Shown here piece after piece: positions 1 through 64,000 of a stretch of 64,000 bases of DNA. This DNA comes from Shouchella clausii (GTDB lineage: Bacteria > Bacillota > Bacilli > Bacillales > Bacillaceae_D). The number at the start of each line of letters is the position of its first letter. Position 1 is the first letter of the stretch. The stretch is taken from assembly GCF_002250115.1 (NCBI RefSeq), contig NZ_CP019985.1, forward strand, positions 496,001 to 560,000. The letters run 5' to 3'. Below the pieces are notes generated by a model. The model worked only from the letters and a program-made list of their open reading frames with translations, did no database searches and had not been told where the DNA came from. The translations under genes were made by a program, and so were the position numbers.

Positions 1-516
1 AACAATAAATTCTGGATCGACGGCAAGAGCGCGAGCAATGCCAATTCTTTGCCGTTGTCCGCCACTAAATTCATGTGGATAGCGATTGGCATGTTCAGCG
101 CCTAAACCAACTGTTTGCAACAGCTCATAAACCTTTTCCTTACGGTGGTGCCCTGTATACAGCTGATGGATGTCGATTCCTTCGGCAATGATGTCCATTA
201 CAACAGAACGGGGATTTAATGAAGCGTATGGATCTTGGAAAATCATTTGCATGCTTCGATTCAGTGCTTTTGCTTGCTTTTGTCCAGCTTTATGGACATC
301 GGTGCCTTTAAACTTCACTGACCCCGACGTTCGTTCATACAAACGAAGGATTGTGCGGCCAAGCGTTGACTTTCCACAGCCTGATTCGCCAACAAGTCCT
401 AGCATTTCTCCTTTCCTAATGGCAAAAGAAACACCGTCGACCGCTTTAAGCGTTTGGTTTTTGCGAATAGCAAAATGTTTTTTTAAATCCGTCACTTCCA
501 AAAGCGGTTCACTCAC
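1..516 (-). CDS. ykfD: Peptide ABC transporter ATP-binding protein YkfD/OppF-like (3' end beyond window)
   Basis: This is a cytoplasmic ATPase subunit of a peptide importer; only its first 172 codons are inside the window. The Walker A motif GESGCGKST is at residues 43-51 and the ABC signature SGGQRQR at about 151-157; the Walker B segment begins at the window edge. The start is GTG with a GGAGGG ribosome site 7 bases upstream, and it overlaps the ykfC stop by one base (TAGTG), so translation is probably coupled. In Bacillus subtilis ykfD closes the dpp-ykf operon and supplies an OppF-type ATPase pairing with DppD. I infer the same role from position. Confidence 0.88.
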   Translation of the reverse strand, partial: MSEPLLEVTDLKKHFAIRKNQTLKAVDGVSFAIRKGEMLGLVGESGCGKSTLGRTILRLYERTSGSVKFKGTDVHKAGQKQAKALNRSMQMIFQDPYASLNPRSVVMDIIAEGIDIHQLYTGHHRKEKVYELLQTVGLGAEHANRYPHEFSGGQRQRIGIARALAVDPEFIV

Positions 517-1421
517 TAAATGTCCCTCCAACTAGGCGCGCTCAAAAAACGGCGCACTGCGCAAAGTTCTTTTTCATATATAGTTCCAGCAAGGTGAATT
601 TGCTCGACTGTTTTCCCTGTTTTTGGAGCATGAATCATTTCTCCATTGCCAGCATACATGGCAACATGGTGAATCGCTCCTTTTCCATTGTCATGACCAA
701 AATAGAGCAAATCGCCGATAGCTGGCCGGCTTGCATCAATGATTTCCCCGGTCAAGACTTGATTGGAGGCATCTCTAGGAATAAGAATGCCGCTGGCACG
801 ATGGATCGCATAAACAAACCCGGAGCAGTCAAAACCAAACCCACTCATTCCTCCCCATAGATAGGGAAGGCCAATAAACTGGCGAGCGCTTTTTAACAAT
901 GCCTCCCCTGTCCGTTCCCTCGGCCCTTCTTCTATATCAGTCCGTTTAACGATCCCTGTACCAAGAGGCGTGTCGACATGGATGACATACTCTTCATCTT
1001 CCACGACTGCTAATTCTGTTCCAAAGCTAAGCGTCAGCCATTTTTGGTGTTTTTCAGTAAACAACGGTGCAACCGTGCTTGAAATCCGGACTGTGTTCGT
1101 ATTAGGAGGGCTTAATTCCTGGAGCTGGCAAAGGGGGATCCATCCTGGGTACCCTTCCTTATGTTTCGTAGTCGGCTGGTTTGGCAACAGCACTTCAGCC
1201 CACTTGCCGACTTCCTGTATGATCAGCACAGTCTCCCCAAACAAAATTTGGCTTTGGACAAGGTTTTCCGTACAAAGTGCTAAGCGCTCATTATAGGAAA
1301 GTTGTTCAAGCCACTCTTCATAGCAACTGTTGGCACAGATTATTTTTTCGTCAATTGCTCTTGGCGAATCCGTTGATGTCCAAAGTGTCACAACTGGCTC
1401 AGCTGCCTGTACTTCCTTCAT
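516..1421 (-). CDS. ykfC: Gamma-D-glutamyl-L-diamino acid endopeptidase YkfC (NlpC/P60)
   Basis: The 301-residue enzyme is expected to cleave the bond between D-Glu and the diamino acid in cell-wall peptides brought in by the Dpp transporter. Residues 1-165 are two SH3b-like modules; the NlpC/P60 domain follows, with Cys199 in the FDCSGF motif and candidate catalytic histidines at 252 and 264. The ATG at 1421 is chosen because it overlaps the ykfA stop as ATGA and has a G-rich ribosome site; a longer open frame upstream lies inside ykfA. I see no signal peptide, consistent with a cytoplasmic recycling enzyme. Confidence 0.9.
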   Translation of the reverse strand: MKEVQAAEPVVTLWTSTDSPRAIDEKIICANSCYEEWLEQLSYNERLALCTENLVQSQILFGETVLIIQEVGKWAEVLLPNQPTTKHKEGYPGWIPLCQLQELSPPNTNTVRISSTVAPLFTEKHQKWLTLSFGTELAVVEDEEYVIHVDTPLGTGIVKRTDIEEGPRERTGEALLKSARQFIGLPYLWGGMSGFGFDCSGFVYAIHRASGILIPRDASNQVLTGEIIDASRPAIGDLLYFGHDNGKGAIHHVAMYAGNGEMIHAPKTGKTVEQIHLAGTIYEKELCAVRRFLSAPSWRDI

Positions 1422-2356
1422 TGCCCTTCCCCCCTCACACCAGCTTCCACTACGAAACGTTTGCGTTCTGTATCTAAAACGGCCCTGGCTCCATATGGAA
1501 CAGAAAATGCAGGCGAGCAATGGCCAATTTGAAAGCCGCTTATGCACGGCTTGCCAGATCCAGAAAAATAATCGTCCAATACTTCTTGCAGCGTAAATGA
1601 ATGTTGGCGCTTTTTCGGCTCACAGCCGTTAAAGCTGCCGATAACAAACCCTGCAGCATCATCAAGCTTTCCAGCGAGCCTAAGCTGGTTTAGCATCCGG
1701 TCAATTCGATAGGGTTCTTCCTCAATTTCTTCAATAAACAAGAGAGTGTCTTTTGTATCAATTTCATATGGCGTTCCGATCATGCTAGCAAGCAATGTCA
1801 AATTCCCGCCAACTAATTTTCCTGTAGCCATGCCTTCAGCTAAAACGTGCAACGGCTGGCGTGTTTGTTCAAACACTTGCTGTCGAGGCGCCATGATCTG
1901 TGATAATCCGGCTAATGTTGCCCCTTCCAATTCGCTATTGCCGAGGTCAGAACTGAGCATGGGCCCATGGAACGTCACTAACCCTGTTTGCTGGTGGATC
2001 GCAACATGCAAGCACGTAATGTCACTATAACCCCAAAATACTTTCGGATGTTCGGCGATTAATTTGTAATTCAGGCGGTCTACAATTCTTGGTGTTCCAT
2101 ATCCTCCGCAAGCACAAAACACGCCACGAACGTCTTCATTGGCAAACATCGCTTCCAAATCAGCAACACGCTCGGCATCCGTACCCCCTAAGTAGCCGTG
2201 GCGTTTACCTACCGAGGGAGCAAGCAACACCCGAAGCCCCATATCTTCATACAAAGACTTTGCTTTTTCAATACGGGCGAGATCTGGCGGGCTTGCCGGA
2301 GCGACCACGCCAATGGCATCGCCCTTTTTTAGCGCTTTTGGTAAGATAGCCTCCAC
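1418..2356 (-). CDS. ykfA: LD-carboxypeptidase YkfA (S66 family, muropeptide recycling)
   Basis: This is a 312-residue S66 peptidase predicted to remove the terminal D-Ala from murein tetrapeptides by cutting L,D bonds. The nucleophile is in GYSDIT (Ser near 111), the acidic residue is in the IEEIEEEP stretch near 209, and the histidine is in GFQIGHCSP (near 279), giving the family Ser-Glu-His triad. I place the start at GTG 2356, eight bases after a run of five Gs; an upstream ATG at 2410 lies inside the preceding hairpin and has no ribosome site. The next gene expected from B. subtilis, ykfB, is absent: ykfC follows directly. Confidence 0.87.
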   Translation of the reverse strand: MEAILPKALKKGDAIGVVAPASPPDLARIEKAKSLYEDMGLRVLLAPSVGKRHGYLGGTDAERVADLEAMFANEDVRGVFCACGGYGTPRIVDRLNYKLIAEHPKVFWGYSDITCLHVAIHQQTGLVTFHGPMLSSDLGNSELEGATLAGLSQIMAPRQQVFEQTRQPLHVLAEGMATGKLVGGNLTLLASMIGTPYEIDTKDTLLFIEEIEEEPYRIDRMLNQLRLAGKLDDAAGFVIGSFNGCEPKKRQHSFTLQEVLDDYFSGSGKPCISGFQIGHCSPAFSVPYGARAVLDTERKRFVVEAGVRGEGQ

Positions 2357-2380
2357 AAGCCATTCCCCCTTTGCAAAACG

Positions 2381-2413
2381 GGCATGAGGGAAGAGCGCCT
2401 CTCCCCTCATGCC
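2381..2413 (-). terminator. Intercistronic hairpin between dppE and ykfA
   Basis: A 10-bp perfect stem (2381-2390 with 2404-2413) is extended inward by a further short helix around a three-base loop. On the transcript it is followed only by CGTTTTG, a weak U-tract. It is better read as an attenuator or 3'-end stabiliser separating dppE from the ykf genes than as a full terminator. Confidence 0.55.
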
Positions 2414-2415
2414 TT

Positions 2416-4062
2416 TTAATTGATGTCAGCCCATTTCAGCTCAATATAGCCAACAGGATGGCGGACAACACCTGTCACAGAGTCGTTTTCTAAGATTGGC
2501 TGGTTATAAAAGTAAAGAGGGAAAATCGGCATTTCTTCCATTAACAGTGTTTCTGCCTCATGGAGCAATGCAAACCGCCGCTCTTCATCGCCTTCCTCCT
2601 TAGACTCGGCAATCAACCGATCATACTCTTCGTTCTCCCAACCAGTTCGGTTCATAGAGCTACCTGTGACAAAACTTTCAAGGAAGTTGACTGGATCAGC
2701 GTAGTCAGCGATAAACGAAGACCGGGACATTTGCAGTTCTAAATTGCGTTGCTGATCTAGGAAAACACTTGATTCAACGACTGCTAGGTCAACGGAAACT
2801 CCTAAGTTTTCTTCATACATTTGTTGGAGTGTTTCAGCAATGCGCTGATGCTCATCCACTCCTGAGCTATATGAAAGCGTAACAGGAGGTAATTCTGAAT
2901 AGCCTTCTTCCGCCATCCCTTCTTCAAGCAATGCTTTTGCTTCGTCTGGGTCATACTCAAGCAAATCGCCGCCTGATTCACGGAAATCACCGCCGTCAGG
3001 TTCGGTAAATCCGTAGGAAACAAATGCCCCTGCAGGTTCCTGGTTTTGGCGAATGACGCTATCAACTATCGCCTGGCGGTCAACTGCTTTGGCAAATGCT
3101 TGGCGGATTTTTTGATTTTGGAACGGCTCTTCAGTCACTAAAAACCGGTAAAAGTATGTGCCTGCTTGTTCTAATAGGTCAACCTCTCCCTCTGCAATCA
3201 GCTGTTCGGCCATGTCTGCCGGCGGTGCGGCTGCATGAAGGTTTCCTTGTTCATACATTTGATAGGCAGTCATTGCATCTTCAAGCATTAGCCATTTGAC
3301 ACCGTCAAGAGCGACATTTTCCGCATCCCAATACTGGTCGTTCCTCTCCATCCGCAACTCCGAGTTATGGTCCCAGCCAGCGAGGACAAACGGGCCGTTG
3401 CTCACATACGTGTCCGCTTCTGTATGCCAATCAGGATTTTCTTCTGCTGTTGCTTTATGAACCGGGAAAAACGATGGATTGGCAATAATGCTAAGGAAAT
3501 ATTGTTGCGGGCTAGTCAATACGACCTCAAGTGTTTTGTCATCAATAGCCGTCACGGCCATATCCTCGGCTGAGCCTTCTCCTGCATTGTATTCAGCAGC
3601 TCCTTCAATCAATTCGGCTAAAAAGGCTGCTGATGAAGCATTCTCTGGATTAACAAGTTCTTTCCAGGCATATTCAAAGTCTTCTGCTGTCACAGGCTCC
3701 CCATTGGACCAATTGGCATCATCGCGAATATGGAACGTATACGTCAACCCGTCATCGGAGATTTCCCAACTTTCAGCTGTTGCTTCCTCTGGCGTATGGT
3801 CAGAACCAAGCCGTGTAAGCCCTTCCATTATGTTATTCAGCGGCGCATTCGAAACCGCTTCGAACGCAATTTGTGGATTTAAAGAGACAGGCTCATTGCC
3901 ATTGTTCAAAATCAAGATTTTTTCCTCTGCTTTTTCTTCTGTCCCTGTTTCCCCCTCTGTTGTTTCTGGTGGATTTTCGTCAGTTGACGTCCCGGTTGTA
4001 CAAGCCGCGAGCGTCCATACAAAGCTTGCCGCTAGTGGAGCGTAATACCATTTCTTTTTCAT
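2416..4062 (-). CDS. dppE: Dipeptide/murein-peptide binding lipoprotein DppE
   Basis: This 548-residue family 5 extracellular solute-binding protein is tethered to the outer face of the membrane. The signal peptide ends in a lipobox (LAAC, Cys21) followed by an acidic, Glu/Thr-rich linker to about residue 48. The length fits OppA/DppE proteins. It captures peptides for DppBC. The ATG start has an AAGGGGGA ribosome site. The gene lies 13 bases after dppD in the same order as B. subtilis dppABCDE, where DppE binds dipeptides and murein peptides; substrate here is inferred from synteny. Confidence 0.92.
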   Translation of the reverse strand: MKKKWYYAPLAASFVWTLAACTTGTSTDENPPETTEGETGTEEKAEEKILILNNGNEPVSLNPQIAFEAVSNAPLNNIMEGLTRLGSDHTPEEATAESWEISDDGLTYTFHIRDDANWSNGEPVTAEDFEYAWKELVNPENASSAAFLAELIEGAAEYNAGEGSAEDMAVTAIDDKTLEVVLTSPQQYFLSIIANPSFFPVHKATAEENPDWHTEADTYVSNGPFVLAGWDHNSELRMERNDQYWDAENVALDGVKWLMLEDAMTAYQMYEQGNLHAAAPPADMAEQLIAEGEVDLLEQAGTYFYRFLVTEEPFQNQKIRQAFAKAVDRQAIVDSVIRQNQEPAGAFVSYGFTEPDGGDFRESGGDLLEYDPDEAKALLEEGMAEEGYSELPPVTLSYSSGVDEHQRIAETLQQMYEENLGVSVDLAVVESSVFLDQQRNLELQMSRSSFIADYADPVNFLESFVTGSSMNRTGWENEEYDRLIAESKEEGDEERRFALLHEAETLLMEEMPIFPLYFYNQPILENDSVTGVVRHPVGYIELKWADIN

Positions 4063-4075
4063 CGTGCTTCCCCCT

Positions 4076-5071
4076 TTAAGCTAACTCTTTAAAAACTTGT
4101 TTGGCGCGTAGATCTTCGAGCCAGCACGAAACAGCATGCGTTCCTGTTATCTTCGTTTCCGCTGGCATATGGGAACGGCAGACATCCATGGCGTACGCGC
4201 AGCGTGGCGCAAATGGACATCCTGCCGGCGGTGCAAATAAATCAGGCGGCGTTCCGCCAATCGGCTCAAGCTCAGCTTCACTGCCGTCTAGGCGGGGAAC
4301 TGAATGTAACAATCCTTTTGTATAAGGGTGCTGAGGGTTATAAAACAACTCTCTACGATTGCTTGTTTCAACGATTTTTCCGGCATACATGACATGCACA
4401 CGGTCAGCAAGCTGAGCGACAACCCCCAAATCATGGGTAATTAACATGATCGCGACTCCTGTCTGCCGTTGAATGTCTTTAAATAGCTTTAAAATTTGTG
4501 CTTGGATCGTAACATCAAGCGCCGTTGTTGGTTCATCCGCAATGAGAATGTCCGGTTTGCAAATAAGCGCCATCGCAATCATGAGTCGCTGCCTCATCCC
4601 GCCACTAAACTCATGAGGGTACTGCTTTAGCCGTTCTTTCCCGTTGGCAATGCCCACGACTTCAAGCATTTCCAACGCTTTATGATTAGCTTCGCTTGCA
4701 GAAATTGACGTATGCTTGCGGATGCCTTCAGTCAATTGCGTCCCGACTGTTAATGATGGGTTGAGCGAAGTCATCGGGTCTTGGAAAATCATCGAAATTT
4801 CGTTCCCTTGGATACGGCGCATTTTTTTAGCGGGCAGCTTCGTCAAATCTTGCTCTTTAAATAAAATTTCCCCTTGTTTGATCGCGGCGCTCCCTTTTGG
4901 CAACAGGCCCATGATGCTTTGTGCTGTTACGCTCTTGCCGCAGCCGCTCTCGCCAACGACAGCAAGTGTTTCTCCTTTTTCCAGACTCAGATTAACTCCG
5001 CGGACTGCTTGAACTTCTCCGCCATATGTTTTAAATGCTATATGCAGTTGTTTTAATTGCAATAAAGCCAA
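4076..5071 (-). CDS. dppD: Dipeptide ABC transporter ATP-binding protein DppD
   Basis: This 331-residue OppD-type ATPase has Walker A GESGCGKS at residues 40-47, the signature SGGMRQR, Walker B with ADEPTTALD, and the C-terminal cysteine-rich oligopeptide-transporter tail ([14 protein letters not shown]), which binds an iron-sulfur cluster in some family members. It energises DppBC. It is separated from dppC by 3 bases and from dppE by 13, so all are surely co-transcribed. Confidence 0.93.
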
Positions 5072-5074
5072 ATG

Positions 5075-6016
5075 CTACCGCCTCCTTGTTTTTGGATCGA
5101 GTGCATCTTGCAAACCGTCGCCAAAGACGTTAAAGGCAAACATGGTGAGCGAGATGAAAAAGGCAGGGAAAAAAAGACGCCACCAATGGCCTGTCAAAAT
5201 CGAGGACAAACCGTTATTGGCGAGCGATCCCCAGGAAGCAAAAGGCGCTTGAATGCCAAGCCCTAAAAAACTTAAAAATGCTTCCGCGAAAATCGCTGAG
5301 GGGATAGTCAACGTCATTTGGATGATGATCGGCCCCATTGTATTCGGCAGAAGGCTCTTTCGAATAATATGCGAAGTGCTTCCGCCAAATACTTTTGAAA
5401 CAAGCACATATTCATTTTGTTTTAATGACAGCACTTGACCGCGGACAATTCGGGCCATTCCGACCCACCCGGTTACAGTCAAAGCGATAATAATCGTGAG
5501 CAAACCTGGGCCCATAATAACCATAAGCAGTATGACAACTAGCAAGTAAGGTAAGCCGTACAAAATTTCAACGATACGCATCATGGTCGAGTCGACACGC
5601 CCGCCTTTGTAACCAGAGATCCCTCCATAAACAATCCCAATTAGGCAATCGATCGCGGCTGCAGCAAGACCAACAAATAGTGAAATCCGGGCGCCGTACC
5701 AAGTCCTAGCAAACATATCACGGCCAAGCTCGTCTGTGCCAAACCAATGTTCAGACGAAGGGGGCATGTTGACTTTCGTTAAATCGCCGGCAGTGACGCT
5801 ATGGGGAGTAATCCATGGGCCAATTACCGCCATCACGCCAAGGGCCACCATCGTTGCCAGGCCAAACATTGCCAATTTGTTTTCTCGCAAGCGGACCCAT
5901 GCTGAATGCCAGTAAGACAAAGAGGGGCGAACGACTTTTTCGGCACTGTCAGTCTGTACCGCTTTTTTAAATAGAGCGTCATCAACAGGCTGCTGGTTCG
6001 AATCAAGAAGCGCCAT
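5075..6016 (-). CDS. dppC: Dipeptide ABC transporter permease DppC
   Basis: This integral membrane permease has 313 residues, about six membrane segments and the binding-protein-dependent transport domain (EAA loop around EYVLVSKVFGGS). The long N-terminal cytosolic extension (about 45 residues) before the first helix is typical of DppC/OppC. Its ATG overlaps the dppB stop by one base (TAATG). It pairs with DppB to form the channel. Confidence 0.92.
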   Translation of the reverse strand: MALLDSNQQPVDDALFKKAVQTDSAEKVVRPSLSYWHSAWVRLRENKLAMFGLATMVALGVMAVIGPWITPHSVTAGDLTKVNMPPSSEHWFGTDELGRDMFARTWYGARISLFVGLAAAAIDCLIGIVYGGISGYKGGRVDSTMMRIVEILYGLPYLLVVILLMVIMGPGLLTIIIALTVTGWVGMARIVRGQVLSLKQNEYVLVSKVFGGSTSHIIRKSLLPNTMGPIIIQMTLTIPSAIFAEAFLSFLGLGIQAPFASWGSLANNGLSSILTGHWWRLFFPAFFISLTMFAFNVFGDGLQDALDPKTRRR

Positions 6017-6939
6017 TAGTGGCCCTCCTTCCGATGCAGTTTAATTCTTGGGTCAAGGAAACCGTAAACAATATCAACAAGGAATAGCATAACTAGCAGA
6101 ATGGCGCTATAAAAAATCGTTGTCCCCATAATCACTGGATAGTCGCGGTTATTGATCCCTTCAACAAAATAACGGCCAATGCCTGGTATGGCAAAAATTT
6201 TTTCAATCACAAAACTGCCTGTTAAAACGCCAGCGATTAGTGTGCCAAGTATGGTCGCAACAGGCATCAGGCCATTCCGCAACGCGTGTTTTACGACAAT
6301 TGTCACAGGGGATAGCCCTTTTGCCTGTGCCGTCCGAATATAATCTTGTGTCAGTACATCAACCATCGTTGACCTTGTTAACCTAGCTATAATCGCCATT
6401 GGCGACGTAGCAAGGGCAAAAACGGGCAAGATCATATGTTGCCAGCTCTGCCATGTCGCAATAGGCAAATAATCTTTAAATGAATGTATAAGTAAAGCAG
6501 CCAAAATGAAATTAGGAACTGAAAGACCAAGCACGGCAAAAGTCATTAGCGTATAATCAATCAGGCCATTGCGCTTTAGCGCCGACAAGACCCCTAGAAT
6601 AACGCCTGAGACAAGGGCAATGGCAATCGCATACACTCCAAGTTCCAAAGAAACAGGAAAGCCTCTTGCGATTAAATCATTGACGGATACGCCTGGTTGT
6701 GCAATCGAAGGCCCGAATTCAAACTGCATGAGCGATTGCAAATACGAGAAGTACTGGTTGATCACTGGCTGGTCAAGCCCAAAGTAAGCTTCCAGATTGG
6801 CACGGATTGTTTCATTTGTCGTCTGTTCACTATTGAGCGGCGAACCTGGCACCGCATGCATAAGCGTGAAGGTAGCCGTAATAATGACCCATAACGTGAT
6901 TAGCATCGCTAAAAAACGTTTGCTCACATATTTAAGCAT
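6016..6939 (-). CDS. dppB: Dipeptide ABC transporter permease DppB
   Basis: This is a 307-residue membrane permease with the DppB/OppB N-terminal motif (first helix, then VPGSPL) and the conserved EAA-type loop (DYIRTAQAKGLSP). It forms the transmembrane channel with DppC. It begins 15 bases downstream of dppA and overlaps dppC by one base. Confidence 0.92.
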   Translation of the reverse strand: MLKYVSKRFLAMLITLWVIITATFTLMHAVPGSPLNSEQTTNETIRANLEAYFGLDQPVINQYFSYLQSLMQFEFGPSIAQPGVSVNDLIARGFPVSLELGVYAIAIALVSGVILGVLSALKRNGLIDYTLMTFAVLGLSVPNFILAALLIHSFKDYLPIATWQSWQHMILPVFALATSPMAIIARLTRSTMVDVLTQDYIRTAQAKGLSPVTIVVKHALRNGLMPVATILGTLIAGVLTGSFVIEKIFAIPGIGRYFVEGINNRDYPVIMGTTIFYSAILLVMLFLVDIVYGFLDPRIKLHRKEGH

Positions 6940-6954
6940 GTGGATCGCCTCTTT

Positions 6955-7776
6955 CTAGCAAAACGTCGTTTGCATGGCAAGCTCAGTCATGACAAGCATC
7001 GCCTGGTACGCTTCCTTGACGTCTTTTGCTGCAAATTTAACAGTTGTGCCTGTCTCTAATTCAGCACCAGGCATTAACGCGGCCCACTCCGCTTGCCCGT
7101 AATTGGCAAATTCAATATGTAAAACAGGCTGCTTGTTTGCAATGAGCGGTTCCACTTTGCCGCTTTTCATTAAAGCTTCCTTTGTTTTTGCTTGCAACAA
7201 CGCTTTGCTTTTTGCAGGCGTTAAACAGAGAGCGGATGAACGGGATTGTGCTGTTTTGACTATAGCGGTTGTCACATTAGGAATGAGCGCTTCCGCTTCT
7301 TTTGCGGCCTGGTCATCTCCTGCTACAAGCAATACCGGAACGCCGTAATAACCGGCTAAATAAGCGTTTAACCCCATTTCTCCGATTTCATGGCCATCAA
7401 GCCACATCGAACGGACGCCAAAAATCATCGTATGGCTCATGACTCCTGGCATAGAGGCCCTGGAGTGGTAGCCTATAAAGAAAGCACCGTCGAACGAATC
7501 GTCGAGCCCTTGTACCATTGAATACGGTTTGACCTCGCCAGAAACCAATTCAATTTCTGCAAGAAGTCGCTCCACAAGCAAATTATTCATTTTCCCATGT
7601 GAGTCGTTGACGACAAATCGTTTGCAGCCAAAGGCAAACGCAGCTTCTGCTACGTGGTTTACCTCGTCTGTCATCAACTGTTGGCCCCGTTCATAAAACC
7701 GTTCGCCTGGCGTTACAAACTGGCGGTCTACAAGCCCTGTGATCCCTTCCATGTCAACTGATGAATAAATGTTCAT
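6955..7776 (-). CDS. dppA: D-aminopeptidase DppA (M55 family)
   Basis: This is a zinc-dependent D-stereospecific aminopeptidase, 273 residues. The metal ligands known in the B. subtilis enzyme fall at the same positions here: Asp8 and Glu10 (SVDMEGI), His60 (NDSHG), His104 and Glu133; the proposed catalytic His115 is also present. The enzyme would release D-Ala from D-amino-acid peptides imported by DppBCDE. It is the first gene of the operon, with a GAGAGGGA ribosome site before ATG 7776. It probably assembles as a ring-shaped decamer like its homologue. Confidence 0.94.
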   Translation of the reverse strand: MNIYSSVDMEGITGLVDRQFVTPGERFYERGQQLMTDEVNHVAEAAFAFGCKRFVVNDSHGKMNNLLVERLLAEIELVSGEVKPYSMVQGLDDSFDGAFFIGYHSRASMPGVMSHTMIFGVRSMWLDGHEIGEMGLNAYLAGYYGVPVLLVAGDDQAAKEAEALIPNVTTAIVKTAQSRSSALCLTPAKSKALLQAKTKEALMKSGKVEPLIANKQPVLHIEFANYGQAEWAALMPGAELETGTTVKFAAKDVKEAYQAMLVMTELAMQTTFC

Positions 7777-8099
7777 TTAGTTCCCTCTCTTCAGCCTTAT
7801 CTGTCCAGTATGATAGTTAGTATTCTAAGAAAAAGATCGTTTTCCTGCTCTTCTTACAGAAAATAAAAAAGAATCGTGTCACCTTTTCTGGCAAAGCCAT
7901 GAATCTAGCACATTAGGCTTACGCTGAATGAACTAAAAAACTTCTCATTACGGCAATAAAAGTGCTGATTTATTTTACTCCTTGTGTATAATATATGGAC
8001 ATAGCGTTATTTCTCCTGGATATCGGCTAGTGCTGCATTGCCCGCTTCGGGGCTCAATTTTTGTTCCATTTGCAATTTTTCAATGAAACAGGTGGACTT
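7777..8099. other. Divergent regulatory region between dppA and glnK
   Basis: No gene is seen in these 323 bases. Toward glnK there is a perfect TATAAT at 7987-7992 with no good -35, followed by a leader of about 105 bases. Toward dppA I find no convincing promoter; a weak match to the CodY consensus was rejected. B. subtilis dpp is controlled by CodY and AbrB, so regulatory sites are expected here but cannot be assigned by eye. Confidence 0.4.
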
Positions 8100-9368
8100 A
8101 TGCGTTCGAAAAAATGGCTTACTGTCGTCTTCATTGGCTTGGCGACTGCTCTAATGGGTGAGCTCCGTTTCGCCCCATTTGGTTGGGAATTCCGGTTTGG
8201 CATGGGTAGTAGCACATTCTTTTTTCTGCTCCTTGTTTTTAGGCAAGTCCCCCCTTTTCTAACGGGGCTTTTGACGGGAGCGGTTGTCGTACTGTTTCGG
8301 GTATTAACAAGTACCGTATTTTTGGCAGACCCTTACTCTTTTGTAGAAGTTCTATTCGTCCATCTTTCAGCTATGTTTTATTACTGGGCTTTCGGTTTAG
8401 GAATCAACCTTTTACCGACCAAGCTCGTCCAAATGAACATGCTCTGGTTTGGATTATTTGTTGTCGTTATTGATATCGCATCTAATTTAACTGAGCTCCT
8501 TGCCCGTTCGGTCTTACAAGACATTACGACTCTGTTATGGACAGAGTGGTTAGCATTATTGGTAGTTACCGTTATTCGGGTTTATTTTGTCCTTGGCGTA
8601 TACGCCAGCATCGCCCAGCATAAACAGCAGACGATCTTAAAAGAACAAAAAAAGCGCTATGAAACGTTATTAAACGTAAGTGCAAGCCTTTTCGGCGAAA
8701 GCTACTACTTAAGCAAAGTAATTGAAACAGTGGAAAACATGACGAACAGAGCATTCTATCTCTATCGGAAACTAAAACAAGAACAGTCAGCGTACCACCA
8801 AGAAGCATTGCAAATTTCACAAGAGATTCACGAAATAAAAAAAGACGCACAACGCGTCCAAGCAGGATTAGCGAAATTAAACAACCATGACCACACATTT
8901 GAGCAGTTGGATCTCAAACAATTAGGCGATTTTGCCATCAAAGGAAATGAAAGCTATAGCTTTTTTCTAAACAAACGTATTCGTTTTCGCCAAGAAACAA
9001 CATCTACGTATTTAACAAATAAACATGTCGAACTTTTAAGTTGCTTAAATAATTTATTAGCAAATGCAATCGAATCTATTGACAAGGAAGGCACGATTTT
9101 ACTTTCTATTTATGAAAAGAATGAGATGACTTATTTTGAGGTGACTGACGATGGCGCTGGCATTGCAGAAGAAGACATGCATCATTTATGCGAACCAGGT
9201 TTTACAACAAAATATCATGAGGACGGAAGCCCCTCAACCGGAATCGGACTGACTCACGTGCAGCATATTGTCACTGACTTAGGTGGATTCCTGCAATTTG
9301 AGCGCAGCCATGTCACAAAAGTTTGTCTAGTTATTCCAACGAAGCGATTGGAGGGAAAACAACAATGA
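8100..9368 (+). CDS. glnK: Sensor histidine kinase GlnK-like
   Basis: This is a membrane sensor kinase of 422 residues. Six hydrophobic segments fill residues 1-170, then a coiled cytosolic linker, an H-box-like QEIHEIKKD segment and a HATPase domain (N-box NNLLANAIES, G1 DDGAGI, GSPSTGIGL). This matches B. subtilis GlnK (YcbA). ATG 8100 is chosen over an in-frame ATG at 8061 because AGGTGG precedes it. It overlaps glnL by ATGA. In B. subtilis GlnK senses glutamine and drives glsA-glnT; here the neighbour is a glutamine ABC operon. Confidence 0.87.
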   Translation: MRSKKWLTVVFIGLATALMGELRFAPFGWEFRFGMGSSTFFFLLLVFRQVPPFLTGLLTGAVVVLFRVLTSTVFLADPYSFVEVLFVHLSAMFYYWAFGLGINLLPTKLVQMNMLWFGLFVVVIDIASNLTELLARSVLQDITTLLWTEWLALLVVTVIRVYFVLGVYASIAQHKQQTILKEQKKRYETLLNVSASLFGESYYLSKVIETVENMTNRAFYLYRKLKQEQSAYHQEALQISQEIHEIKKDAQRVQAGLAKLNNHDHTFEQLDLKQLGDFAIKGNESYSFFLNKRIRFRQETTSTYLTNKHVELLSCLNNLLANAIESIDKEGTILLSIYEKNEMTYFEVTDDGAGIAEEDMHHLCEPGFTTKYHEDGSPSTGIGLTHVQHIVTDLGGFLQFERSHVTKVCLVIPTKRLEGKQQ

Positions 9369-10234
9369 TAACGTTTGCAATTATTGACGATGAGCCTGGT
9401 TGCCGTCGTATGTTAGCGTCCATTATTAAGAAAACCGGACTTGGAGAGATTGTATTAAGTGATGAAGGGAACGCTGCTTCGATTCAGGCCATTGTTGCTC
9501 GCCAGCCGGACATCGTCTTAATCGATCTGCTCATGCCGAAAATCGATGGTCTCGACATGATTGAGCAGTTGAAAACTGCTGGTTATCGTGGGCGTTTTGT
9601 TATGATTTCGCAAAATGACAATAAAGAATTAGTAGGTGAAGCCTACCAGCTCGGAGTGGAATTTTTCATTCATAAACCAATCCATGCGATTGAAGTAGAG
9701 TCTGTTTTATCCTATGTAAAACGCCAGCTTCAACCTTCCCTTCCAGAAATGCAACTGGCATTAACGCATGTGAGCCATGCGACTCATCCCCATGTTTCTC
9801 TGCAACGAGCAGCGCGGCGGACACTTGCAGAGCTAGGAATTTCAAACGAAGCGGGCTCTAAAGATTTCATCCATGCGATGGATTATTTGGCCGAGACAGG
9901 GAGCGAGCCCCTTTCTTTGCGTACCTTATATAAAAAAATGGCCTTAGCCCGCTTTTCCAATCCTATCGATCAAGAAAAAGAGGCAAAGGCCATTGAACAA
10001 CGAATGCGCCGGGCAGTAGCAAAAGCACTGACAAACATTGCTTCCCTTGGTCTAACTGATTACGCTCATCCAAAATTTGAGTATTACGCGCCCCTTTTCT
10101 TCGATTTTCGTGAAGTGAGGCAGCGGATGAAAGAAATTGATTTAGACATGGCTCATAGTGTCGTACGCATTCATATTAAAAAATTTTTATTTGCACTTTT
10201 TGATGAAGCAAACGAAAGCAGAAAAGGTGCTTAA
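9365..10234 (+). CDS. glnL: Response regulator GlnL-like (REC + YcbB domain)
   Basis: This 289-residue regulator has a receiver domain (residues 1-120, acidic pocket IDDE, phospho-acceptor Asp54 in LIDLLMP, Lys near 105) and the C-terminal YcbB DNA-binding domain that is particular to GlnL proteins. The ATG overlaps the glnK stop. Its stop TAA shares two bases with the glnP stop on the other strand, so the gene pair is tail-to-tail with no room for a terminator between them. Confidence 0.88.
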   Translation: MITFAIIDDEPGCRRMLASIIKKTGLGEIVLSDEGNAASIQAIVARQPDIVLIDLLMPKIDGLDMIEQLKTAGYRGRFVMISQNDNKELVGEAYQLGVEFFIHKPIHAIEVESVLSYVKRQLQPSLPEMQLALTHVSHATHPHVSLQRAARRTLAELGISNEAGSKDFIHAMDYLAETGSEPLSLRTLYKKMALARFSNPIDQEKEAKAIEQRMRRAVAKALTNIASLGLTDYAHPKFEYYAPLFFDFREVRQRMKEIDLDMAHSVVRIHIKKFLFALFDEANESRKGA

Positions 10235-10884
10235 ACATGCTTCGCTTCAAGTTTCTTTGCAATTTTGGACAATGCAAAATTGACGACAAAGTACATAATC
10301 GCGACAAAGAATAGAATGGCAAAGACCGAATTGGAGTTGTGGGCACTTAGAATGCGTGCATGGTGCATGACTTCTGGCAATGTAATAATGACCGCAAGCG
10401 AAGTATCTTTTAATAGGGCAATGAATTGAGAAACAGTCGGTGGCATCATTTTTCGTGCTGCCTGAGGAATCAAAATCGCCCGCAACGTCTGTGTGTACGT
10501 CAAGCCAGATGAACGCGCGGCCTCAATTTGCCCTTTAGGAATCGAATTTAAACCACTGCGGATAATTTCAGAAATCATCGCACCTTCAAACACGGTCAAA
10601 GCGACAATAGCTGCTACAAACGGGCTTACTTGAAACCCTAGTTCCGGAAGCAAAACAAAATGGGTAAAAAATAAAATCAACAGCAAAGGCAAACAGCGGA
10701 TAATATCAATGGCCGCGCCTAATACTCGCGAAAAAACCGGAATCTTTGCATAGCGAAGAATGCCGAGTACAATGCCGACTACATAACTGCAAATGATGGC
10801 GATTAATGCCAATAATAATGTAACTTGAAATCCTTCCCATAAATAAAGGAGGTTGGATGGCGTATATGCCGATAGAAAGTCCAT
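10231..10884 (-). CDS. glnP: Glutamine ABC transporter permease GlnP
   Basis: This polar amino-acid permease (HisMQ family) has 217 residues, about five membrane helices and the EAA loop (GQIEAARSSGLTYTQ). It forms a heterodimeric channel with GlnM. It follows glnM by zero bases (10885/10884). It is the last gene of the glnQHMP operon, and its 3' end overlaps the stop of glnL. Confidence 0.88.
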   Translation of the reverse strand: MDFLSAYTPSNLLYLWEGFQVTLLLALIAIICSYVVGIVLGILRYAKIPVFSRVLGAAIDIIRCLPLLLILFFTHFVLLPELGFQVSPFVAAIVALTVFEGAMISEIIRSGLNSIPKGQIEAARSSGLTYTQTLRAILIPQAARKMMPPTVSQFIALLKDTSLAVIITLPEVMHHARILSAHNSNSVFAILFFVAIMYFVVNFALSKIAKKLEAKHV

Positions 10885-11520
10885 TTAGGCGCCCCCTTTA
10901 GCAAGGCGTTTCTCATAATAGCCGATTCCCCAGCTAAGCGGAATCGTTAAAAGTAAATAAAATAACGCAACAATGCCATATACGGCATACGGACTAAACG
11001 TCATGCTGTTAATGATATCGCCTTGGTACATTAAGTCAGCCCCTCCCACTACTGCAAGAATCGAGGAGTTTTTCACCAAGTTCAATGTTTGGTTCCCAAG
11101 TGGGGGAATGACTGTTTTGATCGCTTGCGGCAAAATGACGAAGCGCAATGCTTGTGTATAAGTTAAACCTGAGGAGCGCGCCGCCTCCATCTGGCCGGTT
11201 GGGATTGCCTGAATGCCTGCTCGTATAGCTTCAGCAATAAAGGCGCTTGTATAAATCAATAAACCTAGCGTCCCTGCTTCAAAGCCGCCTAGGCGAAATC
11301 CGAGCCAAAAAATAAAGACAGTGAGCAACAGCGGGATGTTACGGAAAAACTCAACATAAGCAGTTCCTAGCCAATTAAGTACACGGATCGTGGAAATGCG
11401 CATGACTGCAATTAGCGTGCCGACGACGAAGCTGCCTACAAGGGCATAGGTGCTTGCTTTTAACGTCTGCAAAAAGCCAGACAAAAACGCATCCCAATAG
11501 TCAATTAAGATTGTAATCAT
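10885..11520 (-). CDS. glnM: Glutamine ABC transporter permease GlnM
   Basis: This is a second HisMQ-type permease, 211 residues, with the EAA loop GQMEAARSSGLTYTQ nearly identical to that of GlnP. In the usual Bacillus operon glnH is followed at once by glnM; here 232 bases containing a hairpin-flanked repeat lie between them, so expression of glnM and glnP relative to glnH may be lowered. Confidence 0.88.
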   Translation of the reverse strand: MITILIDYWDAFLSGFLQTLKASTYALVGSFVVGTLIAVMRISTIRVLNWLGTAYVEFFRNIPLLLTVFIFWLGFRLGGFEAGTLGLLIYTSAFIAEAIRAGIQAIPTGQMEAARSSGLTYTQALRFVILPQAIKTVIPPLGNQTLNLVKNSSILAVVGGADLMYQGDIINSMTFSPYAVYGIVALFYLLLTIPLSWGIGYYEKRLAKGGA

Positions 11521-11548
11521 CGTTTCGCCCCCTTTTTAAAAAGAGCAA

Positions 11549-11738
11549 AAGCGTAAGTTTGCGCTTCAGACTGTAGACAAACGCTCGCATCCTTCGTTGC
11601 TCACCTCGTTCATATGCTCATGAACCCACGTTCTATTCGCATCTTCACTCGGTTTCGCGCCTCGGCTGACAAGCGTTTTCTATCAGTCTGAGTGATTTTG
11701 TCGACTTTGTCGACAACCTCAAGCGCAAGTTTGCGCTT
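11549..11738. repeat. CAGACTG element copy A with duplicated flanking palindrome
   Basis: A core of 154 bases (11567-11720) begins CAGACTGTAGACAAACGCT, has an imperfect inverted repeat of that end near 11670-11688, and ends with a stem-loop (TTGTCGAC, TTT, GTCGACAA) then CCTC. An 18-bp palindrome, AAGCGCAAGTTTGCGCTT on the right and the same with one change on the left, sits at both sides (11549-11566 and 11721-11738). The core closely matches copy B at 34788-34942. It has no coding capacity and lies between glnH and glnM. Confidence 0.8.
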
Positions 11739-11752
11739 TCCCCTAAGCAGTC

Positions 11753-12574
11753 TTATTCTGGAGACTCGCCGATCCATTTTTCATAAATTTCATCATACCG
11801 GCCAGAAGCTTTTAAGTCTGCAAGAATTTCATTGATTTTTTCCGTAAATTCGTTGTCGCCTTTGCGGACAGCAATCCCATATGGCTCGTCGGTAAATGTA
11901 CCGCCAACGACTTCATAATCGCTATTTTCCTCAGCCATACCATAAAGAATGGAGTTATCCGTAGTTAGCGCATCTCCTTGACCGGACTGAAGAGCCAAGA
12001 ATGCCTCTTGGTAATTTTCGAGCTCAATCACTTCGGCATCAGGCGCTTGTTCTAGCAAGTTTTGGCCTGAAGTTGCGCCCTTAACTGCAAGCACTTTTGT
12101 TCCAGCCCCGATATCGTCAATTCCTTGAATGTCGCTGCCTTTTTCCACCAATAACGACTGTCCTGCTTCAAAATACACATCAGAGAAGTTGACTTCCTTT
12201 TTGCGTTCTTCCGTAATCGTCATCGTCGCAATAATGGCGTCGATTTGCCCATTGTCTAATAGTGGAATTCGTGTTTTAGACGTCACTTCTTTTAATTCGA
12301 TTTTGTTTTCATCGCCTAGCAACTCTTTTGCAATTTCCTTGGCAATATCGATGTCAAACCCTTCCACTTCACCACTCGCAGGATCCTTTAAGCCAAACAA
12401 CCTTGTGTCAAATTTGACTCCGACCACAAATTTGTCCGCTTCCTCAATTTTTGCAAGCGTGCTTTCTTCATTGCTATTTTCTGTGCTTCCGTCTACCGTT
12501 TCATCGCCACCACCGCATGCAGAGAGAGCCAACACAGCCGCTCCTGCAAGCAATCCATTCATCCATTTTTTCAT
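11753..12574 (-). CDS. glnH: Glutamine-binding lipoprotein GlnH
   Basis: This family 3 polar amino-acid binding protein has 273 residues. The signal peptide ends in a lipobox (LSAC, Cys20). The start is ATG 12574, preceded by AAAGGGGGA; an in-frame start at 12613 lacks a ribosome site. It would capture glutamine outside the membrane for GlnMP. The 3' side carries the palindrome and repeat element, which may stop part of the transcription before glnM. Confidence 0.88.
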   Translation of the reverse strand: MKKWMNGLLAGAAVLALSACGGGDETVDGSTENSNEESTLAKIEEADKFVVGVKFDTRLFGLKDPASGEVEGFDIDIAKEIAKELLGDENKIELKEVTSKTRIPLLDNGQIDAIIATMTITEERKKEVNFSDVYFEAGQSLLVEKGSDIQGIDDIGAGTKVLAVKGATSGQNLLEQAPDAEVIELENYQEAFLALQSGQGDALTTDNSILYGMAEENSDYEVVGGTFTDEPYGIAVRKGDNEFTEKINEILADLKASGRYDEIYEKWIGESPE

Positions 12575-12629
12575 TACTTTTTCCCCCTTTAAAGTATGTG
12601 ATGACCACAGCAAATACGCCTTTTAAAGC

Positions 12630-13355
12630 CTAATGAAGCAAACGGCTTAAGAAATGCTGTGACCTTTTTTCTCTCGGGTTTTCAAAGAAATCGATAGGCC
12701 TCGCCTCTTCTACAATTTGGCCTTCATCCATAAATATCACTCGGTCAGCTACTTCTTTAGCGAATCCCATTTCGTGGGTAACGCATACCATCGTCATCCC
12801 TTCTTTCGCTAGCGTCTTCATTACGTCTAGCACTTCGCCTATCATTTCTGGGTCAAGTGCCGATGTAGGTTCGTCAAAAAGCATAATTTTCGGCTTCATC
12901 GCCAACCCTCTGGCAATCGCCACTCGTTGTTGTTGCCCGCCTGAAAGCTGGGATGGATAAGATTTTGCTTTTTCGGGTATGCCTACTTTCGTTAAGTACT
13001 GCATTGCCGTTTCTTCCGCTTCTTCTTTAGAAACTTTCAGTACTTGGCGTGGGGCTAATGTAATATTGTCCAATACATTCATATGGGGGTATAAATTAAA
13101 GTGTTGAAAAACCATGCTAATGTCACGGCGCAATTTATTGATATTTACTTTTTTATCATGTAAAGCAAAATCATTGACCAACAGTTTCCCATCAGTGATG
13201 GTTTCAAGCCTGTTAATGCAGCGAAGCATTGTTGATTTTCCAGACCCGGATGGCCCAAGTACAACGACCACTTCTCCACGGTCAATTGTCGTTGTTATAT
13301 TTTTCAGAACATGAAAATCGCCATAATGTTTATTTACCGAATCAAATGTGATCAT
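12630..13355 (-). CDS. glnQ: Glutamine ABC transporter ATP-binding protein GlnQ
   Basis: This ATPase has 241 residues with Walker [10 protein letters not shown] (about 33-41), signature LSGGQQQR, Walker [12 protein letters not shown] and the switch His (CVTHEMGF). It is the first gene of glnQHMP, 55 bases before glnH, the same gene order as B. subtilis. The ATG is preceded by a G-rich ribosome site. Confidence 0.92.
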
Positions 13356-13414
13356 TGTTGTCCCCCCTCTCGATTTTGTCCATTCTTGGGCTTACAGGAA
13401 TGGTAAAGGCCTGC

Positions 13415-13444
13415 CTATAAAAACCTACAAAAACTTATAGAAAC
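13415..13444 (-). promoter_or_regulatory. Candidate GlnL-binding direct repeats upstream of glnQ
   Basis: Three consecutive 10-bp repeats are seen: CTATAAAAAC, CTACAAAAAC, TTATAGAAAC. On the glnQ strand the middle and left copies read TTTTGT-AGGT-TTTTAT, one base from the TTTTGT-N4-TTTTGT site I recall for B. subtilis GlnL. One repeat per helical turn, 60-90 bases before the glnQ start, fits an activator site next to a promoter. Confidence 0.55.
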
Positions 13445-13510
13445 TTATTTATTCGCCCTACGAAACAAAAATAAGGTAAACTGAGAAAAAAGAGAATTGG
13501 GGAGAGACGA

Positions 13511-14419
13511 TTGAATACGCAAAAAGGAGATAAACTTGGCATTGTCGCGGCTTCTGGTTCTTATTTCATTTGGGGATTGTTGCCGCTGTACTGGGCATTG
13601 CTAAAACATTTGCCATCACTAGATATTTTAATGTACCGCATTGCGTTTGCCTTTGTTTTTATCGCTATGCTGCTCTTGTTTTCGAAGCAAAAAGCCCATT
13701 ATCGTACAGAGTTGAAATGGGTATTTACGAACGGGCGCGTTTTCATGAGCATCTTCACAGCGTCTATTTTAATAAGTTTAAACTGGTTTATTTTCATCTT
13801 TGCCGTTAGCGGCGAAAAAGTGATTGATGCAAGCCTTGGCTATTACATCAACCCGCTTTTAAATGTTGTCCTTGCCACCTTGTTCTTAAAAGAAAAACTG
13901 AGCAAAGCAGAAGTCGCAGCAGTTGCGTCAGCGGCAATAGGCGTATTGCTGTTAATCATCATTGGCGGCCACATTCCGTGGGCTTCTTTTGGTATGGCGC
14001 TCACTTTTTGCTTGTATGGATTCATTAAACGTGCCGCTCCATTAAGTGCCACAGGGGGATTATTCATTGAAACACTGCTTGTCGTCCCTGTTGCGCTTTG
14101 CTATTTTGCTTTTTTTACAGCTTATCCACTAACTAGCTTTGCGCCTCTGACGATCGCCCTACTTGTTGGCGCAGGAGTGGTGACGGCAGTGCCGCTGCTT
14201 CTTTTTTCTTATGGGGCAAAGCGGATTTCCTTTTCATTGATTGGTTTTCTACAGTATGTCGCGCCAACATTAATGCTATTGCTAGGAATCTTTGTATTTG
14301 GCGAGCCATTTTCGATTGTTCAATTTTTCGCCTTTTTCTTCATTTGGGTTGGCTTAGTTGTCTTTACTTCTTCACGGCTCCTTGGCCATCGCCAGCAAAA
14401 AATTAACGCTAAAACATGA
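13511..14419 (+). CDS. rarD: EamA-family permease RarD
   Basis: This is a 302-residue membrane protein with ten predicted helices in two EamA repeats and the RarD-type N-terminus (GSYFIWGLLPLYW). RarD proteins are drug/metabolite-superfamily carriers; the substrate is not settled. The start is TTG 13511, five bases after a GGGGAGAG site. It diverges from glnQ, sharing a 155-base upstream region with it. Confidence 0.85.
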   Translation: MNTQKGDKLGIVAASGSYFIWGLLPLYWALLKHLPSLDILMYRIAFAFVFIAMLLLFSKQKAHYRTELKWVFTNGRVFMSIFTASILISLNWFIFIFAVSGEKVIDASLGYYINPLLNVVLATLFLKEKLSKAEVAAVASAAIGVLLLIIIGGHIPWASFGMALTFCLYGFIKRAAPLSATGGLFIETLLVVPVALCYFAFFTAYPLTSFAPLTIALLVGAGVVTAVPLLLFSYGAKRISFSLIGFLQYVAPTLMLLLGIFVFGEPFSIVQFFAFFFIWVGLVVFTSSRLLGHRQQKINAKT

Positions 14420-14477
14420 ATGATTTCGGCAAATCGGTTATACTGTTGGAGACATTGTACGAGAGGGAGTGTTTGGT

Positions 14478-15533
14478 TTGGCGATTTACCGAGGATACAT
14501 TGGCACTTATTCCAAAGGAGATAGCAAAGGCATTTATACGTTTACACTAGATACGAATACAAAGGAAATAACTGACCTTAAGGTAGCAGCTGAGTTGAAA
14601 GATGCAACTTATGTAACGATCTCCGATGACAATCAATTCCTTTACGTAGTTATGAAGGAAGGAGACGCTGGTGGCATTCAATCCTTTTCCATCAATGCGC
14701 AAACAGGGGCCCTCGAACCGATCAATAAGGAAATAACAGCAGATGGTGGGCCTTGCCATATTAGTGTAGACAAAGCAGGAAAACGGGCTTTGTCTGCCAA
14801 CTACCATAGCGGCATGATTCATGCTTTCGCCTTGAACAATGATGGCTCAATCGCGAAAACAGTAGCAAGTGCTCAACATAAAGGCAGCGGCCCAAATGCA
14901 GAGCGGCAAGAAAAAGCCCATGCCCATTTTGCCGGTTTTACACCAGATGAACGATACATTGTAGCGGTCGATCTAGGTACAGACGAAGTCGTGCTGTATA
15001 CACTTGATGGCGAAAACTTGGCAAAACATTTTACGTTTAACGCCACTCCAGGCTCTGGGCCCCGTCATATTGCTTTCCACCCGACGGAACCATATGCCTA
15101 TATTATGACTGAGTTATCCAATGAAGTCATTGTGTGCGCTTTTGACGCGATTCCTGGAACATTAAAGGAAATACAAGTAGTGTCAACTTTGCCTGAAGGC
15201 TATGAAGACCTTAGCCAAGGCAGTGCCATCCATGTTTCCCGCGACGGCAAGTTTGTTTACGTTGGCAACCGCGGGCACAATTCAATTACAAGTTTCCGTG
15301 TTAATGAACATTCAGGCGAACTGAGCTTAGTCGAATTTGTTTCGACTGAAGGCAATTGGCCGCGGGACTTTCGCCTTGATCCAACCGAATCAATAGTTGT
15401 TGCTTCTAACCAAGAATCAGGGGATTTAACCGTCTATTCCCGAAACAAAGATACAGGCAAACTCAGCCTGCACAAAGCCAATATTTCTGTGCCATATCCT
15501 GTTTGTGTAGCATTTTTAAGCACACCGCTTTAA
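14478..15533 (+). CDS. pgl: 6-phosphogluconolactonase, YkgB-type beta-propeller
   Basis: This 351-residue cytoplasmic protein has the lactonase family repeats of a seven-bladed propeller (YIGTYSKGDSKGIY at the N-terminus, GPRHIAFHP, GNRGHNSI). It would hydrolyse 6-phosphogluconolactone in the pentose phosphate pathway. I choose TTG 14478, nine bases after GAGAGGGA; a GTG at 14469 is in frame but abuts the ribosome site. It may be co-transcribed with rarD, 58 bases upstream. Confidence 0.83.
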   Translation: MAIYRGYIGTYSKGDSKGIYTFTLDTNTKEITDLKVAAELKDATYVTISDDNQFLYVVMKEGDAGGIQSFSINAQTGALEPINKEITADGGPCHISVDKAGKRALSANYHSGMIHAFALNNDGSIAKTVASAQHKGSGPNAERQEKAHAHFAGFTPDERYIVAVDLGTDEVVLYTLDGENLAKHFTFNATPGSGPRHIAFHPTEPYAYIMTELSNEVIVCAFDAIPGTLKEIQVVSTLPEGYEDLSQGSAIHVSRDGKFVYVGNRGHNSITSFRVNEHSGELSLVEFVSTEGNWPRDFRLDPTESIVVASNQESGDLTVYSRNKDTGKLSLHKANISVPYPVCVAFLSTPL

Positions 15534-15541
15534 ACAAAAAA

Positions 15542-15573
15542 AACGCTTGACCCACACGTGTGGGTCAAGCGTT
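15542..15573. terminator. Bidirectional terminator between pgl and ald
   Basis: A perfect 16+16 base palindrome (CGCTTGACCCACAC and its complement) has an A-run on its left and a T-run on its right, so it works for both convergent genes. Confidence 0.92.
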
Positions 15574-15581
15574 CTTTTTGT

Positions 15582-16706
15582 TTAAGGCAATTCAGCTAGA
15601 ACTTCTTCTGCTTGTTTATAAGGATAGTTTAGATCACGTGCAACTGCTTCATACGTAATAAAGCCATTCGCTACATTTAAGCCTTTGGCAAGTGCCGAAC
15701 TCGCTCGTAATGCTTCTTTAGCGCCCTTATTGGCAATTTGTACAGCGAAAGGAATGGTGACGTTAGTCAACGCAATCGTCGATGTCCGCGGCACCGCTCC
15801 TGGCATATTGGCGACAGCATAATGGATGACATCATACTTCGTATAAGTCGGGGCATCATGTGTTGTTACTTTATTAGCTGTTTCAATAATGCCACCTTGG
15901 TCTACAGCGACGTCGACAACGACACTTCCTGCTCCCATTTTTTGTATCATTTCTGCTGTTACGAGTTTAGGCGCTCTTGCTCCAGGAATTAGCACAGCGC
16001 CAATAACAAGATCGGCCTCGGCCACAGCGCTAGCAATATTCAAAGGGTTAGACATGATCGTCTGAATGTCATTTCCAAATTGATCGTCAAGTTGGCGCAG
16101 CCTTTCTGCACTAACATCGAGCAGAGTGACATCAGCGCCAAGGCCAACAGCCATTTTTGCCGCGTTTGTGCCAACAACGCCGCCGCCGATGATCGTTACT
16201 TTGGCCCGTTTAACGCCAGGTACGCCGGAGAGGAGAATTCCCTTCCCTCCTCGTGTCTTCTCCAAAAACTGGGCGCCCACTTGTGTTGCCATCCTTCCAG
16301 CCACTTCACTCATCGGCGTTAACAATGGCAATGCCCGGTTTATCTCTACCGTCTCATAAGCAATCGCCGTCACGCCTGAATCGACTAACGCCTTTGTCAA
16401 CTCAGGCTCTGCCGCCAAATGCAAGTACGTAAACAAAATTAGCCCTTTGCGGAAATACCGATACTCTTCAGAAAGCGGCTCTTTGACTTTAATAATCATG
16501 TCTGCTGCCGCCCACACATCTTTCGCGTTTTCCTCAATCGTTGCGCCTGCCTTTTCATACTCCTCATCTGTAAAGCCGCTACCAATGCCTGCGCTTGCCT
16601 CCACTACGATACGGTGGCCGTTGCCAACAAGCGCATCCACTCCAGCTGGCGTAATCGCTACCCGATTTTCATAGCTTTTAATCTCTTTCGGTATTCCGAT
16701 AATCAT
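15582..16706 (-). CDS. ald: L-alanine dehydrogenase
   Basis: This 374-residue NAD-dependent enzyme interconverts L-alanine and pyruvate plus ammonia. The N-terminus [10 protein letters not shown], the substrate-binding NRVAITP and FTYLHLA segments and the Rossmann motif [10 protein letters not shown] all match the family at full length. It lies 47 bases downstream of the PucR-type regulator adeR on the same strand, so the two are probably one transcription unit; in B. subtilis the pair is, as I recall, differently arranged. Confidence 0.95.
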
Positions 16707-16753
16707 ATGCCAAGACCTCCCTCGAAAACGTTTATTTTCTTAGTATACCCGAG

Positions 16754-17986
16754 TTACGGTCTTTTTTTCTTTGGGGCATCCACCCTAATTTTCCCTATCC
16801 CATTTGTGGAATTCACCGAAAGTTGCGCTTTTTTGCGCTGTAAATCTAAATATAAGCCAATTCGTTCAGCTGGGTTACGCAAATGTAAGCCCGTCAACTC
16901 GGCAATTCGCTTTAATCGGTATTGGAGGGAATTGGGATGAACATGAAGCGCTTTCGCTGCAGCGGTAAGGTGTCCGTCTTTTTCAATATACATCGCCAAT
17001 GTTTCCAACAGACTTGTTTGATTTTCTGCATCATATTCACGCAACTGCTCAATTGCTGGATGGTCACCAGCGATCATCGCTTTGTCTTCATAAGGCTGTA
17101 TATATTTGTACGCCCCTGCTTCATAATAGAACAAGCAATCAGATAGCTCGCTGCCAAACCTCTTTTTCAATTCCAGCAATGCTTTCGCCTGTTCATAAGC
17201 CCGGGCGCATCCATCAACGGCAAATGAAGGATTCCCCGCGGCCATGTGGATACCACCTGGCAGTTTCTCGGCAAAGGCGCCAACTTGTTTCCTTAAGTCT
17301 TTTCCATAAATAAAGGCAATAAAAAACTCACCATCAAACATAAAAAGCACGGCGTTGCTGTTTTCAAATATCGCTTGTACAGTCTCCATATGTTCAAGCT
17401 GGTTTGCCAAATCCACTATAAGGATACTGCTTTGCCGCTCCTCATGCCGCACTTCTTCTGGTATGTCGCCCAGTTCGTGGGTATTCGTCAATAGTTTCCA
17501 AAGTCGCTCCTCATTCGAAGCTTCCCCACGTTTAAACCGATTCGCTTTTTGCATAAGCCGTGCTGCTTTTCGAGCTGCCTTTTTCAACCATTGCTGCTCA
17601 TAGGCCGTAAGGGTTCGATTGGTTTCCGACACCCAAACATAACCAAGCACAAGACCTTCCTGGTCCCGAACGGATAAAGCAACTCTTGGCCCGAGTCCCA
17701 TATCGGGAATCTCAGCAATTGAAATCGGTTCAGACGATTGATTTAACGAAGCCATAATCCCATCTTTCCAAAAACGGTGAATTAACGGCGCTGGTACTTT
17801 ACGGCCGATGATGGTGGACACTCGGGCTTGGTCTGTTCCTTCTCCATGCTCTGAATAGGCCAGTAAATGATGGTGACTGTTTTCTATTGTAACAGGACAT
17901 TTCAGCAGGACGCCTAATTCTTCCACAAATTGATCAAGGGAGGAAAACGAATGACACAAAAATTGATCGTATGCAAAAGCCAACAT
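16754..17986 (-). CDS. adeR: PucR-family regulator AdeR of alanine dehydrogenase
   Basis: This is a 410-residue transcription factor with an N-terminal sensory region and a C-terminal PucR-type helix-turn-helix (LTAAAKALHVHPNSLQYRLKRI, residues near 350-372). B. subtilis AdeR activates ald in response to L-alanine; the tandem position immediately before ald supports the same role. ATG 17986 is preferred over GTG codons just upstream because GTGGTGA precedes it. The C-terminal tail after the HTH is lysine-rich. Confidence 0.85.
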   Translation of the reverse strand: MLAFAYDQFLCHSFSSLDQFVEELGVLLKCPVTIENSHHHLLAYSEHGEGTDQARVSTIIGRKVPAPLIHRFWKDGIMASLNQSSEPISIAEIPDMGLGPRVALSVRDQEGLVLGYVWVSETNRTLTAYEQQWLKKAARKAARLMQKANRFKRGEASNEERLWKLLTNTHELGDIPEEVRHEERQSSILIVDLANQLEHMETVQAIFENSNAVLFMFDGEFFIAFIYGKDLRKQVGAFAEKLPGGIHMAAGNPSFAVDGCARAYEQAKALLELKKRFGSELSDCLFYYEAGAYKYIQPYEDKAMIAGDHPAIEQLREYDAENQTSLLETLAMYIEKDGHLTAAAKALHVHPNSLQYRLKRIAELTGLHLRNPAERIGLYLDLQRKKAQLSVNSTNGIGKIRVDAPKKKRP

Positions 17987-18087
17987 GATCACCACTTTTT
18001 CTCATTCAATCGCTCATTTGCGGAAGCGATTACTTGTTTTTTACTAGTATAGCAACTGGAACATTTTTCTGCCTAGCATCTCTCCAC

Positions 18088-18138
18088 AAAAAAACTCGCT
18101 GACGTGGGCGCTAACAGCACCAAACCCGTCTCGCGAGT
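18088..18138 (-). terminator. Terminator of the rhodanese gene
   Basis: A two-tier hairpin (outer ACTCGC/GCGAGT, inner GGTGCT/AGCGCC) is followed by seven Ts on the minus strand. Confidence 0.82.
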
Positions 18139-18147
18139 CTATTGCAT

Positions 18148-18975
18148 TTATTGGCTTGGGTGGTCTGTCTCTACTGGATAACCGCTACGTGAAGACCAAT
18201 CGCTCCAACTTCCTGCATATAGTGTCACCTGTTTAAAGCCTGCCCGCTTTAATGCAAGCACATTTGGACATGCGGAAATGCCTGAGCCGCAGTAGACAAT
18301 TACTTCCTGATCACGAGGGAGGGCGGCAAAATGCTGCACTAGCTCCTCGGTGCTCTTCCAGTTTCCGTCCTGGCGCAGCACGCCGCTCCACGGAAAATTG
18401 AGTGCGCCTGGAATATGCCCGGCTTTTGGGTCAAGTGGTTCCTGTTCCCCTTGATAACGTTCTCTAGAGCGAGAGTCAACCAAAACAGCGCTTCCCAACT
18501 TATTTTTCACTTGTTCGGCTGTAACTAGCCAATCTTCCTTCACATGCGGCTCAAATCGCGCCTCATCTGGAAGCTTCACCTCATCCGTTGTCGGGTAGCC
18601 ACTGTTCTTCCAAGCCTGAATCCCACCGTCAAGAATAGCGGCGTTGTTGTTGCCTAGAAATTCAAGCATCCACCATGCGCGCGCTGCCGCTATTCCTCCA
18701 TTTTGGTCATCGTAAATAACGACTTTGCTGTCTTTTGATATGCCTTTTTTGGCAAACATCTGGGCCATGTCCTCTGGAGATGGCAGCGGATGGCGCCCTG
18801 CCCCTTGGATGCATTTGTCCGCCATTTCTTCGGACATATCGATAAATAGAGCGCCTGGCAAATGTTCTGCATGATAAGCCTGTTTTCCCTTCTTTTCATC
18901 AAATAAATCAAAACGAGCATCAAGGACGATGACTTCGCCAAGCCTGTCATAAAGCCATTTAGGCGTTACAATCAT
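18148..18975 (-). CDS. Thiosulfate/3-mercaptopyruvate sulfurtransferase (two rhodanese domains)
   Basis: This 275-residue protein has tandem rhodanese domains. The second holds the active-site loop CGSGIS (near residue 230), resembling the mercaptopyruvate sulfurtransferase CGSGVT type rather than CRKGVT of thiosulfate sulfurtransferase. It transfers sulfane sulfur to an acceptor such as cyanide or thioredoxin. ATG 18975 follows GGGAGGA by six bases. It stands alone with its own terminator. Confidence 0.85.
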   Translation of the reverse strand: MIVTPKWLYDRLGEVIVLDARFDLFDEKKGKQAYHAEHLPGALFIDMSEEMADKCIQGAGRHPLPSPEDMAQMFAKKGISKDSKVVIYDDQNGGIAAARAWWMLEFLGNNNAAILDGGIQAWKNSGYPTTDEVKLPDEARFEPHVKEDWLVTAEQVKNKLGSAVLVDSRSRERYQGEQEPLDPKAGHIPGALNFPWSGVLRQDGNWKSTEELVQHFAALPRDQEVIVYCGSGISACPNVLALKRAGFKQVTLYAGSWSDWSSRSGYPVETDHPSQ

Positions 18976-19132
18976 GTGCACTCCTCCCTTTTCTATCCAT
19001 CATACCAAAGAACAATCCCAAAATGAAAAATGTGAATGTAAATAGCAGAATGTGGTTCTGGCGAAATGGACTATTGCACTCTCGTTTGCTAAGCCGTACA
19101 ATGAAGTGTACATTTTTTTGGGGGTGGTTCCT

Positions 19133-20473
19133 TTGGAGAAAGAACAGCAGTTAAAGCGTACGCTTACGCTGGTACCGCTGCTCGTCATTGGCCTTGCCTA
19201 TATGGACCCGCTAGTCGTCTTTGATACGTACGGCGTGGTCGCGCAACTCACTCAAGGCCATGTAGCAACATCATACTTGTTTACAATCGCAGCACTACTT
19301 TTAACCGCTTATAGCTATGGACGAATGGTTCAAGCCTTTCCAAAAGCGGGCTCAGCGTATACGTATGCGCAACAAAGCATCCATCCAAATGTTGGTTTTG
19401 CTGCTGGTTGGTCTTTGCTTCTTGATTACTTGTTTCTGCCTATGGTCAATTTTGCAATTGGCATGGCTTATTTAAACGCCGCTTTTCCAGAAGTTCCCGC
19501 TTTTATTTGGGTCGTTATTTTAGCAGCGGCGATTACAACCGTCAATATTCTCGGCATACAGTTAACTGCAAATATAACAGGGTTATTCGTCGCGTTCCAA
19601 GTTCTAGTTGCTGCCGTATTTGTTGTTTTTATGATTCGTGGTTTGATGAATGGCTTAGGCACTGGCGAGCTATTATCGCCTGTGCCCTTTTTTAGTGAAA
19701 CATTCGCATTCCAAACCGCTTTTACAGGTGCTTCCATTCTTTGCTTTTCCTTTTTAGGGTTTGATGCGATCTCGACTTTGTCAGAGGAAACGAAGAATCC
19801 AAAAAAAACAGTCCCACTGGCGATTGTACTAGTTGTCTTAATTGGAGGCGCATTGTTTGTAGCCGTTTCTTACTTGCTGCAGCTTGTTTATCCCAATTAC
19901 GATGCTTTCATATCTGCCGAAGCGGCATCTCTGGAAATCGCCCAGTACGTCGGGGGCGCATTTATGCACGCCTTCTTCCTTGCTGGAACAATGGTTGCTG
20001 TGGTCTCATCCTCCATGTCTTCCCATGCCAGTGCTTCAAGGCTGCTATTCGCAATGGGGCGGGATAATACATTGCCTAAGCGCTTTTTCGGCTATGTTCA
20101 TCCGCGTTTTAAAACGCCCACGTTTAACATTGTCCTAATTGGCATTCTTTCCTTAACCGCCATTTTTGGCGAACTGGAAATCATATACTCATTCATTAGT
20201 TTTGGAGCGCTTATTGGTTTTATTAGCGTAAACGCATCAGTCGTGTTCCATTACTATATTCGCGAAAAGCGTCGTTCCCTTAAAGGAACAGTGGCAAATT
20301 TGCTGTTGCCAGCGTTAGGAGCAGCATTTTGCATTTGGTTGCTTTATTCCATTGATAGACACGCATTAACGATCGGCTTTATCTGGACAATACTTGGGCT
20401 TATTTATTTTCTTATACGTCGAAAAACCAGTCCAAATTTCACAGCAGACGCTGCCAACCGCCATAAGGAATGA
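19133..20473 (+). CDS. APC-family permease, PuuP-like putrescine importer
   Basis: This membrane transporter of 446 residues has about twelve helices. Stretches such as SAYTYAQQSI, GWSLLLDYLFLPM, CFSFLGFDA, TLSEET and SRLLFAMGRDN resemble, from memory, E. coli PuuP closely and over the full length. It would import putrescine or a related amine or amino acid by proton symport. The start is TTG 19133, after a GGGGGTGG site; the frame continues upstream without a ribosome site. Confidence 0.78.
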   Translation: MEKEQQLKRTLTLVPLLVIGLAYMDPLVVFDTYGVVAQLTQGHVATSYLFTIAALLLTAYSYGRMVQAFPKAGSAYTYAQQSIHPNVGFAAGWSLLLDYLFLPMVNFAIGMAYLNAAFPEVPAFIWVVILAAAITTVNILGIQLTANITGLFVAFQVLVAAVFVVFMIRGLMNGLGTGELLSPVPFFSETFAFQTAFTGASILCFSFLGFDAISTLSEETKNPKKTVPLAIVLVVLIGGALFVAVSYLLQLVYPNYDAFISAEAASLEIAQYVGGAFMHAFFLAGTMVAVVSSSMSSHASASRLLFAMGRDNTLPKRFFGYVHPRFKTPTFNIVLIGILSLTAIFGELEIIYSFISFGALIGFISVNASVVFHYYIREKRRSLKGTVANLLLPALGAAFCIWLLYSIDRHALTIGFIWTILGLIYFLIRRKTSPNFTADAANRHKE

Positions 20474-20589
20474 ACTGGGGAATTTCCCCTAGCCTGCTAG
20501 TTCTATAAGGCGATCGCCTCGCTTGCCTTTCCGCCAGTCTGGTTTGTACCATAAACGGAAAGAGTTAGCGTCTGGAAGGGGGGCATTTT

Positions 20590-21192
20590 GTGCGGGCATT
20601 TTTACGATTGCTGCTGTTTTTGGTGATCTGCATCGGCCTTGTTTTCATTGCTGGCTTTGTCTCAAGAACAGGTTGGTTCAACGGTTTGTTTCAACCTTCT
20701 CTTACGGCAACAAACAATACAGAAGTCAAAATAGAAGAGATTGTCCCTGCAGACGGGCTTCACCCAGTTGTAGCTGACTATACGGAAAAGTTGATTGAAG
20801 AAGCAGGGGCAATTGGTATCTCGATCCTGATTACAGACGGTTACCGCACTCCCGAAGAACAAGATCGCCTCTACCAAAAAGGACGCGACCAAAATGGGCG
20901 TATTGTCACGAATGCAAAAGGCGGTCAGTCTTACCACAATTTTGGCCTTGCTATTGACTTCGCCCTTTTAGATGAGGACGGCGAACCTTTATGGGACATC
21001 GCTTATGACGGCAACAAAAACGGCGAACTGGATTGGTTTGAAGTCGCAGAATTGGCGAAAGAACTTGGTTTTGAATGGGGAGGAGATTGGGCAAATTTCA
21101 CCGATTACCCACACTTGCAAATGACATTCGGCTATTCAATTGAAGAATTGCAACATGCCCAAATTGAGTTTGAAGAAAGCGAGCTTCCTTAA
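20590..21192 (+). CDS. M15 peptidase, CwlK-like cell-wall L-alanyl-D-glutamate peptidase
   Basis: This is a 200-residue zinc peptidase with an N-terminal membrane anchor or signal segment (residues 4-25). The M15C zinc motif is clear: SYHNFGLAIDF supplies His and Asp, and the last His is in DYPHLQMTF. CwlK cuts the L-Ala-D-Glu bond of peptidoglycan. GTG 20590 follows GGAAGGGGGG. The stop codon is inside its terminator. Confidence 0.85.
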   Translation: MRAFLRLLLFLVICIGLVFIAGFVSRTGWFNGLFQPSLTATNNTEVKIEEIVPADGLHPVVADYTEKLIEEAGAIGISILITDGYRTPEEQDRLYQKGRDQNGRIVTNAKGGQSYHNFGLAIDFALLDEDGEPLWDIAYDGNKNGELDWFEVAELAKELGFEWGGDWANFTDYPHLQMTFGYSIEELQHAQIEFEESELP

Positions 21193-21214
21193 CGTAAAGG
21201 ATCTCGCTTTTTTT
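21176..21214 (+). terminator. Terminator of the M15 peptidase gene
   Basis: The 8-bp stem AAAGCGAG/CTCGCTTT is followed by a T-run; it contains the stop codon in its loop. Confidence 0.8.
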
Positions 21215-21357
21215 GAATACACTCTTAGTTAGGCTGATTATTTTCACTCAATTTGCAGGAATTTAAATATTATTGGCGAATAAAGTATATATAAAATTAA
21301 ACATTTTGCTTCTTATAAATAGGTTAACGATACTTATACAAAGTGGGTTGATGAAAC

Positions 21358-22617
21358 GTGGAGTTAGGCAAAACAATCAAATACTACCGAATTAAGCATA
21401 ATATGACACAGGCAGAACTCGCTGATGGTATTTGCTCCATTCCACACCTTAGCAAAATTGAAAACAACATCTATAAGGCCAACCATGCTACAGCTTCCCT
21501 CTTGCTTGACCGGCTTGGCGTCAATATAGAAGATGAATATGCCCAACACAACGAGATTAAGCAGTCGCTGGAAGCCTTTATTGAAGCGATACAATTTGTG
21601 GATGTACAGGAAGCAAAACGGATTCAAAAAATATTAGTCGAGAAGGAATTTATCATTGCCCGAACGGATTACATTAATACGTACCATTTATACATGATGC
21701 GCTACCACTTGATGAACGGAGCGAACCACCTTGCCCAAGAACAGCGAGCCATCTTAGATAAAAACCGCACGAATTTGTCCGCGATCGAAGAACTGTCTTA
21801 CCGTCTGTTCAATGGCATCCTCCTAGTAAACCGCAACCGCTTAAAGGAAGCAAAAGAAATTTTGCTTGACTTGCAAAGTGAAGACTATTCTTCCAAATAC
21901 ATTTTTGTCCGTGAAGTCGCTTTCGTGCTTGCACAGTGTTTTACACAGCTAAATGAGCCGGAAAAAGCAATCATTTATGCAAAAGAGGCGCTTCAAATTT
22001 TTAAGCAAGAGGACAATTACATTCGCGCTTTTCACACGCAAATGTTGCTAGGGGTCAATTATACACAAATGAATATGACAGAGGAATCCCTTCGCCTCTA
22101 TAAAATCCTTTTGCGAAACACACGCTTGTTTAGCCGCGACACGCTCTATTACCAAGCAATGTACAATTACGGCGTCTTGCTTAAAAAAATTGGCAACTAT
22201 GAACAAAGCCATGAATGTTTTACGAAATGCAGCGCTTATTACGACAAAGACAGCCAAAATTACGTATTCAGCCTTCTCGCAGACATCGAAGTTCTCTTCC
22301 AGTTGAAAACGGACAAAAAACAAATTGAATCAAAATTAAATGAAATTATTGAAATTAGTGCAAAACGTGGGTACAAACGCTCTGAGCTTCAAGCCCGCTA
22401 CTATGCGCACCGCTTAAAAGCCGACGATGCGATGTACAACTTTATCGAACAGGAACTGCTCCCTCATCTCGATAAGCTTGATAATAAAGAAGAACCAGTC
22501 CACTATGCAATTGAGCTGGCGCAATGGTACCAGAAAAACGGAGAGTACGAAAAAGCAAACGAATACTTAAATAAATATGCCATGAAAGTCAAAAGACGTG
22601 AATTTTCCATTGTATAG
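21358..22617 (+). CDS. RRNPP-type (NprR/PlcR-like) TPR transcriptional regulator
   Basis: This is a 419-residue cytoplasmic protein. Residues 5-60 form an XRE helix-turn-helix (MTQAELADG, HLSKIENN); the remainder is helical with at least five TPR repeats (for example FVLAQCFTQLNEPEKAIIYA, MYNYGVLLKKIGNYEQSHEC). Length and layout fit NprR/PlcR regulators, which bind secreted, re-imported peptides. It is convergent with the subtilisin gene, and NprR/PlcR proteins control exoproteases, so regulating that gene is a fair guess. No pheromone ORF is visible downstream. Start GTG 21358 has only a moderate ribosome site. Confidence 0.75.
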   Translation: MELGKTIKYYRIKHNMTQAELADGICSIPHLSKIENNIYKANHATASLLLDRLGVNIEDEYAQHNEIKQSLEAFIEAIQFVDVQEAKRIQKILVEKEFIIARTDYINTYHLYMMRYHLMNGANHLAQEQRAILDKNRTNLSAIEELSYRLFNGILLVNRNRLKEAKEILLDLQSEDYSSKYIFVREVAFVLAQCFTQLNEPEKAIIYAKEALQIFKQEDNYIRAFHTQMLLGVNYTQMNMTEESLRLYKILLRNTRLFSRDTLYYQAMYNYGVLLKKIGNYEQSHECFTKCSAYYDKDSQNYVFSLLADIEVLFQLKTDKKQIESKLNEIIEISAKRGYKRSELQARYYAHRLKADDAMYNFIEQELLPHLDKLDNKEEPVHYAIELAQWYQKNGEYEKANEYLNKYAMKVKRREFSIV

Positions 22618-22629
22618 CGATAAGACCTG

Positions 22630-22671
22630 CGAGCGTAAAGAGCTTTAAACAGCCCTTTACGCTCGATTTTT
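22630..22671 (+). terminator. Terminator of the TPR regulator gene
   Basis: The 11-bp stem CGAGCGTAAAG/CTTTACGCTCG is followed by ATTTTT. The hairpin is bracketed by the direct repeat GACCTGCGA at 22624-22632 and 22674-22682. Confidence 0.85.
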
Positions 22672-22708
22672 GAGACCTGCGATCTGTTCTCTTTTTCGAT
22701 TCATACAC

Positions 22709-22747
22709 AAAAAAACGCTGTGCCCTTTAACCGCACAGCGTTTTTTT
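22709..22747. terminator. Bidirectional terminator of the subtilisin gene
   Basis: A stem of ACGCTGTGC with its complement is flanked by seven As on the left and seven Ts on the right, and lies just after the subtilisin stop. Confidence 0.9.
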
Positions 22748-22752
22748 ATTGA

Positions 22753-23895
22753 TTAGCGTGTTGCCGCTTCTGCATTGACAAGTCCGCTTCCATACAAGTT
22801 CGTGCTTCCTAAGCTCGTTGCCGTATTCTTTAGATGATTGCGGATTTGTACATTGGACCAAGATGGGTTCTTTTGTTTAACAAGGGCTGCTGCACCTGCA
22901 ACATGAGGAGTAGCCATCGATGTACCGTTTAAGCTGGCATACGTTGAACCTGGGTATGTGCTCTGCACGTTTACACCTGGTGCGACAATGTCAAGCCCTG
23001 CGCCATACTGTGAAAAGCTGGCGCGGTTGTTGTTTTGGTCAGTAGCTCCGACTGCCATTGCGTTCGCATAACGGGCCGGATAGCTGATTGAGCCTGCACC
23101 TGAATTCCCAGATGCCGCTACAACAAGAACGCCTCTAGAAGTCGCGCTATTAACAGCTTGCTCAAGTGTGGCACTTGGCGAAGGGCTTCCTAAACTCAAA
23201 TTAGCAACGTGCATGCCATTGTTCCCTGCCCATTCCAATCCTTGGGCAATCGAGCTGACCGAACCTGAACCGCTCGCCCCTAATACTTTAACAGCGTATA
23301 GTTCCGCGCTCGGCGCTACGCCAAGAACGCCAATCGAATTGTTTAAAGCAGCAATCGTCCCGGCCACATGCGTGCCATGCCCATTCCCATCTTGAGTGGA
23401 TGGTTCCCCTGGTACAAAGCTAGCGCCACCACGAATATTTAAGTCTGGATGAGTGGAAATACCTGTATCGAGGACAGCAACTTTTACACCAGAACCTGTC
23501 AATCCACGGTTATGGGCAGCTGGGGCTTGCACACGGCTAATTCCCCATGGCACTGATTGCGCCATTGTCGTTACTTCTGCATCCTCTTCAATATAAGAAA
23601 TCGCTGGATCGAGTTCAAGCGCGTCCACATCTTCTGGGCTTAACTCAACGGATAAAACAGGAATCGTTTCAAATTCATGAAGCAATTCAATTTCGACTTC
23701 CTCTTCCTCAGAGAGAATGGCGACCTCGTCATTTGCCTCTACTTGTTCTACAAACTCACTGACAGCTTCCTGCTCATTAAAGCCAATTAAATATTTTTCT
23801 TTTGCTTCTTCAGCAGCCGATGCGATCGATGAACTAAAAGCAACAGAAATGAGTAGTGCGGTGCTTGCGACAATTTTCCCCAACGGTTTCTTCAT
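22753..23895 (-). CDS. aprE: High-alkaline subtilisin precursor (Savinase/M-protease type)
   Basis: This secreted serine protease has 380 residues: a signal peptide (about 1-27), an inhibitor I9 propeptide to 111, then mature enzyme starting AQSVPWGIS, 269 residues. The triad is Asp143 (VLDTG), His173 (HGTHVAG) and Ser326 (GTSMATPH), i.e. 32, 62 and 215 in linear mature numbering. The mature chain looks like Savinase from memory. The propeptide is rich in Glu, as in alkaliphile enzymes. ATG follows GAGGAGGG. A stem-loop sits just upstream in the leader. Confidence 0.96.
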
Positions 23896-23916
23896 TCGGT
23901 TCCCTCCTCATTTTTA

Positions 23917-23938
23917 TACCAACTTGTCCAAGCTGGTA
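23917..23938 (-). promoter_or_regulatory. Inverted repeat / 5' stem-loop in the subtilisin leader
   Basis: TACCAACTTG, two bases, CAAGCTGGTA: ten-base arms with one mismatch, ending 6 bases before the GAGGAGGG ribosome site. A TACGTT hexamer at 23949-23954 could be the -10, placing the transcript start at or near the stem. B. subtilis aprE mRNA is stabilised by such a 5' hairpin; an operator is the alternative. Confidence 0.5.
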
Positions 23939-24071
23939 GTTTAAACGTATCAAAGTTAGAAAGATTTGCCTATTGGGAAACAAATATTAACGTTAAGTTA
24001 ACTGAATCTTCTCACTTCGTTTTTGATTAAAACGGTTTCAAGTGGGGAAAGCTACAAATAAAAGGAGGTTG

Positions 24072-24221
24072 ATGGGTATGGAAACTGTCCACAAACCAGC
24101 CAGTACAGAACGAAAAAGACTGCGCTTAAATACGCGGCTTTCTAAACATATTCTCACTTACAGCGACTGGTACGACTCGGCGACAATTGAACGTGCGAAA
24201 ACGGATTTAAAAAACGCGTAA
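24072..24221 (+). CDS. Small basic ORF of 49 residues, unknown function
   Basis: I do not recognise this gene. An AAAGGAGG site precedes two in-frame ATGs, 24072 (3 bases away) and 24078 (9 bases away, more likely). The product is hydrophilic and basic in its first half (ERKRLRLNTRLSKH), with no signal peptide or membrane segment, so it is not an obvious exported pheromone. It lies divergent from the subtilisin gene and convergent with hflX. The good ribosome site and downstream hairpin are the only support. Confidence 0.5.
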   Translation: MGMETVHKPASTERKRLRLNTRLSKHILTYSDWYDSATIERAKTDLKNA

Positions 24222-24284
24222 CAGGCAAGATGATCTTTGTCGTAAAACAGCGAAACAAGTGTTCATCTGTCTACCATAGTCGCC

Positions 24285-24324
24285 AAAAAGCCATTTGAAC
24301 AAGAAGCATTCAAATGGCTTTTTT
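24285..24324. terminator. Bidirectional terminator between the small ORF and hflX
   Basis: The stem AAAGCCATTTGA and its complement has an A-run before it and a T-run after it. Confidence 0.85.
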
Positions 24325-24326
24325 CA

Positions 24327-25601
24327 TTATCGTTCTTTTGAAACACAGTAGCTTTCAACCCGTTTTAAGTCTCGTTCATGCAAATCGGCAACGATATGCC
24401 AGCCGTCCTCCTCAGCACGCTGTGTGTGGACATGGGCATGGTTGTTTAAATAAGCAGCCGCCTCCCCGTCACGATAAGGAATGATGAACAGATGTTTTTC
24501 AAAATCTTGAAAAACATAGCTTGCTATTTTCTGTGCTAATAAATCAAGCCCTTGTTTAGCCTTAGCTGATATAAACAGCTCGTCGCCATGCGCTTGAGGA
24601 AACGCGTCTTTCACTTGATCCATTTTGTTGTAAACATAAATCATCGGGCGATCGATTTCCATTGCCTGGAGTGTTTCATTTGTCGTCTTTGCCATTTCGC
24701 GATGGCGTTCATTTGAATAATCGACGACATGCAGTAGCAAATCGGCTTCCCGAGCTTCTTCCAATGTTGAGCGGAATGCTTTAACGAGGTGTGTTGGCAA
24801 TTTAGAGACAAAGCCAACCGTATCCGCCAATAAAACAGAATGGTTTTTGTCAAGTTCCACTTTACGCACAGACGTATCAAGAGTGGCAAACAACATATCT
24901 TTTTCCAACACTCGCTTTTCCTCGGCATCGTCCAACAGCGCATTCAGCAGCGAAGATTTCCCTGCATTTGTATAGCCAACTAAGGCAACGACCGGCATCG
25001 CTTGTTTTTTCCGGCGTTTGCGCTGTAACTCGCGTCGTTTGACAACGTCTTCCAGCTCTTTTTCCAACGCATGAATACGTGTTTCAATTTTACGACGATC
25101 GAGCTCCAACTTTGTTTCCCCGGCGCCGCGGTTGGCCAAGCCAGTGCCGCTGCCGCCTTGCCTGCTTAATGAAGCGCGCATGCCGACGAGCCTTGGCAAC
25201 AAATAGCGGAGCCGCGCCATTTCTACTTGGAGTTGAGCTTCTTTCGTCTTCGCCCTTTCGCCAAAAATATCTAAAATCAACATGGTCCGATCATAAACGG
25301 TTACTTCCAGCAATTTTTCAAGATTGCGGATTTGTGAAGGTGAGAGCTCGTCATTAAACACGACGAGCGTAGCCCCAAGCGATTCACACATCATGGAAAG
25401 CTCAGACGCTTTGCCAGCACCAATATACGTCGCTTGATTTGGTACAGGCAGCTTTTGTGTGAGCTGTCCGACAACCTGCAAATCAAGCGCATCGGCCAAA
25501 TTGTTCAATTCTTCCATCGAATAGTGGAAATCCGTGTCTTTTTGCAACTCCACACCAACAATAATCGTTGGTTGTGTCGTTTGTCTCAATTGTTCATGCA
25601 T
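24327..25601 (-). CDS. hflX: Ribosome-splitting GTPase HflX
   Basis: This 424-residue GTPase has the HflX N-terminal domain (to about 190, with the glycine-rich SRQGGSGTGLANRGAGE linker) and a G domain: G1 GYTNAGKSS, G3 DTVGF, G4 NKMD. HflX splits stalled 70S ribosomes during stress, and some homologues confer macrolide/lincosamide resistance. ATG 25601 follows TGGAGGA. It has its own promoter about 235 bases upstream and a leader with a short ORF (see 25767-25805). Confidence 0.93.
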   Translation of the reverse strand: MHEQLRQTTQPTIIVGVELQKDTDFHYSMEELNNLADALDLQVVGQLTQKLPVPNQATYIGAGKASELSMMCESLGATLVVFNDELSPSQIRNLEKLLEVTVYDRTMLILDIFGERAKTKEAQLQVEMARLRYLLPRLVGMRASLSRQGGSGTGLANRGAGETKLELDRRKIETRIHALEKELEDVVKRRELQRKRRKKQAMPVVALVGYTNAGKSSLLNALLDDAEEKRVLEKDMLFATLDTSVRKVELDKNHSVLLADTVGFVSKLPTHLVKAFRSTLEEAREADLLLHVVDYSNERHREMAKTTNETLQAMEIDRPMIYVYNKMDQVKDAFPQAHGDELFISAKAKQGLDLLAQKIASYVFQDFEKHLFIIPYRDGEAAAYLNNHAHVHTQRAEEDGWHIVADLHERDLKRVESYCVSKER

Positions 25602-25766
25602 ATAATAAATCCTCCAGTTGTTATGTCTATTTTGATTCTACTAGGCATAACAAAATACACACGCCTAAAAAGCCTGTGTGGGCAAACAAGGGTATTTAAT
25701 TTAAGGTTCGGCCTTCATTACTTAGACGCACCTTTCCCGTTTACACTGGTACACAGCTAGCAGTAT

Positions 25767-25805
25767 TCAGTTAGCGGCCTTGGCAATCGTCTTTGTAATG
25801 ATCAT
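25767..25805 (-). CDS. Putative 12-residue leader peptide upstream of hflX
   Basis: ATG to TGA encodes MIITKTIAKAAN. A strong GGGAGG site lies eight to thirteen bases upstream, and a promoter (25836-25864) about 30 bases before the ATG. The hflX start is about 165 bases farther on, and an imperfect stem (CACAC/GTGTG, followed by TATTTTGTT) occurs between. This resembles ribosome-mediated attenuation leaders. No conservation data are available, so it may be a chance ORF. Confidence 0.4.
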   Translation of the reverse strand: MIITKTIAKAAN

Positions 25806-25835
25806 GATAAAAACCTCCCTTAAGATAACACATGT

Positions 25836-25864
25836 ATCGTACCAGACTGATCGCCAAAACGCAA
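25836..25864 (-). promoter_or_regulatory. Sigma-A-type promoter for the hflX leader
   Basis: On the minus strand TTGCGT, 17 bases, TACGAT. It lies in the last bases between the hydrolase gene and the leader ORF. Confidence 0.5.
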
Positions 25865-25879
25865 CGGCGTGGCACAGCT

Positions 25880-26770
25880 TCACACTGGCCAAAGCCGCTT
25901 TTTTTGTTTTTGTAAATGCTCAAGCATGAGATGATTCACGATTTCAGGATGCTCATGGTGGAGCCAATGGGTAGCTCCATCTACTAACACAGCATCGCCA
26001 TTGCTGCACCTTTTCAAGCTTGCTTGCGCGAGCGCTTTTCCTAAAAACAGGTCATTCGCTCCCCAAATGATCCTTGTCGGCACAGAGACCGGCAGATCAA
26101 GCTCGGTCTTCCTGTCTAACCCTTGGAAACGGACGGCACGATACCAATTAAGCATTCCTTTCAGCGCTCCTGGCTGCCGCCAAGCTGTTTTATAGTGGCG
26201 CAATTCCGCCTTTGTAAAAGCCCGCTCATTGGCTGTTTTCGTCATTCCAGCTTCCAAGTAGGCAAAATCCCTGGCGGCAAGCAGCTTTTCTGGGGCATAG
26301 GGCACTTGGAAAAACAGCATATATGCGCTGCGGAACAGCTGCAATGGCCGCTTCATTAAAGCAACACGCATATCGGCTGGATGGGGAATATTAATAGCGA
26401 CAAGCTTTTTCACAACTTCTGGCTTCGAGGCAGCTAGATGCCAAGCAACCGCCCCTCCCCAATCATGACCGATTAAATAAGCCTGTTTCCGCCCAAACGC
26501 TTTAATAAACGCTACACAGTCATCACGAAGGACATCGAGCGTGTAAGCTTTGATGTCTCTAGGCTTATCGGACTGGTTATAGCCACGCTGGTCTGGCACA
26601 ATGACGCGGTATCCTGCTCTTGCCAATGCATTGATTTGGTGGCGAAATCCATACCAAAACTCAGGAAATCCATGCAGCAAAAGGACCAGTTCTCCATCTT
26701 CTTGTCCAGCGGAGACGATGTGAAACGTGTGGCCCCCTGTTTCAACGATGTGATGTTTGTATTTTTCCAA
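25880..26770 (-). CDS. Alpha/beta hydrolase, epoxide-hydrolase-like (YfhM type)
   Basis: This 296-residue cytoplasmic enzyme has the oxyanion-hole motif HGFPEFWY (near 34), the nucleophile elbow GHDWGG (Asp near 101), a late acid in WGANDLF and His in GATHWLHHE. An Asp nucleophile with HGFPE is characteristic of epoxide hydrolases and haloalkane dehalogenases; substrate unknown. The start is TTG 26770 after AGAAAGGTG. Confidence 0.8.
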   Translation of the reverse strand: MEKYKHHIVETGGHTFHIVSAGQEDGELVLLLHGFPEFWYGFRHQINALARAGYRVIVPDQRGYNQSDKPRDIKAYTLDVLRDDCVAFIKAFGRKQAYLIGHDWGGAVAWHLAASKPEVVKKLVAINIPHPADMRVALMKRPLQLFRSAYMLFFQVPYAPEKLLAARDFAYLEAGMTKTANERAFTKAELRHYKTAWRQPGALKGMLNWYRAVRFQGLDRKTELDLPVSVPTRIIWGANDLFLGKALAQASLKRCSNGDAVLVDGATHWLHHEHPEIVNHLMLEHLQKQKKRLWPV

Positions 26771-26855
26771 CCTGAATCACACCTTTCTCTTATAGTTCAT
26801 GTTTACCCAAGTGCAGGCTTATTCATGCCCTGCCCATTCTATTTTTTAAAAAGGC

Positions 26856-26885
26856 TTGACGTTTCTATTAATCTTCACGTATACT
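26856..26885 (+). promoter_or_regulatory. Promoter of the Mn-riboswitch transcript
   Basis: TTGACG, 18 bases, TATACT: a near-consensus sigma-A promoter placed about 20-25 bases before the riboswitch. Confidence 0.8.
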
Positions 26886-26909
26886 AACGTTAATTGCATA
26901 ACATTCCTT

Positions 26910-27055
26910 CAAAGGGGAGTAGCTGCAAGTTATTTACATAACTTGAACCAAAGTCGTCATTACGTGGATTTCCACCGGCTTTGTTGTTGGCATGATACAT
27001 AAATGTCTAGCAAGACCTTTGCCTCGTTTTTAAAACCAAGGCAGAGGTCTTTTTT
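26910..27055 (+). promoter_or_regulatory. yybP-ykoY manganese riboswitch with terminator
   Basis: The conserved AAAGGGGAGTAGC box, the central CGTCATTACG/GGCATGATAC region and the closing CAAGACCTTTGCC strand fit the yybP-ykoY class. The last strand also forms the 5' arm of a terminator (27012-27024 with 27039-27051, then six Ts). Mn2+ binding would sequester this strand and allow read-through, so expression of the TerC-family gene downstream should rise with manganese. Confidence 0.88.
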
Positions 27056-27124
27056 GTGCATTTTTCCTCTCTTTGGTGAAAACGAGCTGGAGTGGACATT
27101 AACTAAAGAGAGGCGAGTGGAGCG

Positions 27125-27934
27125 ATGGATGTATCATTACTTTTAGAGTACAGCTGGGTGCTTGTTGTGCTTATTGCATTAGAAGGTGTATTGGCGGCTG
27201 ATAATGCGCTAGTTTTAGCGATTATGGTCAAACATTTGCCTGAGAAAGAACGTAAAAAAGCGCTCTTTTACGGTTTGGCTGGCGCGTTTGTTTTTCGGCT
27301 AGGTTCGTTGTTCATCATTTCTTTTCTTGTCGACATTTGGCAAGTTCAAGCAATTGGTGCCGCGTACCTATTATTTATTGCGCTCAACCATTTATACCGA
27401 AAACATATTGTCAAAAAAAGCGAGGAGAAGGCCGGCATTGCGAAAGCCAAAAAAGGAAGCGGCTTCTGGACGACTGTGTTAAAAGTCGAAGTCGCCGACA
27501 TCGCCTTTGCAGTTGATTCGATTTTAGCTGCCGTTGCCTTGGCCACCGCTTTAACACCAACTAATCTCGGCACGGTTGGCAGTATGGACATCGGCCAATT
27601 CATTGTCGTCTTTCTTGGCGGTTTCATCGGCCTCTTAATCATGCGCTTTGCAGCTACAAAATTTGTTGCATTGCTCGAGAAACGGCCTGGCCTCGAAACG
27701 GCCGCATTTATCATTGTCGGCTGGGTTGGCGTCAAATTGACGGTGCAAGTGCTTGCCCATGATGCGATTGCATGGATCCCACACGAATTCCCACATTCAA
27801 CGGGCTGGAAGCTCTTTTTCTACGGCGTTTTAGTTCTTATTGTCATCGCCGGATGGTTCTTATCGAGCAAACCACAAGATGGCGAACAAGCAGCGCAGTC
27901 AGAAAAACGAGCCGAACGGAAAATTGAAGGATAA
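27125..27934 (+). CDS. ykoY: TerC-family membrane protein YkoY (manganese-linked)
   Basis: This 269-residue membrane protein has seven or so helices and two acidic motifs typical of the TerC family (EGVLAADNALV at 20-30, EVADIAFAVDSI near 120-131). B. subtilis YkoY/MeeY exports Mn2+ to support metalation of secreted enzymes; the upstream Mn riboswitch supports this here. The C-terminus is a charged cytosolic tail. ATG 27125 follows GAGAGGCGAG. Confidence 0.88.
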   Translation: MDVSLLLEYSWVLVVLIALEGVLAADNALVLAIMVKHLPEKERKKALFYGLAGAFVFRLGSLFIISFLVDIWQVQAIGAAYLLFIALNHLYRKHIVKKSEEKAGIAKAKKGSGFWTTVLKVEVADIAFAVDSILAAVALATALTPTNLGTVGSMDIGQFIVVFLGGFIGLLIMRFAATKFVALLEKRPGLETAAFIIVGWVGVKLTVQVLAHDAIAWIPHEFPHSTGWKLFFYGVLVLIVIAGWFLSSKPQDGEQAAQSEKRAERKIEG

Positions 27935-27936
27935 GA

Positions 27937-27976
27937 AAAAGACAAAGCTCAGTTTTCATACTGAGCTTTGTCTTTT
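27937..27976. terminator. Terminator of ykoY
   Basis: A 16-bp perfect stem (GACAAAGCTCAG and its complement, flanked by As and Ts) starts three bases after the stop. Confidence 0.9.
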
Positions 27977-28066
27977 ATTTCAACGACAGCCTCGGCTGAC
28001 TATCATTAAGTCTATGTTTTGTGGGCCGTGATCCATTCGTTTAGCCTGAAGGTACCTTCTTCTCCA

Positions 28067-29080
28067 TTATTGCAATTTAATATGCAAATCGCCTATTTTC
28101 GCCCAGCCAACCCGTTTGATTAGCTCATATAACGCCAACGAAATGATCCCTGGCAAAATGATGCCTGTGCCTATAAAAATGAACAAACCTGTTATTCCTT
28201 GTGTGGAAAAAATCGTAATCGGCGCAATCAAAGAATTCAAGCCTAAACCAGCAAGCTCATACGAAACTTGGAACTGAAAGGCGAGTGAAGCAATTGGAGC
28301 GCAAATAATTGCTGCGGCAAACGGAGGCAAACAGAGGCGCGGGTTTTTAATTAAATTGGGAAACTGGACTTTTGGCGTGACAAGCCCTTGGGCAAGTAAG
28401 GCGCCAGCATCGTTTTGTTTCCAAGACATAAGTGTGAAACCGACAAACTGGGCTGTGCAACCAATTAATGCTGCACCACTTGAGATCGGGTCCATTTGCA
28501 AAGCAATCGCAAGTGCGGCTGATGAAGCAGGCGTCATAAGCAATATGCTCCATGTGAGAGCGATGGCCATTGGAGCGAGAATAGGCGATCCTTGTACAGA
28601 CGTAGCCAGTTGTGCGCTTATCCATTCTAGCATCGGTGTCGTCACGGCTGCCATCACAAGCCCTACAAGCCCGCCAACAAAGATACCGGAGAAAGGAATC
28701 GCCATCATATCCAGTTTCGTCTTTCCTGTTAGTCGTTTGCCGACATAAGTTGCTGCGACTGCTGCAATAACAGCGCTCACAGGTTGTCCTGATGCGAGAA
28801 CTGGCAACCCTTCGACAAAGCGGATTGCATTGCCGCCCACCGTACTAGAAGCCATAGCCGCATAAATGACGAGCGTGTTTCCTCCTAGCTGATAAGCGAT
28901 GCCGGCGCCAATTGCTGGAGCGAGAAGAATTTTAGTAATGGAGCCAATTGTGACAAACGCACTCCAACCGAAAATATTGCCGAAAGATTCAAACAAAAGC
29001 CCAATACCTAACGTAACAAGCACTGCATTGGCAACCCCCGCAGATGCTTTATACATCCGATCAATTACGTATGATTTCAT
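28067..29080 (-). CDS. Membrane protein of the PTS EIIC_2-like family
   Basis: This is a 337-residue, very hydrophobic protein with about nine helices and glycine-rich loops (GGNTLVIYAAMASSTVGGNA). It resembles the conserved EIIC-like proteins found in Bacillus without EIIA or EIIB partners; the transported compound, if any, is unknown. ATG 29080 is preferred over 29092 because GGATGGGAGA precedes it. It stands alone between ykoY and the TPP riboswitch. Confidence 0.7.
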   Translation of the reverse strand: MKSYVIDRMYKASAGVANAVLVTLGIGLLFESFGNIFGWSAFVTIGSITKILLAPAIGAGIAYQLGGNTLVIYAAMASSTVGGNAIRFVEGLPVLASGQPVSAVIAAVAATYVGKRLTGKTKLDMMAIPFSGIFVGGLVGLVMAAVTTPMLEWISAQLATSVQGSPILAPMAIALTWSILLMTPASSAALAIALQMDPISSGAALIGCTAQFVGFTLMSWKQNDAGALLAQGLVTPKVQFPNLIKNPRLCLPPFAAAIICAPIASLAFQFQVSYELAGLGLNSLIAPITIFSTQGITGLFIFIGTGIILPGIISLALYELIKRVGWAKIGDLHIKLQ

Positions 29081-29276
29081 GCTGTCTCCCATCCTTACAA
29101 TATTTCATTTATCTGTCTATTTTTAGTCTACGAAGCATCATAACACCTTCTAGCTTGCCTGGCAAATGATTTTTTTGCCAGAGTGCCACATACTGTTAAC
29201 AGCTATTCAATCTCGAAATCTAGTCAAAATCGCATTTGCACTTTGTCTGAAGATATGTTTCACTTTAAGAAGAACC

Positions 29277-29357
29277 ACTAGGGGAGCCGTCTGGCTGAGA
29301 AAAGCGCTGCTTTGACCCTTTGAACCTGATCTGGCTTGTACCAGCGTAGGGAAGTGG
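29277..29357 (+). promoter_or_regulatory. TPP (THI-box) riboswitch
   Basis: The hallmark segments are all present in order: ACTAGGGGAGCC, GGCTGAGAA, GACCCTTTGAACCTGATCTGG and CCAGCGTAGGGAAGTGG. It lies upstream of tenA on the same strand. When thiamin pyrophosphate binds, downstream expression is expected to fall. Confidence 0.95.
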
Positions 29358-29398
29358 AGAACAATTGCTTATTCATGTAAAGCAACTCTCCTTTCTTT
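29356..29398 (+). terminator. Expression-platform hairpin after the TPP riboswitch
   Basis: GGAGA...TTGCTT pairs with AAGCAA..TCTCC across an eleven-base internal region and is followed by TTTCTTT. This looks like a modest intrinsic terminator controlled by the aptamer, 45 bases before tenA. Confidence 0.55.
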
Positions 29399-29442
29399 GC
29401 GGCAGGCATCCCTTTGTGGAAAAAAAGGAGGAGACGATTTTT

Positions 29443-30117
29443 ATGAGTTTTACTGCCGAACTTCGCAAAACCGCCGACCCGATTTACAAAGCCATTTTTA
29501 GCCATCCGTTTGTACAAGGTATTGGCAAAGGCTCGTTGCCCGCAGATTCCCTTATTCACTATGTCAAACAAGATTTTGAATACTTAAATACGTTTATGCA
29601 AATATACGGCATTGCTATTAGCCGGTGCGATAACCGCGAAGATATCGCGATGTTCGCGGAACAAATCGGCTTTATTTTGCATAGTGAAACACACCCCCAC
29701 CATAATTTTTGCGAGGTGGCAGGCGTCCGCTATGAAGATTTGCAATATGAGCCTCTCGCCCCGACTGCCCACCACTATACACGCCACATGCTTGATGTTG
29801 CCCACCGTGGTTCTCTCGCCGAAATATTGGCTGTGCTTCTGCCTTGCCCGTGGACATACCAAGCGATCGGCGACTATTTGTACGAAACGTTTCAGCCAAA
29901 AGCGAACCATCCATTTTTCGACTGGATTTCCTTTTACCGCTCAAACGGAGAAATGGGTGTAACGAAACAATTTTGTAAGCGCCTCGACGAGCTTGCGGCA
30001 CATGCTACCGAACAAGAAAAAGAACGGATGCAAGACCATTTTTTAAAAAGCTGTCAATTAGAATATAGTTTCTGGGAAATGGCTTATGTAAAAGAAAAAT
30101 GGCCGGTTGCTTATTAA
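29443..30117 (+). CDS. tenA: Thiaminase II / aminopyrimidine aminohydrolase TenA
   Basis: This 225-residue enzyme hydrolyses aminomethylpyrimidine derivatives to the HMP precursor of thiamin, a salvage step. Asp44 and Cys135 (LLPCPW) match the catalytic positions of B. subtilis TenA; the Glu is at 207. ATG 29443 follows AAAGGAGGAG. It is a single gene under the TPP riboswitch, suggesting thiamin-base salvage is repressed when TPP is plentiful. Confidence 0.93.
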   Translation: MSFTAELRKTADPIYKAIFSHPFVQGIGKGSLPADSLIHYVKQDFEYLNTFMQIYGIAISRCDNREDIAMFAEQIGFILHSETHPHHNFCEVAGVRYEDLQYEPLAPTAHHYTRHMLDVAHRGSLAEILAVLLPCPWTYQAIGDYLYETFQPKANHPFFDWISFYRSNGEMGVTKQFCKRLDELAAHATEQEKERMQDHFLKSCQLEYSFWEMAYVKEKWPVAY

Positions 30118-30156
30118 CAGCTGCTCCGGCTTAATCGTTCAAACGAGGAGGTTCCT

Positions 30157-30684
30157 ATGCCAAAGCGTTGTGGTTGGGTAAGTGACAGCCCCCTCTACGA
30201 GCACTACCATGATAGCGAATGGGGGCGCCCTACTTATGACGACCAACAGCTATTTGAAATGCTTATGTTAGAGCTAATGCAATCAGGATTAAGCTGGCTA
30301 ACTGTCTTAAAAAAACGAGATGCGCTCCGAACAGCATTCGCTAGCTTTAACTGGGAGTCATTGGCCCGTTTTACAGAAGAAGATGTGGCGCGCTTAAAAG
30401 AAATGAAAGCGATCATTCGCCATGAAGGAAAAATCCGTGCCGTTCTTACAAATGCGGCTGTAGCTCGTAAACTTGCAAACGAGCATGGCTCCTTTGCCCG
30501 TTTTATCTGGTCCTTTGCTCCAAATAAACAGGACAACCTTTCCGAACAAGCTATAGCGCTCAGCAAAGCGTTAAAATCTGCTGGTATGGCCTTTGTTGGG
30601 CCAACCACTTGCCAGTCTTTTATGGAAGCTGCTGGCTTAGTCAACAGCCATGAACAAGGCTGCTACCTTTATCAACCAGTCTAA
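30157..30684 (+). CDS. tag: DNA-3-methyladenine glycosylase I
   Basis: This 175-residue base-excision repair enzyme has the Tag signature: CGWVSDSPLYEHYHDSEWG at the N-terminus, with Cys5 and His16/18 as zinc ligands, the catalytic-pocket Glu in MLELMQSGLSW, and the last ligands in NSHEQGC. It removes 3-methyladenine from alkylated DNA. ATG follows GAGGAGG. It starts 39 bases after tenA and may be read from the same transcript. Confidence 0.94.
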   Translation: MPKRCGWVSDSPLYEHYHDSEWGRPTYDDQQLFEMLMLELMQSGLSWLTVLKKRDALRTAFASFNWESLARFTEEDVARLKEMKAIIRHEGKIRAVLTNAAVARKLANEHGSFARFIWSFAPNKQDNLSEQAIALSKALKSAGMAFVGPTTCQSFMEAAGLVNSHEQGCYLYQPV

Positions 30685-30704
30685 GTTAGTAGACAACAAA
30701 AAAT

Positions 30705-30730
30705 AGGTTGTCGGCAAATGCCGACAACCT
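30705..30730 (-). terminator. Terminator of the sipW-tasA transcript
   Basis: A perfect 12-bp stem AGGTTGTCGGCA/TGCCGACAACCT has a two-base loop; on the minus strand it is followed by ATTTTTTG. It may also end tag transcription from the other side. Confidence 0.8.
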
Positions 30731-30742
30731 CCACTGACTAAA

Positions 30743-31444
30743 TTATTTCGCGCCTTGGTCTGTTTGCTTGGCTAATACTTCAAGTGAAGCAGTATAAACA
30801 GCTCCTTGGTATTCATTGCCTGCATTCTCGTCTAATTTCACGCCAAAATTAAGATCAATGTATTGGCCTTCATCCAATTGCCAAAATTCGTTGTCAGGTC
30901 CTTGCAAGCTGCCATCGCCAAGCACAAACTGATCAGCATTTTCGTCATAAGCTTGTTCATCAATTAAGACAGCTACAACTTCAACGCCATTTGCCTCGGC
31001 CGTATGTGAAAAAGACTGAACTTCATTAGTAATGCCATTAAACAATTGGTCTAACTTATATTGTGCATCTTCATACACATCCCTGCCTGGCGTTGTTGTA
31101 TACTTAATCGCAATGTAGCCAACTTTATACGCATCGATGGGTACATTCAAGTCGACAGAGTGGTCATAGGTTGCTTGCAAATGAGTGTCGAGGGTGCCTG
31201 TATTTTCAATTGAGAGCCAATCGCCAAAAATTAGCTGTGAAGGAGCAAAACTTTCCGCTTGGACGATGTTGCCGTCAATGTCCTCGCCATGGTTAATTTC
31301 CAGCGTTCCATTTTTAATTTCCCCAGTAGCAGACGTTTCCCCTGTAAACCATGAAAACGACCCTCCTGAGCCGAGAACAATAACTAACGCTCCTACAAAA
31401 GCTGTAGCGATCATGGCTAATTTCAATGATTTTACCTTTTTCAT
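30743..31444 (-). CDS. tasA: TasA/CalY-family secreted fibre protein
   Basis: This 233-residue secreted protein has a signal peptide whose cleavage region (SFSWFTGETSATGEIKNGTLEI) matches the SipW-dependent TasA/camelysin family. TasA forms matrix fibres in biofilms. Its ATG overlaps the sipW stop (TGATG), so enzyme and substrate are coupled. There is no tapA gene next to it, unlike the B. subtilis tapA-sipW-tasA operon. Function as a matrix protein is inferred from family and operon. Confidence 0.82.
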   Translation of the reverse strand: MKKVKSLKLAMIATAFVGALVIVLGSGGSFSWFTGETSATGEIKNGTLEINHGEDIDGNIVQAESFAPSQLIFGDWLSIENTGTLDTHLQATYDHSVDLNVPIDAYKVGYIAIKYTTTPGRDVYEDAQYKLDQLFNGITNEVQSFSHTAEANGVEVVAVLIDEQAYDENADQFVLGDGSLQGPDNEFWQLDEGQYIDLNFGVKLDENAGNEYQGAVYTASLEVLAKQTDQGAK

Positions 31445-31974
31445 CAAGAAGCCTCCTTACGTTTTTTTTGGATGGTTTCGTAGAACGATAACAGCAAATA
31501 CCCAGCAATCGGCACGACAATCAACAAACCATAACCAATTGGTTGATTGATTTTTTCAGCAACTAAACCCACTTTAGGAATGGTGAACATATGGGTGCCG
31601 ACAATTTGTTCTTTTACGATTGGGTCTTCGTCTACAACGTTGTTGTTATCGCCTTGCGTCTTATAATACGTCTTTCCATTGCTTTCAAACTTCTCAATAA
31701 TCCGGTGTGTGAACAAGCGCCGTTCAGGAGCCATAAACGTTACAACATCGCCAATGCTAGGCTCCTCATTCTTTTTCATGATGACCACATCTCCGGCGGA
31801 AAATGTCGGCTCCATGCTGTTGGACAAGATGGTATAGCTTGTCCAGCCAAACAGCTCAGGTCCTCTGCCGTCACTGCCCTTTCCTTGAAGGACAAAAAAG
31901 AGAACGAGGAAGAACAAAAACGATGCAATCCCGGTAATCGCCAATTTTCCGATTGTTATCCACATGTTGACCAT
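31444..31974 (-). CDS. sipW: ER-type signal peptidase I SipW
   Basis: This 176-residue membrane protease has a helix at each end (about 10-30 and 145-162), the nucleophile in SNSMEP, and His in FTHRI instead of the Lys general base of bacterial-type enzymes, plus Asp in GDNNN. This Ser-His arrangement defines SipW-type, archaeal/ER-like signal peptidases. It processes TasA, encoded immediately downstream. The start at 31974 has only a weak ribosome site (AGGAAGC). Confidence 0.87.
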   Translation of the reverse strand: MVNMWITIGKLAITGIASFLFFLVLFFVLQGKGSDGRGPELFGWTSYTILSNSMEPTFSAGDVVIMKKNEEPSIGDVVTFMAPERRLFTHRIIEKFESNGKTYYKTQGDNNNVVDEDPIVKEQIVGTHMFTIPKVGLVAEKINQPIGYGLLIVVPIAGYLLLSFYETIQKKRKEAS

Positions 31975-31992
31975 AAATAAACCAGCTTCCTC

Positions 31993-32013
31993 AAAAAAAG
32001 GGGATCCCCCCTT
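31993..32013 (-). terminator. Terminator between the Vpr-like protease and sipW
   Basis: The stem AAGGGG, loop GGAT, CCCCTT is followed by a T-run on the minus strand, immediately after the protease stop. sipW begins 18 bases farther, leaving little room for a promoter, so partial read-through is likely. Confidence 0.75.
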
Positions 32014-32018
32014 CTTTA

Positions 32019-34406
32019 TTAAGATGCAAAATCGAAAGCATAGACAGGCGTGCCAATTGGTTGCGCAACCAATGCTTCTTCTGAAACATACGTGCCAAAC
32101 GGAATTCGATATACTTCACTTTGGTCAGCGACGTTTGTCAACGTCATATACCCTCCGTACAACCCTTCTGCTGCCGTTTTCGGTGCAATGAGAAAGGCAT
32201 TGTTCTCGACTGTCTCGCCTGCTGGCACCGTAATCGTTGAATTGGTTTGCAGAGTAAGGCCATTCTCTCCGGCAGGAAGCGTTCCATTGGCAGTGTGGAA
32301 GGATGCATGTACATTGAATGTCTTTGCTTCAGTACCGCTATTTGTCAAGCGTAGGCTGTGACGTTCCCGGATATTGCCTGCATCCGTACTAACGAAACCA
32401 AAGCTTAATCCACCTGTTTTGTCTTGAATTAAGGCCAAAAGGTCATCCTCTACATGGTAACTGTCAATTGATGCCTGGATCATGACTGTTGATTCAATCG
32501 CAGCAACCGGGTTGATTCGACCGGCCCCTATTTCAAACACATTGTATTCCTCTGTCATTGGTACAGCCGTATTCATTAATTTGGTTTTGATGTCCGCAGG
32601 TGTCTGTTCTGGATTGGCTTGAATCATGAGTGCCGCAACCCCGGCCACGTGAGGGGAGGCCATCGACGTACCTGAAGAGCGTCGATAAGCAAACTCATAA
32701 TCGCCAGTGAACTCCGGTCCTGCCATATAGCTTGGTACGGTAGAATGGACATCGACCCCAGGGGCAACAACTTCCGGTTTAATTGCCGCTGTGTAGTTGA
32801 CCGGCCCCCGTGAACTAAAATCGGCTAGCAAATCACCGGTCGTCACGCTTCCACTCATTTCGCCAAATGTTACTGTTGCCCCGTCTTCCAATAATGAAGC
32901 GATCGCCTCTCCGTCCTCATAAGTTAAAGAAAAACTAGGGACATAGTTGTGGCCCGCACCAGCATAGATCGGATTATGGCCATCCCCTGGAAGATTGTTA
33001 TAAATAATGATTGCCTCTGCTCCTGCTGCTTTAGCGTTTGCAATTTTATCAACAAATGCAAGTTCGCCACGAATTACAAAAGCGACTTTTCCGCTTACGT
33101 CTACTTGTTCAAATTCTGCAACGGTACCAAGCCCGGCATCAACTAGCTCAAGCGTTTGGTTGCTGAAATCCTCTAGGTTGCCTGTAAACGATTCGGCAAT
33201 GACACGGAGGTCGCCTGTCAGCTCTTCCTCTCCTAATTGATACGTACTCGAAAATTCAGGGATCGTAAGAGAAACATTGCTTGCCCCTACAGAAATAGGC
33301 AATGCTGCTGCCCCAGGAGCGCCTACTGTGCCGAGCCCATTACGGCCATTGTTTCCAGCTGATGTCACAACCGTCACTCCAGCCAAGGTAGCATTGTTTG
33401 TTGCTATGCTCGTCGGTGCTATTGGATCGTTGGCATTGTTTCCGAGTGATAGATTGATCACATCCATGCCATCCATTACGGATTGCTCAATGCCAGCAAT
33501 GACATCAGCCGTTGTTCCGGAGCCATACGGGCCGAGGACACGATAGGCATACAAATCGACTTCAGGGGCGACGCCAGTGACAGCATATTCTGAATCATTT
33601 TCTGCTGTTCCTGCCACTGTACCGGAGACATGTGTGCCATGGCTCGTATAGTATGAGTTTCCATTTGCATTAAATTCTGGCATTCCTGAGTTTTGCCAGT
33701 CCTCATAAGTCGCTTCCATTGGGTCGTCATCATCGTCAACAAAGTCATAACCGCCTTTGTATACAGCTTTTAAATCAGGATGTTCGTAGTCAATGCCTGT
33801 ATCAATAACGCCGACTTTTACACCTGCTCCTGTCAGCCCTTGCTCATGGAGCTCATGAACACCGAGGAAAGGAATGCTGTCCACCATCATTGCTTCCACA
33901 GGCTCATCAATGGCCTTTTCCTCCACAGGCTTAATTAACTCAACCACATCATTGCTATAAATTGCTTTTACGCCTTCACGTTCAAGCAACTCTTCCACTT
34001 TGTTAGCTGGCAAGTTTACAGAAACTCCATTAAAAATGGTCGTATATTCCCGTTCTACATAAGAAGAAGCACTCTCGGGCGTATCTAGCACATCCGCCAA
34101 TGTTTCTTTAAATTGCTCGTGCGATTCTTCTACATTTTCCCGTGCTTCTTCCTCTGTCAAATCGTCTTCAAGCTCTTTCGAAACAGCAAGGGCCACTTGT
34201 TCTGGAAGTTCATCTAACTCGACAATAACCGAAACGTCTTCTTTACTGGCCAAATCAATCTCATCAGCTAAAAAGAGCGATTGTGCCTCGGCCCTTTCAG
34301 CGATTGCCAACTGGGGCGCAACCGGTACAGAGCTTGCCGCCATACAAAGGGACAGCGCACTCATGTACATCGTTTTTCGGCCGCTTAACGTACGCGCTTT
34401 CTTCAA
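32019..34406 (-). CDS. vpr: Vpr-like extracellular subtilase
   Basis: This S8 family serine protease has 795 residues: signal peptide (about 1-40), I9 propeptide with a Glu-rich segment, catalytic domain with Asp (VIDTGIDYEHPDL), His (SHGTHVSG) and Ser (GTSMASPHVAG), a protease-associated domain inserted between His and Ser (VAFVIRGELAFVDKI), and a C-terminal beta-rich domain. This is the Vpr layout. I take TTG 34406 (MKKARTLSGRKT...) as start because a signal peptide begins there and GAAAGGGTG precedes it. It is upstream of sipW-tasA, an unusual neighbour. Confidence 0.85.
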   Translation of the reverse strand: MKKARTLSGRKTMYMSALSLCMAASSVPVAPQLAIAERAEAQSLFLADEIDLASKEDVSVIVELDELPEQVALAVSKELEDDLTEEEARENVEESHEQFKETLADVLDTPESASSYVEREYTTIFNGVSVNLPANKVEELLEREGVKAIYSNDVVELIKPVEEKAIDEPVEAMMVDSIPFLGVHELHEQGLTGAGVKVGVIDTGIDYEHPDLKAVYKGGYDFVDDDDDPMEATYEDWQNSGMPEFNANGNSYYTSHGTHVSGTVAGTAENDSEYAVTGVAPEVDLYAYRVLGPYGSGTTADVIAGIEQSVMDGMDVINLSLGNNANDPIAPTSIATNNATLAGVTVVTSAGNNGRNGLGTVGAPGAAALPISVGASNVSLTIPEFSSTYQLGEEELTGDLRVIAESFTGNLEDFSNQTLELVDAGLGTVAEFEQVDVSGKVAFVIRGELAFVDKIANAKAAGAEAIIIYNNLPGDGHNPIYAGAGHNYVPSFSLTYEDGEAIASLLEDGATVTFGEMSGSVTTGDLLADFSSRGPVNYTAAIKPEVVAPGVDVHSTVPSYMAGPEFTGDYEFAYRRSSGTSMASPHVAGVAALMIQANPEQTPADIKTKLMNTAVPMTEEYNVFEIGAGRINPVAAIESTVMIQASIDSYHVEDDLLALIQDKTGGLSFGFVSTDAGNIRERHSLRLTNSGTEAKTFNVHASFHTANGTLPAGENGLTLQTNSTITVPAGETVENNAFLIAPKTAAEGLYGGYMTLTNVADQSEVYRIPFGTYVSEEALVAQPIGTPVYAFDFAS

Positions 34407-34762
34407 ATAAAAACACCCTTTCTGAATCTTTTTGTCGTGCATAACCGAATTATATCGAAAATGCAGAAAACAACAACAAAATTCATAGGGCTTTTGTCCA
34501 TTCAAGAAATCGGCATTTATGCGAGAAAATAGAACCATTTTTCCATTTATAGACTCCAGAAAAGACTGTGCCAATACCTTTTTCTATTTTCCCAACTCAT
34601 CTTCAATTTTTAACTGAAAGAAAAAAACAAGCCTTTATCCCTATTTTTAAAACACGGTCAATTGCATAGATTAATGGATTTATTATCCAAATAGATAAAA
34701 CTTTACACTCATTCCCGGGTTTACCCTCTACTCCCTCCACCGCTCGCTATACGCCCATTAAA
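34407..34762. other. Leader and promoter region of the Vpr-like gene
   Basis: No gene is supported in these 356 AT-rich bases. On the minus strand TTGACC (34656-34661), 16 bases, GATAAA (34634-34639) could be a promoter, leaving a leader of more than 200 bases before the TTG start; I see no known riboswitch in it. Confidence 0.35.
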
Positions 34763-34967
34763 AAAGAGCCTACCTTTTAGGCTCTTTCAGACTGTAGACA
34801 AACGCTCGCATACTTCGTCGTTTGTCTCGGTCATATGCTCATGAACCCACGTTCTATTCGCATCTTCCCTCGCCTGCACTCCTCGTCTGACAAGCGTTTT
34901 CTATCAGTCTGAGTAACAGTTGTCGACTTTGTCGACAACCTCAAAGAGCCTACCTTTTAGGCTCTTT
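34763..34967. repeat. CAGACTG element copy B with duplicated terminator
   Basis: The core (34788-34942, 155 bases) runs from CAGACTGTAGACAAACGCT to GTCGACAACCTC and resembles copy A throughout. On both sides stands the same 25-base hairpin (34763-34787 and 34943-34967; arms AAAGAGCC and GGCTCTTT), a perfect direct repeat. The hairpin differs from that of copy A, so it belongs to the target, not the element. The outer copy keeps a six-T tail for the minus-strand PHP gene. No ORF is present. Confidence 0.85.
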
Positions 34968-34971
34968 TTGC

Positions 34972-35784
34972 TTATAAAATCACCGATTTCCGCTCTTTCC
35001 CAACAAAGAAAACCATCTCTTTAAATCCAATCTCCTTTAGCATACGCTGAACTTCATGATAATCATCAGCAACACGCTCAGGCGTGTGAGCGTCGGACCC
35101 AAATGACACAGACACACCGTAATGGTGGGCTCGCTCTAATATTTCATGGGAAGGATACCAGCCACCACAATCTTTTGTTTTTCCAGACGTATTGACTTCA
35201 ATTGCGACCTGTTCATCGGCAATCACTTTAAGTGTTTCTTCAATAATGGGCGTTTCAATTGCCGAGAACGCTGGATAAAATCCTTTCATGGCATCAATAT
35301 GGCCAAGCACTTGAAACATTCCGCTTTTGGCAGATTGTTGAATCAGTCGATAATACGCCTCTTTCACTTCGACACGCTCTGCCTGATTTAACCCTTCCCA
35401 CCGTCCTTTTCGAAAAATGTTGACCTCGTTTACATAATGGACGGAACCAATAATGTAATCAAAAGGGTATTTCCCATAGACATGTTTGTACAAGTCCTGG
35501 TGATCTGGAAAAAAGTCGCTTTCCATTCCTAGTAGGACATGGATTTGCTGCTTGTACTTTTTCTTTAACGCCAGCACTTCCTCGACGTAGTTAGCTAATT
35601 CGCTTTTCCCCATCGCAATGCCGGGATACAGCTGGTCTTCGTCGCTGTAAAAATACGGCGAGTGGTCAGCAATGCCAATATAGTCCATCCCTTTTGCAAT
35701 CGCCGCCTGTATGTAATCTTCTATCTCCCCAAGGGCGTGGCCACAGCGATGGTGGTGGGTATGCAAATCAAATACAACAGTCAT
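34972..35784 (-). CDS. PHP-domain histidinol-phosphatase-like phosphatase
   Basis: This 270-residue enzyme has PHP motifs DLHTHHHRCGH (metal ligands), IADHS, GMESDF, a HID segment and GSDAHTPE near the C-terminus. It is close in length and motif order to HisK/HisJ histidinol-phosphate phosphatase, but no other his gene is near. ATG 35784 follows AAAGGAG. The two tandem hairpins around repeat copy B form its terminators. Confidence 0.82.
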   Translation of the reverse strand: MTVVFDLHTHHHRCGHALGEIEDYIQAAIAKGMDYIGIADHSPYFYSDEDQLYPGIAMGKSELANYVEEVLALKKKYKQQIHVLLGMESDFFPDHQDLYKHVYGKYPFDYIIGSVHYVNEVNIFRKGRWEGLNQAERVEVKEAYYRLIQQSAKSGMFQVLGHIDAMKGFYPAFSAIETPIIEETLKVIADEQVAIEVNTSGKTKDCGGWYPSHEILERAHHYGVSVSFGSDAHTPERVADDYHEVQRMLKEIGFKEMVFFVGKERKSVIL

Positions 35785-35895
35785 CAAATCGCTCCTTTTC
35801 TTATTGTGCAGCCTTATTATACAACTTTCCTTTCGGACGGTTTAGCGAAAAAGACCGCCCTTCTTGGCAAAGGACGGATAACGGCCAGTGTATGG

Positions 35896-36903
35896 TCATT
35901 CGTTTATGATCACAAGCTTGCCAATCATGTTTCCTTTTTCTAACAGTCGATGCCCTTCTTTAAGCGTTTCGGCATTCAGCGGTGAAAGCGTTTTTGTCAT
36001 TGTCTGTTTTAATTCACCACGATCAAACATAGCAGCTATGTCGGCTAACAAGCGATGCTGTTCAATTTGATCTTCTGTTTGGAAGACAGGACGGGTAAAC
36101 ATCAATTCCCAAGAAAAAGTGACGCTTTTCGAACGTATTTTGGTCATATCAAGAGGCCGTTTATTTTCGACGATCGCACAAATGGCGCCTTGAGGCTTGA
36201 TGCAAGCAGCCATCCCATCCCAATGCTCATTCGTGTCAGCCATGCAGAAAATATAATCAACATCTTTATAGCCAAGCTCTTGAAGTTGAGGAAGCAATTC
36301 CTGTTTATGGTTGATCGAATGATGGGCGCCCATGCTTTTGCACCATGCTGCCGTTTCCTGCCTTGAAGCAGTCGCAATGACATTCAGGTTCGCTTTAGCG
36401 GCTAATTGGATCGCAATGGAGCCAACGCCTCCAGCTCCGCCAATCAGCAAAATCGATTTCCCTGCATCCCCTTCGCTAATCCGCAGGCGGTCAAACAATG
36501 CTTCCCAAGCGGTTATAGACGTTAAAGGCATTGCTGCCGCTTCTGCAAAAGATAACGATTTTGGCTTTGGGCCTACAATTCGTTCATCGACCAGTTGAAA
36601 TTCGGCATTCGATCCTTGGCGCGTAATATCGCCAGCGTAATAAACTTCATCGCCTACATCAAATAGCACACAGTCTTCGCCTACAGCCTTTACAACTCCG
36701 CTAGCATCAAAACCGAGAATGCGGAGCGCCTCCTCCGTTTTGTCTTTAGGAGCTCTTACTTTCGTATCAACAGGATTGACAGACACTGCCTTTACTTCGA
36801 CTAGCAAATCGCGACCGCTTGGCACGGGGTCTGGTACTTGTTCTTCTACTAAACTTTCCTTGTCATCAATCGGCAAATAGCGGTACAACCCAACTGCTTT
36901 CAT
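35896..36903 (-). CDS. Zinc-independent MDR oxidoreductase (quinone reductase-like)
   Basis: This medium-chain dehydrogenase/reductase has 335 residues: GroES-like N-terminal domain and NAD(P) fold with GGAGGVGSIAIQLA near residue 150. No cysteine cluster for structural zinc is present, so it fits the alcohol-dehydrogenase-like quinone reductase group. The reaction is likely NADPH-dependent reduction of a quinone or enone; substrate unknown. ATG follows AAAAAGGGAG. Confidence 0.83.
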   Translation of the reverse strand: MKAVGLYRYLPIDDKESLVEEQVPDPVPSGRDLLVEVKAVSVNPVDTKVRAPKDKTEEALRILGFDASGVVKAVGEDCVLFDVGDEVYYAGDITRQGSNAEFQLVDERIVGPKPKSLSFAEAAAMPLTSITAWEALFDRLRISEGDAGKSILLIGGAGGVGSIAIQLAAKANLNVIATASRQETAAWCKSMGAHHSINHKQELLPQLQELGYKDVDYIFCMADTNEHWDGMAACIKPQGAICAIVENKRPLDMTKIRSKSVTFSWELMFTRPVFQTEDQIEQHRLLADIAAMFDRGELKQTMTKTLSPLNAETLKEGHRLLEKGNMIGKLVIINE

Positions 36904-37010
36904 GTGAACCAGCTCCCTTTTTGAGTTTTAATAAAACCATTCCCAGAAAAGCGAGAAGCAAACATTTGGCTAACTAATAGGAAAATGTACAGAAATGACA
37001 GTCGAACTCT

Positions 37011-37646
37011 CTAGCGCTCAACTGTCATTTTCTTAATCACTTGCTCTTGCCCGGCAACTGGCCTGCCCTCTAGGGCACCACCTGTTTCTGTCTCTGTTTG
37101 TTCGGCGATCTCATCGACTACGTCCATGCCTTCAATCACCTTTCCGAAGGCAGCATAGTCGCCATCAAGGTCTAAAGCATCTTCATGCATAATAAAAAAC
37201 TGGGAGCCGGCTGAATCCGGTTCTTGCGTTCTTGCCATCGAAATGACGCCACGCTCATGGGAGAGGGGGTTATCAATACCATTATTCGAAAACTCACCTT
37301 TAATTTCATAACCTGGACCACCTGTGCCATCGCCATTTGGATCGCCACCTTGAATCATAAACCCTGGTATAATCCGATGAAATGTCAGGCCGTCATAAAA
37401 ACCATCTTCCACAAGCGCGACAAAATTATTGACTGTTTTAGGGGCAATCTCTGGATAAAGTTCTAATTTAACAATGCCGCCATTTTCCATTTCCATTGAG
37501 ACAATGGGTGTCTCTGTCTCTCCCACAGCAACGTCCGGTGCGCCTTCTTCATTTTGTCCTTGCTTGCTGTCGGTTCCTCCGCACGCTGCAAGCGTCAACA
37601 AAAAGAAAGCCGCAATGAACATGCCAATCTGTTTCTTATTTATCAC
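37011..37646 (-). CDS. Cyclophilin-type peptidyl-prolyl isomerase, lipoprotein
   Basis: This 211-residue protein has a signal peptide with lipobox LAAC (Cys22), a short Gln/Glu-rich linker and a cyclophilin domain: FHRIIPGFMIQGGDP with the catalytic Arg, and SAGSQFFI. It would catalyse proline isomerisation in proteins folding outside the membrane. The start is GTG 37646, overlapping the stop of the upstream lipoprotein gene (GTGA), so the two are translationally coupled. Confidence 0.9.
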   Translation of the reverse strand: MINKKQIGMFIAAFFLLTLAACGGTDSKQGQNEEGAPDVAVGETETPIVSMEMENGGIVKLELYPEIAPKTVNNFVALVEDGFYDGLTFHRIIPGFMIQGGDPNGDGTGGPGYEIKGEFSNNGIDNPLSHERGVISMARTQEPDSAGSQFFIMHEDALDLDGDYAAFGKVIEGMDVVDEIAEQTETETGGALEGRPVAGQEQVIKKMTVER

Positions 37647-38428
37647 TCATCTTCATCCCCTGTATCGGCAGAGCCTGATTCCTGCTCGTCCGTTTGCTCA
37701 TATCCGTCTTCTTCTGCTTCCTGCTCAAGGCTCTCTAACTCTTCTTTATCCTCATCAACAACGACGACACGGGCAGCATCTGCTTCCTGTGGTATGGTTT
37801 CCTCTACATTCCCTCTCGGCACCACTTCTACGACAAGGCCACTCTCTAAGTCTTGTGATTTTAATGGTTCATATTCATCCTCATCGACAAGCTCTAGTAC
37901 TTCCGTTGCTACGTCGTAATGAAAACGTGTGCCAGATTCATAATGGCCGTCTTCCCCTAAAACAAAGAATGTGTTTTGCTCTTCATTGACATTCGATACA
38001 ATTCCTTTAATGGAATATTCTTTTGTTAAAATGACAATTTTTGTCGCTTTCGTTTCTTCTGGCTGTTGAGACGTTGTTGGTTCTCCATACACTTCTACTT
38101 CTAGCTCGGGCTTTAGAAAGGACTGGTCGACACGTAAATAATCATTTAAGTGTTTGACATATATTTCCGTTCTTCTATTTATAAGGACATTCATTTGCGG
38201 ATTTGCGTCTACATCAAACGAAGTGATCGTTGGTGCAGGTTCGCCGTTTTCCCCAGAAACGCCAACGCTTTTGGCGTCTGCATTCGCTTGGTAATCGCCC
38301 TCAAATTCGACGTCTACAATCGTCCCTTCCGTTTGAACAACATCATCTTCTGTAAAAGAGATGCCGTCATTTTGTCCGCAGCCTGCCAAACACCATAGCG
38401 CACCTACAGCAAACAGGACTTGCTTCAA
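37643..38428 (-). CDS. Acidic lipoprotein of unknown function
   Basis: I do not recognise a family. The 261-residue product has lipobox LAGC (Cys17), two similar beta-rich segments (KATKIVILTKEYSIKG, ADAARVVVVDEDKEE) and a very acidic, low-complexity C-terminus. It is coupled to a cyclophilin lipoprotein, so an envelope folding or cation-binding role is possible but unproven. The strong negative charge is common in extracellular proteins of alkaliphiles. Confidence 0.75.
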   Translation of the reverse strand: MKQVLFAVGALWCLAGCGQNDGISFTEDDVVQTEGTIVDVEFEGDYQANADAKSVGVSGENGEPAPTITSFDVDANPQMNVLINRRTEIYVKHLNDYLRVDQSFLKPELEVEVYGEPTTSQQPEETKATKIVILTKEYSIKGIVSNVNEEQNTFFVLGEDGHYESGTRFHYDVATEVLELVDEDEYEPLKSQDLESGLVVEVVPRGNVEETIPQEADAARVVVVDEDKEELESLEQEAEEDGYEQTDEQESGSADTGDEDE

Positions 38429-38631
38429 CGCATTTCACACCCCTCTTGCTCCTTTTTACCTAGTATAACCGATTCTATATTTGATGTAGCTGATTCAAGC
38501 AGATTTCATTAATATCACACAACCAATTTGACAAAAGCCCATAGTTTGCTATTTCTTTTGGTCGTTGACAGTCACCATGCTATACTGTTTGTTAAACAAA
38601 AGCAATCACGATGATTTAATAGGAGTACAAT

Positions 38632-39702
38632 ATGGAATTTACCGTTCAATATTTATCTTTTTATGCCGTTCAAGTCGACCATGAGACGGATACAAAACAA
38701 TATAACCATTACCAAACGTTAGACACCGATGCTTTTGAAAAAAGCCCACTTTCCGCCTTTTTAGAAGGGGAGCTAAAAAAAATCGTCAAACGAAAAGCAC
38801 AGCACCATCCAAATTCAGACGCAGCGCCGACTAAAATCGGTCGCTTTGTCGCGGAGCCTGGCCATCCTTTAAGCTCTAATCCAAATTATAATCTCTTTCA
38901 ACGTGCCTTAACGGCCGACTCAGTTGCTGCTTTCCAAAAAGAAAGCGAAGCCTTTGTCAAAACCTATTTACAGACAAGCGCCGTGCGCGGAGGCGTCTTT
39001 TTAGTTTGCAAAGCTGTGCCCAAAAAGTATTACAGTGACTTATTTTTATTCGTGCTCAAATGCGATTTTCAGGAAAACGTCGCCACGCTTGCCGATTCCA
39101 AAACACTGATTAAAAAAGTCGAACGGGCTATTACAACGAAAAATATGAAATCAATTCAATACCCACATATGATTGAGGAAGGCATGGTGGAACAAGCGGA
39201 AGTCAAAATCCACCAGTCTTCCCACGCCCGCTACTTCGAAGATTTTCTTCCTTACGTCGAATATGGAGATTCAATGCCGCAAATTTTGCGGACACAGGTA
39301 CAAACGATTATGGAAGAACATGCAGAGGAAGCATTTGCCCACTCTGTAGAAGAACGCAACGCTTTCACCGAAAAAATCGAGCTTTGGGCTTCGAGCGAAA
39401 CGAGAGAGCTGCAAGAACAGTTTTCTACCCATGAAGTGATGGAAGCGTCTGCGCAAATCGCCGAACATGCGCCTGATGCTTCGACACGAATGAAGCTCGG
39501 CGATACAGACATTAAAGTGCCCATTGCTGAATTTGGTGAAACCGTCCATTTAGCAAAACTCGGCGACCGTTATGTGCTGCTTGTGGAGGCAGATCAAGTC
39601 CAGTTTGATAAACATGTATCGCCAATTGAGTTTTTAAAGCCTGAAGATGTTCAAACTGTGTTTGAGCGCATTAAAGCAAAGTCCTTGTCTGTCCAGCAAT
39701 AA
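38632..39702 (+). CDS. Conserved Bacillaceae protein, DUF3900-like
   Basis: This 356-residue cytoplasmic protein has no membrane segment. The N-terminus (MEFTVQYLSFYAVQV) and length resemble the uncharacterised DUF3900 family of bacilli, from memory only. The central part is helical and charged. ATG follows AGGAG. It precedes the cdaR-like gene by 12 bases and is probably co-transcribed. No catalytic motif is evident, and I assign no function. Confidence 0.7.
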   Translation: MEFTVQYLSFYAVQVDHETDTKQYNHYQTLDTDAFEKSPLSAFLEGELKKIVKRKAQHHPNSDAAPTKIGRFVAEPGHPLSSNPNYNLFQRALTADSVAAFQKESEAFVKTYLQTSAVRGGVFLVCKAVPKKYYSDLFLFVLKCDFQENVATLADSKTLIKKVERAITTKNMKSIQYPHMIEEGMVEQAEVKIHQSSHARYFEDFLPYVEYGDSMPQILRTQVQTIMEEHAEEAFAHSVEERNAFTEKIELWASSETRELQEQFSTHEVMEASAQIAEHAPDASTRMKLGDTDIKVPIAEFGETVHLAKLGDRYVLLVEADQVQFDKHVSPIEFLKPEDVQTVFERIKAKSLSVQQ

Positions 39703-39714
39703 GGGGGTTTCTAC

Positions 39715-40803
39715 ATGTTGACACATGAACTGGCAAATGAAATTGTCACACGGACAATGGACATCGTTCCTTGTAATGTGAACATCATGAATGCAGAAGG
39801 GGCCGTGATTGCAAGCGGTGAAAAAAAGCGTCTTTTTAACATTCATTCGATTGCGGTCGACGTTTTGCGAACAGGGAAATCGATCTCTATTAACCCAAAT
39901 GGCGACTGCCCTCCAGGGACAAAGCCTGGGATCAATTTGCCGATCCGTTTTCAAGGAAAATCAGTCGGCGTCATCGGCATAACGGGGAATCCCTTGGAGG
40001 TGGCGCCATATGCTGAGCTCGTACAAATGGCGGCCGAATTGTTAGTCAACCAAGCTTATTTAAGTGAGCAGCTTCGGCAAAACGAACGAATTGCCTATCA
40101 GTTACTGCGTGCCTTAGTTGTTGGCGAAGTCGACGACGAGCGTGCTTTTACGGAAAGGCTACAAGCAACTGGTCTTGACTCCCTTTTCCTACCGCTGCGC
40201 GTCTGGGCGTTGTCAAAGGCGCATGGGCAAACATTCCCGAAAGAACTCGGCCATTTCTTCCAGTACGAAGAGCGAGGAGAACCATTCTTTTTTGAAACAC
40301 GGCCTGAAGAAAAACGGTTCGAATCGTTCTTGCATAAAAACAACTGCATTCTAATCGCCACGTCAGGGCCAGTCGCCCATTCCTTCGGCACGGTTGCTTC
40401 CTCATGCAACTTAGCCAGTGCAGCACTGTCTCTTTATAAAGAAGATGACTTCTCTGAAAAGCGTCTGCTCTACTTTGAGGAAACAATGCTTGAAGGCCTT
40501 GCATTTGAATGGAAAAAATCAGGAACGATTCAACCTTTTTTGGCGCTACTCTCCCCACTGCTCGCATCTAATCAATCTGCTGAACTGCTGGAGACGATCA
40601 AACAGTACTTTATTCACAATGGCGATATTAAGAAAATCGCCAATCAGCAATTTGTACACAGCAATACAGTCCACCACCGTTTAAATAAAATCAAGGCGCT
40701 GACTGGAAAAAACCCAAAAGTGATTCGTGATTTAACTGATTTGTATATCGCCTGTGTGCTGTACCAATTAAATTGTATGCAAGAACAAGGAAAACTCTTG
40801 TAG
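39715..40803 (+). CDS. cdaR: CdaR-family sugar-diacid-responsive regulator
   Basis: This 362-residue transcription factor has an N-terminal diacid-recognition domain (residues 1-130, with the CPPGTKPGINLPI segment) and a C-terminal PucR-type HTH (IKKIANQQFVHSNTVHHRL, near 305-323). CdaR activates glucarate, galactarate and glycerate catabolism; a glycerate kinase gene follows, supporting that role. ATG follows AAGGGGG. Confidence 0.85.
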   Translation: MLTHELANEIVTRTMDIVPCNVNIMNAEGAVIASGEKKRLFNIHSIAVDVLRTGKSISINPNGDCPPGTKPGINLPIRFQGKSVGVIGITGNPLEVAPYAELVQMAAELLVNQAYLSEQLRQNERIAYQLLRALVVGEVDDERAFTERLQATGLDSLFLPLRVWALSKAHGQTFPKELGHFFQYEERGEPFFFETRPEEKRFESFLHKNNCILIATSGPVAHSFGTVASSCNLASAALSLYKEDDFSEKRLLYFEETMLEGLAFEWKKSGTIQPFLALLSPLLASNQSAELLETIKQYFIHNGDIKKIANQQFVHSNTVHHRLNKIKALTGKNPKVIRDLTDLYIACVLYQLNCMQEQGKLL

Positions 40804-40988
40804 ACGCGTTTCCTTTGTGCTTCGCCACAGTGCTTACAGGCCAGCGTTGCTTTATAATTGTTGTTGTAACCGATTTCAAAAAATTGAATTGAACGCAACA
40901 GCGCCTAGCGTAACGGTGAAGTGGAACGTTGCTGACAGTGTAATGCCCCTTCACATGGTCTACTTGGCGCCATTGCATCTCAAAGCGG

Positions 40989-41023
40989 TGCCCTCGCTAA
41001 AGCCCTACAGCGAGGGGCATTTT
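40989..41023 (+). terminator. Hairpin between cdaR and the glycerate kinase gene
   Basis: TGCCC-TCGCT pairs with AGCGA-GGGGCA (one bulge) and is followed by TTTT; the kinase ATG is 30 bases on. It could end cdaR mRNA or attenuate glxK. The preceding 180 bases hold no ORF. Confidence 0.6.
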
Positions 41024-41053
41024 CCACGATTCCATTCACGAAAGGAGAACACG

Positions 41054-42199
41054 ATGCAAAAAATTTCAATTGCCCCTGATTCGTTTAAAGAAAGCTTGAC
41101 CGCCCTTCAAGCGGCACAAGCGATTAAAGCAGGATTTAAACGAGTTTTCCCCAATGCTAATTACGAATGCATCCCTATGGCTGACGGAGGAGAGGGAACG
41201 GTTCAATCACTTGCCGACGCACTTGGCGCCACAATTCGTACAGCTACTGTAACAGGACCCCTCGGCAACCAAGTCGAAGCAGCCTACGCTTTCGCCAAAA
41301 AAGAGCAAGTAGCAGTCATTGAAATGGCGGCAGCGTCTGGCTTGCATCTCGTGCCAAAAGATAAACGCGACCCACGGCAAACAACAACGTTTGGAACAGG
41401 CGAGTTAATAAAAGACGCGCTGGAACAGGGCGCCAAACGGATTATTCTCGGCCTAGGCGGCAGCGCCACAAATGATGGCGGCGCAGGTTGTGCACAAGCA
41501 CTGGGCATCCGCCTCGAAGATGCCGCTGGGAAAGAGCTTCAACAAGGTTGTAGCTCCCTTAGCAAGCTTGCTCGTATTCGTACAGAAACAAAGCACCCCT
41601 TGCTTGCGGATGCTTCGCTTGAGATTGCCTGTGATGTCGATAATCCGCTGCTTGGTCCAAAAGGAGCTTCAGCCGTTTATGGCCCGCAAAAAGGTGCTAC
41701 GGAGGAAATGATCGCAGAAATGGAAAGGGCGCTCTCTCATTATGCAGCCGTCATTGAACAACAGCTCGGCCAATCCGTTCAGCACATTGCTGGCGCTGGC
41801 GCAGCAGGTGGTTTAGGAGCAGGATTGCTCGCCTTCTTCCAGCCAAGAATCGAGTCTGGCGTTACGCTCGTTTTAGAAGCAACCGGTTTTCACAAGCGTA
41901 TTGCTGGTTCAGAGCTGGTCGTGACAGGAGAAGGGCGGCTCGATTCGCAAACCCCTTACGGCAAAACACCAATTGGCGTGGCGAAAGCAGCCAAAGCGCA
42001 ACAAATCCCTGTTATCGCTGTAGCGGGGCAACTAGGCGATGGTTATGAAGCGATCTTCGACCACGGGATTGACGCAGCCTTTTCTCTTGCCCCAGGCGCG
42101 ATCCCATTGGCCGACGCAATCGCCAATGGGGCTGCCTACTTAGAAGCCGTTTCAGAGCAAATCGCTCGAACGTACGCACTGGCTTTGGAAAACAACTGA
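41054..42199 (+). CDS. glxK: Glycerate kinase
   Basis: This 381-residue enzyme of the GlxK/GarK family phosphorylates glycerate for entry into glycolysis. Family landmarks are the N-terminal IAPDSFKESL, PMADGGEGT, the glycine-rich LGLGGSATNDGGAGCAQALG and the C-terminal VTGEGRLDSQT. ATG 41054 follows AAAGGAG; the frame is open upstream but without a ribosome site. It is controlled most likely by the adjacent CdaR. Confidence 0.94.
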   Translation: MQKISIAPDSFKESLTALQAAQAIKAGFKRVFPNANYECIPMADGGEGTVQSLADALGATIRTATVTGPLGNQVEAAYAFAKKEQVAVIEMAAASGLHLVPKDKRDPRQTTTFGTGELIKDALEQGAKRIILGLGGSATNDGGAGCAQALGIRLEDAAGKELQQGCSSLSKLARIRTETKHPLLADASLEIACDVDNPLLGPKGASAVYGPQKGATEEMIAEMERALSHYAAVIEQQLGQSVQHIAGAGAAGGLGAGLLAFFQPRIESGVTLVLEATGFHKRIAGSELVVTGEGRLDSQTPYGKTPIGVAKAAKAQQIPVIAVAGQLGDGYEAIFDHGIDAAFSLAPGAIPLADAIANGAAYLEAVSEQIARTYALALENN

Positions 42200-42253
42200 A
42201 ACGACTAAATGGCATTCTCCCCTTTCTGTTTGCATACGTTGTAAGGAAAGGGG

Positions 42254-42532
42254 TTGTCTGTTTCTATGGCCATTTTGAGGCACTCATTTAACGCTGTAGC
42301 CGGCATCTTAGTTTTTCTCGCGTCCCTTTATTTAAGCTCCCATAATGAAAACGTGGAAGGCGCCCGTCAATTCGCTCCTGCCTACTTGTTGTTATTTGTT
42401 GTATGGGTGTGCGGCTTCACCCTCCAATTTCGTCCATCTACACGTCTTACCGGCATTGCGATTACGCTCGTACCACTGTTTTTTTTGTTGTTTTCCTTTT
42501 TCTTTCATATTGAACGAGGCGGGCTTTTTTGA
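42254..42532 (+). CDS. Small membrane protein, unknown
   Basis: This 92-residue protein has three predicted helices (about 14-30, 41-60, 66-86). TTG 42254 lies six bases after AAGGA; ATG 42266 is an alternative start with poorer spacing. It is not recognised as a named family. It follows the glycerate kinase gene and precedes a hairpin terminator. Confidence 0.6.
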   Translation: MSVSMAILRHSFNAVAGILVFLASLYLSSHNENVEGARQFAPAYLLLFVVWVCGFTLQFRPSTRLTGIAITLVPLFFLLFSFFFHIERGGLF

Positions 42533-42557
42533 CGATAGGAAGCAGGAAACAAAATAG

Positions 42558-42597
42558 AAAAAAAGGGTTCTGACTGTTCAATCAAAACCCTTTCCCA
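42558..42597. terminator. Terminator of the flavin reductase gene
   Basis: AAAGGGTT...AACCCTTT with an inner TGA/TCA helix; the minus strand has a seven-T tail. Confidence 0.75.
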
Positions 42598-42687
42598 TTT
42601 TTTCATTTATCCTGTGCATCCAGTCTGCTAAAAAGAGAGCCGTTTCCATTTATACTCCACATCAAGCCCCCGGCTACCGCTTGTACG

Positions 42688-43140
42688 TTAGATTTTTTTA
42701 TACTTTCCTTCGTAATAGACAAGCGGCTCTCGGTCCGTAACGAGCACATCTCTCACTTTGCCGAAAAACAACGTGTGGTCACCTTGCACGACAGTATCGT
42801 GAACATCACAGGCAATTGTCGCAATCGCCCCTTTTATCGCGGGAATGCCTGCAAACTCGCTAAAGTCGACATGGGCCAACTCTTTTTGCCCTGCAAAATG
42901 CATAGACAAGTCTTCATGGCCTGTGGCCAATATATTGACCGAATAATTTCCGGATTGTTCGATAATCGGTTTCATTCTTGCTTTATTAGCAATTGAAACG
43001 ACAATCAACTTCGGCTCTAGGGAAACAGACATAAATGCATTTGCTGTCATGCCATGGTTGTCATTTTCCCACTTCGTCAATACAACAGTGACGCCTGTAG
43101 CGAACTTTCCCATCGCCGCTTTAAACAAACGATCATCCAT
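42688..43140 (-). CDS. Flavin reductase-like domain protein
   Basis: This 150-residue protein has the FMN-binding flavin-reductase fold: AMGKFATGVTVV, MTANAFMSVSLEPK, ANKARMKPII, and the C-terminal GDHTLFFGKV. Such proteins supply reduced FMN to a two-component monooxygenase, but no oxygenase is adjacent. ATG 43140 follows GAGGAGG, so the upstream in-frame start at 43194 is not used. Confidence 0.83.
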   Translation of the reverse strand: MDDRLFKAAMGKFATGVTVVLTKWENDNHGMTANAFMSVSLEPKLIVVSIANKARMKPIIEQSGNYSVNILATGHEDLSMHFAGQKELAHVDFSEFAGIPAIKGAIATIACDVHDTVVQGDHTLFFGKVRDVLVTDREPLVYYEGKYKKI

Positions 43141-43505
43141 CGATATAACCTCCTCTAGCGCCAATTGCTGTATACGCCTTTCTTTCCAATCCATAATAGC
43201 CAGAAAGATTTAAACTTTGCAAGGATAAGGTCTTCTGCATTTATACACCAATTGTTTAGGGAAACCCGCCCTTCTTCTTTCAGGCAACACTCGTTGCCTG
43301 CTACACTTACGTGTATGCAACATACAGGCCATTTACAACTCGTTTAAGAATTTACAAACATCGTTTTCGTTCCCACAAAATTGGCAAAAGCACCCTCTCT
43401 GCTACCTACTTTTGCAAAAATGCGTTACACTAGTGAAGAATGCATTAATGTTGAGAACGTGCCCAACCATAAGCACATATGTTAAGAAAGAAAGTAGGCG
43501 ATACG
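43141..43505. other. Intergenic region between the flavin reductase and map genes
   Basis: No gene is seen in 365 bases. A perfect 8-bp hairpin CAGGCAAC/GTTGCCTG occurs at 43281-43300 without a T-run on either side. A TACACT hexamer near 43426 could serve as -10 for map but has no convincing -35. Confidence 0.35.
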
Positions 43506-44270
43506 ATGATAACACTTAAATCGAAGCGTGAAATTGCGCTAATGCATGAAGCGGGGAAATTGCTAGCCGACTGCCATAAAGAAATTGCGAAACGGATCAA
43601 ACCTGGAGTGACAACAGAAGAAATTGACCACTTCGTTGAATCCTACTTAAAAAAACACGGCGCAACCCCGGAACAAAAAGGCTATAACGGTTATAAATAC
43701 GCCACGTGCGCATCAATCAATGATGAAATTTGCCATGGGTTCCCACGAAAACAGCCTTTAAATGAAGGGGATATTGTCACGATTGACTCTGTTTTTAACC
43801 TTAATGGCGCCCTTGCCGATTCAGCTTGGACTTACGCGGTGGGGAATGTATCCAAACAAGCTTCAGATTTGATGAAAATTACCCATGAAGCCCTTTACAA
43901 AGGGATTGAACAAGCACACGTAGGCAACCGCCTAGGCGACATCGGTTACGCGATCCAATCTCATGTGGAGCAAGCAGGCTATTCCGTTGTCCGCGACTTC
44001 ACTGGCCATGGAATCGGACCAACGTTGCATGAGCCGCCACAAGTGCTCCATTTTGGTGCTCAAGGTAAAGGACTGCGCTTACGAGAAGGAATGGTCATTA
44101 CGATCGAACCGATGGTAAACATCGGCAAGTACAACAGCACGCTTGATGCTAACGGTTGGACAGCGCGGACAGTTGACGGCACATTGTCTGCCCAATACGA
44201 GCACACGGTCGCGATCACAAAAGACGGCCCATTGCTATTGACCGACCAACAAGAAGAACGCCCGTTTTAG
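43506..44270 (+). CDS. map: Methionine aminopeptidase type I
   Basis: This 254-residue metalloprotease removes the initiator Met. All metal-site residues are visible: His in ICHGFP, Asp in TIDSV, Asp in ADSAWT, His in GHGIGPTLHEPP, Glu in IEPM and Glu in YEHTVAI. It stands outside the ribosomal-protein cluster, like the second B. subtilis enzyme (MapB/YflG). ATG 43506 is chosen over 43479. Its TAG stop merges with repeat remnant E. Confidence 0.92.
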   Translation: MITLKSKREIALMHEAGKLLADCHKEIAKRIKPGVTTEEIDHFVESYLKKHGATPEQKGYNGYKYATCASINDEICHGFPRKQPLNEGDIVTIDSVFNLNGALADSAWTYAVGNVSKQASDLMKITHEALYKGIEQAHVGNRLGDIGYAIQSHVEQAGYSVVRDFTGHGIGPTLHEPPQVLHFGAQGKGLRLREGMVITIEPMVNIGKYNSTLDANGWTARTVDGTLSAQYEHTVAITKDGPLLLTDQQEERPF

Positions 44271-44300
44271 TCTGATAATACGATTGACTTTGTCGATAAC
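44269..44300. repeat. CAGACTG element remnant E (right end only)
   Basis: AGTCTGATAATACG then ATTGACTTTGTCGATAAC corresponds to the right end of copies A and B (AGTCTGAGTAACAG, TTGTCGACTTTGTCGACAAC) with several changes. It abuts the 5' arm of the terminator at 44303, the same relation the full copies have to their right-hand hairpin. Confidence 0.55.
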
Positions 44301-44302
44301 AC

Positions 44303-44333
44303 AAAAAAGGCAGCTAAATTCGCTGCCTTTTTT
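44303..44333. terminator. Bidirectional terminator between map and the GNAT gene
   Basis: AAAAAAGGCAGC, loop, GCTGCCTTTTTT: T-runs on both strands. Confidence 0.88.
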
Positions 44334-44337
44334 ACAT

Positions 44338-44793
44338 CTATAAGTCTTGCGACAAGCGGATCATATCGACACATGGCAAACCGTTCTCTTCAATAGGCTC
44401 TTCGTAATGACGCACAAAGAAATCACGGTCCACATGAGTGATGCGAAACCCGCATTTTTGATAAAGCATTAATTGGCTCGCTCCTGAGTTCCCTGTCCCT
44501 ACTTCAATTGTTTTATACCCTGCTTTTTTGGCAGTTGCAACCGCATGAGACACAAGCTGTTTCCCAATTTTTTTGCCTTGGTGAGCCTCTTCTACAGCGA
44601 CGTTGACAAGTTCAACCGTATCTGGACGGGTCGGCACTAACACATATTCGCCAATAATCGTGCCTTCTTCATCCTCTGCTACATAGCATGTGCCACGCCG
44701 GCAATAGTCTTGGACAAGTTTTTCAGACGGGTCTGCCAAAAGCAAGAGTGTCCATGGCAACGGTTCGCCCGCTTTTAGCTTCCTAATTTTCAT
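44338..44793 (-). CDS. GNAT-family N-acetyltransferase (YvbK-like)
   Basis: This 151-residue protein has the GNAT acetyl-CoA loop in HQGKKIGKQLVSHAV and a C-terminal LYQKCGFRI motif. It resembles B. subtilis YvbK from memory (LADPSE, EVGTGNS). The acceptor is unknown. Its ATG overlaps the stop of the aminotransferase gene (ATGA), indicating one operon. Confidence 0.82.
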   Translation of the reverse strand: MKIRKLKAGEPLPWTLLLLADPSEKLVQDYCRRGTCYVAEDEEGTIIGEYVLVPTRPDTVELVNVAVEEAHQGKKIGKQLVSHAVATAKKAGYKTIEVGTGNSGASQLMLYQKCGFRITHVDRDFFVRHYEEPIEENGLPCVDMIRLSQDL

Positions 44794-46070
44794 GCAGCTA
44801 ACAACTTTTCCACAGAAGCCAGTTCTACACAGACAGACACGACTTCCATTGCTTTTTTCAACTCTTCAACAGACGGAAATGTTGGTGCAATCCGAATGTT
44901 GCGGTCACGCGGGTCTTTTCCATAAGGGAATGTTGCTCCAGCGCCTGTCAAAATAACACCGGCTTCTCTTGCCAAAGAGACAACGCGCTTTGCACAGCCA
45001 TCTAGCGTGTCAAGGCTAATAAAATAGCCTCCTTGCGGTTCGGACCACTCGGCAATGCCTTTTCCGCCCAACTCCTCTGTTAGTGTGCGGTTGACTTGAT
45101 CAAATTTTGGTTTGATCAGTTGGGCATGTTGTTTCATAAGTTCGCCAACGCCGCCAATTTGCTCAAAAAAGCGAACATGGCGAAGCTGGTTGATTTTATC
45201 GTATCCGATCGTTTGCACTGACAGCTGCTTTTTAGCGTAAGCAAGGTTGGCTTCTGAGCTAACGAAGGCAGAAATGCCTGCTCCAGGAAACGTCACTTTC
45301 GATGTGGATGCAAACATATAAACGCGATCAGGGTAGCCAGCCTGTGCACAAGCAGCAAAAATATCGGCAAGTTCATCTGGTGTGTCTGTCAAATGGTGAA
45401 ACGCGTAGGCATTGTCCCAAAAAATGCGGAAATCTTCAGCTTTGGTTTTCAATGCAGCTAGACGTTGAACAGTTTCATTTGAATAAGTGACTCCACTAGG
45501 ATTGCTATATTTAGGCACGCACCAAATGCCCTTAATCGTTTCATCGTTGGCCACAAGTGCCTCTACTTGGTCCATATCCGGCCCTTCGGCGGTCATATGA
45601 ACGACAATCATATCGATATTAAATAATTCACAAATGGCAAAATGGCGGTCATATCCAGGGGATGGGCATAAAAATTTCACTTTCGGCAGCTTTCCCCACG
45701 GCGTCTGCCCCTCTCCTGTCCCAAACAACATTGCCCGGGCGACTGCGTCATGCATGAGGGATAAGCTCGAATTGCCGCCGACAAATACGTTGCTTGCTTG
45801 TACGCCAAGCAACTCGCCAAAAAGCGCCTTTGCTTCGGGAATTCCATCCAGTTGGCCATAATTGCGAATATCGCCATTGTCGTCAGCTTTCACGTCTACT
45901 TCCGATAAAGCATGGAGGAGGCCATGTGAAAGGTCAAGCTGTTCTGGCCCAGGTTTTCCCCTTGACATATCAAGCTGTATGTTTTCCATTTTGTACATGT
46001 TGTATTGCTTTTCCAACTCTTCTTTTCTTAACTCAAGTTCCGCCGTCGACAAATTTTTCAAATCGCTCAT
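44790..46070 (-). CDS. Class I aminotransferase, MocR-C-terminal-like subgroup
   Basis: This PLP enzyme has 426 residues. The PLP lysine is in STSKVTFPGAG, the cofactor Asp/Tyr in WDNAYAFHHL, and the carboxylate-binding Arg in RNIRIAPTFP. Sequence style matches putative aspartate aminotransferases of Bacillus that are distinct from AspB. ATG 46070 follows GAGGAGAG by nine bases, preferred over TTG 46079. It is coupled to a GNAT gene downstream. Confidence 0.85.
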   Translation of the reverse strand: MSDLKNLSTAELELRKEELEKQYNMYKMENIQLDMSRGKPGPEQLDLSHGLLHALSEVDVKADDNGDIRNYGQLDGIPEAKALFGELLGVQASNVFVGGNSSLSLMHDAVARAMLFGTGEGQTPWGKLPKVKFLCPSPGYDRHFAICELFNIDMIVVHMTAEGPDMDQVEALVANDETIKGIWCVPKYSNPSGVTYSNETVQRLAALKTKAEDFRIFWDNAYAFHHLTDTPDELADIFAACAQAGYPDRVYMFASTSKVTFPGAGISAFVSSEANLAYAKKQLSVQTIGYDKINQLRHVRFFEQIGGVGELMKQHAQLIKPKFDQVNRTLTEELGGKGIAEWSEPQGGYFISLDTLDGCAKRVVSLAREAGVILTGAGATFPYGKDPRDRNIRIAPTFPSVEELKKAMEVVSVCVELASVEKLLAA

Positions 46071-46403
46071 GCTGTCCAACTCTCCTCGTTTTAGCTTCTA
46101 TCTATTTCATTGTAGACCAGCTTTATTCAAATGTTCAACTACATGATGACACTTTTATCAAAATCGAAAAATGAAAGAGCGATTGGGGCATTTTAATTGG
46201 GGGAGACTAGGCAAAGGCCGGCGATGATTAAATTAACGTGTACAACGTTTCCATTAAGATCAGCTATGACATTAAAATAGAGCTTGGCAAACGCCTACTA
46301 GATGCCTTGCTTTTCCAACACAGCTATGGTATTTTTAGAGCGCTTTTTCATAGCCTGTTCCCTTAGGCTTGACGTATTCCCTAATAGAGTGGAGTGAGAT
46401 GCA
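46071..46403. other. Intergenic region upstream of the second GNAT gene
   Basis: I see no supported gene here. A 42-codon open frame (GTG 46238 to TAG 46366) lacks a ribosome site and recognisable similarity; it could be a gene remnant but is not called. Confidence 0.35.
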
Positions 46404-46910
46404 ATGATTCGCCAAGGCACACTGAACGATTTGCCACAAATCGAGCAAATCGCCATCGATGCAACCAAGCAAATGAACTTAGAAGGCAGCGATCAATGGA
46501 CAAGCGCCTATCCTACAGCTGCCCATTTTCAGGAAGACATCGAACAAGGCACTCTTTATGTTTATCTAGAAAACGCGAGGATTGTTGGTTCCATTTCAAT
46601 TGATCAAAGCTTTCCAGTTGAATTTAACGGGTCCCAATTAAGCTGGCAAACGAAACACGAAACAGCCGGAACGTTTCATCGTTTAGTTGTTGACCCAGCT
46701 GCACACCAAAGTGGTGTTGCTGTAAAATTAGTTCAGTTCGCCGAATCATTGTGCCGAGAGCAAGGCTTGACTTCTTTGAAAATGGATACATACTCGAAAA
46801 ACAAGAAAGCGCAAAAGCTGTTTGCCAAACTCGGGTATAAACCAGTCGGAACATTTTACTATCCGAATAAAAAAGACCCGTTTTTTGCTTATGAAAAAGC
46901 ATTAACATGA
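46404..46910 (+). CDS. GNAT-family N-acetyltransferase
   Basis: This 168-residue acetyltransferase begins MIRQGTLNDLPQIEQIA and has the acetyl-CoA-binding region in RLVVDPAAHQSGVAVKLVQFAE, where the usual Q/RxxGxG/A loop is slightly altered (HQSGVA), and ends with LFAKLGYKPVGTFYY. The substrate is unknown; similar proteins act on small amines or antibiotics. It has its own terminator. Confidence 0.82.
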   Translation: MIRQGTLNDLPQIEQIAIDATKQMNLEGSDQWTSAYPTAAHFQEDIEQGTLYVYLENARIVGSISIDQSFPVEFNGSQLSWQTKHETAGTFHRLVVDPAAHQSGVAVKLVQFAESLCREQGLTSLKMDTYSKNKKAQKLFAKLGYKPVGTFYYPNKKDPFFAYEKALT

Positions 46911-46927
46911 ATCTAGCAAAAACAAAA

Positions 46928-46950
46928 AAAGAAGGGCGCCCCTTCTTTTA
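46928..46950. terminator. Bidirectional terminator
   Basis: The GAAGGG/CCCTTC stem is flanked by A- and T-runs between the GNAT gene and the minus-strand 115-residue gene, whose stop codon it overlaps. Confidence 0.8.
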
Positions 46951-47295
46951 ATGCTTTTCCAATTTACTCATATCTAGCTCGTAGTCGCCCTCTTCTGATT
47001 TAGCTGGTTTAGCGTTAAAGATGCTGTCGCGGTTAATGTTCAACTTCTCTGCTGCACGGTCAGCGTAAGGGTCGATCAACTCCGTATCTTCATTCAATAC
47101 GAATTCCAGTGCATTGATTTGCGTGCGCAAACGTTGCATCGTCCGGTCTAGGTAAATGTACACTTGCTGCTCATGTTGGCTCATGTTTTTAAAACTTTGT
47201 TCGTCGACTTTCATTTCTTTAACCTTATTAATACACTTGCCCAATTCTTCTCTTAAAATATTACGTTGTTCTTTTACGGTTAGTACGCTTCTCAT
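46948..47295 (-). CDS. Small helical protein, unknown
   Basis: I do not recognise this 115-residue protein. It is hydrophilic and mainly helical, with a probable coiled-coil in residues 10-70 (EQRNILREELGKCINKVKEM, LDRTMQRLRTQINALE), and no membrane segment. ATG 47295 lies nine bases after AAAGG and is preferred over 47304. It diverges from the MarR gene with 198 bases between them, so it could be a target of that regulator, but no operator is evident. Confidence 0.7.
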   Translation of the reverse strand: MRSVLTVKEQRNILREELGKCINKVKEMKVDEQSFKNMSQHEQQVYIYLDRTMQRLRTQINALEFVLNEDTELIDPYADRAAEKLNINRDSIFNAKPAKSEEGDYELDMSKLEKH

Positions 47296-47493
47296 TTCTG
47301 TCATCCTTTCAGAATGCCATTAGTTTTTGGGAAAGCCCATGGTGCATTTACTACAGTATAAATGTTTTATTCAAAAATATCAGCTCATTGCAGACATTTC
47401 CTCATAGATTTACAAAAATCCGTAATTGACAGCTACCAAGAGCTGCGTTATTATAATTTCTAATTCGAGATGGTTAATTTCGAGGTGAATCCA

Positions 47494-47934
47494 TTGAACC
47501 AAAGCCAAACAGACTCGCTGAAGCTGTTCACGGTGATGACGAAAGCGCTTCAGTCTGTGCGCATAAAAGCGATTGCCGATATTAAAAAACACGGTTTTAA
47601 TCCAACAGAATTTGCCGTGCTAGAGTTGCTTTATTCAAAAGGCGAACAACCTGTCCAAAAAATTGGCGAAAAAGTGTTGATTGCTAGCAGCAGCATTACC
47701 TATGTCGTTGATAAGCTTGAAAAAAAGGGGATGATTGTCCGCAAGCCATGCCCAACGGATCGGCGTGTGACGTTTGTTTCCCTTACAGAAAAAGGGCATG
47801 ATTGGATGGCTGACATCTTTCCCCGCCATGCGGAAGCGATCGACACCATCTTTGCTTCCCTTGACGAGGCGGAAAAACGCCAGCTCATTGAACAATTAAA
47901 GAAAATCGGTTACTATGCCGCTCAACTTCCTTGA
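47494..47934 (+). CDS. MarR-family transcriptional regulator
   Basis: This 146-residue winged-helix regulator has the recognition helix in SSSITYVVDKLEKKGMI and wing in RKPCPTDRRVTFVSLTEKG. It resembles MhqR/YusO-type repressors, which sense quinones or electrophiles; Cys in the wing (KPCPTD) could be redox sensitive, but this is a guess. The start is TTG 47494, six bases after GAGGTG. Confidence 0.83.
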   Translation: MNQSQTDSLKLFTVMTKALQSVRIKAIADIKKHGFNPTEFAVLELLYSKGEQPVQKIGEKVLIASSSITYVVDKLEKKGMIVRKPCPTDRRVTFVSLTEKGHDWMADIFPRHAEAIDTIFASLDEAEKRQLIEQLKKIGYYAAQLP

Positions 47935-48169
47935 TAGGGGGCGGCATGAAAGCCCGCTTTTCCAAACACTCACAGCAACACCCCGTTCCTCGTCAAGACT
48001 TGTCTTTCTGCCACGTTCGTTTGCGCAAAGTGGTTCTCTGCTTTCTTTTCCTGTTCTCGCTTTCTCATTCATTACAATTTCCATCGCCTTTTCCGATTTT
48101 CAACAAAGAAACGATTGACATTGCCGCTTAACAGTTGTAAAGTGAAGCATGCAAGAAAACGATATATTC
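47935..48169. other. Intergenic region before the M-box
   Basis: I see no gene. A sixty-odd-codon open frame overlaps the MarR stop on the plus strand without a ribosome site and is not called. Near 48114 is TTGACA, with TTGTAAAGT about 16-20 bases after it, which may be the mgtE promoter. Confidence 0.4.
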
Positions 48170-48325
48170 CTCGTTAGGTGAGGCTCCTGTGCAGGAGATA
48201 CGCTGCTACCCAAAAATGTCCAAAGACGCCAATGGGTCAACAGAAACCATCGACATAAGGTGGTTTTTAATGTAGCTGGCAATAGCCTATGCCGCACAGT
48301 GCTAAAGCTCTACGAATGGAGGCTA
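48170..48325 (+). promoter_or_regulatory. M-box (ykoK) magnesium riboswitch
   Basis: The core strings are almost those of the B. subtilis example: CGTTAGGTGAGGCTCCT, GGAGATACGCTGCTACCC, AAATGTCCAAAGACGCC, AATGGGTCAACAG, ATCGACATAAGGTG, AGTGCTAAAGCTCTACGA. High Mg2+ compacts the RNA and favours the terminator at 48370-48393, lowering mgtE expression. Confidence 0.96.
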
Positions 48326-48369
48326 TTTTACGCATGCGCGTTTATTCGCGTTTATTTATCATGTGTTCG

Positions 48370-48393
48370 AACACCTCCATAGAGGTGTTTTTT
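48370..48393 (+). terminator. M-box terminator
   Basis: The AACACCTC, CATA, GAGGTGTT hairpin is followed by four further Ts, 45 bases after the aptamer. Confidence 0.85.
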
Positions 48394-48481
48394 CATTTTC
48401 TTAAAAAGGTGGTGGTGTGGGATGGATAGTTTGCCCAATCCGAGGTTAGGCTGTTATCGAATGATCATAAAAAAAATAATG

Positions 48482-48520
48482 GAGAGGGTTCCTCCTGCAC
48501 CACAAGGAAGCAGCCCTCTC
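48482..48520 (+). promoter_or_regulatory. Second hairpin in the mgtE leader
   Basis: GAGAGGG/CCCTCTC with an inner TTCCT/AGGAA helix ends 19 bases before the mgtE ATG and lacks a T-run. It may be a further control step or simply mRNA structure. Confidence 0.45.
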
Positions 48521-48539
48521 GTTTAGGGGAGGGATACAC

Positions 48540-49907
48540 ATGGATCAATTAAAAACCGATCGGAAACGAAATGAATATAAAAAACAAATCGTCAAACACC
48601 TCGTCTCCCGGAATCTCCGCGCTTTTCGGGAAACCTTTCTAGAGCTTCATCCCGCAGACCAAGTCGAGTTGTTCCATGAAATTGAAGTGGCACAACAAAA
48701 GCAAGTTCTGCTATTTTTAAGCCCAGCGGAATTCGCCGATTTGTTTGAAGGACTTGAGCTTGAAGACCAGCTCACGGTATTCCAAGGCCTCAGCTATCAA
48801 TACGCTGTTTCGATGTTCAATAACATGTCTGCCGACGATGTTGCCGACTTTCTCGCTGAAATTGAACCGGAACGAGCTAAAGACATTTTAAGTTCCATGG
48901 ATATGGAAGAGGCAAAACGAGTCGAAGAACTGATGGCCTATGCGCCAAAAACAGCTGGCGCGATAATGACTAAAGAATTTGTGCGCTTGTCCGTCGAATC
49001 AACAGCCAAGGAAGTCATTGAGGAACTTCGTGAATCAGCACCGGATGCGGAAACGATCTATTATTTATACGTGGTTGACAAAGACCAACGTCTTGCTGGC
49101 GTTGTCTCATTACGTGACCTCATTATCGCCGTCCCAGAAATGACGGTTGACGAGATTATGAGCACACAAGTCGTATCAGTCAACGAAAATGAAGACCAAG
49201 AAGACGTTGCCCGCCTTATCCAAGAATACGACTTTCTCGCCGTTCCAGTCGTAACGCCAGACAAGCGCCTCGTCGGCATTATTACCGTCGATGACGTGAT
49301 GGACGTCCTTGAGGAAGAAATTACGGAAGACTTTGGCGAGTTTACCGCTTCCCGGGGCGCCACCGACTTGTCGTTGACCGCCTTTACCGCCGCCAAAAAA
49401 CGGGCGCCTTGGCTGATCCTCCTCATGTTTTTTGGCTTGATTACGGCTAATATTATTGGTCAGTTTGAACAAACACTCGAGCAAGTCGTCTTACTGGCAG
49501 CGTTTATGCCGATGTTAATGGGAACGGCCGGCAACACTGGCACACAGTCACTCGCTGTAGCCGTCCGCGGGATTGCCACCGGCTCGTTTGAGCGGGGCGG
49601 CGTTATGAAAACAGTGAAGCGGGAACTTGGTACAGGCATTATGCTTGGCATTACATGCATGATTGTCCTTATGGGCATTATTAGTTTGTTTTACAAAGGG
49701 AATTTCTTGCTTGCTTTTATTGTCGGCATCTCCCTTTTCTTTGCCTTAAGCGTCGCGGCCGTCATTGGCGCTACCGTCCCTATCATTATCAACAAGCTGA
49801 AAATCGACCCTGCCGTTGCGTCCGGCCCGTTCATTACCACAATGAACGACATCGTCAGTTTGCTGATTTATTTTACAGTCGCGACGACATTGATTGACAA
49901 ACTGTAA
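48540..49907 (+). CDS. mgtE: Magnesium transporter MgtE
   Basis: This 455-residue Mg2+ channel has an N-terminal superhelical domain (20-130), two CBS domains (about 135-255, e.g. VDEIMSTQVVSV) and a five-helix membrane domain with the pore motif LMGTAGNTGTQSL. ATG follows GGGGAGGG. Expression is under the Mg2+ riboswitch, giving transcriptional feedback in addition to the CBS gating typical of the family. Confidence 0.95.
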   Translation: MDQLKTDRKRNEYKKQIVKHLVSRNLRAFRETFLELHPADQVELFHEIEVAQQKQVLLFLSPAEFADLFEGLELEDQLTVFQGLSYQYAVSMFNNMSADDVADFLAEIEPERAKDILSSMDMEEAKRVEELMAYAPKTAGAIMTKEFVRLSVESTAKEVIEELRESAPDAETIYYLYVVDKDQRLAGVVSLRDLIIAVPEMTVDEIMSTQVVSVNENEDQEDVARLIQEYDFLAVPVVTPDKRLVGIITVDDVMDVLEEEITEDFGEFTASRGATDLSLTAFTAAKKRAPWLILLMFFGLITANIIGQFEQTLEQVVLLAAFMPMLMGTAGNTGTQSLAVAVRGIATGSFERGGVMKTVKRELGTGIMLGITCMIVLMGIISLFYKGNFLLAFIVGISLFFALSVAAVIGATVPIIINKLKIDPAVASGPFITTMNDIVSLLIYFTVATTLIDKL

Positions 49908-49966
49908 AAACAATCTAGGTTTCTGCTTTTTCAAATGTCGAGTGGAAATGAGCGTGACAACAACTT

Positions 49967-49996
49967 ACCGTCCTGATCCAGGGCGGTTCTTTTTAT
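49967..49996 (+). terminator. Terminator of mgtE
   Basis: ACCGTCCT pairs with AGGGCGGT, followed by TCTTTTT. Confidence 0.75.
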
Positions 49997-50027
49997 CCTT
50001 TTCGCCCCTAATGCGGCTCCTGTTCTG

Positions 50028-50627
50028 CTATCTTAACCAGCCTTTTTTCTTGTAGTACGAAATCGCTTCAATCCGGTTGCCGACTTCGAGTTTATCGAGA
50101 ATAACCGACACGTAATTACGCACCGTTCCGTTTGTTATCTTCAGCTCGTCAGCAATTTGCTGGGTCGTGCGTCCTTCAGCAATAAGCTTAAGGACTTGCT
50201 CTTCTCGCTCCGTAAGTGGCGTTTCATTGTGGTAGACCATATCAATCAATTCAGGTGCGTACACTCTACGCCCATCCATAATCGTCCGTATCGCAGCAGC
50301 CAAATCTTCACTTGGACTATCTTTTAGCAAGTACCCCTCAACACCTGCTCGCCGAGCCCGTTCAAAGTAGCCTGGCTGTGCAAAGGTGGTCAACACCATG
50401 ACTCGACAGGAGTGGTCTTTCAGTTCATAAGCAGCATCTAACCCATCCATGACAGGCATTTCAATATCCATAATACATATATTCGGGTTTAACGCTTTAA
50501 CCAATTTAATCGCTTCTTCGCCGTTGTGCGCCTTACCAACCACTTTCATATCAGCTTCAAAATCAAGAAGCGCTCCCAGAGCCCCTAACATCATTTGTTG
50601 GTCTTCAGCTATGACAATTTCAATCAT
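50028..50627 (-). CDS. desR: Response regulator DesR
   Basis: This 199-residue NarL/LuxR-type regulator has a receiver domain with Asp54 (CIMDIEMP) and a C-terminal HTH (RTTQQIADELKITNGTVRNYV). B. subtilis DesR also has Asp54; phosphorylated DesR activates des. The ATG overlaps the desK stop (ATGA). A candidate operator lies upstream of des at 52973-52992. Confidence 0.9.
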   Translation of the reverse strand: MIEIVIAEDQQMMLGALGALLDFEADMKVVGKAHNGEEAIKLVKALNPNICIMDIEMPVMDGLDAAYELKDHSCRVMVLTTFAQPGYFERARRAGVEGYLLKDSPSEDLAAAIRTIMDGRRVYAPELIDMVYHNETPLTEREEQVLKLIAEGRTTQQIADELKITNGTVRNYVSVILDKLEVGNRIEAISYYKKKGWLR

Positions 50628-51757
50628 TGTACACTTCCTCCGTCTTTTTCACCGGTAACTGGAACACGCATAGCCACCAAGAATCCGTCTTGCGACTCGT
50701 AATGCAAGTCCCCATTAATAAATTCTAGCCTTTCTTTCATTCCTTGGAGCCCGCCCTGTTTCGCATCTGTCTTGCCAGTGAGGCCGTTTCCATTGTCTTT
50801 TATCTCCATGCAAAACTCTGTCGGTGTCTGGGCAAATGTAATCGTACACCTATCCGCTCCGCTATGTTTCACGATGTTGGTGACCGCTTCTTTAAGGCAC
50901 ATACAAAGAACATTCTCGAGAAGAGGTGGTTTTTTCAACAATGCATCATCTTCCCCTTTTATCTTCAACTCCACTTCCGCCGCCGTAAGAATTTCTTTTA
51001 TCCGTTCTATTTCATCACTTAAGCGGCTACGTTTTATATCAGATACAATCTCTCTCACCTCATTAAGAGTGGTTCGGGCGATCTTTTGAATTTCCTGTAG
51101 CTCTATATTGGTTTTTTCCTGATCGATCGGTAGCCACTTTCTCGCCAAGTCACTTTTAATACCGATCAACGAAAGCTTTTGGCCAAGCGTATCATGGAGA
51201 TCACGGGCAATTCGCTGCCGTTCTTCCGCTAATAACAGTTGTGCTATTTTTTCATTCGCTGTCTCAAGCTGACTTTCAAGTCGCTCCCGTTTATGGCGGT
51301 TCGAAATGGTAAACGGCAATAAAAGAACGCCAATTAACGCAATGGCTATAAACGGGAACTGGACGATAAACGTCTCATTCTGAATGTTAAAGCCAATCGT
51401 TGTGGCAGCGGCCGTAGTCGTTACATGTGCAGCATATAAAGCAAAGAACCCTTTTCTGTTTTGTACATTCCCGATGAAAAAAGCCAAAAACAAAGCAAAA
51501 TAAATATATCCAAAATAAACCGTCATCCCAATGTTAATGGCCATTTCAATTGCCACCGACACGTACATCGTCCAGCCTTTTTTAATGAAAGACAGTCGGT
51601 ATGTCGTAAAAAACAGCATGATCATAATGCTGCCGATTGTAATTTCAATAAACGTTGCCGATGAAATCACAAAATAAAAGGGCAAGACACAAAAGATAAT
51701 CCAAACATAGAGGCTTAAGCCCGTATTTTTAGGAAAAATATGAAACCAATTTTGCAC
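50624..51757 (-). CDS. desK: Thermosensor histidine kinase DesK
   Basis: This 377-residue kinase has an N-terminal membrane domain of four or five helices (about 15-150), a coiled linker, H-box RIARDLHDTLGQ and a HATPase domain (DNGNGLTG). The phospho-His is residue 188, the same number as in B. subtilis DesK, which supports GTG 51757 (after AAGGAGG) as start. It senses membrane order on cooling. Confidence 0.92.
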   Translation of the reverse strand: MQNWFHIFPKNTGLSLYVWIIFCVLPFYFVISSATFIEITIGSIMIMLFFTTYRLSFIKKGWTMYVSVAIEMAINIGMTVYFGYIYFALFLAFFIGNVQNRKGFFALYAAHVTTTAAATTIGFNIQNETFIVQFPFIAIALIGVLLLPFTISNRHKRERLESQLETANEKIAQLLLAEERQRIARDLHDTLGQKLSLIGIKSDLARKWLPIDQEKTNIELQEIQKIARTTLNEVREIVSDIKRSRLSDEIERIKEILTAAEVELKIKGEDDALLKKPPLLENVLCMCLKEAVTNIVKHSGADRCTITFAQTPTEFCMEIKDNGNGLTGKTDAKQGGLQGMKERLEFINGDLHYESQDGFLVAMRVPVTGEKDGGSVQ

Positions 51758-51862
51758 TGTATTCCCTCCTTGCTCTAGTATACCAAGTAGCGCGTTGAAT
51801 AGCCTTCCCTGCAAACAAAAAAGGCTATTCTAATCGAACATTAGATAGCCTACACGGATTCA

Positions 51863-52891
51863 TTATAAGGAGCGATGGGCCGCCAGCTTCATCTTTCTCA
51901 TCTTTTTAAAGTCTCCAAAACTAACGAACGTCTTATTCTTCTCATCAAACAAGCGAAACTTTAGTGACGCTAAACTTGTCGCAAGGGTGATCGTTGTTGC
52001 TTTTTGTAATGGTACAACTTGTTGGTGTGTCTTTTCCAGATTGTAATTTGGCACTTTAGGGCTTAAATGATGGACATGGTGGAAGCCAATGTTACCCGTT
52101 ATCCACTGTAATGGCTTTGGCAACTTGTAATAAGAGCTGCCCTCCACAGCCGCCTTTACAAAATCCCATTCGGCTTCATTTTCAAAATAGGAATCTTCAA
52201 ACTGATGCTGAACATAGAAAAGCCAAATGCCGGCTGCACCCGCAATAAACATAAGCGGCCCTTGCACTAAAAGAAACGCTTCCCAACCAAGCAACCAAAT
52301 GCCGACTGCGTATAGCGCAACTATTGCAACATTGGTGACATGCGTATTGAGACGCTCCTTACGTTTCGCCCCTCTTTTATTCAAACGATTTTCAATTAAA
52401 AACAAATAGAGTGGCCCAAGCCCAAACATGATAAGCGGGTTACGGTATAACCTGTACGCTGTTTTTTTCCAGATGGAGGCTTGTTCATACTCCTCAATCG
52501 TTAACAACCAAATATCGCCTGTGCCTCTCTTATCGAGATTTCCGCTAGTCGCATGGTGCATCGCATGGCTCCGCTTCCACTTTTCAAAAGGGAAATGAGT
52601 AATGATGCCCAAAAATGTCCCTAGCACCCGATTGGCCTTGGCGTGTTTAAAAAAAGAACCATGTGTACAGTCGTGGAAAATAATAAACAACCTAACAACA
52701 AATCCACCGCCTATTACCGAGAAAAGCAGCGACAGCCAAATAGACAGAGACAGGCTTTGATAAGCAGCCACCCATAGAAATGCTAGTGGAAATACCGTGT
52801 TACAAAGTTGCAGAAGACCAGCTCTTGTATCTGCTTGCGCGAATGTCGCAGCTTTACGCTTAAGGTTCATTTGTTTCGTTTGGCTCTTCAT
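51863..52891 (-). CDS. des: Membrane acyl-lipid desaturase Des
   Basis: This 342-residue integral membrane di-iron desaturase has three histidine boxes: HDCTHGSFF, HAMHH and HHVHHL. It introduces cis double bonds into membrane phospholipid acyl chains to restore fluidity in the cold. It is followed by desK and desR on the same strand, the classical cold-response operon. ATG follows TTGGAGGAG. Confidence 0.94.
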   Translation of the reverse strand: MKSQTKQMNLKRKAATFAQADTRAGLLQLCNTVFPLAFLWVAAYQSLSLSIWLSLLFSVIGGGFVVRLFIIFHDCTHGSFFKHAKANRVLGTFLGIITHFPFEKWKRSHAMHHATSGNLDKRGTGDIWLLTIEEYEQASIWKKTAYRLYRNPLIMFGLGPLYLFLIENRLNKRGAKRKERLNTHVTNVAIVALYAVGIWLLGWEAFLLVQGPLMFIAGAAGIWLFYVQHQFEDSYFENEAEWDFVKAAVEGSSYYKLPKPLQWITGNIGFHHVHHLSPKVPNYNLEKTHQQVVPLQKATTITLATSLASLKFRLFDEKNKTFVSFGDFKKMRKMKLAAHRSL

Positions 52892-52972
52892 GGCTCACTC
52901 CTCCAATTATTCTGTATGGATTCATGATATAAAAATCAATCAGCCATTTACAGTCACATCTGTCAGGAGCGT

Positions 52973-52992
52973 TACATGACAAATGTCATGTA
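52973..52992. promoter_or_regulatory. Candidate DesR operator upstream of des
   Basis: A perfect 9-bp inverted repeat, TACATGACA, two bases, TGTCATGTA, lies about 80-100 bases before the des start. A degenerate further half-site (CTGTCAG) lies 7-15 bases closer to the gene. DesR boxes in B. subtilis contain similar CATGAC/GTCATG cores (from memory). Confidence 0.65.
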
Positions 52993-53074
52993 GGTTAGGA
53001 AGGTTTGACAAAAGCCCACTACCCCATTTAAATGCCAAACATAAGAACAATTATCGAAATAGAAATCATGGTTT

Positions 53075-53959
53075 TTACCACTCTGTGACAATGTAATCAA
53101 TTAAATGATTGTCTTCATTTTTACGAAATTTGCTAGCAGATACGCCGACCGTCTTTTTAAATACTTTTGTAAAATAATTGGGGTCATCCATTCCGACTTG
53201 GTGAGCCACTTCCGCAATCGTGTCATCGGTTTGCGCTAGCAAAGATGCCGCTTTTTTAATGCGAATAATCGTCACATAGTTCATTGGCGTAATGTTTAAT
53301 TCTGTCTTAAACTGCTTAATAAAATAATATTTCGACCAGCCTGCTTCTTGTGCGATTTCCTCTAATGTCAGCGGTCTTGCATAGTTCGCTTCAATATAAC
53401 GAATCGCTCTTGCAAGGGGTTCTTTTACTACTTGTTTCGGAGGAACTTCTAGAAAGCGGAAACACGACAGCATAAATTCATACGCTTTTTGCGAGCCTGT
53501 ATAGGAGTCTTGGATTTCTCCAGCTGCCGTTTCGGCATACAATTTAAACAAACGGCGGATTGGTTCGCTGTCTTTTTGCAAGGAAAACACAGGCCCGTAC
53601 TTGTTCTCCATATGCTTTTGCATTCGCAACGCTTCTTTTCCTTCGATCGTGACATAAAGAAATTCCCACGGCTCTGTCTCATCTTCTGGATAGTAATAAC
53701 AATGGGCACTTGGCAACGAAACGAAAAAAGCTTGGCCCGCTTCCACTTTATAAAATGTTCCTTCGTGGACCAATTCCCCGTAGCCTGAAAGCGTATATTG
53801 AAACACAATTTTTTCTCGTTCCATCCGTTTCGTGCCATCCCAACGATAAGCTTGATCGGTTTGTGTTTCCCAACCAATATTCCATAAATTCATGACAAAC
53901 GGATAAGGCTGTTCCTGAAAACGAAAGCCATAGGAAACGTTTTCATTCGATTTTGGCAT
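53075..53959 (-). CDS. AraC-family regulator, probable melA activator
   Basis: This 294-residue protein has an N-terminal cupin-like ligand domain and a C-terminal pair of AraC HTH motifs (LEEIAQEAGWSKYYFIKQF and IAEVAHQVGMDDPNYFTKVF). It is divergent from an alpha-galactosidase gene, 138 bases apart start to start, so it very likely controls that gene in response to a galactoside. ATG 53959 follows AAAGGGGGGA; the upstream in-frame start at 53992 is rejected. Confidence 0.87.
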   Translation of the reverse strand: MPKSNENVSYGFRFQEQPYPFVMNLWNIGWETQTDQAYRWDGTKRMEREKIVFQYTLSGYGELVHEGTFYKVEAGQAFFVSLPSAHCYYYPEDETEPWEFLYVTIEGKEALRMQKHMENKYGPVFSLQKDSEPIRRLFKLYAETAAGEIQDSYTGSQKAYEFMLSCFRFLEVPPKQVVKEPLARAIRYIEANYARPLTLEEIAQEAGWSKYYFIKQFKTELNITPMNYVTIIRIKKAASLLAQTDDTIAEVAHQVGMDDPNYFTKVFKKTVGVSASKFRKNEDNHLIDYIVTEW

Positions 53960-54011
53960 TGCGCTCCCCCCTTTTTCCCAGTATAAAGACAACCGTCATG
54001 AAAGCGCAATA

Positions 54012-54075
54012 TTATCCATAAATCAAACAGCAATTTTCTACTGTTTTTACCGCTGCCTCACTATACTATGGATAA
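54012..54075. promoter_or_regulatory. Nested inverted repeats in the melA-araC spacer
   Basis: TTATCCATA (54012-54020) is the inverse of TATGGATAA (54067-54075), and within them AAACAG (54025-54030) faces CTGTTT (54041-54046). These are candidate binding or looping sites for the AraC-type regulator. Confidence 0.45.
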
Positions 54076-54097
54076 ACGGAACAAAGGGGGAAACGCC

Positions 54098-55399
54098 ATG
54101 AAAAAGATTACGTTTATCGGCGCAGGCAGCACCATTTTTGCGAAAAATGTACTCGGTGATTGCATGCACGTGCCAGCGCTGCAACAATTTGAATTTGCGC
54201 TTTATGATATTGACAAGCAGCGGCTTTCGGAATCACAGACATTGCTTACACACTTAAAAAATAATTTAAACTCAACGATCACAATAAAAGCTTATGACGA
54301 CCGCAAAGAAGCGCTGCGCGGCGCCTCGTATGTCATTAACGCCATTCAAGTTGGCGGCTATAAACCAAGCACAGTCATTGACTTTGAAATCCCTAAAAAG
54401 TACGGCCTGCGCCAAACAATCGGTGACACTATCGGAATTGGCGGCTTGTTCCGGTCATTGCGTACCATCCCAGTTTTGCTTGATATTGCCCAAGACATTG
54501 AAGAAGTGGCGCCAAACGCTTGGTTTTTAAACTATTCGAACCCAATGGCTGTCTTAACTGGCACGCTTTCACGCTACACAAACGTGCAAAATGTTGGCCT
54601 TTGCCATAGCGTTCAAGTGTGTACACGTGACTTATTTAAACATCTTGGGATGGACCATACAGGGATTGAGGAAAAAATTGCTGGCATTAACCATGTTGCT
54701 TGGCTCCTTGAAGTGAAAAAAGACGGCCAAGACTTATATCCTGAAATCAAACGGCGCGCCAAAGAGAAAAACAAAGAAAAACACCACGATATGGTACGTT
54801 TTCAGCTAATGGAACGGTTTGGCTACTATGTGACCGAGTCTTCCGAGCACAATGCCGAATACCATCCGTATTTCATTAAATCAGCCTATCCTGAGCTGAT
54901 CGACGACCTCAATATCCCTTTAGATGAATACCCACGGCGCTGTGTCAGCCAAATTGAAAGATGGGAGCAAATGAAGCAAGACCTTGTCGACAATGCACAA
55001 ATTACCCATGAACGTTCGATTGAATATGGATCTCGAATCATCGAAGCGATGGAGACAGGTGAGACATTTATGTTCGGTGGAAATGTTCTCAATACAGGTG
55101 GCTTAATCGCCAATCTTCCTGATAAAGCGTGTGTAGAAGTTCCATGCGTTGCCAATCGTTCCGGCATTACGCCTACCTATGTTGGCGAGCTTCCAGAGCA
55201 ACTAGCTGCTCTAAACAGGACGAACATTAATACACAGTTATTAACGATTGAAGCGGCAATAACAAAAAAACGCGAACATATTTACCATGCTGCCATGCTC
55301 GACCCGCATACGTCTTCCGAACTGTCCATCGATGACATTGTTAGCTTATGCGACGATTTAATCGAAGCACATGGCAATTATTTGCCTGAATACCGATAA
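54098..55399 (+). CDS. melA: Alpha-galactosidase of glycoside hydrolase family 4
   Basis: This 433-residue NAD+ and Mn2+-dependent hydrolase has the dinucleotide-binding motif ITFIGAGSTIFAKNV at the N-terminus, metal ligands Cys in GLCHSVQ and His in GINHVAWLL, and the NAIQVGG loop. The family splits melibiose-type alpha-galactosides inside the cell by an oxidation-elimination mechanism. ATG 54098 follows AAAGGGGGAAA. A permease gene is not adjacent. Confidence 0.92.
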   Translation: MKKITFIGAGSTIFAKNVLGDCMHVPALQQFEFALYDIDKQRLSESQTLLTHLKNNLNSTITIKAYDDRKEALRGASYVINAIQVGGYKPSTVIDFEIPKKYGLRQTIGDTIGIGGLFRSLRTIPVLLDIAQDIEEVAPNAWFLNYSNPMAVLTGTLSRYTNVQNVGLCHSVQVCTRDLFKHLGMDHTGIEEKIAGINHVAWLLEVKKDGQDLYPEIKRRAKEKNKEKHHDMVRFQLMERFGYYVTESSEHNAEYHPYFIKSAYPELIDDLNIPLDEYPRRCVSQIERWEQMKQDLVDNAQITHERSIEYGSRIIEAMETGETFMFGGNVLNTGGLIANLPDKACVEVPCVANRSGITPTYVGELPEQLAALNRTNINTQLLTIEAAITKKREHIYHAAMLDPHTSSELSIDDIVSLCDDLIEAHGNYLPEYR

Positions 55400-55402
55400 T
55401 GC

Positions 55403-55440
55403 AAAAGACGCGATTTGCAACATGCAAAATCGCGTCTTTT
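55403..55440. terminator. Bidirectional terminator between melA and the DedA gene
   Basis: A long stem of AAAAGACGCGATTTGC and near-complement, with runs of A and T at its ends. Confidence 0.9.
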
Positions 55441-56050
55441 ATTTCCTTTTCGTGCGCAAGCGAATATACCATAGTAGGATCGCTATCCCAGCAATCGCTA
55501 TTCCTACATAAACGACATCTGAAAAGACACTCATCGCTTCAACAATATCATGCCAGTTCTCACCAACAGAAGCCCCTAAATGAACAAGAATGGTATTCCA
55601 AACAGCTGTGCCAAGTGTCGTTAAACAAATAAATAGCCAAATGTTCATACCTGACATACCAGCTGGAATCGATATTAAACTACGGATAAGGGGAATCAGG
55701 CGACAGAACAACACCGTCCACGGACCATAGCGATCAAACCAACGATCAGCCTTCTGTACATCCTCTTTCGTCAATCGCAATACATGGCCGTACCGGTCAA
55801 TCAGCGCTTCCATCCGCTTCACATCAAGCCATTTGCCAACGGCAAACAAAATGAGCGCTCCGCACAACGAGCCGCCTGTAGCAGCGAGGACGACCCCTGT
55901 TTTACTTAGTTCCGTTTGCTGCGTCATAAACCCGCCAAATGTCAAAATCACTTCCGACGGAATCGGCGGAAACACATTTTCCAATGCAATCAACGCGAAA
56001 ATTCCCAAATAACCGAATTGTTCCATCAGTTGAAGCAGCCATTCTTCCAC
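55439..56050 (-). CDS. DedA-family membrane protein
   Basis: This 203-residue protein has four or five helices and the DedA motifs ENVFPPIPSE and FCRLIPLIRSLISIPAG. DedA proteins act in lipid-carrier or phospholipid flipping. GTG 56050 follows GGAGGAGA; the frame is open to 56164 without another ribosome site. Its upstream side shares the region with the sigma-like operon and the two LexA-like boxes. Confidence 0.87.
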   Translation of the reverse strand: MEEWLLQLMEQFGYLGIFALIALENVFPPIPSEVILTFGGFMTQQTELSKTGVVLAATGGSLCGALILFAVGKWLDVKRMEALIDRYGHVLRLTKEDVQKADRWFDRYGPWTVLFCRLIPLIRSLISIPAGMSGMNIWLFICLTTLGTAVWNTILVHLGASVGENWHDIVEAMSVFSDVVYVGIAIAGIAILLWYIRLRTKRK

Positions 56051-56149
56051 TTCATCTCCTCCATCTCGTTCCTTCCTAAAAAAGTATAGCATGTCCTTTT
56101 CTGATTCTTTGTAAAAAATTGTGGTACAGATTTCCCAATCGAAAACGAA

Positions 56150-56178
56150 TTGCATTAGGAACATATGTTCGTTATACT
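56150..56178 (+). promoter_or_regulatory. Promoter of the split-sigma operon
   Basis: TTGCAT, 17 bases, TATACT, about 98 bases before the sigO-like ATG. The spacer holds a perfect GAACATATGTTC palindrome. Confidence 0.65.
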
Positions 56179-56200
56179 CGATTATACGAAAGCATGTTCG
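56158..56200. promoter_or_regulatory. Two LexA (DinR)-like boxes
   Basis: Box 1 (56158-56171, GGAACATATGTTCG) and box 2 (56187-56200, CGAAAGCATGTTCG) each match 12 of 14 positions of the Bacillus consensus CGAACRNRYGTTYC. Box 1 is within the promoter spacer, and box 2 covers the expected transcript start. Confidence 0.6.
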
Positions 56201-56275
56201 CTTTTTTTATTTTTCTTTGATTTTTTCTGGATAGCTTTCTCTTTATACAAAAAAGACTGACAAGGAGGCACTCTC

Positions 56276-56854
56276 ATGGAATCGTATGAAGAAGAACTTT
56301 GCCGCAACCCGATCATTTTTAGGTTTCTAGAAGATCCGGAAAACAAACGGCTTTACACCCAGGCAGTAAACGAACCAACATCTAAAAACAAGCAAATCCT
56401 TGACGAGGCTTTTAAACATTTTTTCGTCCGTGTTAAAGTGATCCATTATATTAGCCGCCTAATAGCTGGCTATTCTGTCGATTTTGACAAGCGTATCCGT
56501 AAGAATGAACAACAGCTGCTTTCCTTAGATGCCCTCTTCCACAATGGCCAAACGACATTGCTTGATATGTTGGCAGCTGGCGATGTCATTAAAGATGCAG
56601 AACTCGTTCAAGAAGAGGACGGGCAGTATGGGGAGCTATTTGAAAACGAGGTGCTGCAACAGGCCTTCCAGGAACTAAAGCCTTTGCAGCGTGAAGTGCT
56701 TGTTTACTCGTTCTTTTATGGATACCGGAATAAAGACATTGCCAAGCGGCTTGCTATATCGGAACAGCGTGTTTCTTACAACAAAAAACGGGGTCTCGAA
56801 CTGCTGAAACAAAAAGTTGCAGGGCAAACGAAAAAACAAGGAGGCATGCCCTAA
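56276..56854 (+). CDS. sigO: Sigma-O-like split sigma factor, promoter -35-binding subunit
   Basis: This 192-residue protein has a C-terminal sigma region 4 (ELKPLQREVLVYSFFYGYRNKDIAKRLAISEQRVSYNKKRG) and a divergent N-terminal helical part without a normal region 2. Size and the next gene resemble B. subtilis SigO (YvrI), which needs RsoA to work. The ATG follows AAGGAGG. Alternatives are an Xpf-like phage activator or a UviA/TcdR-type sigma. No anti-sigma gene like yvrL is visible nearby. Confidence 0.68.
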   Translation: MESYEEELCRNPIIFRFLEDPENKRLYTQAVNEPTSKNKQILDEAFKHFFVRVKVIHYISRLIAGYSVDFDKRIRKNEQQLLSLDALFHNGQTTLLDMLAAGDVIKDAELVQEEDGQYGELFENEVLQQAFQELKPLQREVLVYSFFYGYRNKDIAKRLAISEQRVSYNKKRGLELLKQKVAGQTKKQGGMP

Positions 56855-57099
56855 TGGCGAAAGAATACCAGGACTATGAAACAATTTTGGCGGCCTTTGA
56901 CTTAAAAATTAAAAAAAGCCTCTATTCAACAGACCCGGCTAACCGCGAAGATTTAGAACAGGAAATCAAGCTCAAAATCTTTGAAAAAATGCCTGTGATT
57001 GAAAACATGAACGCCCCTGGCTTCTACGAATTCGTCCATGGCGCTAATATTGCAGCAGAAACAAAAGCGCTGTATGCACTAAAAAAAGACGGGCGCTGA
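56854..57099 (+). CDS. rsoA: RsoA-like co-sigma factor (region 2-like)
   Basis: This 81-residue protein overlaps the stop of the sigma-like gene by one base (TAATG) and has its own AAGGAGG site. The segment DPANREDLEQEIKLKIFEKM looks like sigma region 2.1-2.2. In B. subtilis RsoA (79 residues) supplies the -10 recognition and core-binding function missing from SigO. Its TGA lies inside the 10-bp hairpin at 57088-57110. Confidence 0.65.
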   Translation: MAKEYQDYETILAAFDLKIKKSLYSTDPANREDLEQEIKLKIFEKMPVIENMNAPGFYEFVHGANIAAETKALYALKKDGR

Positions 57100-57110
57100 T
57101 AGCGCCCGTC
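57088..57110. terminator. Shared terminator between rsoA and the sugar ABC operon
   Basis: The perfect GACGGGCGCT, GAT, AGCGCCCGTC stem has seven Ts on the minus strand. On the plus strand the expected T-run is replaced by TCAGACTG, the end of a repeat element. Confidence 0.85.
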
Positions 57111-57111
57111 T

Positions 57112-57130
57112 CAGACTGTAGACAAACGCT
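57112..57130. repeat. CAGACTG element remnant D (left end only)
   Basis: CAGACTGTAGACAAACGCT is identical to the first 19 bases of copies A-C. It abuts a hairpin on its left, as in the other copies, and runs directly into the TAG stop of the permease gene on its right. Confidence 0.7.
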
Positions 57131-58010
57131 ACTCTTTAACCGAGCCAAGCACAATCCCTTTGACAAAGTACTTTTGCAAAAATGGGTATACAATGATAAT
57201 CGGCAGTGCGCCAATGAAAATCTGAGCAGAACGGACTGTCCTCTCAGACAATGCTTTCACTTCATCAGGATTCACATTAAGCTGTGAAAAATCATTTTGA
57301 ACAATAATTGTTTGCAAAAATGTCGATAACGGATACTTGGTGGAGTCAGTCAAATAAATGAGCCCGTCAAACCATGAATTCCATTGGCCTACCATGGTAA
57401 ACAGCCCAACTGTCGCCAATGCTGGCAAAGAGATAGGCAAATAAATTTTAAATAATATTTGGAAGTGGCCCGCCCCATCAATAAAAGCAGCCTCTTCCAG
57501 TGATTTCGGCACGCCTGTTCGAAAAAAATTTAACAACAAAATCAGATTAAATACATTTACAGCTCCAGGTAGGACAAGTGCCCAAATCGTATTGATCAAG
57601 CCAAGATTTTGGACGAGGATATACGTGGGAATAAGGCCGCCATTAAAAAGCATGACAAACACAAGTGCATACATGTACATTTTTCTGCCTTTAAACTCCC
57701 GGTCTTCTTTTGAAAGTGCATAAGCGGCAAGTGTAATCGTGACAAGACTGATTACGGTGCCGAGGAATGTACGAAAGACGCCATTCCATAACGCACGCAA
57801 AAAGTTTTGGTTGCCAAACGTCTGCTCCCAAGCAGACACCGTAAAGTCAACTGGCCAAAAACGGACAAGATTGGCATTGGCGGGAGCAGGAGAACTAAAT
57901 GAAACGGCGAGTATATGGATAAGCGGCATGATGCAAATCGCGCTAAGCACAAGCAAAAAGACAATATTAAATACAGAAAAAATGCGGTATGTCCGGCTGC
58001 GGTAATGCAT
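57129..58010 (-). CDS. Sugar ABC transporter permease, LplC/YtcP-like
   Basis: This 293-residue membrane permease of the carbohydrate CUT1 family has six helices and the EAA loop (SLEEAAFIDGAGHFQILFKIYLP). It pairs with the LplB-like permease encoded just upstream. ATG 58010 follows TTAGGAGGGG; an earlier in-frame start at 58067 lies in the preceding gene. Its stop codon and 3' side are made of repeat remnant D. No ATPase gene is in the operon; such transporters usually share MsmX. Confidence 0.87.
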   Translation of the reverse strand: MHYRSRTYRIFSVFNIVFLLVLSAICIMPLIHILAVSFSSPAPANANLVRFWPVDFTVSAWEQTFGNQNFLRALWNGVFRTFLGTVISLVTITLAAYALSKEDREFKGRKMYMYALVFVMLFNGGLIPTYILVQNLGLINTIWALVLPGAVNVFNLILLLNFFRTGVPKSLEEAAFIDGAGHFQILFKIYLPISLPALATVGLFTMVGQWNSWFDGLIYLTDSTKYPLSTFLQTIIVQNDFSQLNVNPDEVKALSERTVRSAQIFIGALPIIIVYPFLQKYFVKGIVLGSVKE

Positions 58011-58020
58011 GCCACCCCTC

Positions 58021-58971
58021 CTAAAAAATCCGGTAGTTTGCGTATTTGTAGGCAAGGCGATACCCAATCACAATCAAGATGAATGCAATGACTGATTTAA
58101 ACAAGCCAACGGCAGTTGCATAGCTAAAATTGCCGCCAATTAACCCTTGCCGATACACATACGTATCAATAATATCGCCTTTGTCATACACAAGCGGATT
58201 ATATAAGTTAAAGATTTGGTCAAATCCTGCATTTAAAATATTGCCGAGCGCCAAAGTCGCTACTACAATCGTAATTGGCAAAAGCGCAGGCAACGTAATA
58301 TAAAGCACTTGCTGAAAACGATTGGCCCCGTCAACGACTGCTGCTTCATACAGACTCGGGTTAATCCCTGCAAGCGCAGCTAAAAAGACAATCGCCGAAA
58401 AACCGAAGTCTTTCCAGACATCACTGGCAATGACGGTTACGCGAAACCAGTCGCCATCGCCTAGAAAGAAGATTGGATTGATGCCGATGCTAGCAAGTAC
58501 TTGGTTCACTAAACCGCCGTCGACTGACAACAAATCTAGCAAAATGCCCCCTAAAATCACCCAAGAAAGAAAATGAGGCAAATACACGAGTGTTTGGATC
58601 GATCGTTTTAACGCCATAACCCTTACTTCATTTAACAGCAAGGCAAACATGATCGGAATCACTAGTTGAAAGACAATTTTAAAACTAGAAATGACAAGCG
58701 TATTCCAAATCACTTGCCTGCCTTCACTAAATGCAAAAATTCGCTGAAAATGTTCGAATCCAACCCATTCTGATCCGGCAAAGCCAAACCAAGGCTTGTA
58801 TTCTTGGAAAGCCATAATGATGCCGCCCAATGGGATGTAGTTAAAAACGATAGCAAGTAAAATGGCAGGCATGACGAGGACATGCAACGGCCAATTCCGT
58901 TTCATGTCCCATGATTGTTTTTTCTTCAACAAAGTCGGCAGCGGTTGCCCTTCTGTCTGAGCTGACTTCAC
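58021..58971 (-). CDS. Sugar ABC transporter permease, LplB/YtcQ-partner type
   Basis: This 316-residue CUT1 permease has six helices, a cytosolic N-terminus of about 30 residues, and the EAA loop (SLYEAAVVDGANRFQQVLYITLP). It forms the channel with the next permease. GTG 58971 lies eight bases after AAAGGAG; a GTG three codons earlier abuts that site. It is ten bases from the downstream permease gene. Confidence 0.87.
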   Translation of the reverse strand: MKSAQTEGQPLPTLLKKKQSWDMKRNWPLHVLVMPAILLAIVFNYIPLGGIIMAFQEYKPWFGFAGSEWVGFEHFQRIFAFSEGRQVIWNTLVISSFKIVFQLVIPIMFALLLNEVRVMALKRSIQTLVYLPHFLSWVILGGILLDLLSVDGGLVNQVLASIGINPIFFLGDGDWFRVTVIASDVWKDFGFSAIVFLAALAGINPSLYEAAVVDGANRFQQVLYITLPALLPITIVVATLALGNILNAGFDQIFNLYNPLVYDKGDIIDTYVYRQGLIGGNFSYATAVGLFKSVIAFILIVIGYRLAYKYANYRIF

Positions 58972-58984
58972 GCACTTCACTCCT

Positions 58985-60208
58985 TTACCTGCTTCTAAAT
59001 TCTTGTGGGGTCATATGAAACTCTCTCTTGAATACTTTGATAAAATAAGATGCATCTTTGTATCCAAGTTTTTTTGCGATTTGCGAAACTTTCATGTTTG
59101 TTTCTGCGAGGAGCTCCACGGCACGATCCATGCGCAAGCGATGGATGTACTCGCTAAACTTCTCGCCTGTCTCTTCTTTAAACCGTTTTGATAAATAGGC
59201 CGCGTTTAGAAAAAGGTGGTCTGCTACTTCTTGCAAGCTAGGCTGTTCAAAAAAGTGTGCTTCTACATATTCATAAACGCGAACGGCCAGCTGTTCTTTT
59301 TTATGGCGGACTTCCTGAACCAATGGCGATGTCCCTGAAAGGAAGCTTTGGTAAATCTTAGGCCCTTCTTCCCAGAATAAGAATGGCAGCGAGGTAGTTA
59401 ATGTGATAGGTGCCTGGCATTGTTTTCGTAATTGCGTTTTCAGCAACAACATTTGCGGTTTCACCGTGTTAAAAAGCGATTCATCCCCCTGCGTGCGGAG
59501 TGGGTAAAGCAATATGGCATAGAGGTTTTTATACAGATTGAACATTGCTGTTGCCGTTATTTTTGTTAGATTGCTGGCCAGCACCGATTTCATTCCATCA
59601 ACATCGTCCGTTGACGGCTCCTTATGAATATGAACGAATAACCATAGTGCTTTTACGTTTATATCCGTTGGCAAGCCGTAGCTTTTTAGCTGTTGTTTGG
59701 TTTCAAAAGTGCTCTTTTTATTGGACAGCCACGGTGTTATGGCCTGTTCAAAATAATCGCCAATGTTGTTGCGAATCGCTTCCATTGAACGCTTTTGCAA
59801 CTGCAACTTCTCCAATTCGCTTTTCCGTATCGACAAAGCGCGACCAACCGCTTGCATTAGTTCCTCGTCGCTGACTGGCTTTAGTAAATAATCAACTGCT
59901 TGGGCTTGAATAGCTGCTTGGGCATAGGCAAATTCTGCGTAACCAGATAGCAATAAACATTTTGGTGCATGTGGACTCTTTTCCACTTCTGCGAGCAAAT
60001 CAATGCCTGACTTCCCTGGCATTCTAATATCGGTCACAACAACATCTACATTTCCTTTTTCCAAAGAGGCTAGCGCTTCGCTTGCTGAACATGCGCAATG
60101 TACACGGTGGATGCCAAGCGTTTCCCATGGCAAAGCCGATAAACCAAGCACCGTTGCTTCCTCATCATCAACAAGTAGCAATTCGAACGATTTCCCTGTA
60201 TCATCCAT
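58985..60208 (-). CDS. YesN-type response regulator (REC + AraC HTH)
   Basis: This 407-residue regulator has a receiver domain with Asp60 (VVVTDIRMPG) and Lys near 113, a middle helical region, and a C-terminal AraC double HTH (QEVADHLFLNAAYLSKRFKEE; VSQIAKKLGYKDASYFIKVF). It starts directly after the kinase stop (TGA-ATG) and presumably activates this operon when its sugar is sensed. Confidence 0.9.
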   Translation of the reverse strand: MDDTGKSFELLLVDDEEATVLGLSALPWETLGIHRVHCACSASEALASLEKGNVDVVVTDIRMPGKSGIDLLAEVEKSPHAPKCLLLSGYAEFAYAQAAIQAQAVDYLLKPVSDEELMQAVGRALSIRKSELEKLQLQKRSMEAIRNNIGDYFEQAITPWLSNKKSTFETKQQLKSYGLPTDINVKALWLFVHIHKEPSTDDVDGMKSVLASNLTKITATAMFNLYKNLYAILLYPLRTQGDESLFNTVKPQMLLLKTQLRKQCQAPITLTTSLPFLFWEEGPKIYQSFLSGTSPLVQEVRHKKEQLAVRVYEYVEAHFFEQPSLQEVADHLFLNAAYLSKRFKEETGEKFSEYIHRLRMDRAVELLAETNMKVSQIAKKLGYKDASYFIKVFKREFHMTPQEFRSR

Positions 60209-61906
60209 TCAGACGACCTCCTGTTCGAATAAAATTTCGACTTTTAAACCGCCGAGCTCTGATTCCGATAGCACGAGGCCAGAGCGGCCAGCAAATGTCT
60301 GTCTTAATCGTTGATGGACGTTGCGCATGCCGTAACTTTCAGAAAGTACGTCCTCTTCAAGCATTCGTTGTAATTGATTGAGTTTGCCTACGCCAAGTTT
60401 CGGGCCATTGTTTTCTACTGTCAGGCGGCAGATATTATCCCCGCTTATTTCACCGGTAATTTGGATGTATCCATCGCCTTCGATGTTTTCAATTGCATGG
60501 ACAATCGCATTTTCAACAATCGGTTGTATTATGAGCCGGGGAATCGTAATCGTCTTCATTTCATCCGGAACTGCAATGTCATAGTGCAAACGCCTTTTTC
60601 GCAGCGCATGGATCGCCAAAAAATTTTCAACAAGGTTAATTTCTTCTGCTATCGTTGTTTTTTCTTCCTCCACTTTTACACGATAACGGAAATAATCACC
60701 TAAATGCAGGGCCATTGCTTCCACAGCATTGGTGTTATTCACTTTTGCCATATTTTTAATGTAAAACAGGCAATTGTATAAAAAATGAGGATCAATTTGT
60801 GCTTGCAACAGCTTCAACGATGCCTCTTGAGAGCGGATCTTTTCAGCAAGCACTTGTTCAATCAATGTTTGAATTTGTTCAGCCATTTCATTAAATCCAT
60901 TCATTGCAATGGCGAACTCTTTTTGCTTAGGCACTTTCATCCGCACGCTATAGTCGGCTCCTTTAAACGCCAAAATCCCATCTTTTAACCTGTCGATTGG
61001 CCGATGAATTTGCGTGTATAAAAGCCATGCAGCCGCAACGCCAAAAAGCAAGAGCATCGCTACAGTCACATAAAACCACAGGCGCGTCGTTTTAATCGGC
61101 TCTAATACCTTTTCCATAGGGACAACGTCAATTAATGCCCAGCCGAGTGAAGGAGATTGTACGTAGGTGACAACGTATTCATTGTCATCTTCTTCATACG
61201 TGAACATCCCCTCCCTTTGATTGCCGCCATGTTGGTTAAATTTTTCAATCACGGCCTCGTGATTGCCGGCCGAAACAATCGCATGATGGTCTTTGTTGTA
61301 AAACAAAGCGGTTTCTTCCCCAGAAGACTCTAGTGAGAGCAAATGGGCTCGTATGCTTTCCGCATAAAGCCTTGCCTCAATCACAACATTGTTGCCGACA
61401 GGTTTCCCTTGGCTTGGGTACTGAAAATGTTGGATAAAATACGGTTTAGCGTGGTCATTATGTGGTCCAGCATCTACATACGTCCACGAAGGTGATAGCG
61501 CCCGAGGCTGTTCTGGCACTTGCGGCATTGTCGAAATCGTACGTTCGCCATCAGGCAAATAGACACTTACATCGACAAGCATGTTGCTAAGTTGCTGATA
61601 AAGAAGGAGTTTTTGCTGGACTGCATCTTTATTCACAACCGCCTCATAGGGGCTCATCAGTTCGATATTACGAAGCTTGTCTACATCTGAATCAATGCTA
61701 AGCGCGATCAAAAACTGCGAAAGCTGCCAGATGTCTGCCTCCAACCTGTTCATTGTCACTTCAAGGCGGCTTAAATTACGGGAGTGCACTTCCTCACGGA
61801 CAACTTGTTCGCTAACATAATAAAAGTACGTATAAAGGGCCATAACCGGTAACAGCAATAAAACGATACTAGCGACCATTTTTTGAAACAAAGATAATTG
61901 CTTCAT
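60209..61906 (-). CDS. YesM-type sensor histidine kinase
   Basis: This 565-residue kinase has membrane helices at about 9-31 and 277-297 framing an extracellular Cache-like sensor, then HAMP, a His_kinase domain with phospho-His374 (IDPHFLYN) and HATPase (IVENAIVHAI). YesM-type kinases sense extracellular oligosaccharides, sometimes through a binding protein; the solute-binding lipoprotein is the next gene upstream. Confidence 0.9.
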   Translation of the reverse strand: MKQLSLFQKMVASIVLLLLPVMALYTYFYYVSEQVVREEVHSRNLSRLEVTMNRLEADIWQLSQFLIALSIDSDVDKLRNIELMSPYEAVVNKDAVQQKLLLYQQLSNMLVDVSVYLPDGERTISTMPQVPEQPRALSPSWTYVDAGPHNDHAKPYFIQHFQYPSQGKPVGNNVVIEARLYAESIRAHLLSLESSGEETALFYNKDHHAIVSAGNHEAVIEKFNQHGGNQREGMFTYEEDDNEYVVTYVQSPSLGWALIDVVPMEKVLEPIKTTRLWFYVTVAMLLLFGVAAAWLLYTQIHRPIDRLKDGILAFKGADYSVRMKVPKQKEFAIAMNGFNEMAEQIQTLIEQVLAEKIRSQEASLKLLQAQIDPHFLYNCLFYIKNMAKVNNTNAVEAMALHLGDYFRYRVKVEEEKTTIAEEINLVENFLAIHALRKRRLHYDIAVPDEMKTITIPRLIIQPIVENAIVHAIENIEGDGYIQITGEISGDNICRLTVENNGPKLGVGKLNQLQRMLEEDVLSESYGMRNVHQRLRQTFAGRSGLVLSESELGGLKVEILFEQEVV

Positions 61907-61971
61907 TTTATTGACTCTCCTCCTTCGCTTTTAGGATACAACCTATTCAGCTTGCAGAGGAGAGCTGTTTT

Positions 61972-63645
61972 TTACTCTTTGTTTTCTTGAACCGATTTAA
62001 ACCATTCATTCACTTCCGCTGTCATATCATCGCCACCTGAAGCTTTCCATTGGTCAACAAGAGACTCAAAATCATCGATTGGTTTTTCTCCATAAATCAT
62101 TTTGCTAAAATTCTCCTTTAGCAAACTATCAAGCGTATCGCCTTTTTGGAGCATGGTGTCAGTCGGGGCTCCCGTAAACATGCTTGGAATTTGAGCATCC
62201 TGCCCATCTACGACAATTCGTGCTCCCTCCCAGGCTAGTTCTGGATATTGCAAGTACATTTTCTTTTGGAACGGCGTTTCTGGCTCCTGTCCCCGTGCAA
62301 AATCAGCAAGTGTTTTAATATAAAGCGATGGCATTCGCGCCCCGTCAAATGTGAGCGTGTATTTAACAGGATCAATGCGGCCGCCAGGAATCTCCTCATC
62401 GCTGTACTTCACTTCACCATCTTCAATGACGTAGTCATAGCCTTCTGCAAATCCATATTCAAATTCGCTACCTTCAGTTGGGTTGGCAAAATGATCAAAT
62501 AAATAATTTTGGTAAACGAAGAATGCTTGGATTTCTTCTTCTGTCGCGTTCGCATTGATCATCACTGCACCATTGTGAGATGAAATTCCAGTAGAACGCC
62601 CTTTTTGCCCGTCTGGACCACTTGGAATGTCGTAAGCCTGGTACTCTGCGCCCTCTACATTTTGCTTTAGCTCGCTTAAAGGCCAGTCAGGCATCCAATG
62701 AGGACCAGCAATGATGCCGGCTCGCCCAGATGTGAACAGTTCCGCCGCTTTGCCCTCGTCCCAAAGGCCTGACTCTGGATGGATATAGCCTTTCTCCATC
62801 CAACGCCTCATCGTTTCCAGTCCTTCTTTTATTTCTGGTTGAACCGAGCCATGTTCTAAAGTGCCATCGTCAGCTAAATTCCACTGGTCAGGCATGCCGC
62901 CATAGGCGCCAAACACCCAATCAACTTCAGACATCCATGTGTTTAAAGCATTGGCAAACCCAACAGCTAGCCCATACGTTTTCTCGCCAGTGCCAGTCGG
63001 ATCTTCATTGACAAAAGCGTCCATAATTTCTTCGATATCATCCATCGTTTCCGGAGGTTCGAGCCCAAGGGCGTCCATCCAGTCTTGGCGGATAAACAAG
63101 ACCGAATCGCCATTCATCTCGTAATCCAAAATGGGGATTGCCATCCGCCCTTCCTCACGGATATAGGGATCCCAAGCGTGTGGATCAGCGGCCATTGCTT
63201 CTTTCCATGTGTCTGAGGCATACTTGTCAAACAGTTCACCGACTTCCATCACACGGCCAGAATCAATGAGATCTTGTGTAATATCGCTGCGCAATGCTAA
63301 AATCGACGGCAATTCTTCATTAGCTGACATGCTTAGCTGTAGCTTTGTGTCAAAGGTTTCCCCTGGCCCACTCGTTGTCCATAAATAATTCAAGTCAATA
63401 TTAAATTGTTCTTTGGCCCAATCTGTGTGGACATTGTCTTCTATCGTTTCCCCGTCGCGAAAGAAAATATCGCCCGACACATGCTTGATGACATTAAGCG
63501 TCACCGGCTCTTCAAACGTTTGTGGCAACTCATTTGCAGATGCGACTGGTTCGACTGAGCTTTCCTTTTGGTTTGACTCTTCGCTACACCCAGCAAGCAC
63601 CAGCGTGAGCATGCCAAAACATAAATAGGTGATTTTCGTCTTCAT
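61972..63645 (-). CDS. Sugar-binding lipoprotein, LplA-like (family 1)
   Basis: This 557-residue extracellular binding protein has lipobox LAGC (Cys20) and a long family 1 substrate-binding fold. It is the first gene of a five-gene operon with sensor kinase, response regulator and two permeases. LplA-type proteins are larger than maltose-type ones (about 500 residues) and bind oligosaccharides; the ligand is unknown. ATG 63645 follows GAGGGGGGAG; the open frame to 63855 runs through repeat copy C and is not used. Confidence 0.88.
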   Translation of the reverse strand: MKTKITYLCFGMLTLVLAGCSEESNQKESSVEPVASANELPQTFEEPVTLNVIKHVSGDIFFRDGETIEDNVHTDWAKEQFNIDLNYLWTTSGPGETFDTKLQLSMSANEELPSILALRSDITQDLIDSGRVMEVGELFDKYASDTWKEAMAADPHAWDPYIREEGRMAIPILDYEMNGDSVLFIRQDWMDALGLEPPETMDDIEEIMDAFVNEDPTGTGEKTYGLAVGFANALNTWMSEVDWVFGAYGGMPDQWNLADDGTLEHGSVQPEIKEGLETMRRWMEKGYIHPESGLWDEGKAAELFTSGRAGIIAGPHWMPDWPLSELKQNVEGAEYQAYDIPSGPDGQKGRSTGISSHNGAVMINANATEEEIQAFFVYQNYLFDHFANPTEGSEFEYGFAEGYDYVIEDGEVKYSDEEIPGGRIDPVKYTLTFDGARMPSLYIKTLADFARGQEPETPFQKKMYLQYPELAWEGARIVVDGQDAQIPSMFTGAPTDTMLQKGDTLDSLLKENFSKMIYGEKPIDDFESLVDQWKASGGDDMTAEVNEWFKSVQENKE

Positions 63646-63665
63646 GCTTGCTCCCCCCTCATTAA

Positions 63666-63679
63666 TGAAAACCCTTTCA
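63666..63679. promoter_or_regulatory. Candidate cre site (CcpA) upstream of the sugar operon
   Basis: TGAAAACCCTTTCA matches the consensus TGWAANCGNTNWCA at all positions but one (the central G). It lies 21 bases before the lipoprotein ATG, a place where CcpA would block transcription when glucose is present. Confidence 0.55.
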
Positions 63680-63779
63680 TAAATGAGTGTACGCGCTTTT
63701 CTCGTTCGCATAAATAGGAGTTTTTTAAGCTTTACGGTATTTCTTTGTGGATGATCGTGCTCGCCTGAGTAAACAGAAA

Positions 63780-63881
63780 AAAGCTCTAAGAGGGCTTTCA
63801 GACTGTAGACAAACGCTCGCATACGTCGTCGTTTGCCGCACTCCTCGTCTGACAAGCGTTTTCTATCAGTCTGAGTGCGGT
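63780..63881. repeat. CAGACTG element copy C, internally deleted
   Basis: A hairpin (AAAGCTCT, AAG, AGGGCTTT, 63780-63798) is followed by CAGACTGTAGACAAACGCTCGCATAC and the right inverted repeat GACAAGCGTTTTCTATCAGTCTGAGT. About 50 internal bases found in A and B are missing. The terminal stem-loop and right-hand hairpin copy are not present; instead a segment resembling the right end of copy A appears in inverted orientation. Confidence 0.65.
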
Positions 63882-63895
63882 TGTCACAAAATCAC

Positions 63896-64000
63896 TCAGA
63901 TTGTTAGAAAAACCACCACTGTGACAATAAGAAACTGAACGGCGCCGACGATTTCCAGAATGCCCACTTTCATTGGTTTCATGGTTGTACCGGAAAACTT
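63896..64000 (-). CDS. C-terminal end of a membrane protein gene (5' part beyond window)
   Basis: The last 34 codons and a TGA stop are in the window. The peptide has a hydrophobic helix (VQFLIVTVVVFLTI) reaching the very C-terminus. I cannot assign a family. The stop codon lies in TCTGAGTG, a string that also belongs to the repeat element, so element sequence may have set the end of this protein. Confidence 0.5.
   Translation of the reverse strand, partial: KFSGTTMKPMKVGILEIVGAVQFLIVTVVVFLTI

Follow-up and report, generated by a model that had tools for sequence, protein, structure and literature searches.

Very probably, the MITE at positions 34788..34942 of the window (the whole 64-kb stretch of DNA that was analyzed) is a non-autonomous derivative of the IS1182 family, and the DDE transposase of this group inserts at stem-loops, mostly intrinsic terminators, and duplicates them whole. 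The general rule for DDE transposases is a target duplication of one fixed length. Here, by contrast, the duplication tracks the hairpin of each target, as seen across 118 distinct sites, mostly in Firmicutes. The element is short and multicopy (155 bp, 79 left ends) and contains no transposase gene. The copies in the window, their parts, and the duplicated hairpins (given without strand) are as follows.

34763..34787, no strand: left copy of the terminator hairpin, 25 bp, AAAGAGCCTACCTTTTAGGCTCTTT; present once at the orthologous unoccupied site of each sister genome (G004, G009, and G011)
34788..34942, + strand: whole MITE core, 155 bp, overlapped by no listed ORF of at least 80 aa
34788..34911, + strand: MITE left end (left palindrome), comprising the terminal repeat CAGACTGTAGACAAACGCT and an internal inverted copy ending in CAGTCTG, with compensatory changes between lineages
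34920..34938, + strand: right-end hairpin TTGTCGAC-TTT-GTCGACAA, overlapping the right terminal repeat (by sequence)
34943..34967, no strand: right copy of the terminator hairpin, 25 bp, AAAGAGCCTACCTTTTAGGCTCTTT, followed by more T; identical to the left copy
11549..11566, no strand: left hairpin of copy A, 18 bp, AAGCGTAAGTTTGCGCTT (by flank comparison)
11567..11720, + strand: MITE core of copy A, 154 bp (by sequence)
11721..11738, no strand: right hairpin of copy A, 18 bp, AAGCGCAAGTTTGCGCTT, with 1 mismatch to the left one (by flank comparison)
63780..63798, no strand: third window copy, left hairpin alone (by left-end pattern search)
63799..63885, + strand: third window copy, decayed and shortened MITE core lacking the right end (by left-end pattern search)

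A preliminary description of this DNA had reported a 155-base core between two identical 25-base hairpins, which was borne out at 34763-34967, and a copy A with a different 18-base hairpin on both sides, which was likewise found, with one mismatch between its two hairpins. The third copy, from 63780, was absent from that description and was found by the left-end search. No ORF of at least 80 aa was listed across the 34788-34942 core or copy A, and no Rfam match reached the gathering score over the MITE copies. The only Rfam matches in the window were an M-box (magnesium) riboswitch at 48163-48327 and a TPP riboswitch at 29270-29369, both ordinary matches. The true ends of the MITE are CAGACTGTAGACAAA and GAGGTTGTCGACAAA, and its right terminus, read inwards, is GAGGTTGTCGACAAAGTC. 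The "imperfect inverted ends" previously taken for the element termini were misassigned; because the ends of the related IS (see below) resemble those of the MITE, that pair is recognized as the repeat at the left terminus together with an inverted copy of it inside the element.

In the host genome (G000; a single 4,517,459-base contig), a 24-base pattern with up to 3 mismatches identified 79 MITE left ends, compared to 0 for a reversed-pattern control. A 22-base left-end pattern was present in 7/15 other genomes asked (72 left ends in G004, 79 in G011, 44 in G009, 19 in G006, 11 in G053, 8 in G056, and 1 in G037) and was not found in the other 8, all of the same genus; one of these, G010, contained two diverged matches to the MITE core. 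The plasmid and phage collections yielded no match to the MITE. A similarity search of G000, in which 40 of 158 candidates were scored, listed 43 matches that were treated as 40 copies, and 0/40 of these were located inside ORFs according to a crude ORF call. Shorter versions of about 87-95 bp (L337, L341, and L323) and longer ones also occur, with the left end common to all, and tandem copies exist (L028 and L158).

Direct repeats were identified on both sides of 29/40 G000 copies when the test was loose (slack of up to 8 nt, 20% mismatch) and of 26/40 when it was strict and gapless. Across five genomes, 70/109 MITE rows passed the gapless test, a set in which one place was entered twice (L107 and L161) and the genomes other than G000 were represented by part of their matches. 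Among the repeats that passed the loose test, those around L014 and L018 barely fold in the form detected. L011 and L025 have partial repeats, and the printed flanks of these two form a hairpin on each side with small changes between them. Several copies that failed the gapless test, such as L011, L046, and L098, still display the same hairpin apart from small indels or changes. A left hairpin of at least 8 bp ending no more than 3 nt from the element was present in 49/60 G000 rows (L323 and L331 have identical printed sequences), compared to 662/5000 random window positions. Copies mostly lacking duplicated hairpin flanks would speak against target duplication; a right hairpin was found in 28/32 copies aligned to position 151 or beyond, that is, those bearing a right end, and in 0/8 shorter copies. 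In 11/40 copies, the alignment did not extend as far as the right end, and no repeat was detected on that side. The idea that right-truncated copies are the remains of a longer element was rejected, and these copies were taken as decayed: 12/14 G000 copies without a gapless repeat had no second copy of the left hairpin within 1.5 kb, and in the remaining two, L011 and L018, the second copy was located at the usual right end. In L142 and L026, the left and right hairpins differ by paired, stem-keeping changes, as if selected or corrected.

The preliminary description had also proposed that the hairpin is part of the target site and is copied whole, and this was supported by empty sites with one hairpin and copies with two. 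At the window site, all three sister genomes (G004, G009, and G011; 3/3) have one hairpin and no element, and the sister alignments of the two sides overlap by exactly 25 bases, which are the hairpin. The joined predicted flanks of the first 14 G000 sites with at most 1 mismatch between their repeats were searched against the three sisters. One hairpin and no element were found at 27/30 fetched sister loci, representing 12/14 sites, although these 27 loci are not all independent because G004 and G011 are close sisters with nearly the same sequences. The remaining 3/30 loci, at sites L005 and L013, were occupied, and no sister locus was fetched for L004 or L006. For L234, the script scored no hairpin owing to differing sequence, and the printed sequence is a single hairpin; site L002 in G009 appears in the hit table as a split, occupied alignment. 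Two hairpins already present at empty sites would contradict duplication, and a single hairpin was found at the empty sites examined. At two sites, sister species carry the terminator loop in opposite orientations on a nearly unchanged stem (L222/L223 versus L002 and L233/L235 versus L009), which points to hairpin-mediated inversion.

A search for a transposase sharing the ends, as suggested in the preliminary description, identified an IS1182-family IS with five copies in G000. Ten stretches of this genome matched the IS1182 profile, five of which are this one IS, 1536-1537 bp long with the ends CAGA[C/G]CGTAGACAAA and CAGCCTGTCGACAAAGTC; one copy begins ∼2.5 kb beyond the right edge of the window. 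The transposase of this IS belongs to the family (NF033551) with a score of 485 bits, compared to a curated cutoff of 270, and contains the Pfam domains DDE_Tnp_1_6, DDE_Tnp_1, and DUF772. Residues D147, D274, and E401 are invariant in a four-sequence transposase alignment, and we assign them as the catalytic triad. Compared by eye, one end of the MITE agrees with the resident IS at 13 or 14 of its first 15 bases, the figure varying among IS copies, and the other end at 15/18 bases. The MITE right end begins with GAG and the IS end with CAG, which counts against the parent link. The ends of parent-type IS read roughly CAGNNTGNNGANAAA. Identical hairpins of 21-28 bp flank 4/5 resident copies, the fifth (L078) having no flanking duplication, and the target duplication of the MITE is of the same kind as that of the parent IS. 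The earlier statement that no named family behaves in this way is therefore incorrect, as an IS1182-family IS of the same genome has similar ends and a similar target habit. A complete match to the resident IS transposase was not found in G004, G009, or G011, where the MITE helper may have been lost, may lie in contig gaps, or may be a different one. In the left flank of L096, a different IS1182-type element (with AGGGGTTGTCCC ends) is apparently located beside or within a MITE remnant.

Hairpin duplication extends to other IS with ends of the MITE-like type. Whole hairpins were duplicated in 21/22 IS copies for which both ends were found (from G000, G045, G029, G043, and G022, with L182, L113, L116, and L198-L200 not counted). 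Named genomes were also scanned; of 495 loci, the 80 best were kept and 75 were examined. Both ends and a flanking 14- to 40-bp repeat were identified in 51/75 by a script that did not consider folding, and the repeats of 50/51 pair over at least 7 bp, compared to 1451/102000 shuffled repeats. The script identified no ends or repeat in 24/75, a class that would include duplications shorter than its 14-bp minimum. Most of the 51 loci belong to Firmicutes (Neobacillus, Cytobacillus, Domibacillus, Exiguobacterium, Streptococcus, and Clostridia-type MAGs), and one is from a MAG labeled delta proteobacterium. Among distant IS1182 relatives with other ends, 7/15 loci gave credible ends (AGGGGTTGTCCC, TGAATGAATTTC, TGAGTCAATTTC, AGGGGCTGTATC, and GAGGCCACTG, the last with a 9-bp repeat), and no hairpin duplication was found in these 7, the repeat being absent, 2 bp, or 9 bp. 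Since IS with the same kind of ends as the MITE also duplicate hairpins, the extent of the duplication appears to be determined by target DNA folding.

The geometry of the duplication was analyzed in 84 rows with a repeat of at most 2 mismatches (7 rows with more were dropped), representing 68 distinct sites. The duplication is exactly centered on the hairpin dyad at 62/68 sites and off-center at 6/68. Over 118 distinct sites (the 68-site set and the named loci), the duplication is 18-34 bp long and the hairpin is paired right to the cut ends in 111/118; the stagger is not fixed. The stem could pair at least 3 pairs further outwards in 21/62 sites, so the cut is located near the foot of the G+C-rich stem rather than where the longest possible pairing would end. 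It tends to fall 1-3 A outside the G+C-rich stem, with 2 leading A's in the duplication at 26 of these 62 sites, 1 at 22, 3 at 8, and 0 at 6. A ruler model, with the cut fixed 10 bp from the loop, was rejected; the arms have a mean of 9.8 (s.d. 1.1; 62 sites) but reach 16 (L274). The orientation of the element relative to neighboring tandem genes was 15 against 3 in crude ORF contexts in G000. Relative to T-/A-runs, the orientations were 26:15 for the MITE (p 0.12) and 10:8 and 15:23 for two IS sets, and this direct test revealed no consistent orientation bias relative to gene or U-run.

The ends of the elements are often hairpins themselves. An inverted copy of the terminal repeat (at least 11/15 bases) is present inside at least one end of 55/73 IS copies, many of them near-identical, and often forms a terminator-like hairpin with a T-run (e.g., L181). 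The 18/73 copies without a hairpin end, which include the Exiguobacterium, most Streptococcus, and the clostridial MAG copies, still duplicate hairpins, arguing against a requirement for hairpin ends. In the MITE, the left repeat pairs with the internal copy, and the paired positions covary in a chosen set of 25 sequences spanning three genera, where changes on both sides were counted in 37 cells, compared to a shuffled mean of 9.4 (s.d. 2.5) and 0-11 in slid versions. This signal is carried by a few lineages, and covariation measures that count pairs or types are weaker, being reached by 26 and 86 of 500 shuffles. In the left ends of L181, L243, L255, and L278, the transposase-side end is a terminator-like hairpin with a T-run, and a TATAAT box is located just inside that end in L181, L243, and L278. 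From its sequence, this left-end hairpin looks as if it would block transcription from outside.

Under the proposed mechanism, a DDE transposase of the IS1182-type group would insert elements at DNA stem-loops, mostly intrinsic terminators, and would presumably mobilize the MITE in trans. The duplication at most sites is the whole stem-loop, with ends symmetric near the stem foot and a length that varies with the hairpin; the cleavage chemistry is one that we infer. After insertion, the near hairpin is usually followed by one to three T's and then CAG, most of the U-run being cut off, and the far hairpin keeps its T-run, in each reading direction. The outward A-run/hairpin and hairpin/T-run junctions would both survive, and neither neighboring gene would lose its terminator. 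The earlier suggestion that a working terminator remains outside the element is thus supported at the sequence level by the far hairpin, which keeps its U-run. With terminators kept, insertions would be nearly harmless and dozens of copies could be tolerated, a simple reason for the pile-up of such elements without broken gene ends. The evidence leaves evenly balanced the broader proposition that a widespread group of IS1182-type transposases is structure-specific, acting at the foot of a stem-loop with a stagger set by the target fold and not by protein geometry. Because the element ends are often hairpins too (55/73 IS copies), the stem-loop foot could mark both donor and target. If the structure-specific reading is true, insertion restores the terminator on both sides.

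Target choice could instead depend on terminator activity (a paused RNA polymerase, an RNA hairpin, or an R-loop) and not on DNA folding, with the duplication as a by-product. A T- or A-rich run is present beside the hairpin at 99/118 sites, and none of the 40 G000 copies is inside an ORF by the crude call, both in favor of this explanation. However, 19/118 sites have no T-/A-run by the test used, so the fold, not termination, may be what matters. The cuts are also symmetric about the dyad on both strands, a symmetry that one-strand RNA pairing does not need, and orientation relative to the U-run is inconsistent; we consider dependence on terminator activity rather unlikely. Somewhat better placed, if still doubtful, is a transposase dimer that reads the double-stranded palindrome with flexible spacing and without a cruciform. 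The duplication begins with A in 61/68 sites and ends with T in 59/68, a weak sequence preference that favors such reading, but its length spans 18 to 34 bp and the listed stems have no obvious common sequence beyond the terminal A and T.

The remaining explanations concern the origin of the two hairpins and the source of the transposase. Hairpins are common in the window (662/5000 random positions have one within 3 nt by a loose test), so the two hairpins might have pre-existed or arisen by recombination, with the element between them by accident or survival. This is highly improbable, because orthologous empty sites with one hairpin contradict it and the flanks copy each other yet differ from locus to locus. 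Movement of the MITE by a transposase not of the IS1182 type would fit the searches in which MITE-rich sister genomes gave no complete match to the resident IS transposase, but the terminal repeats and target habit agree with those of the resident IS, and we regard it as unlikely. In these genomes, target duplication accounts for some "double terminators", and hairpin-length duplication offers a ready test of structure-dependent transposition and of in vivo cruciform formation at terminators.

Bacterial MITEs in general are short, non-coding, multicopy, and intergenic and have terminal inverted repeats, and their usual target duplication is a short fixed repeat. The element described here shares these general traits, but its duplication is a whole hairpin of variable length; bacterial MITEs are reviewed in PMC10969869. 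ISPpu9 likewise inserts into extragenic palindromes, but its seven copies are located in one kind of repeat (REP; PMC8450116). In a large survey, IS1182 is reported to be over-represented between convergent genes (PMC9208149), and a 2025 paper notes that target duplication may or may not accompany the action of IS1182-related transposases and that they act on either sequence or structure (PMC12056078). In the literature searched, no paper was recognized in which an IS or MITE had been observed to duplicate a whole hairpin; ISfinder and most subscription journals lay outside the search and may record such cases. Palindromic targets have been noted for some IS1182 members (Siguier et al., as cited in portions of PMC4923244 and PMC5678879). 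According to excerpts of the same two papers, IS1272/TnSha1, IS1182-family elements of Staphylococcus, target stem-loops that are often terminators and have little or no common sequence. Insertion of IS1272/TnSha1 with blunt loss of part of the hairpin is described by Furi et al. 2016 (PMC4923244), and Wan et al. 2017 (PMC5678879) report that the stem-loop is lost, wholly or in part, upon IS1272 insertion and that no duplication results. Both IS1272 and the MITE thus target stem-loops, but IS1272 loses the stem-loop whereas the MITE keeps and doubles it; replacement of the IS1272 kind was not encountered here, the stem-loop flanking most copies on either side and occurring singly at empty sites. 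Whole stem-loop duplication is drawn as a hypothetical route, pathway b, in the model in Figure 13 of Wan et al. 2017 (PMC5678879), and, as far as the legend of that figure and the accompanying text describe it, the behavior of the MITE and its related IS is most likely this pathway.
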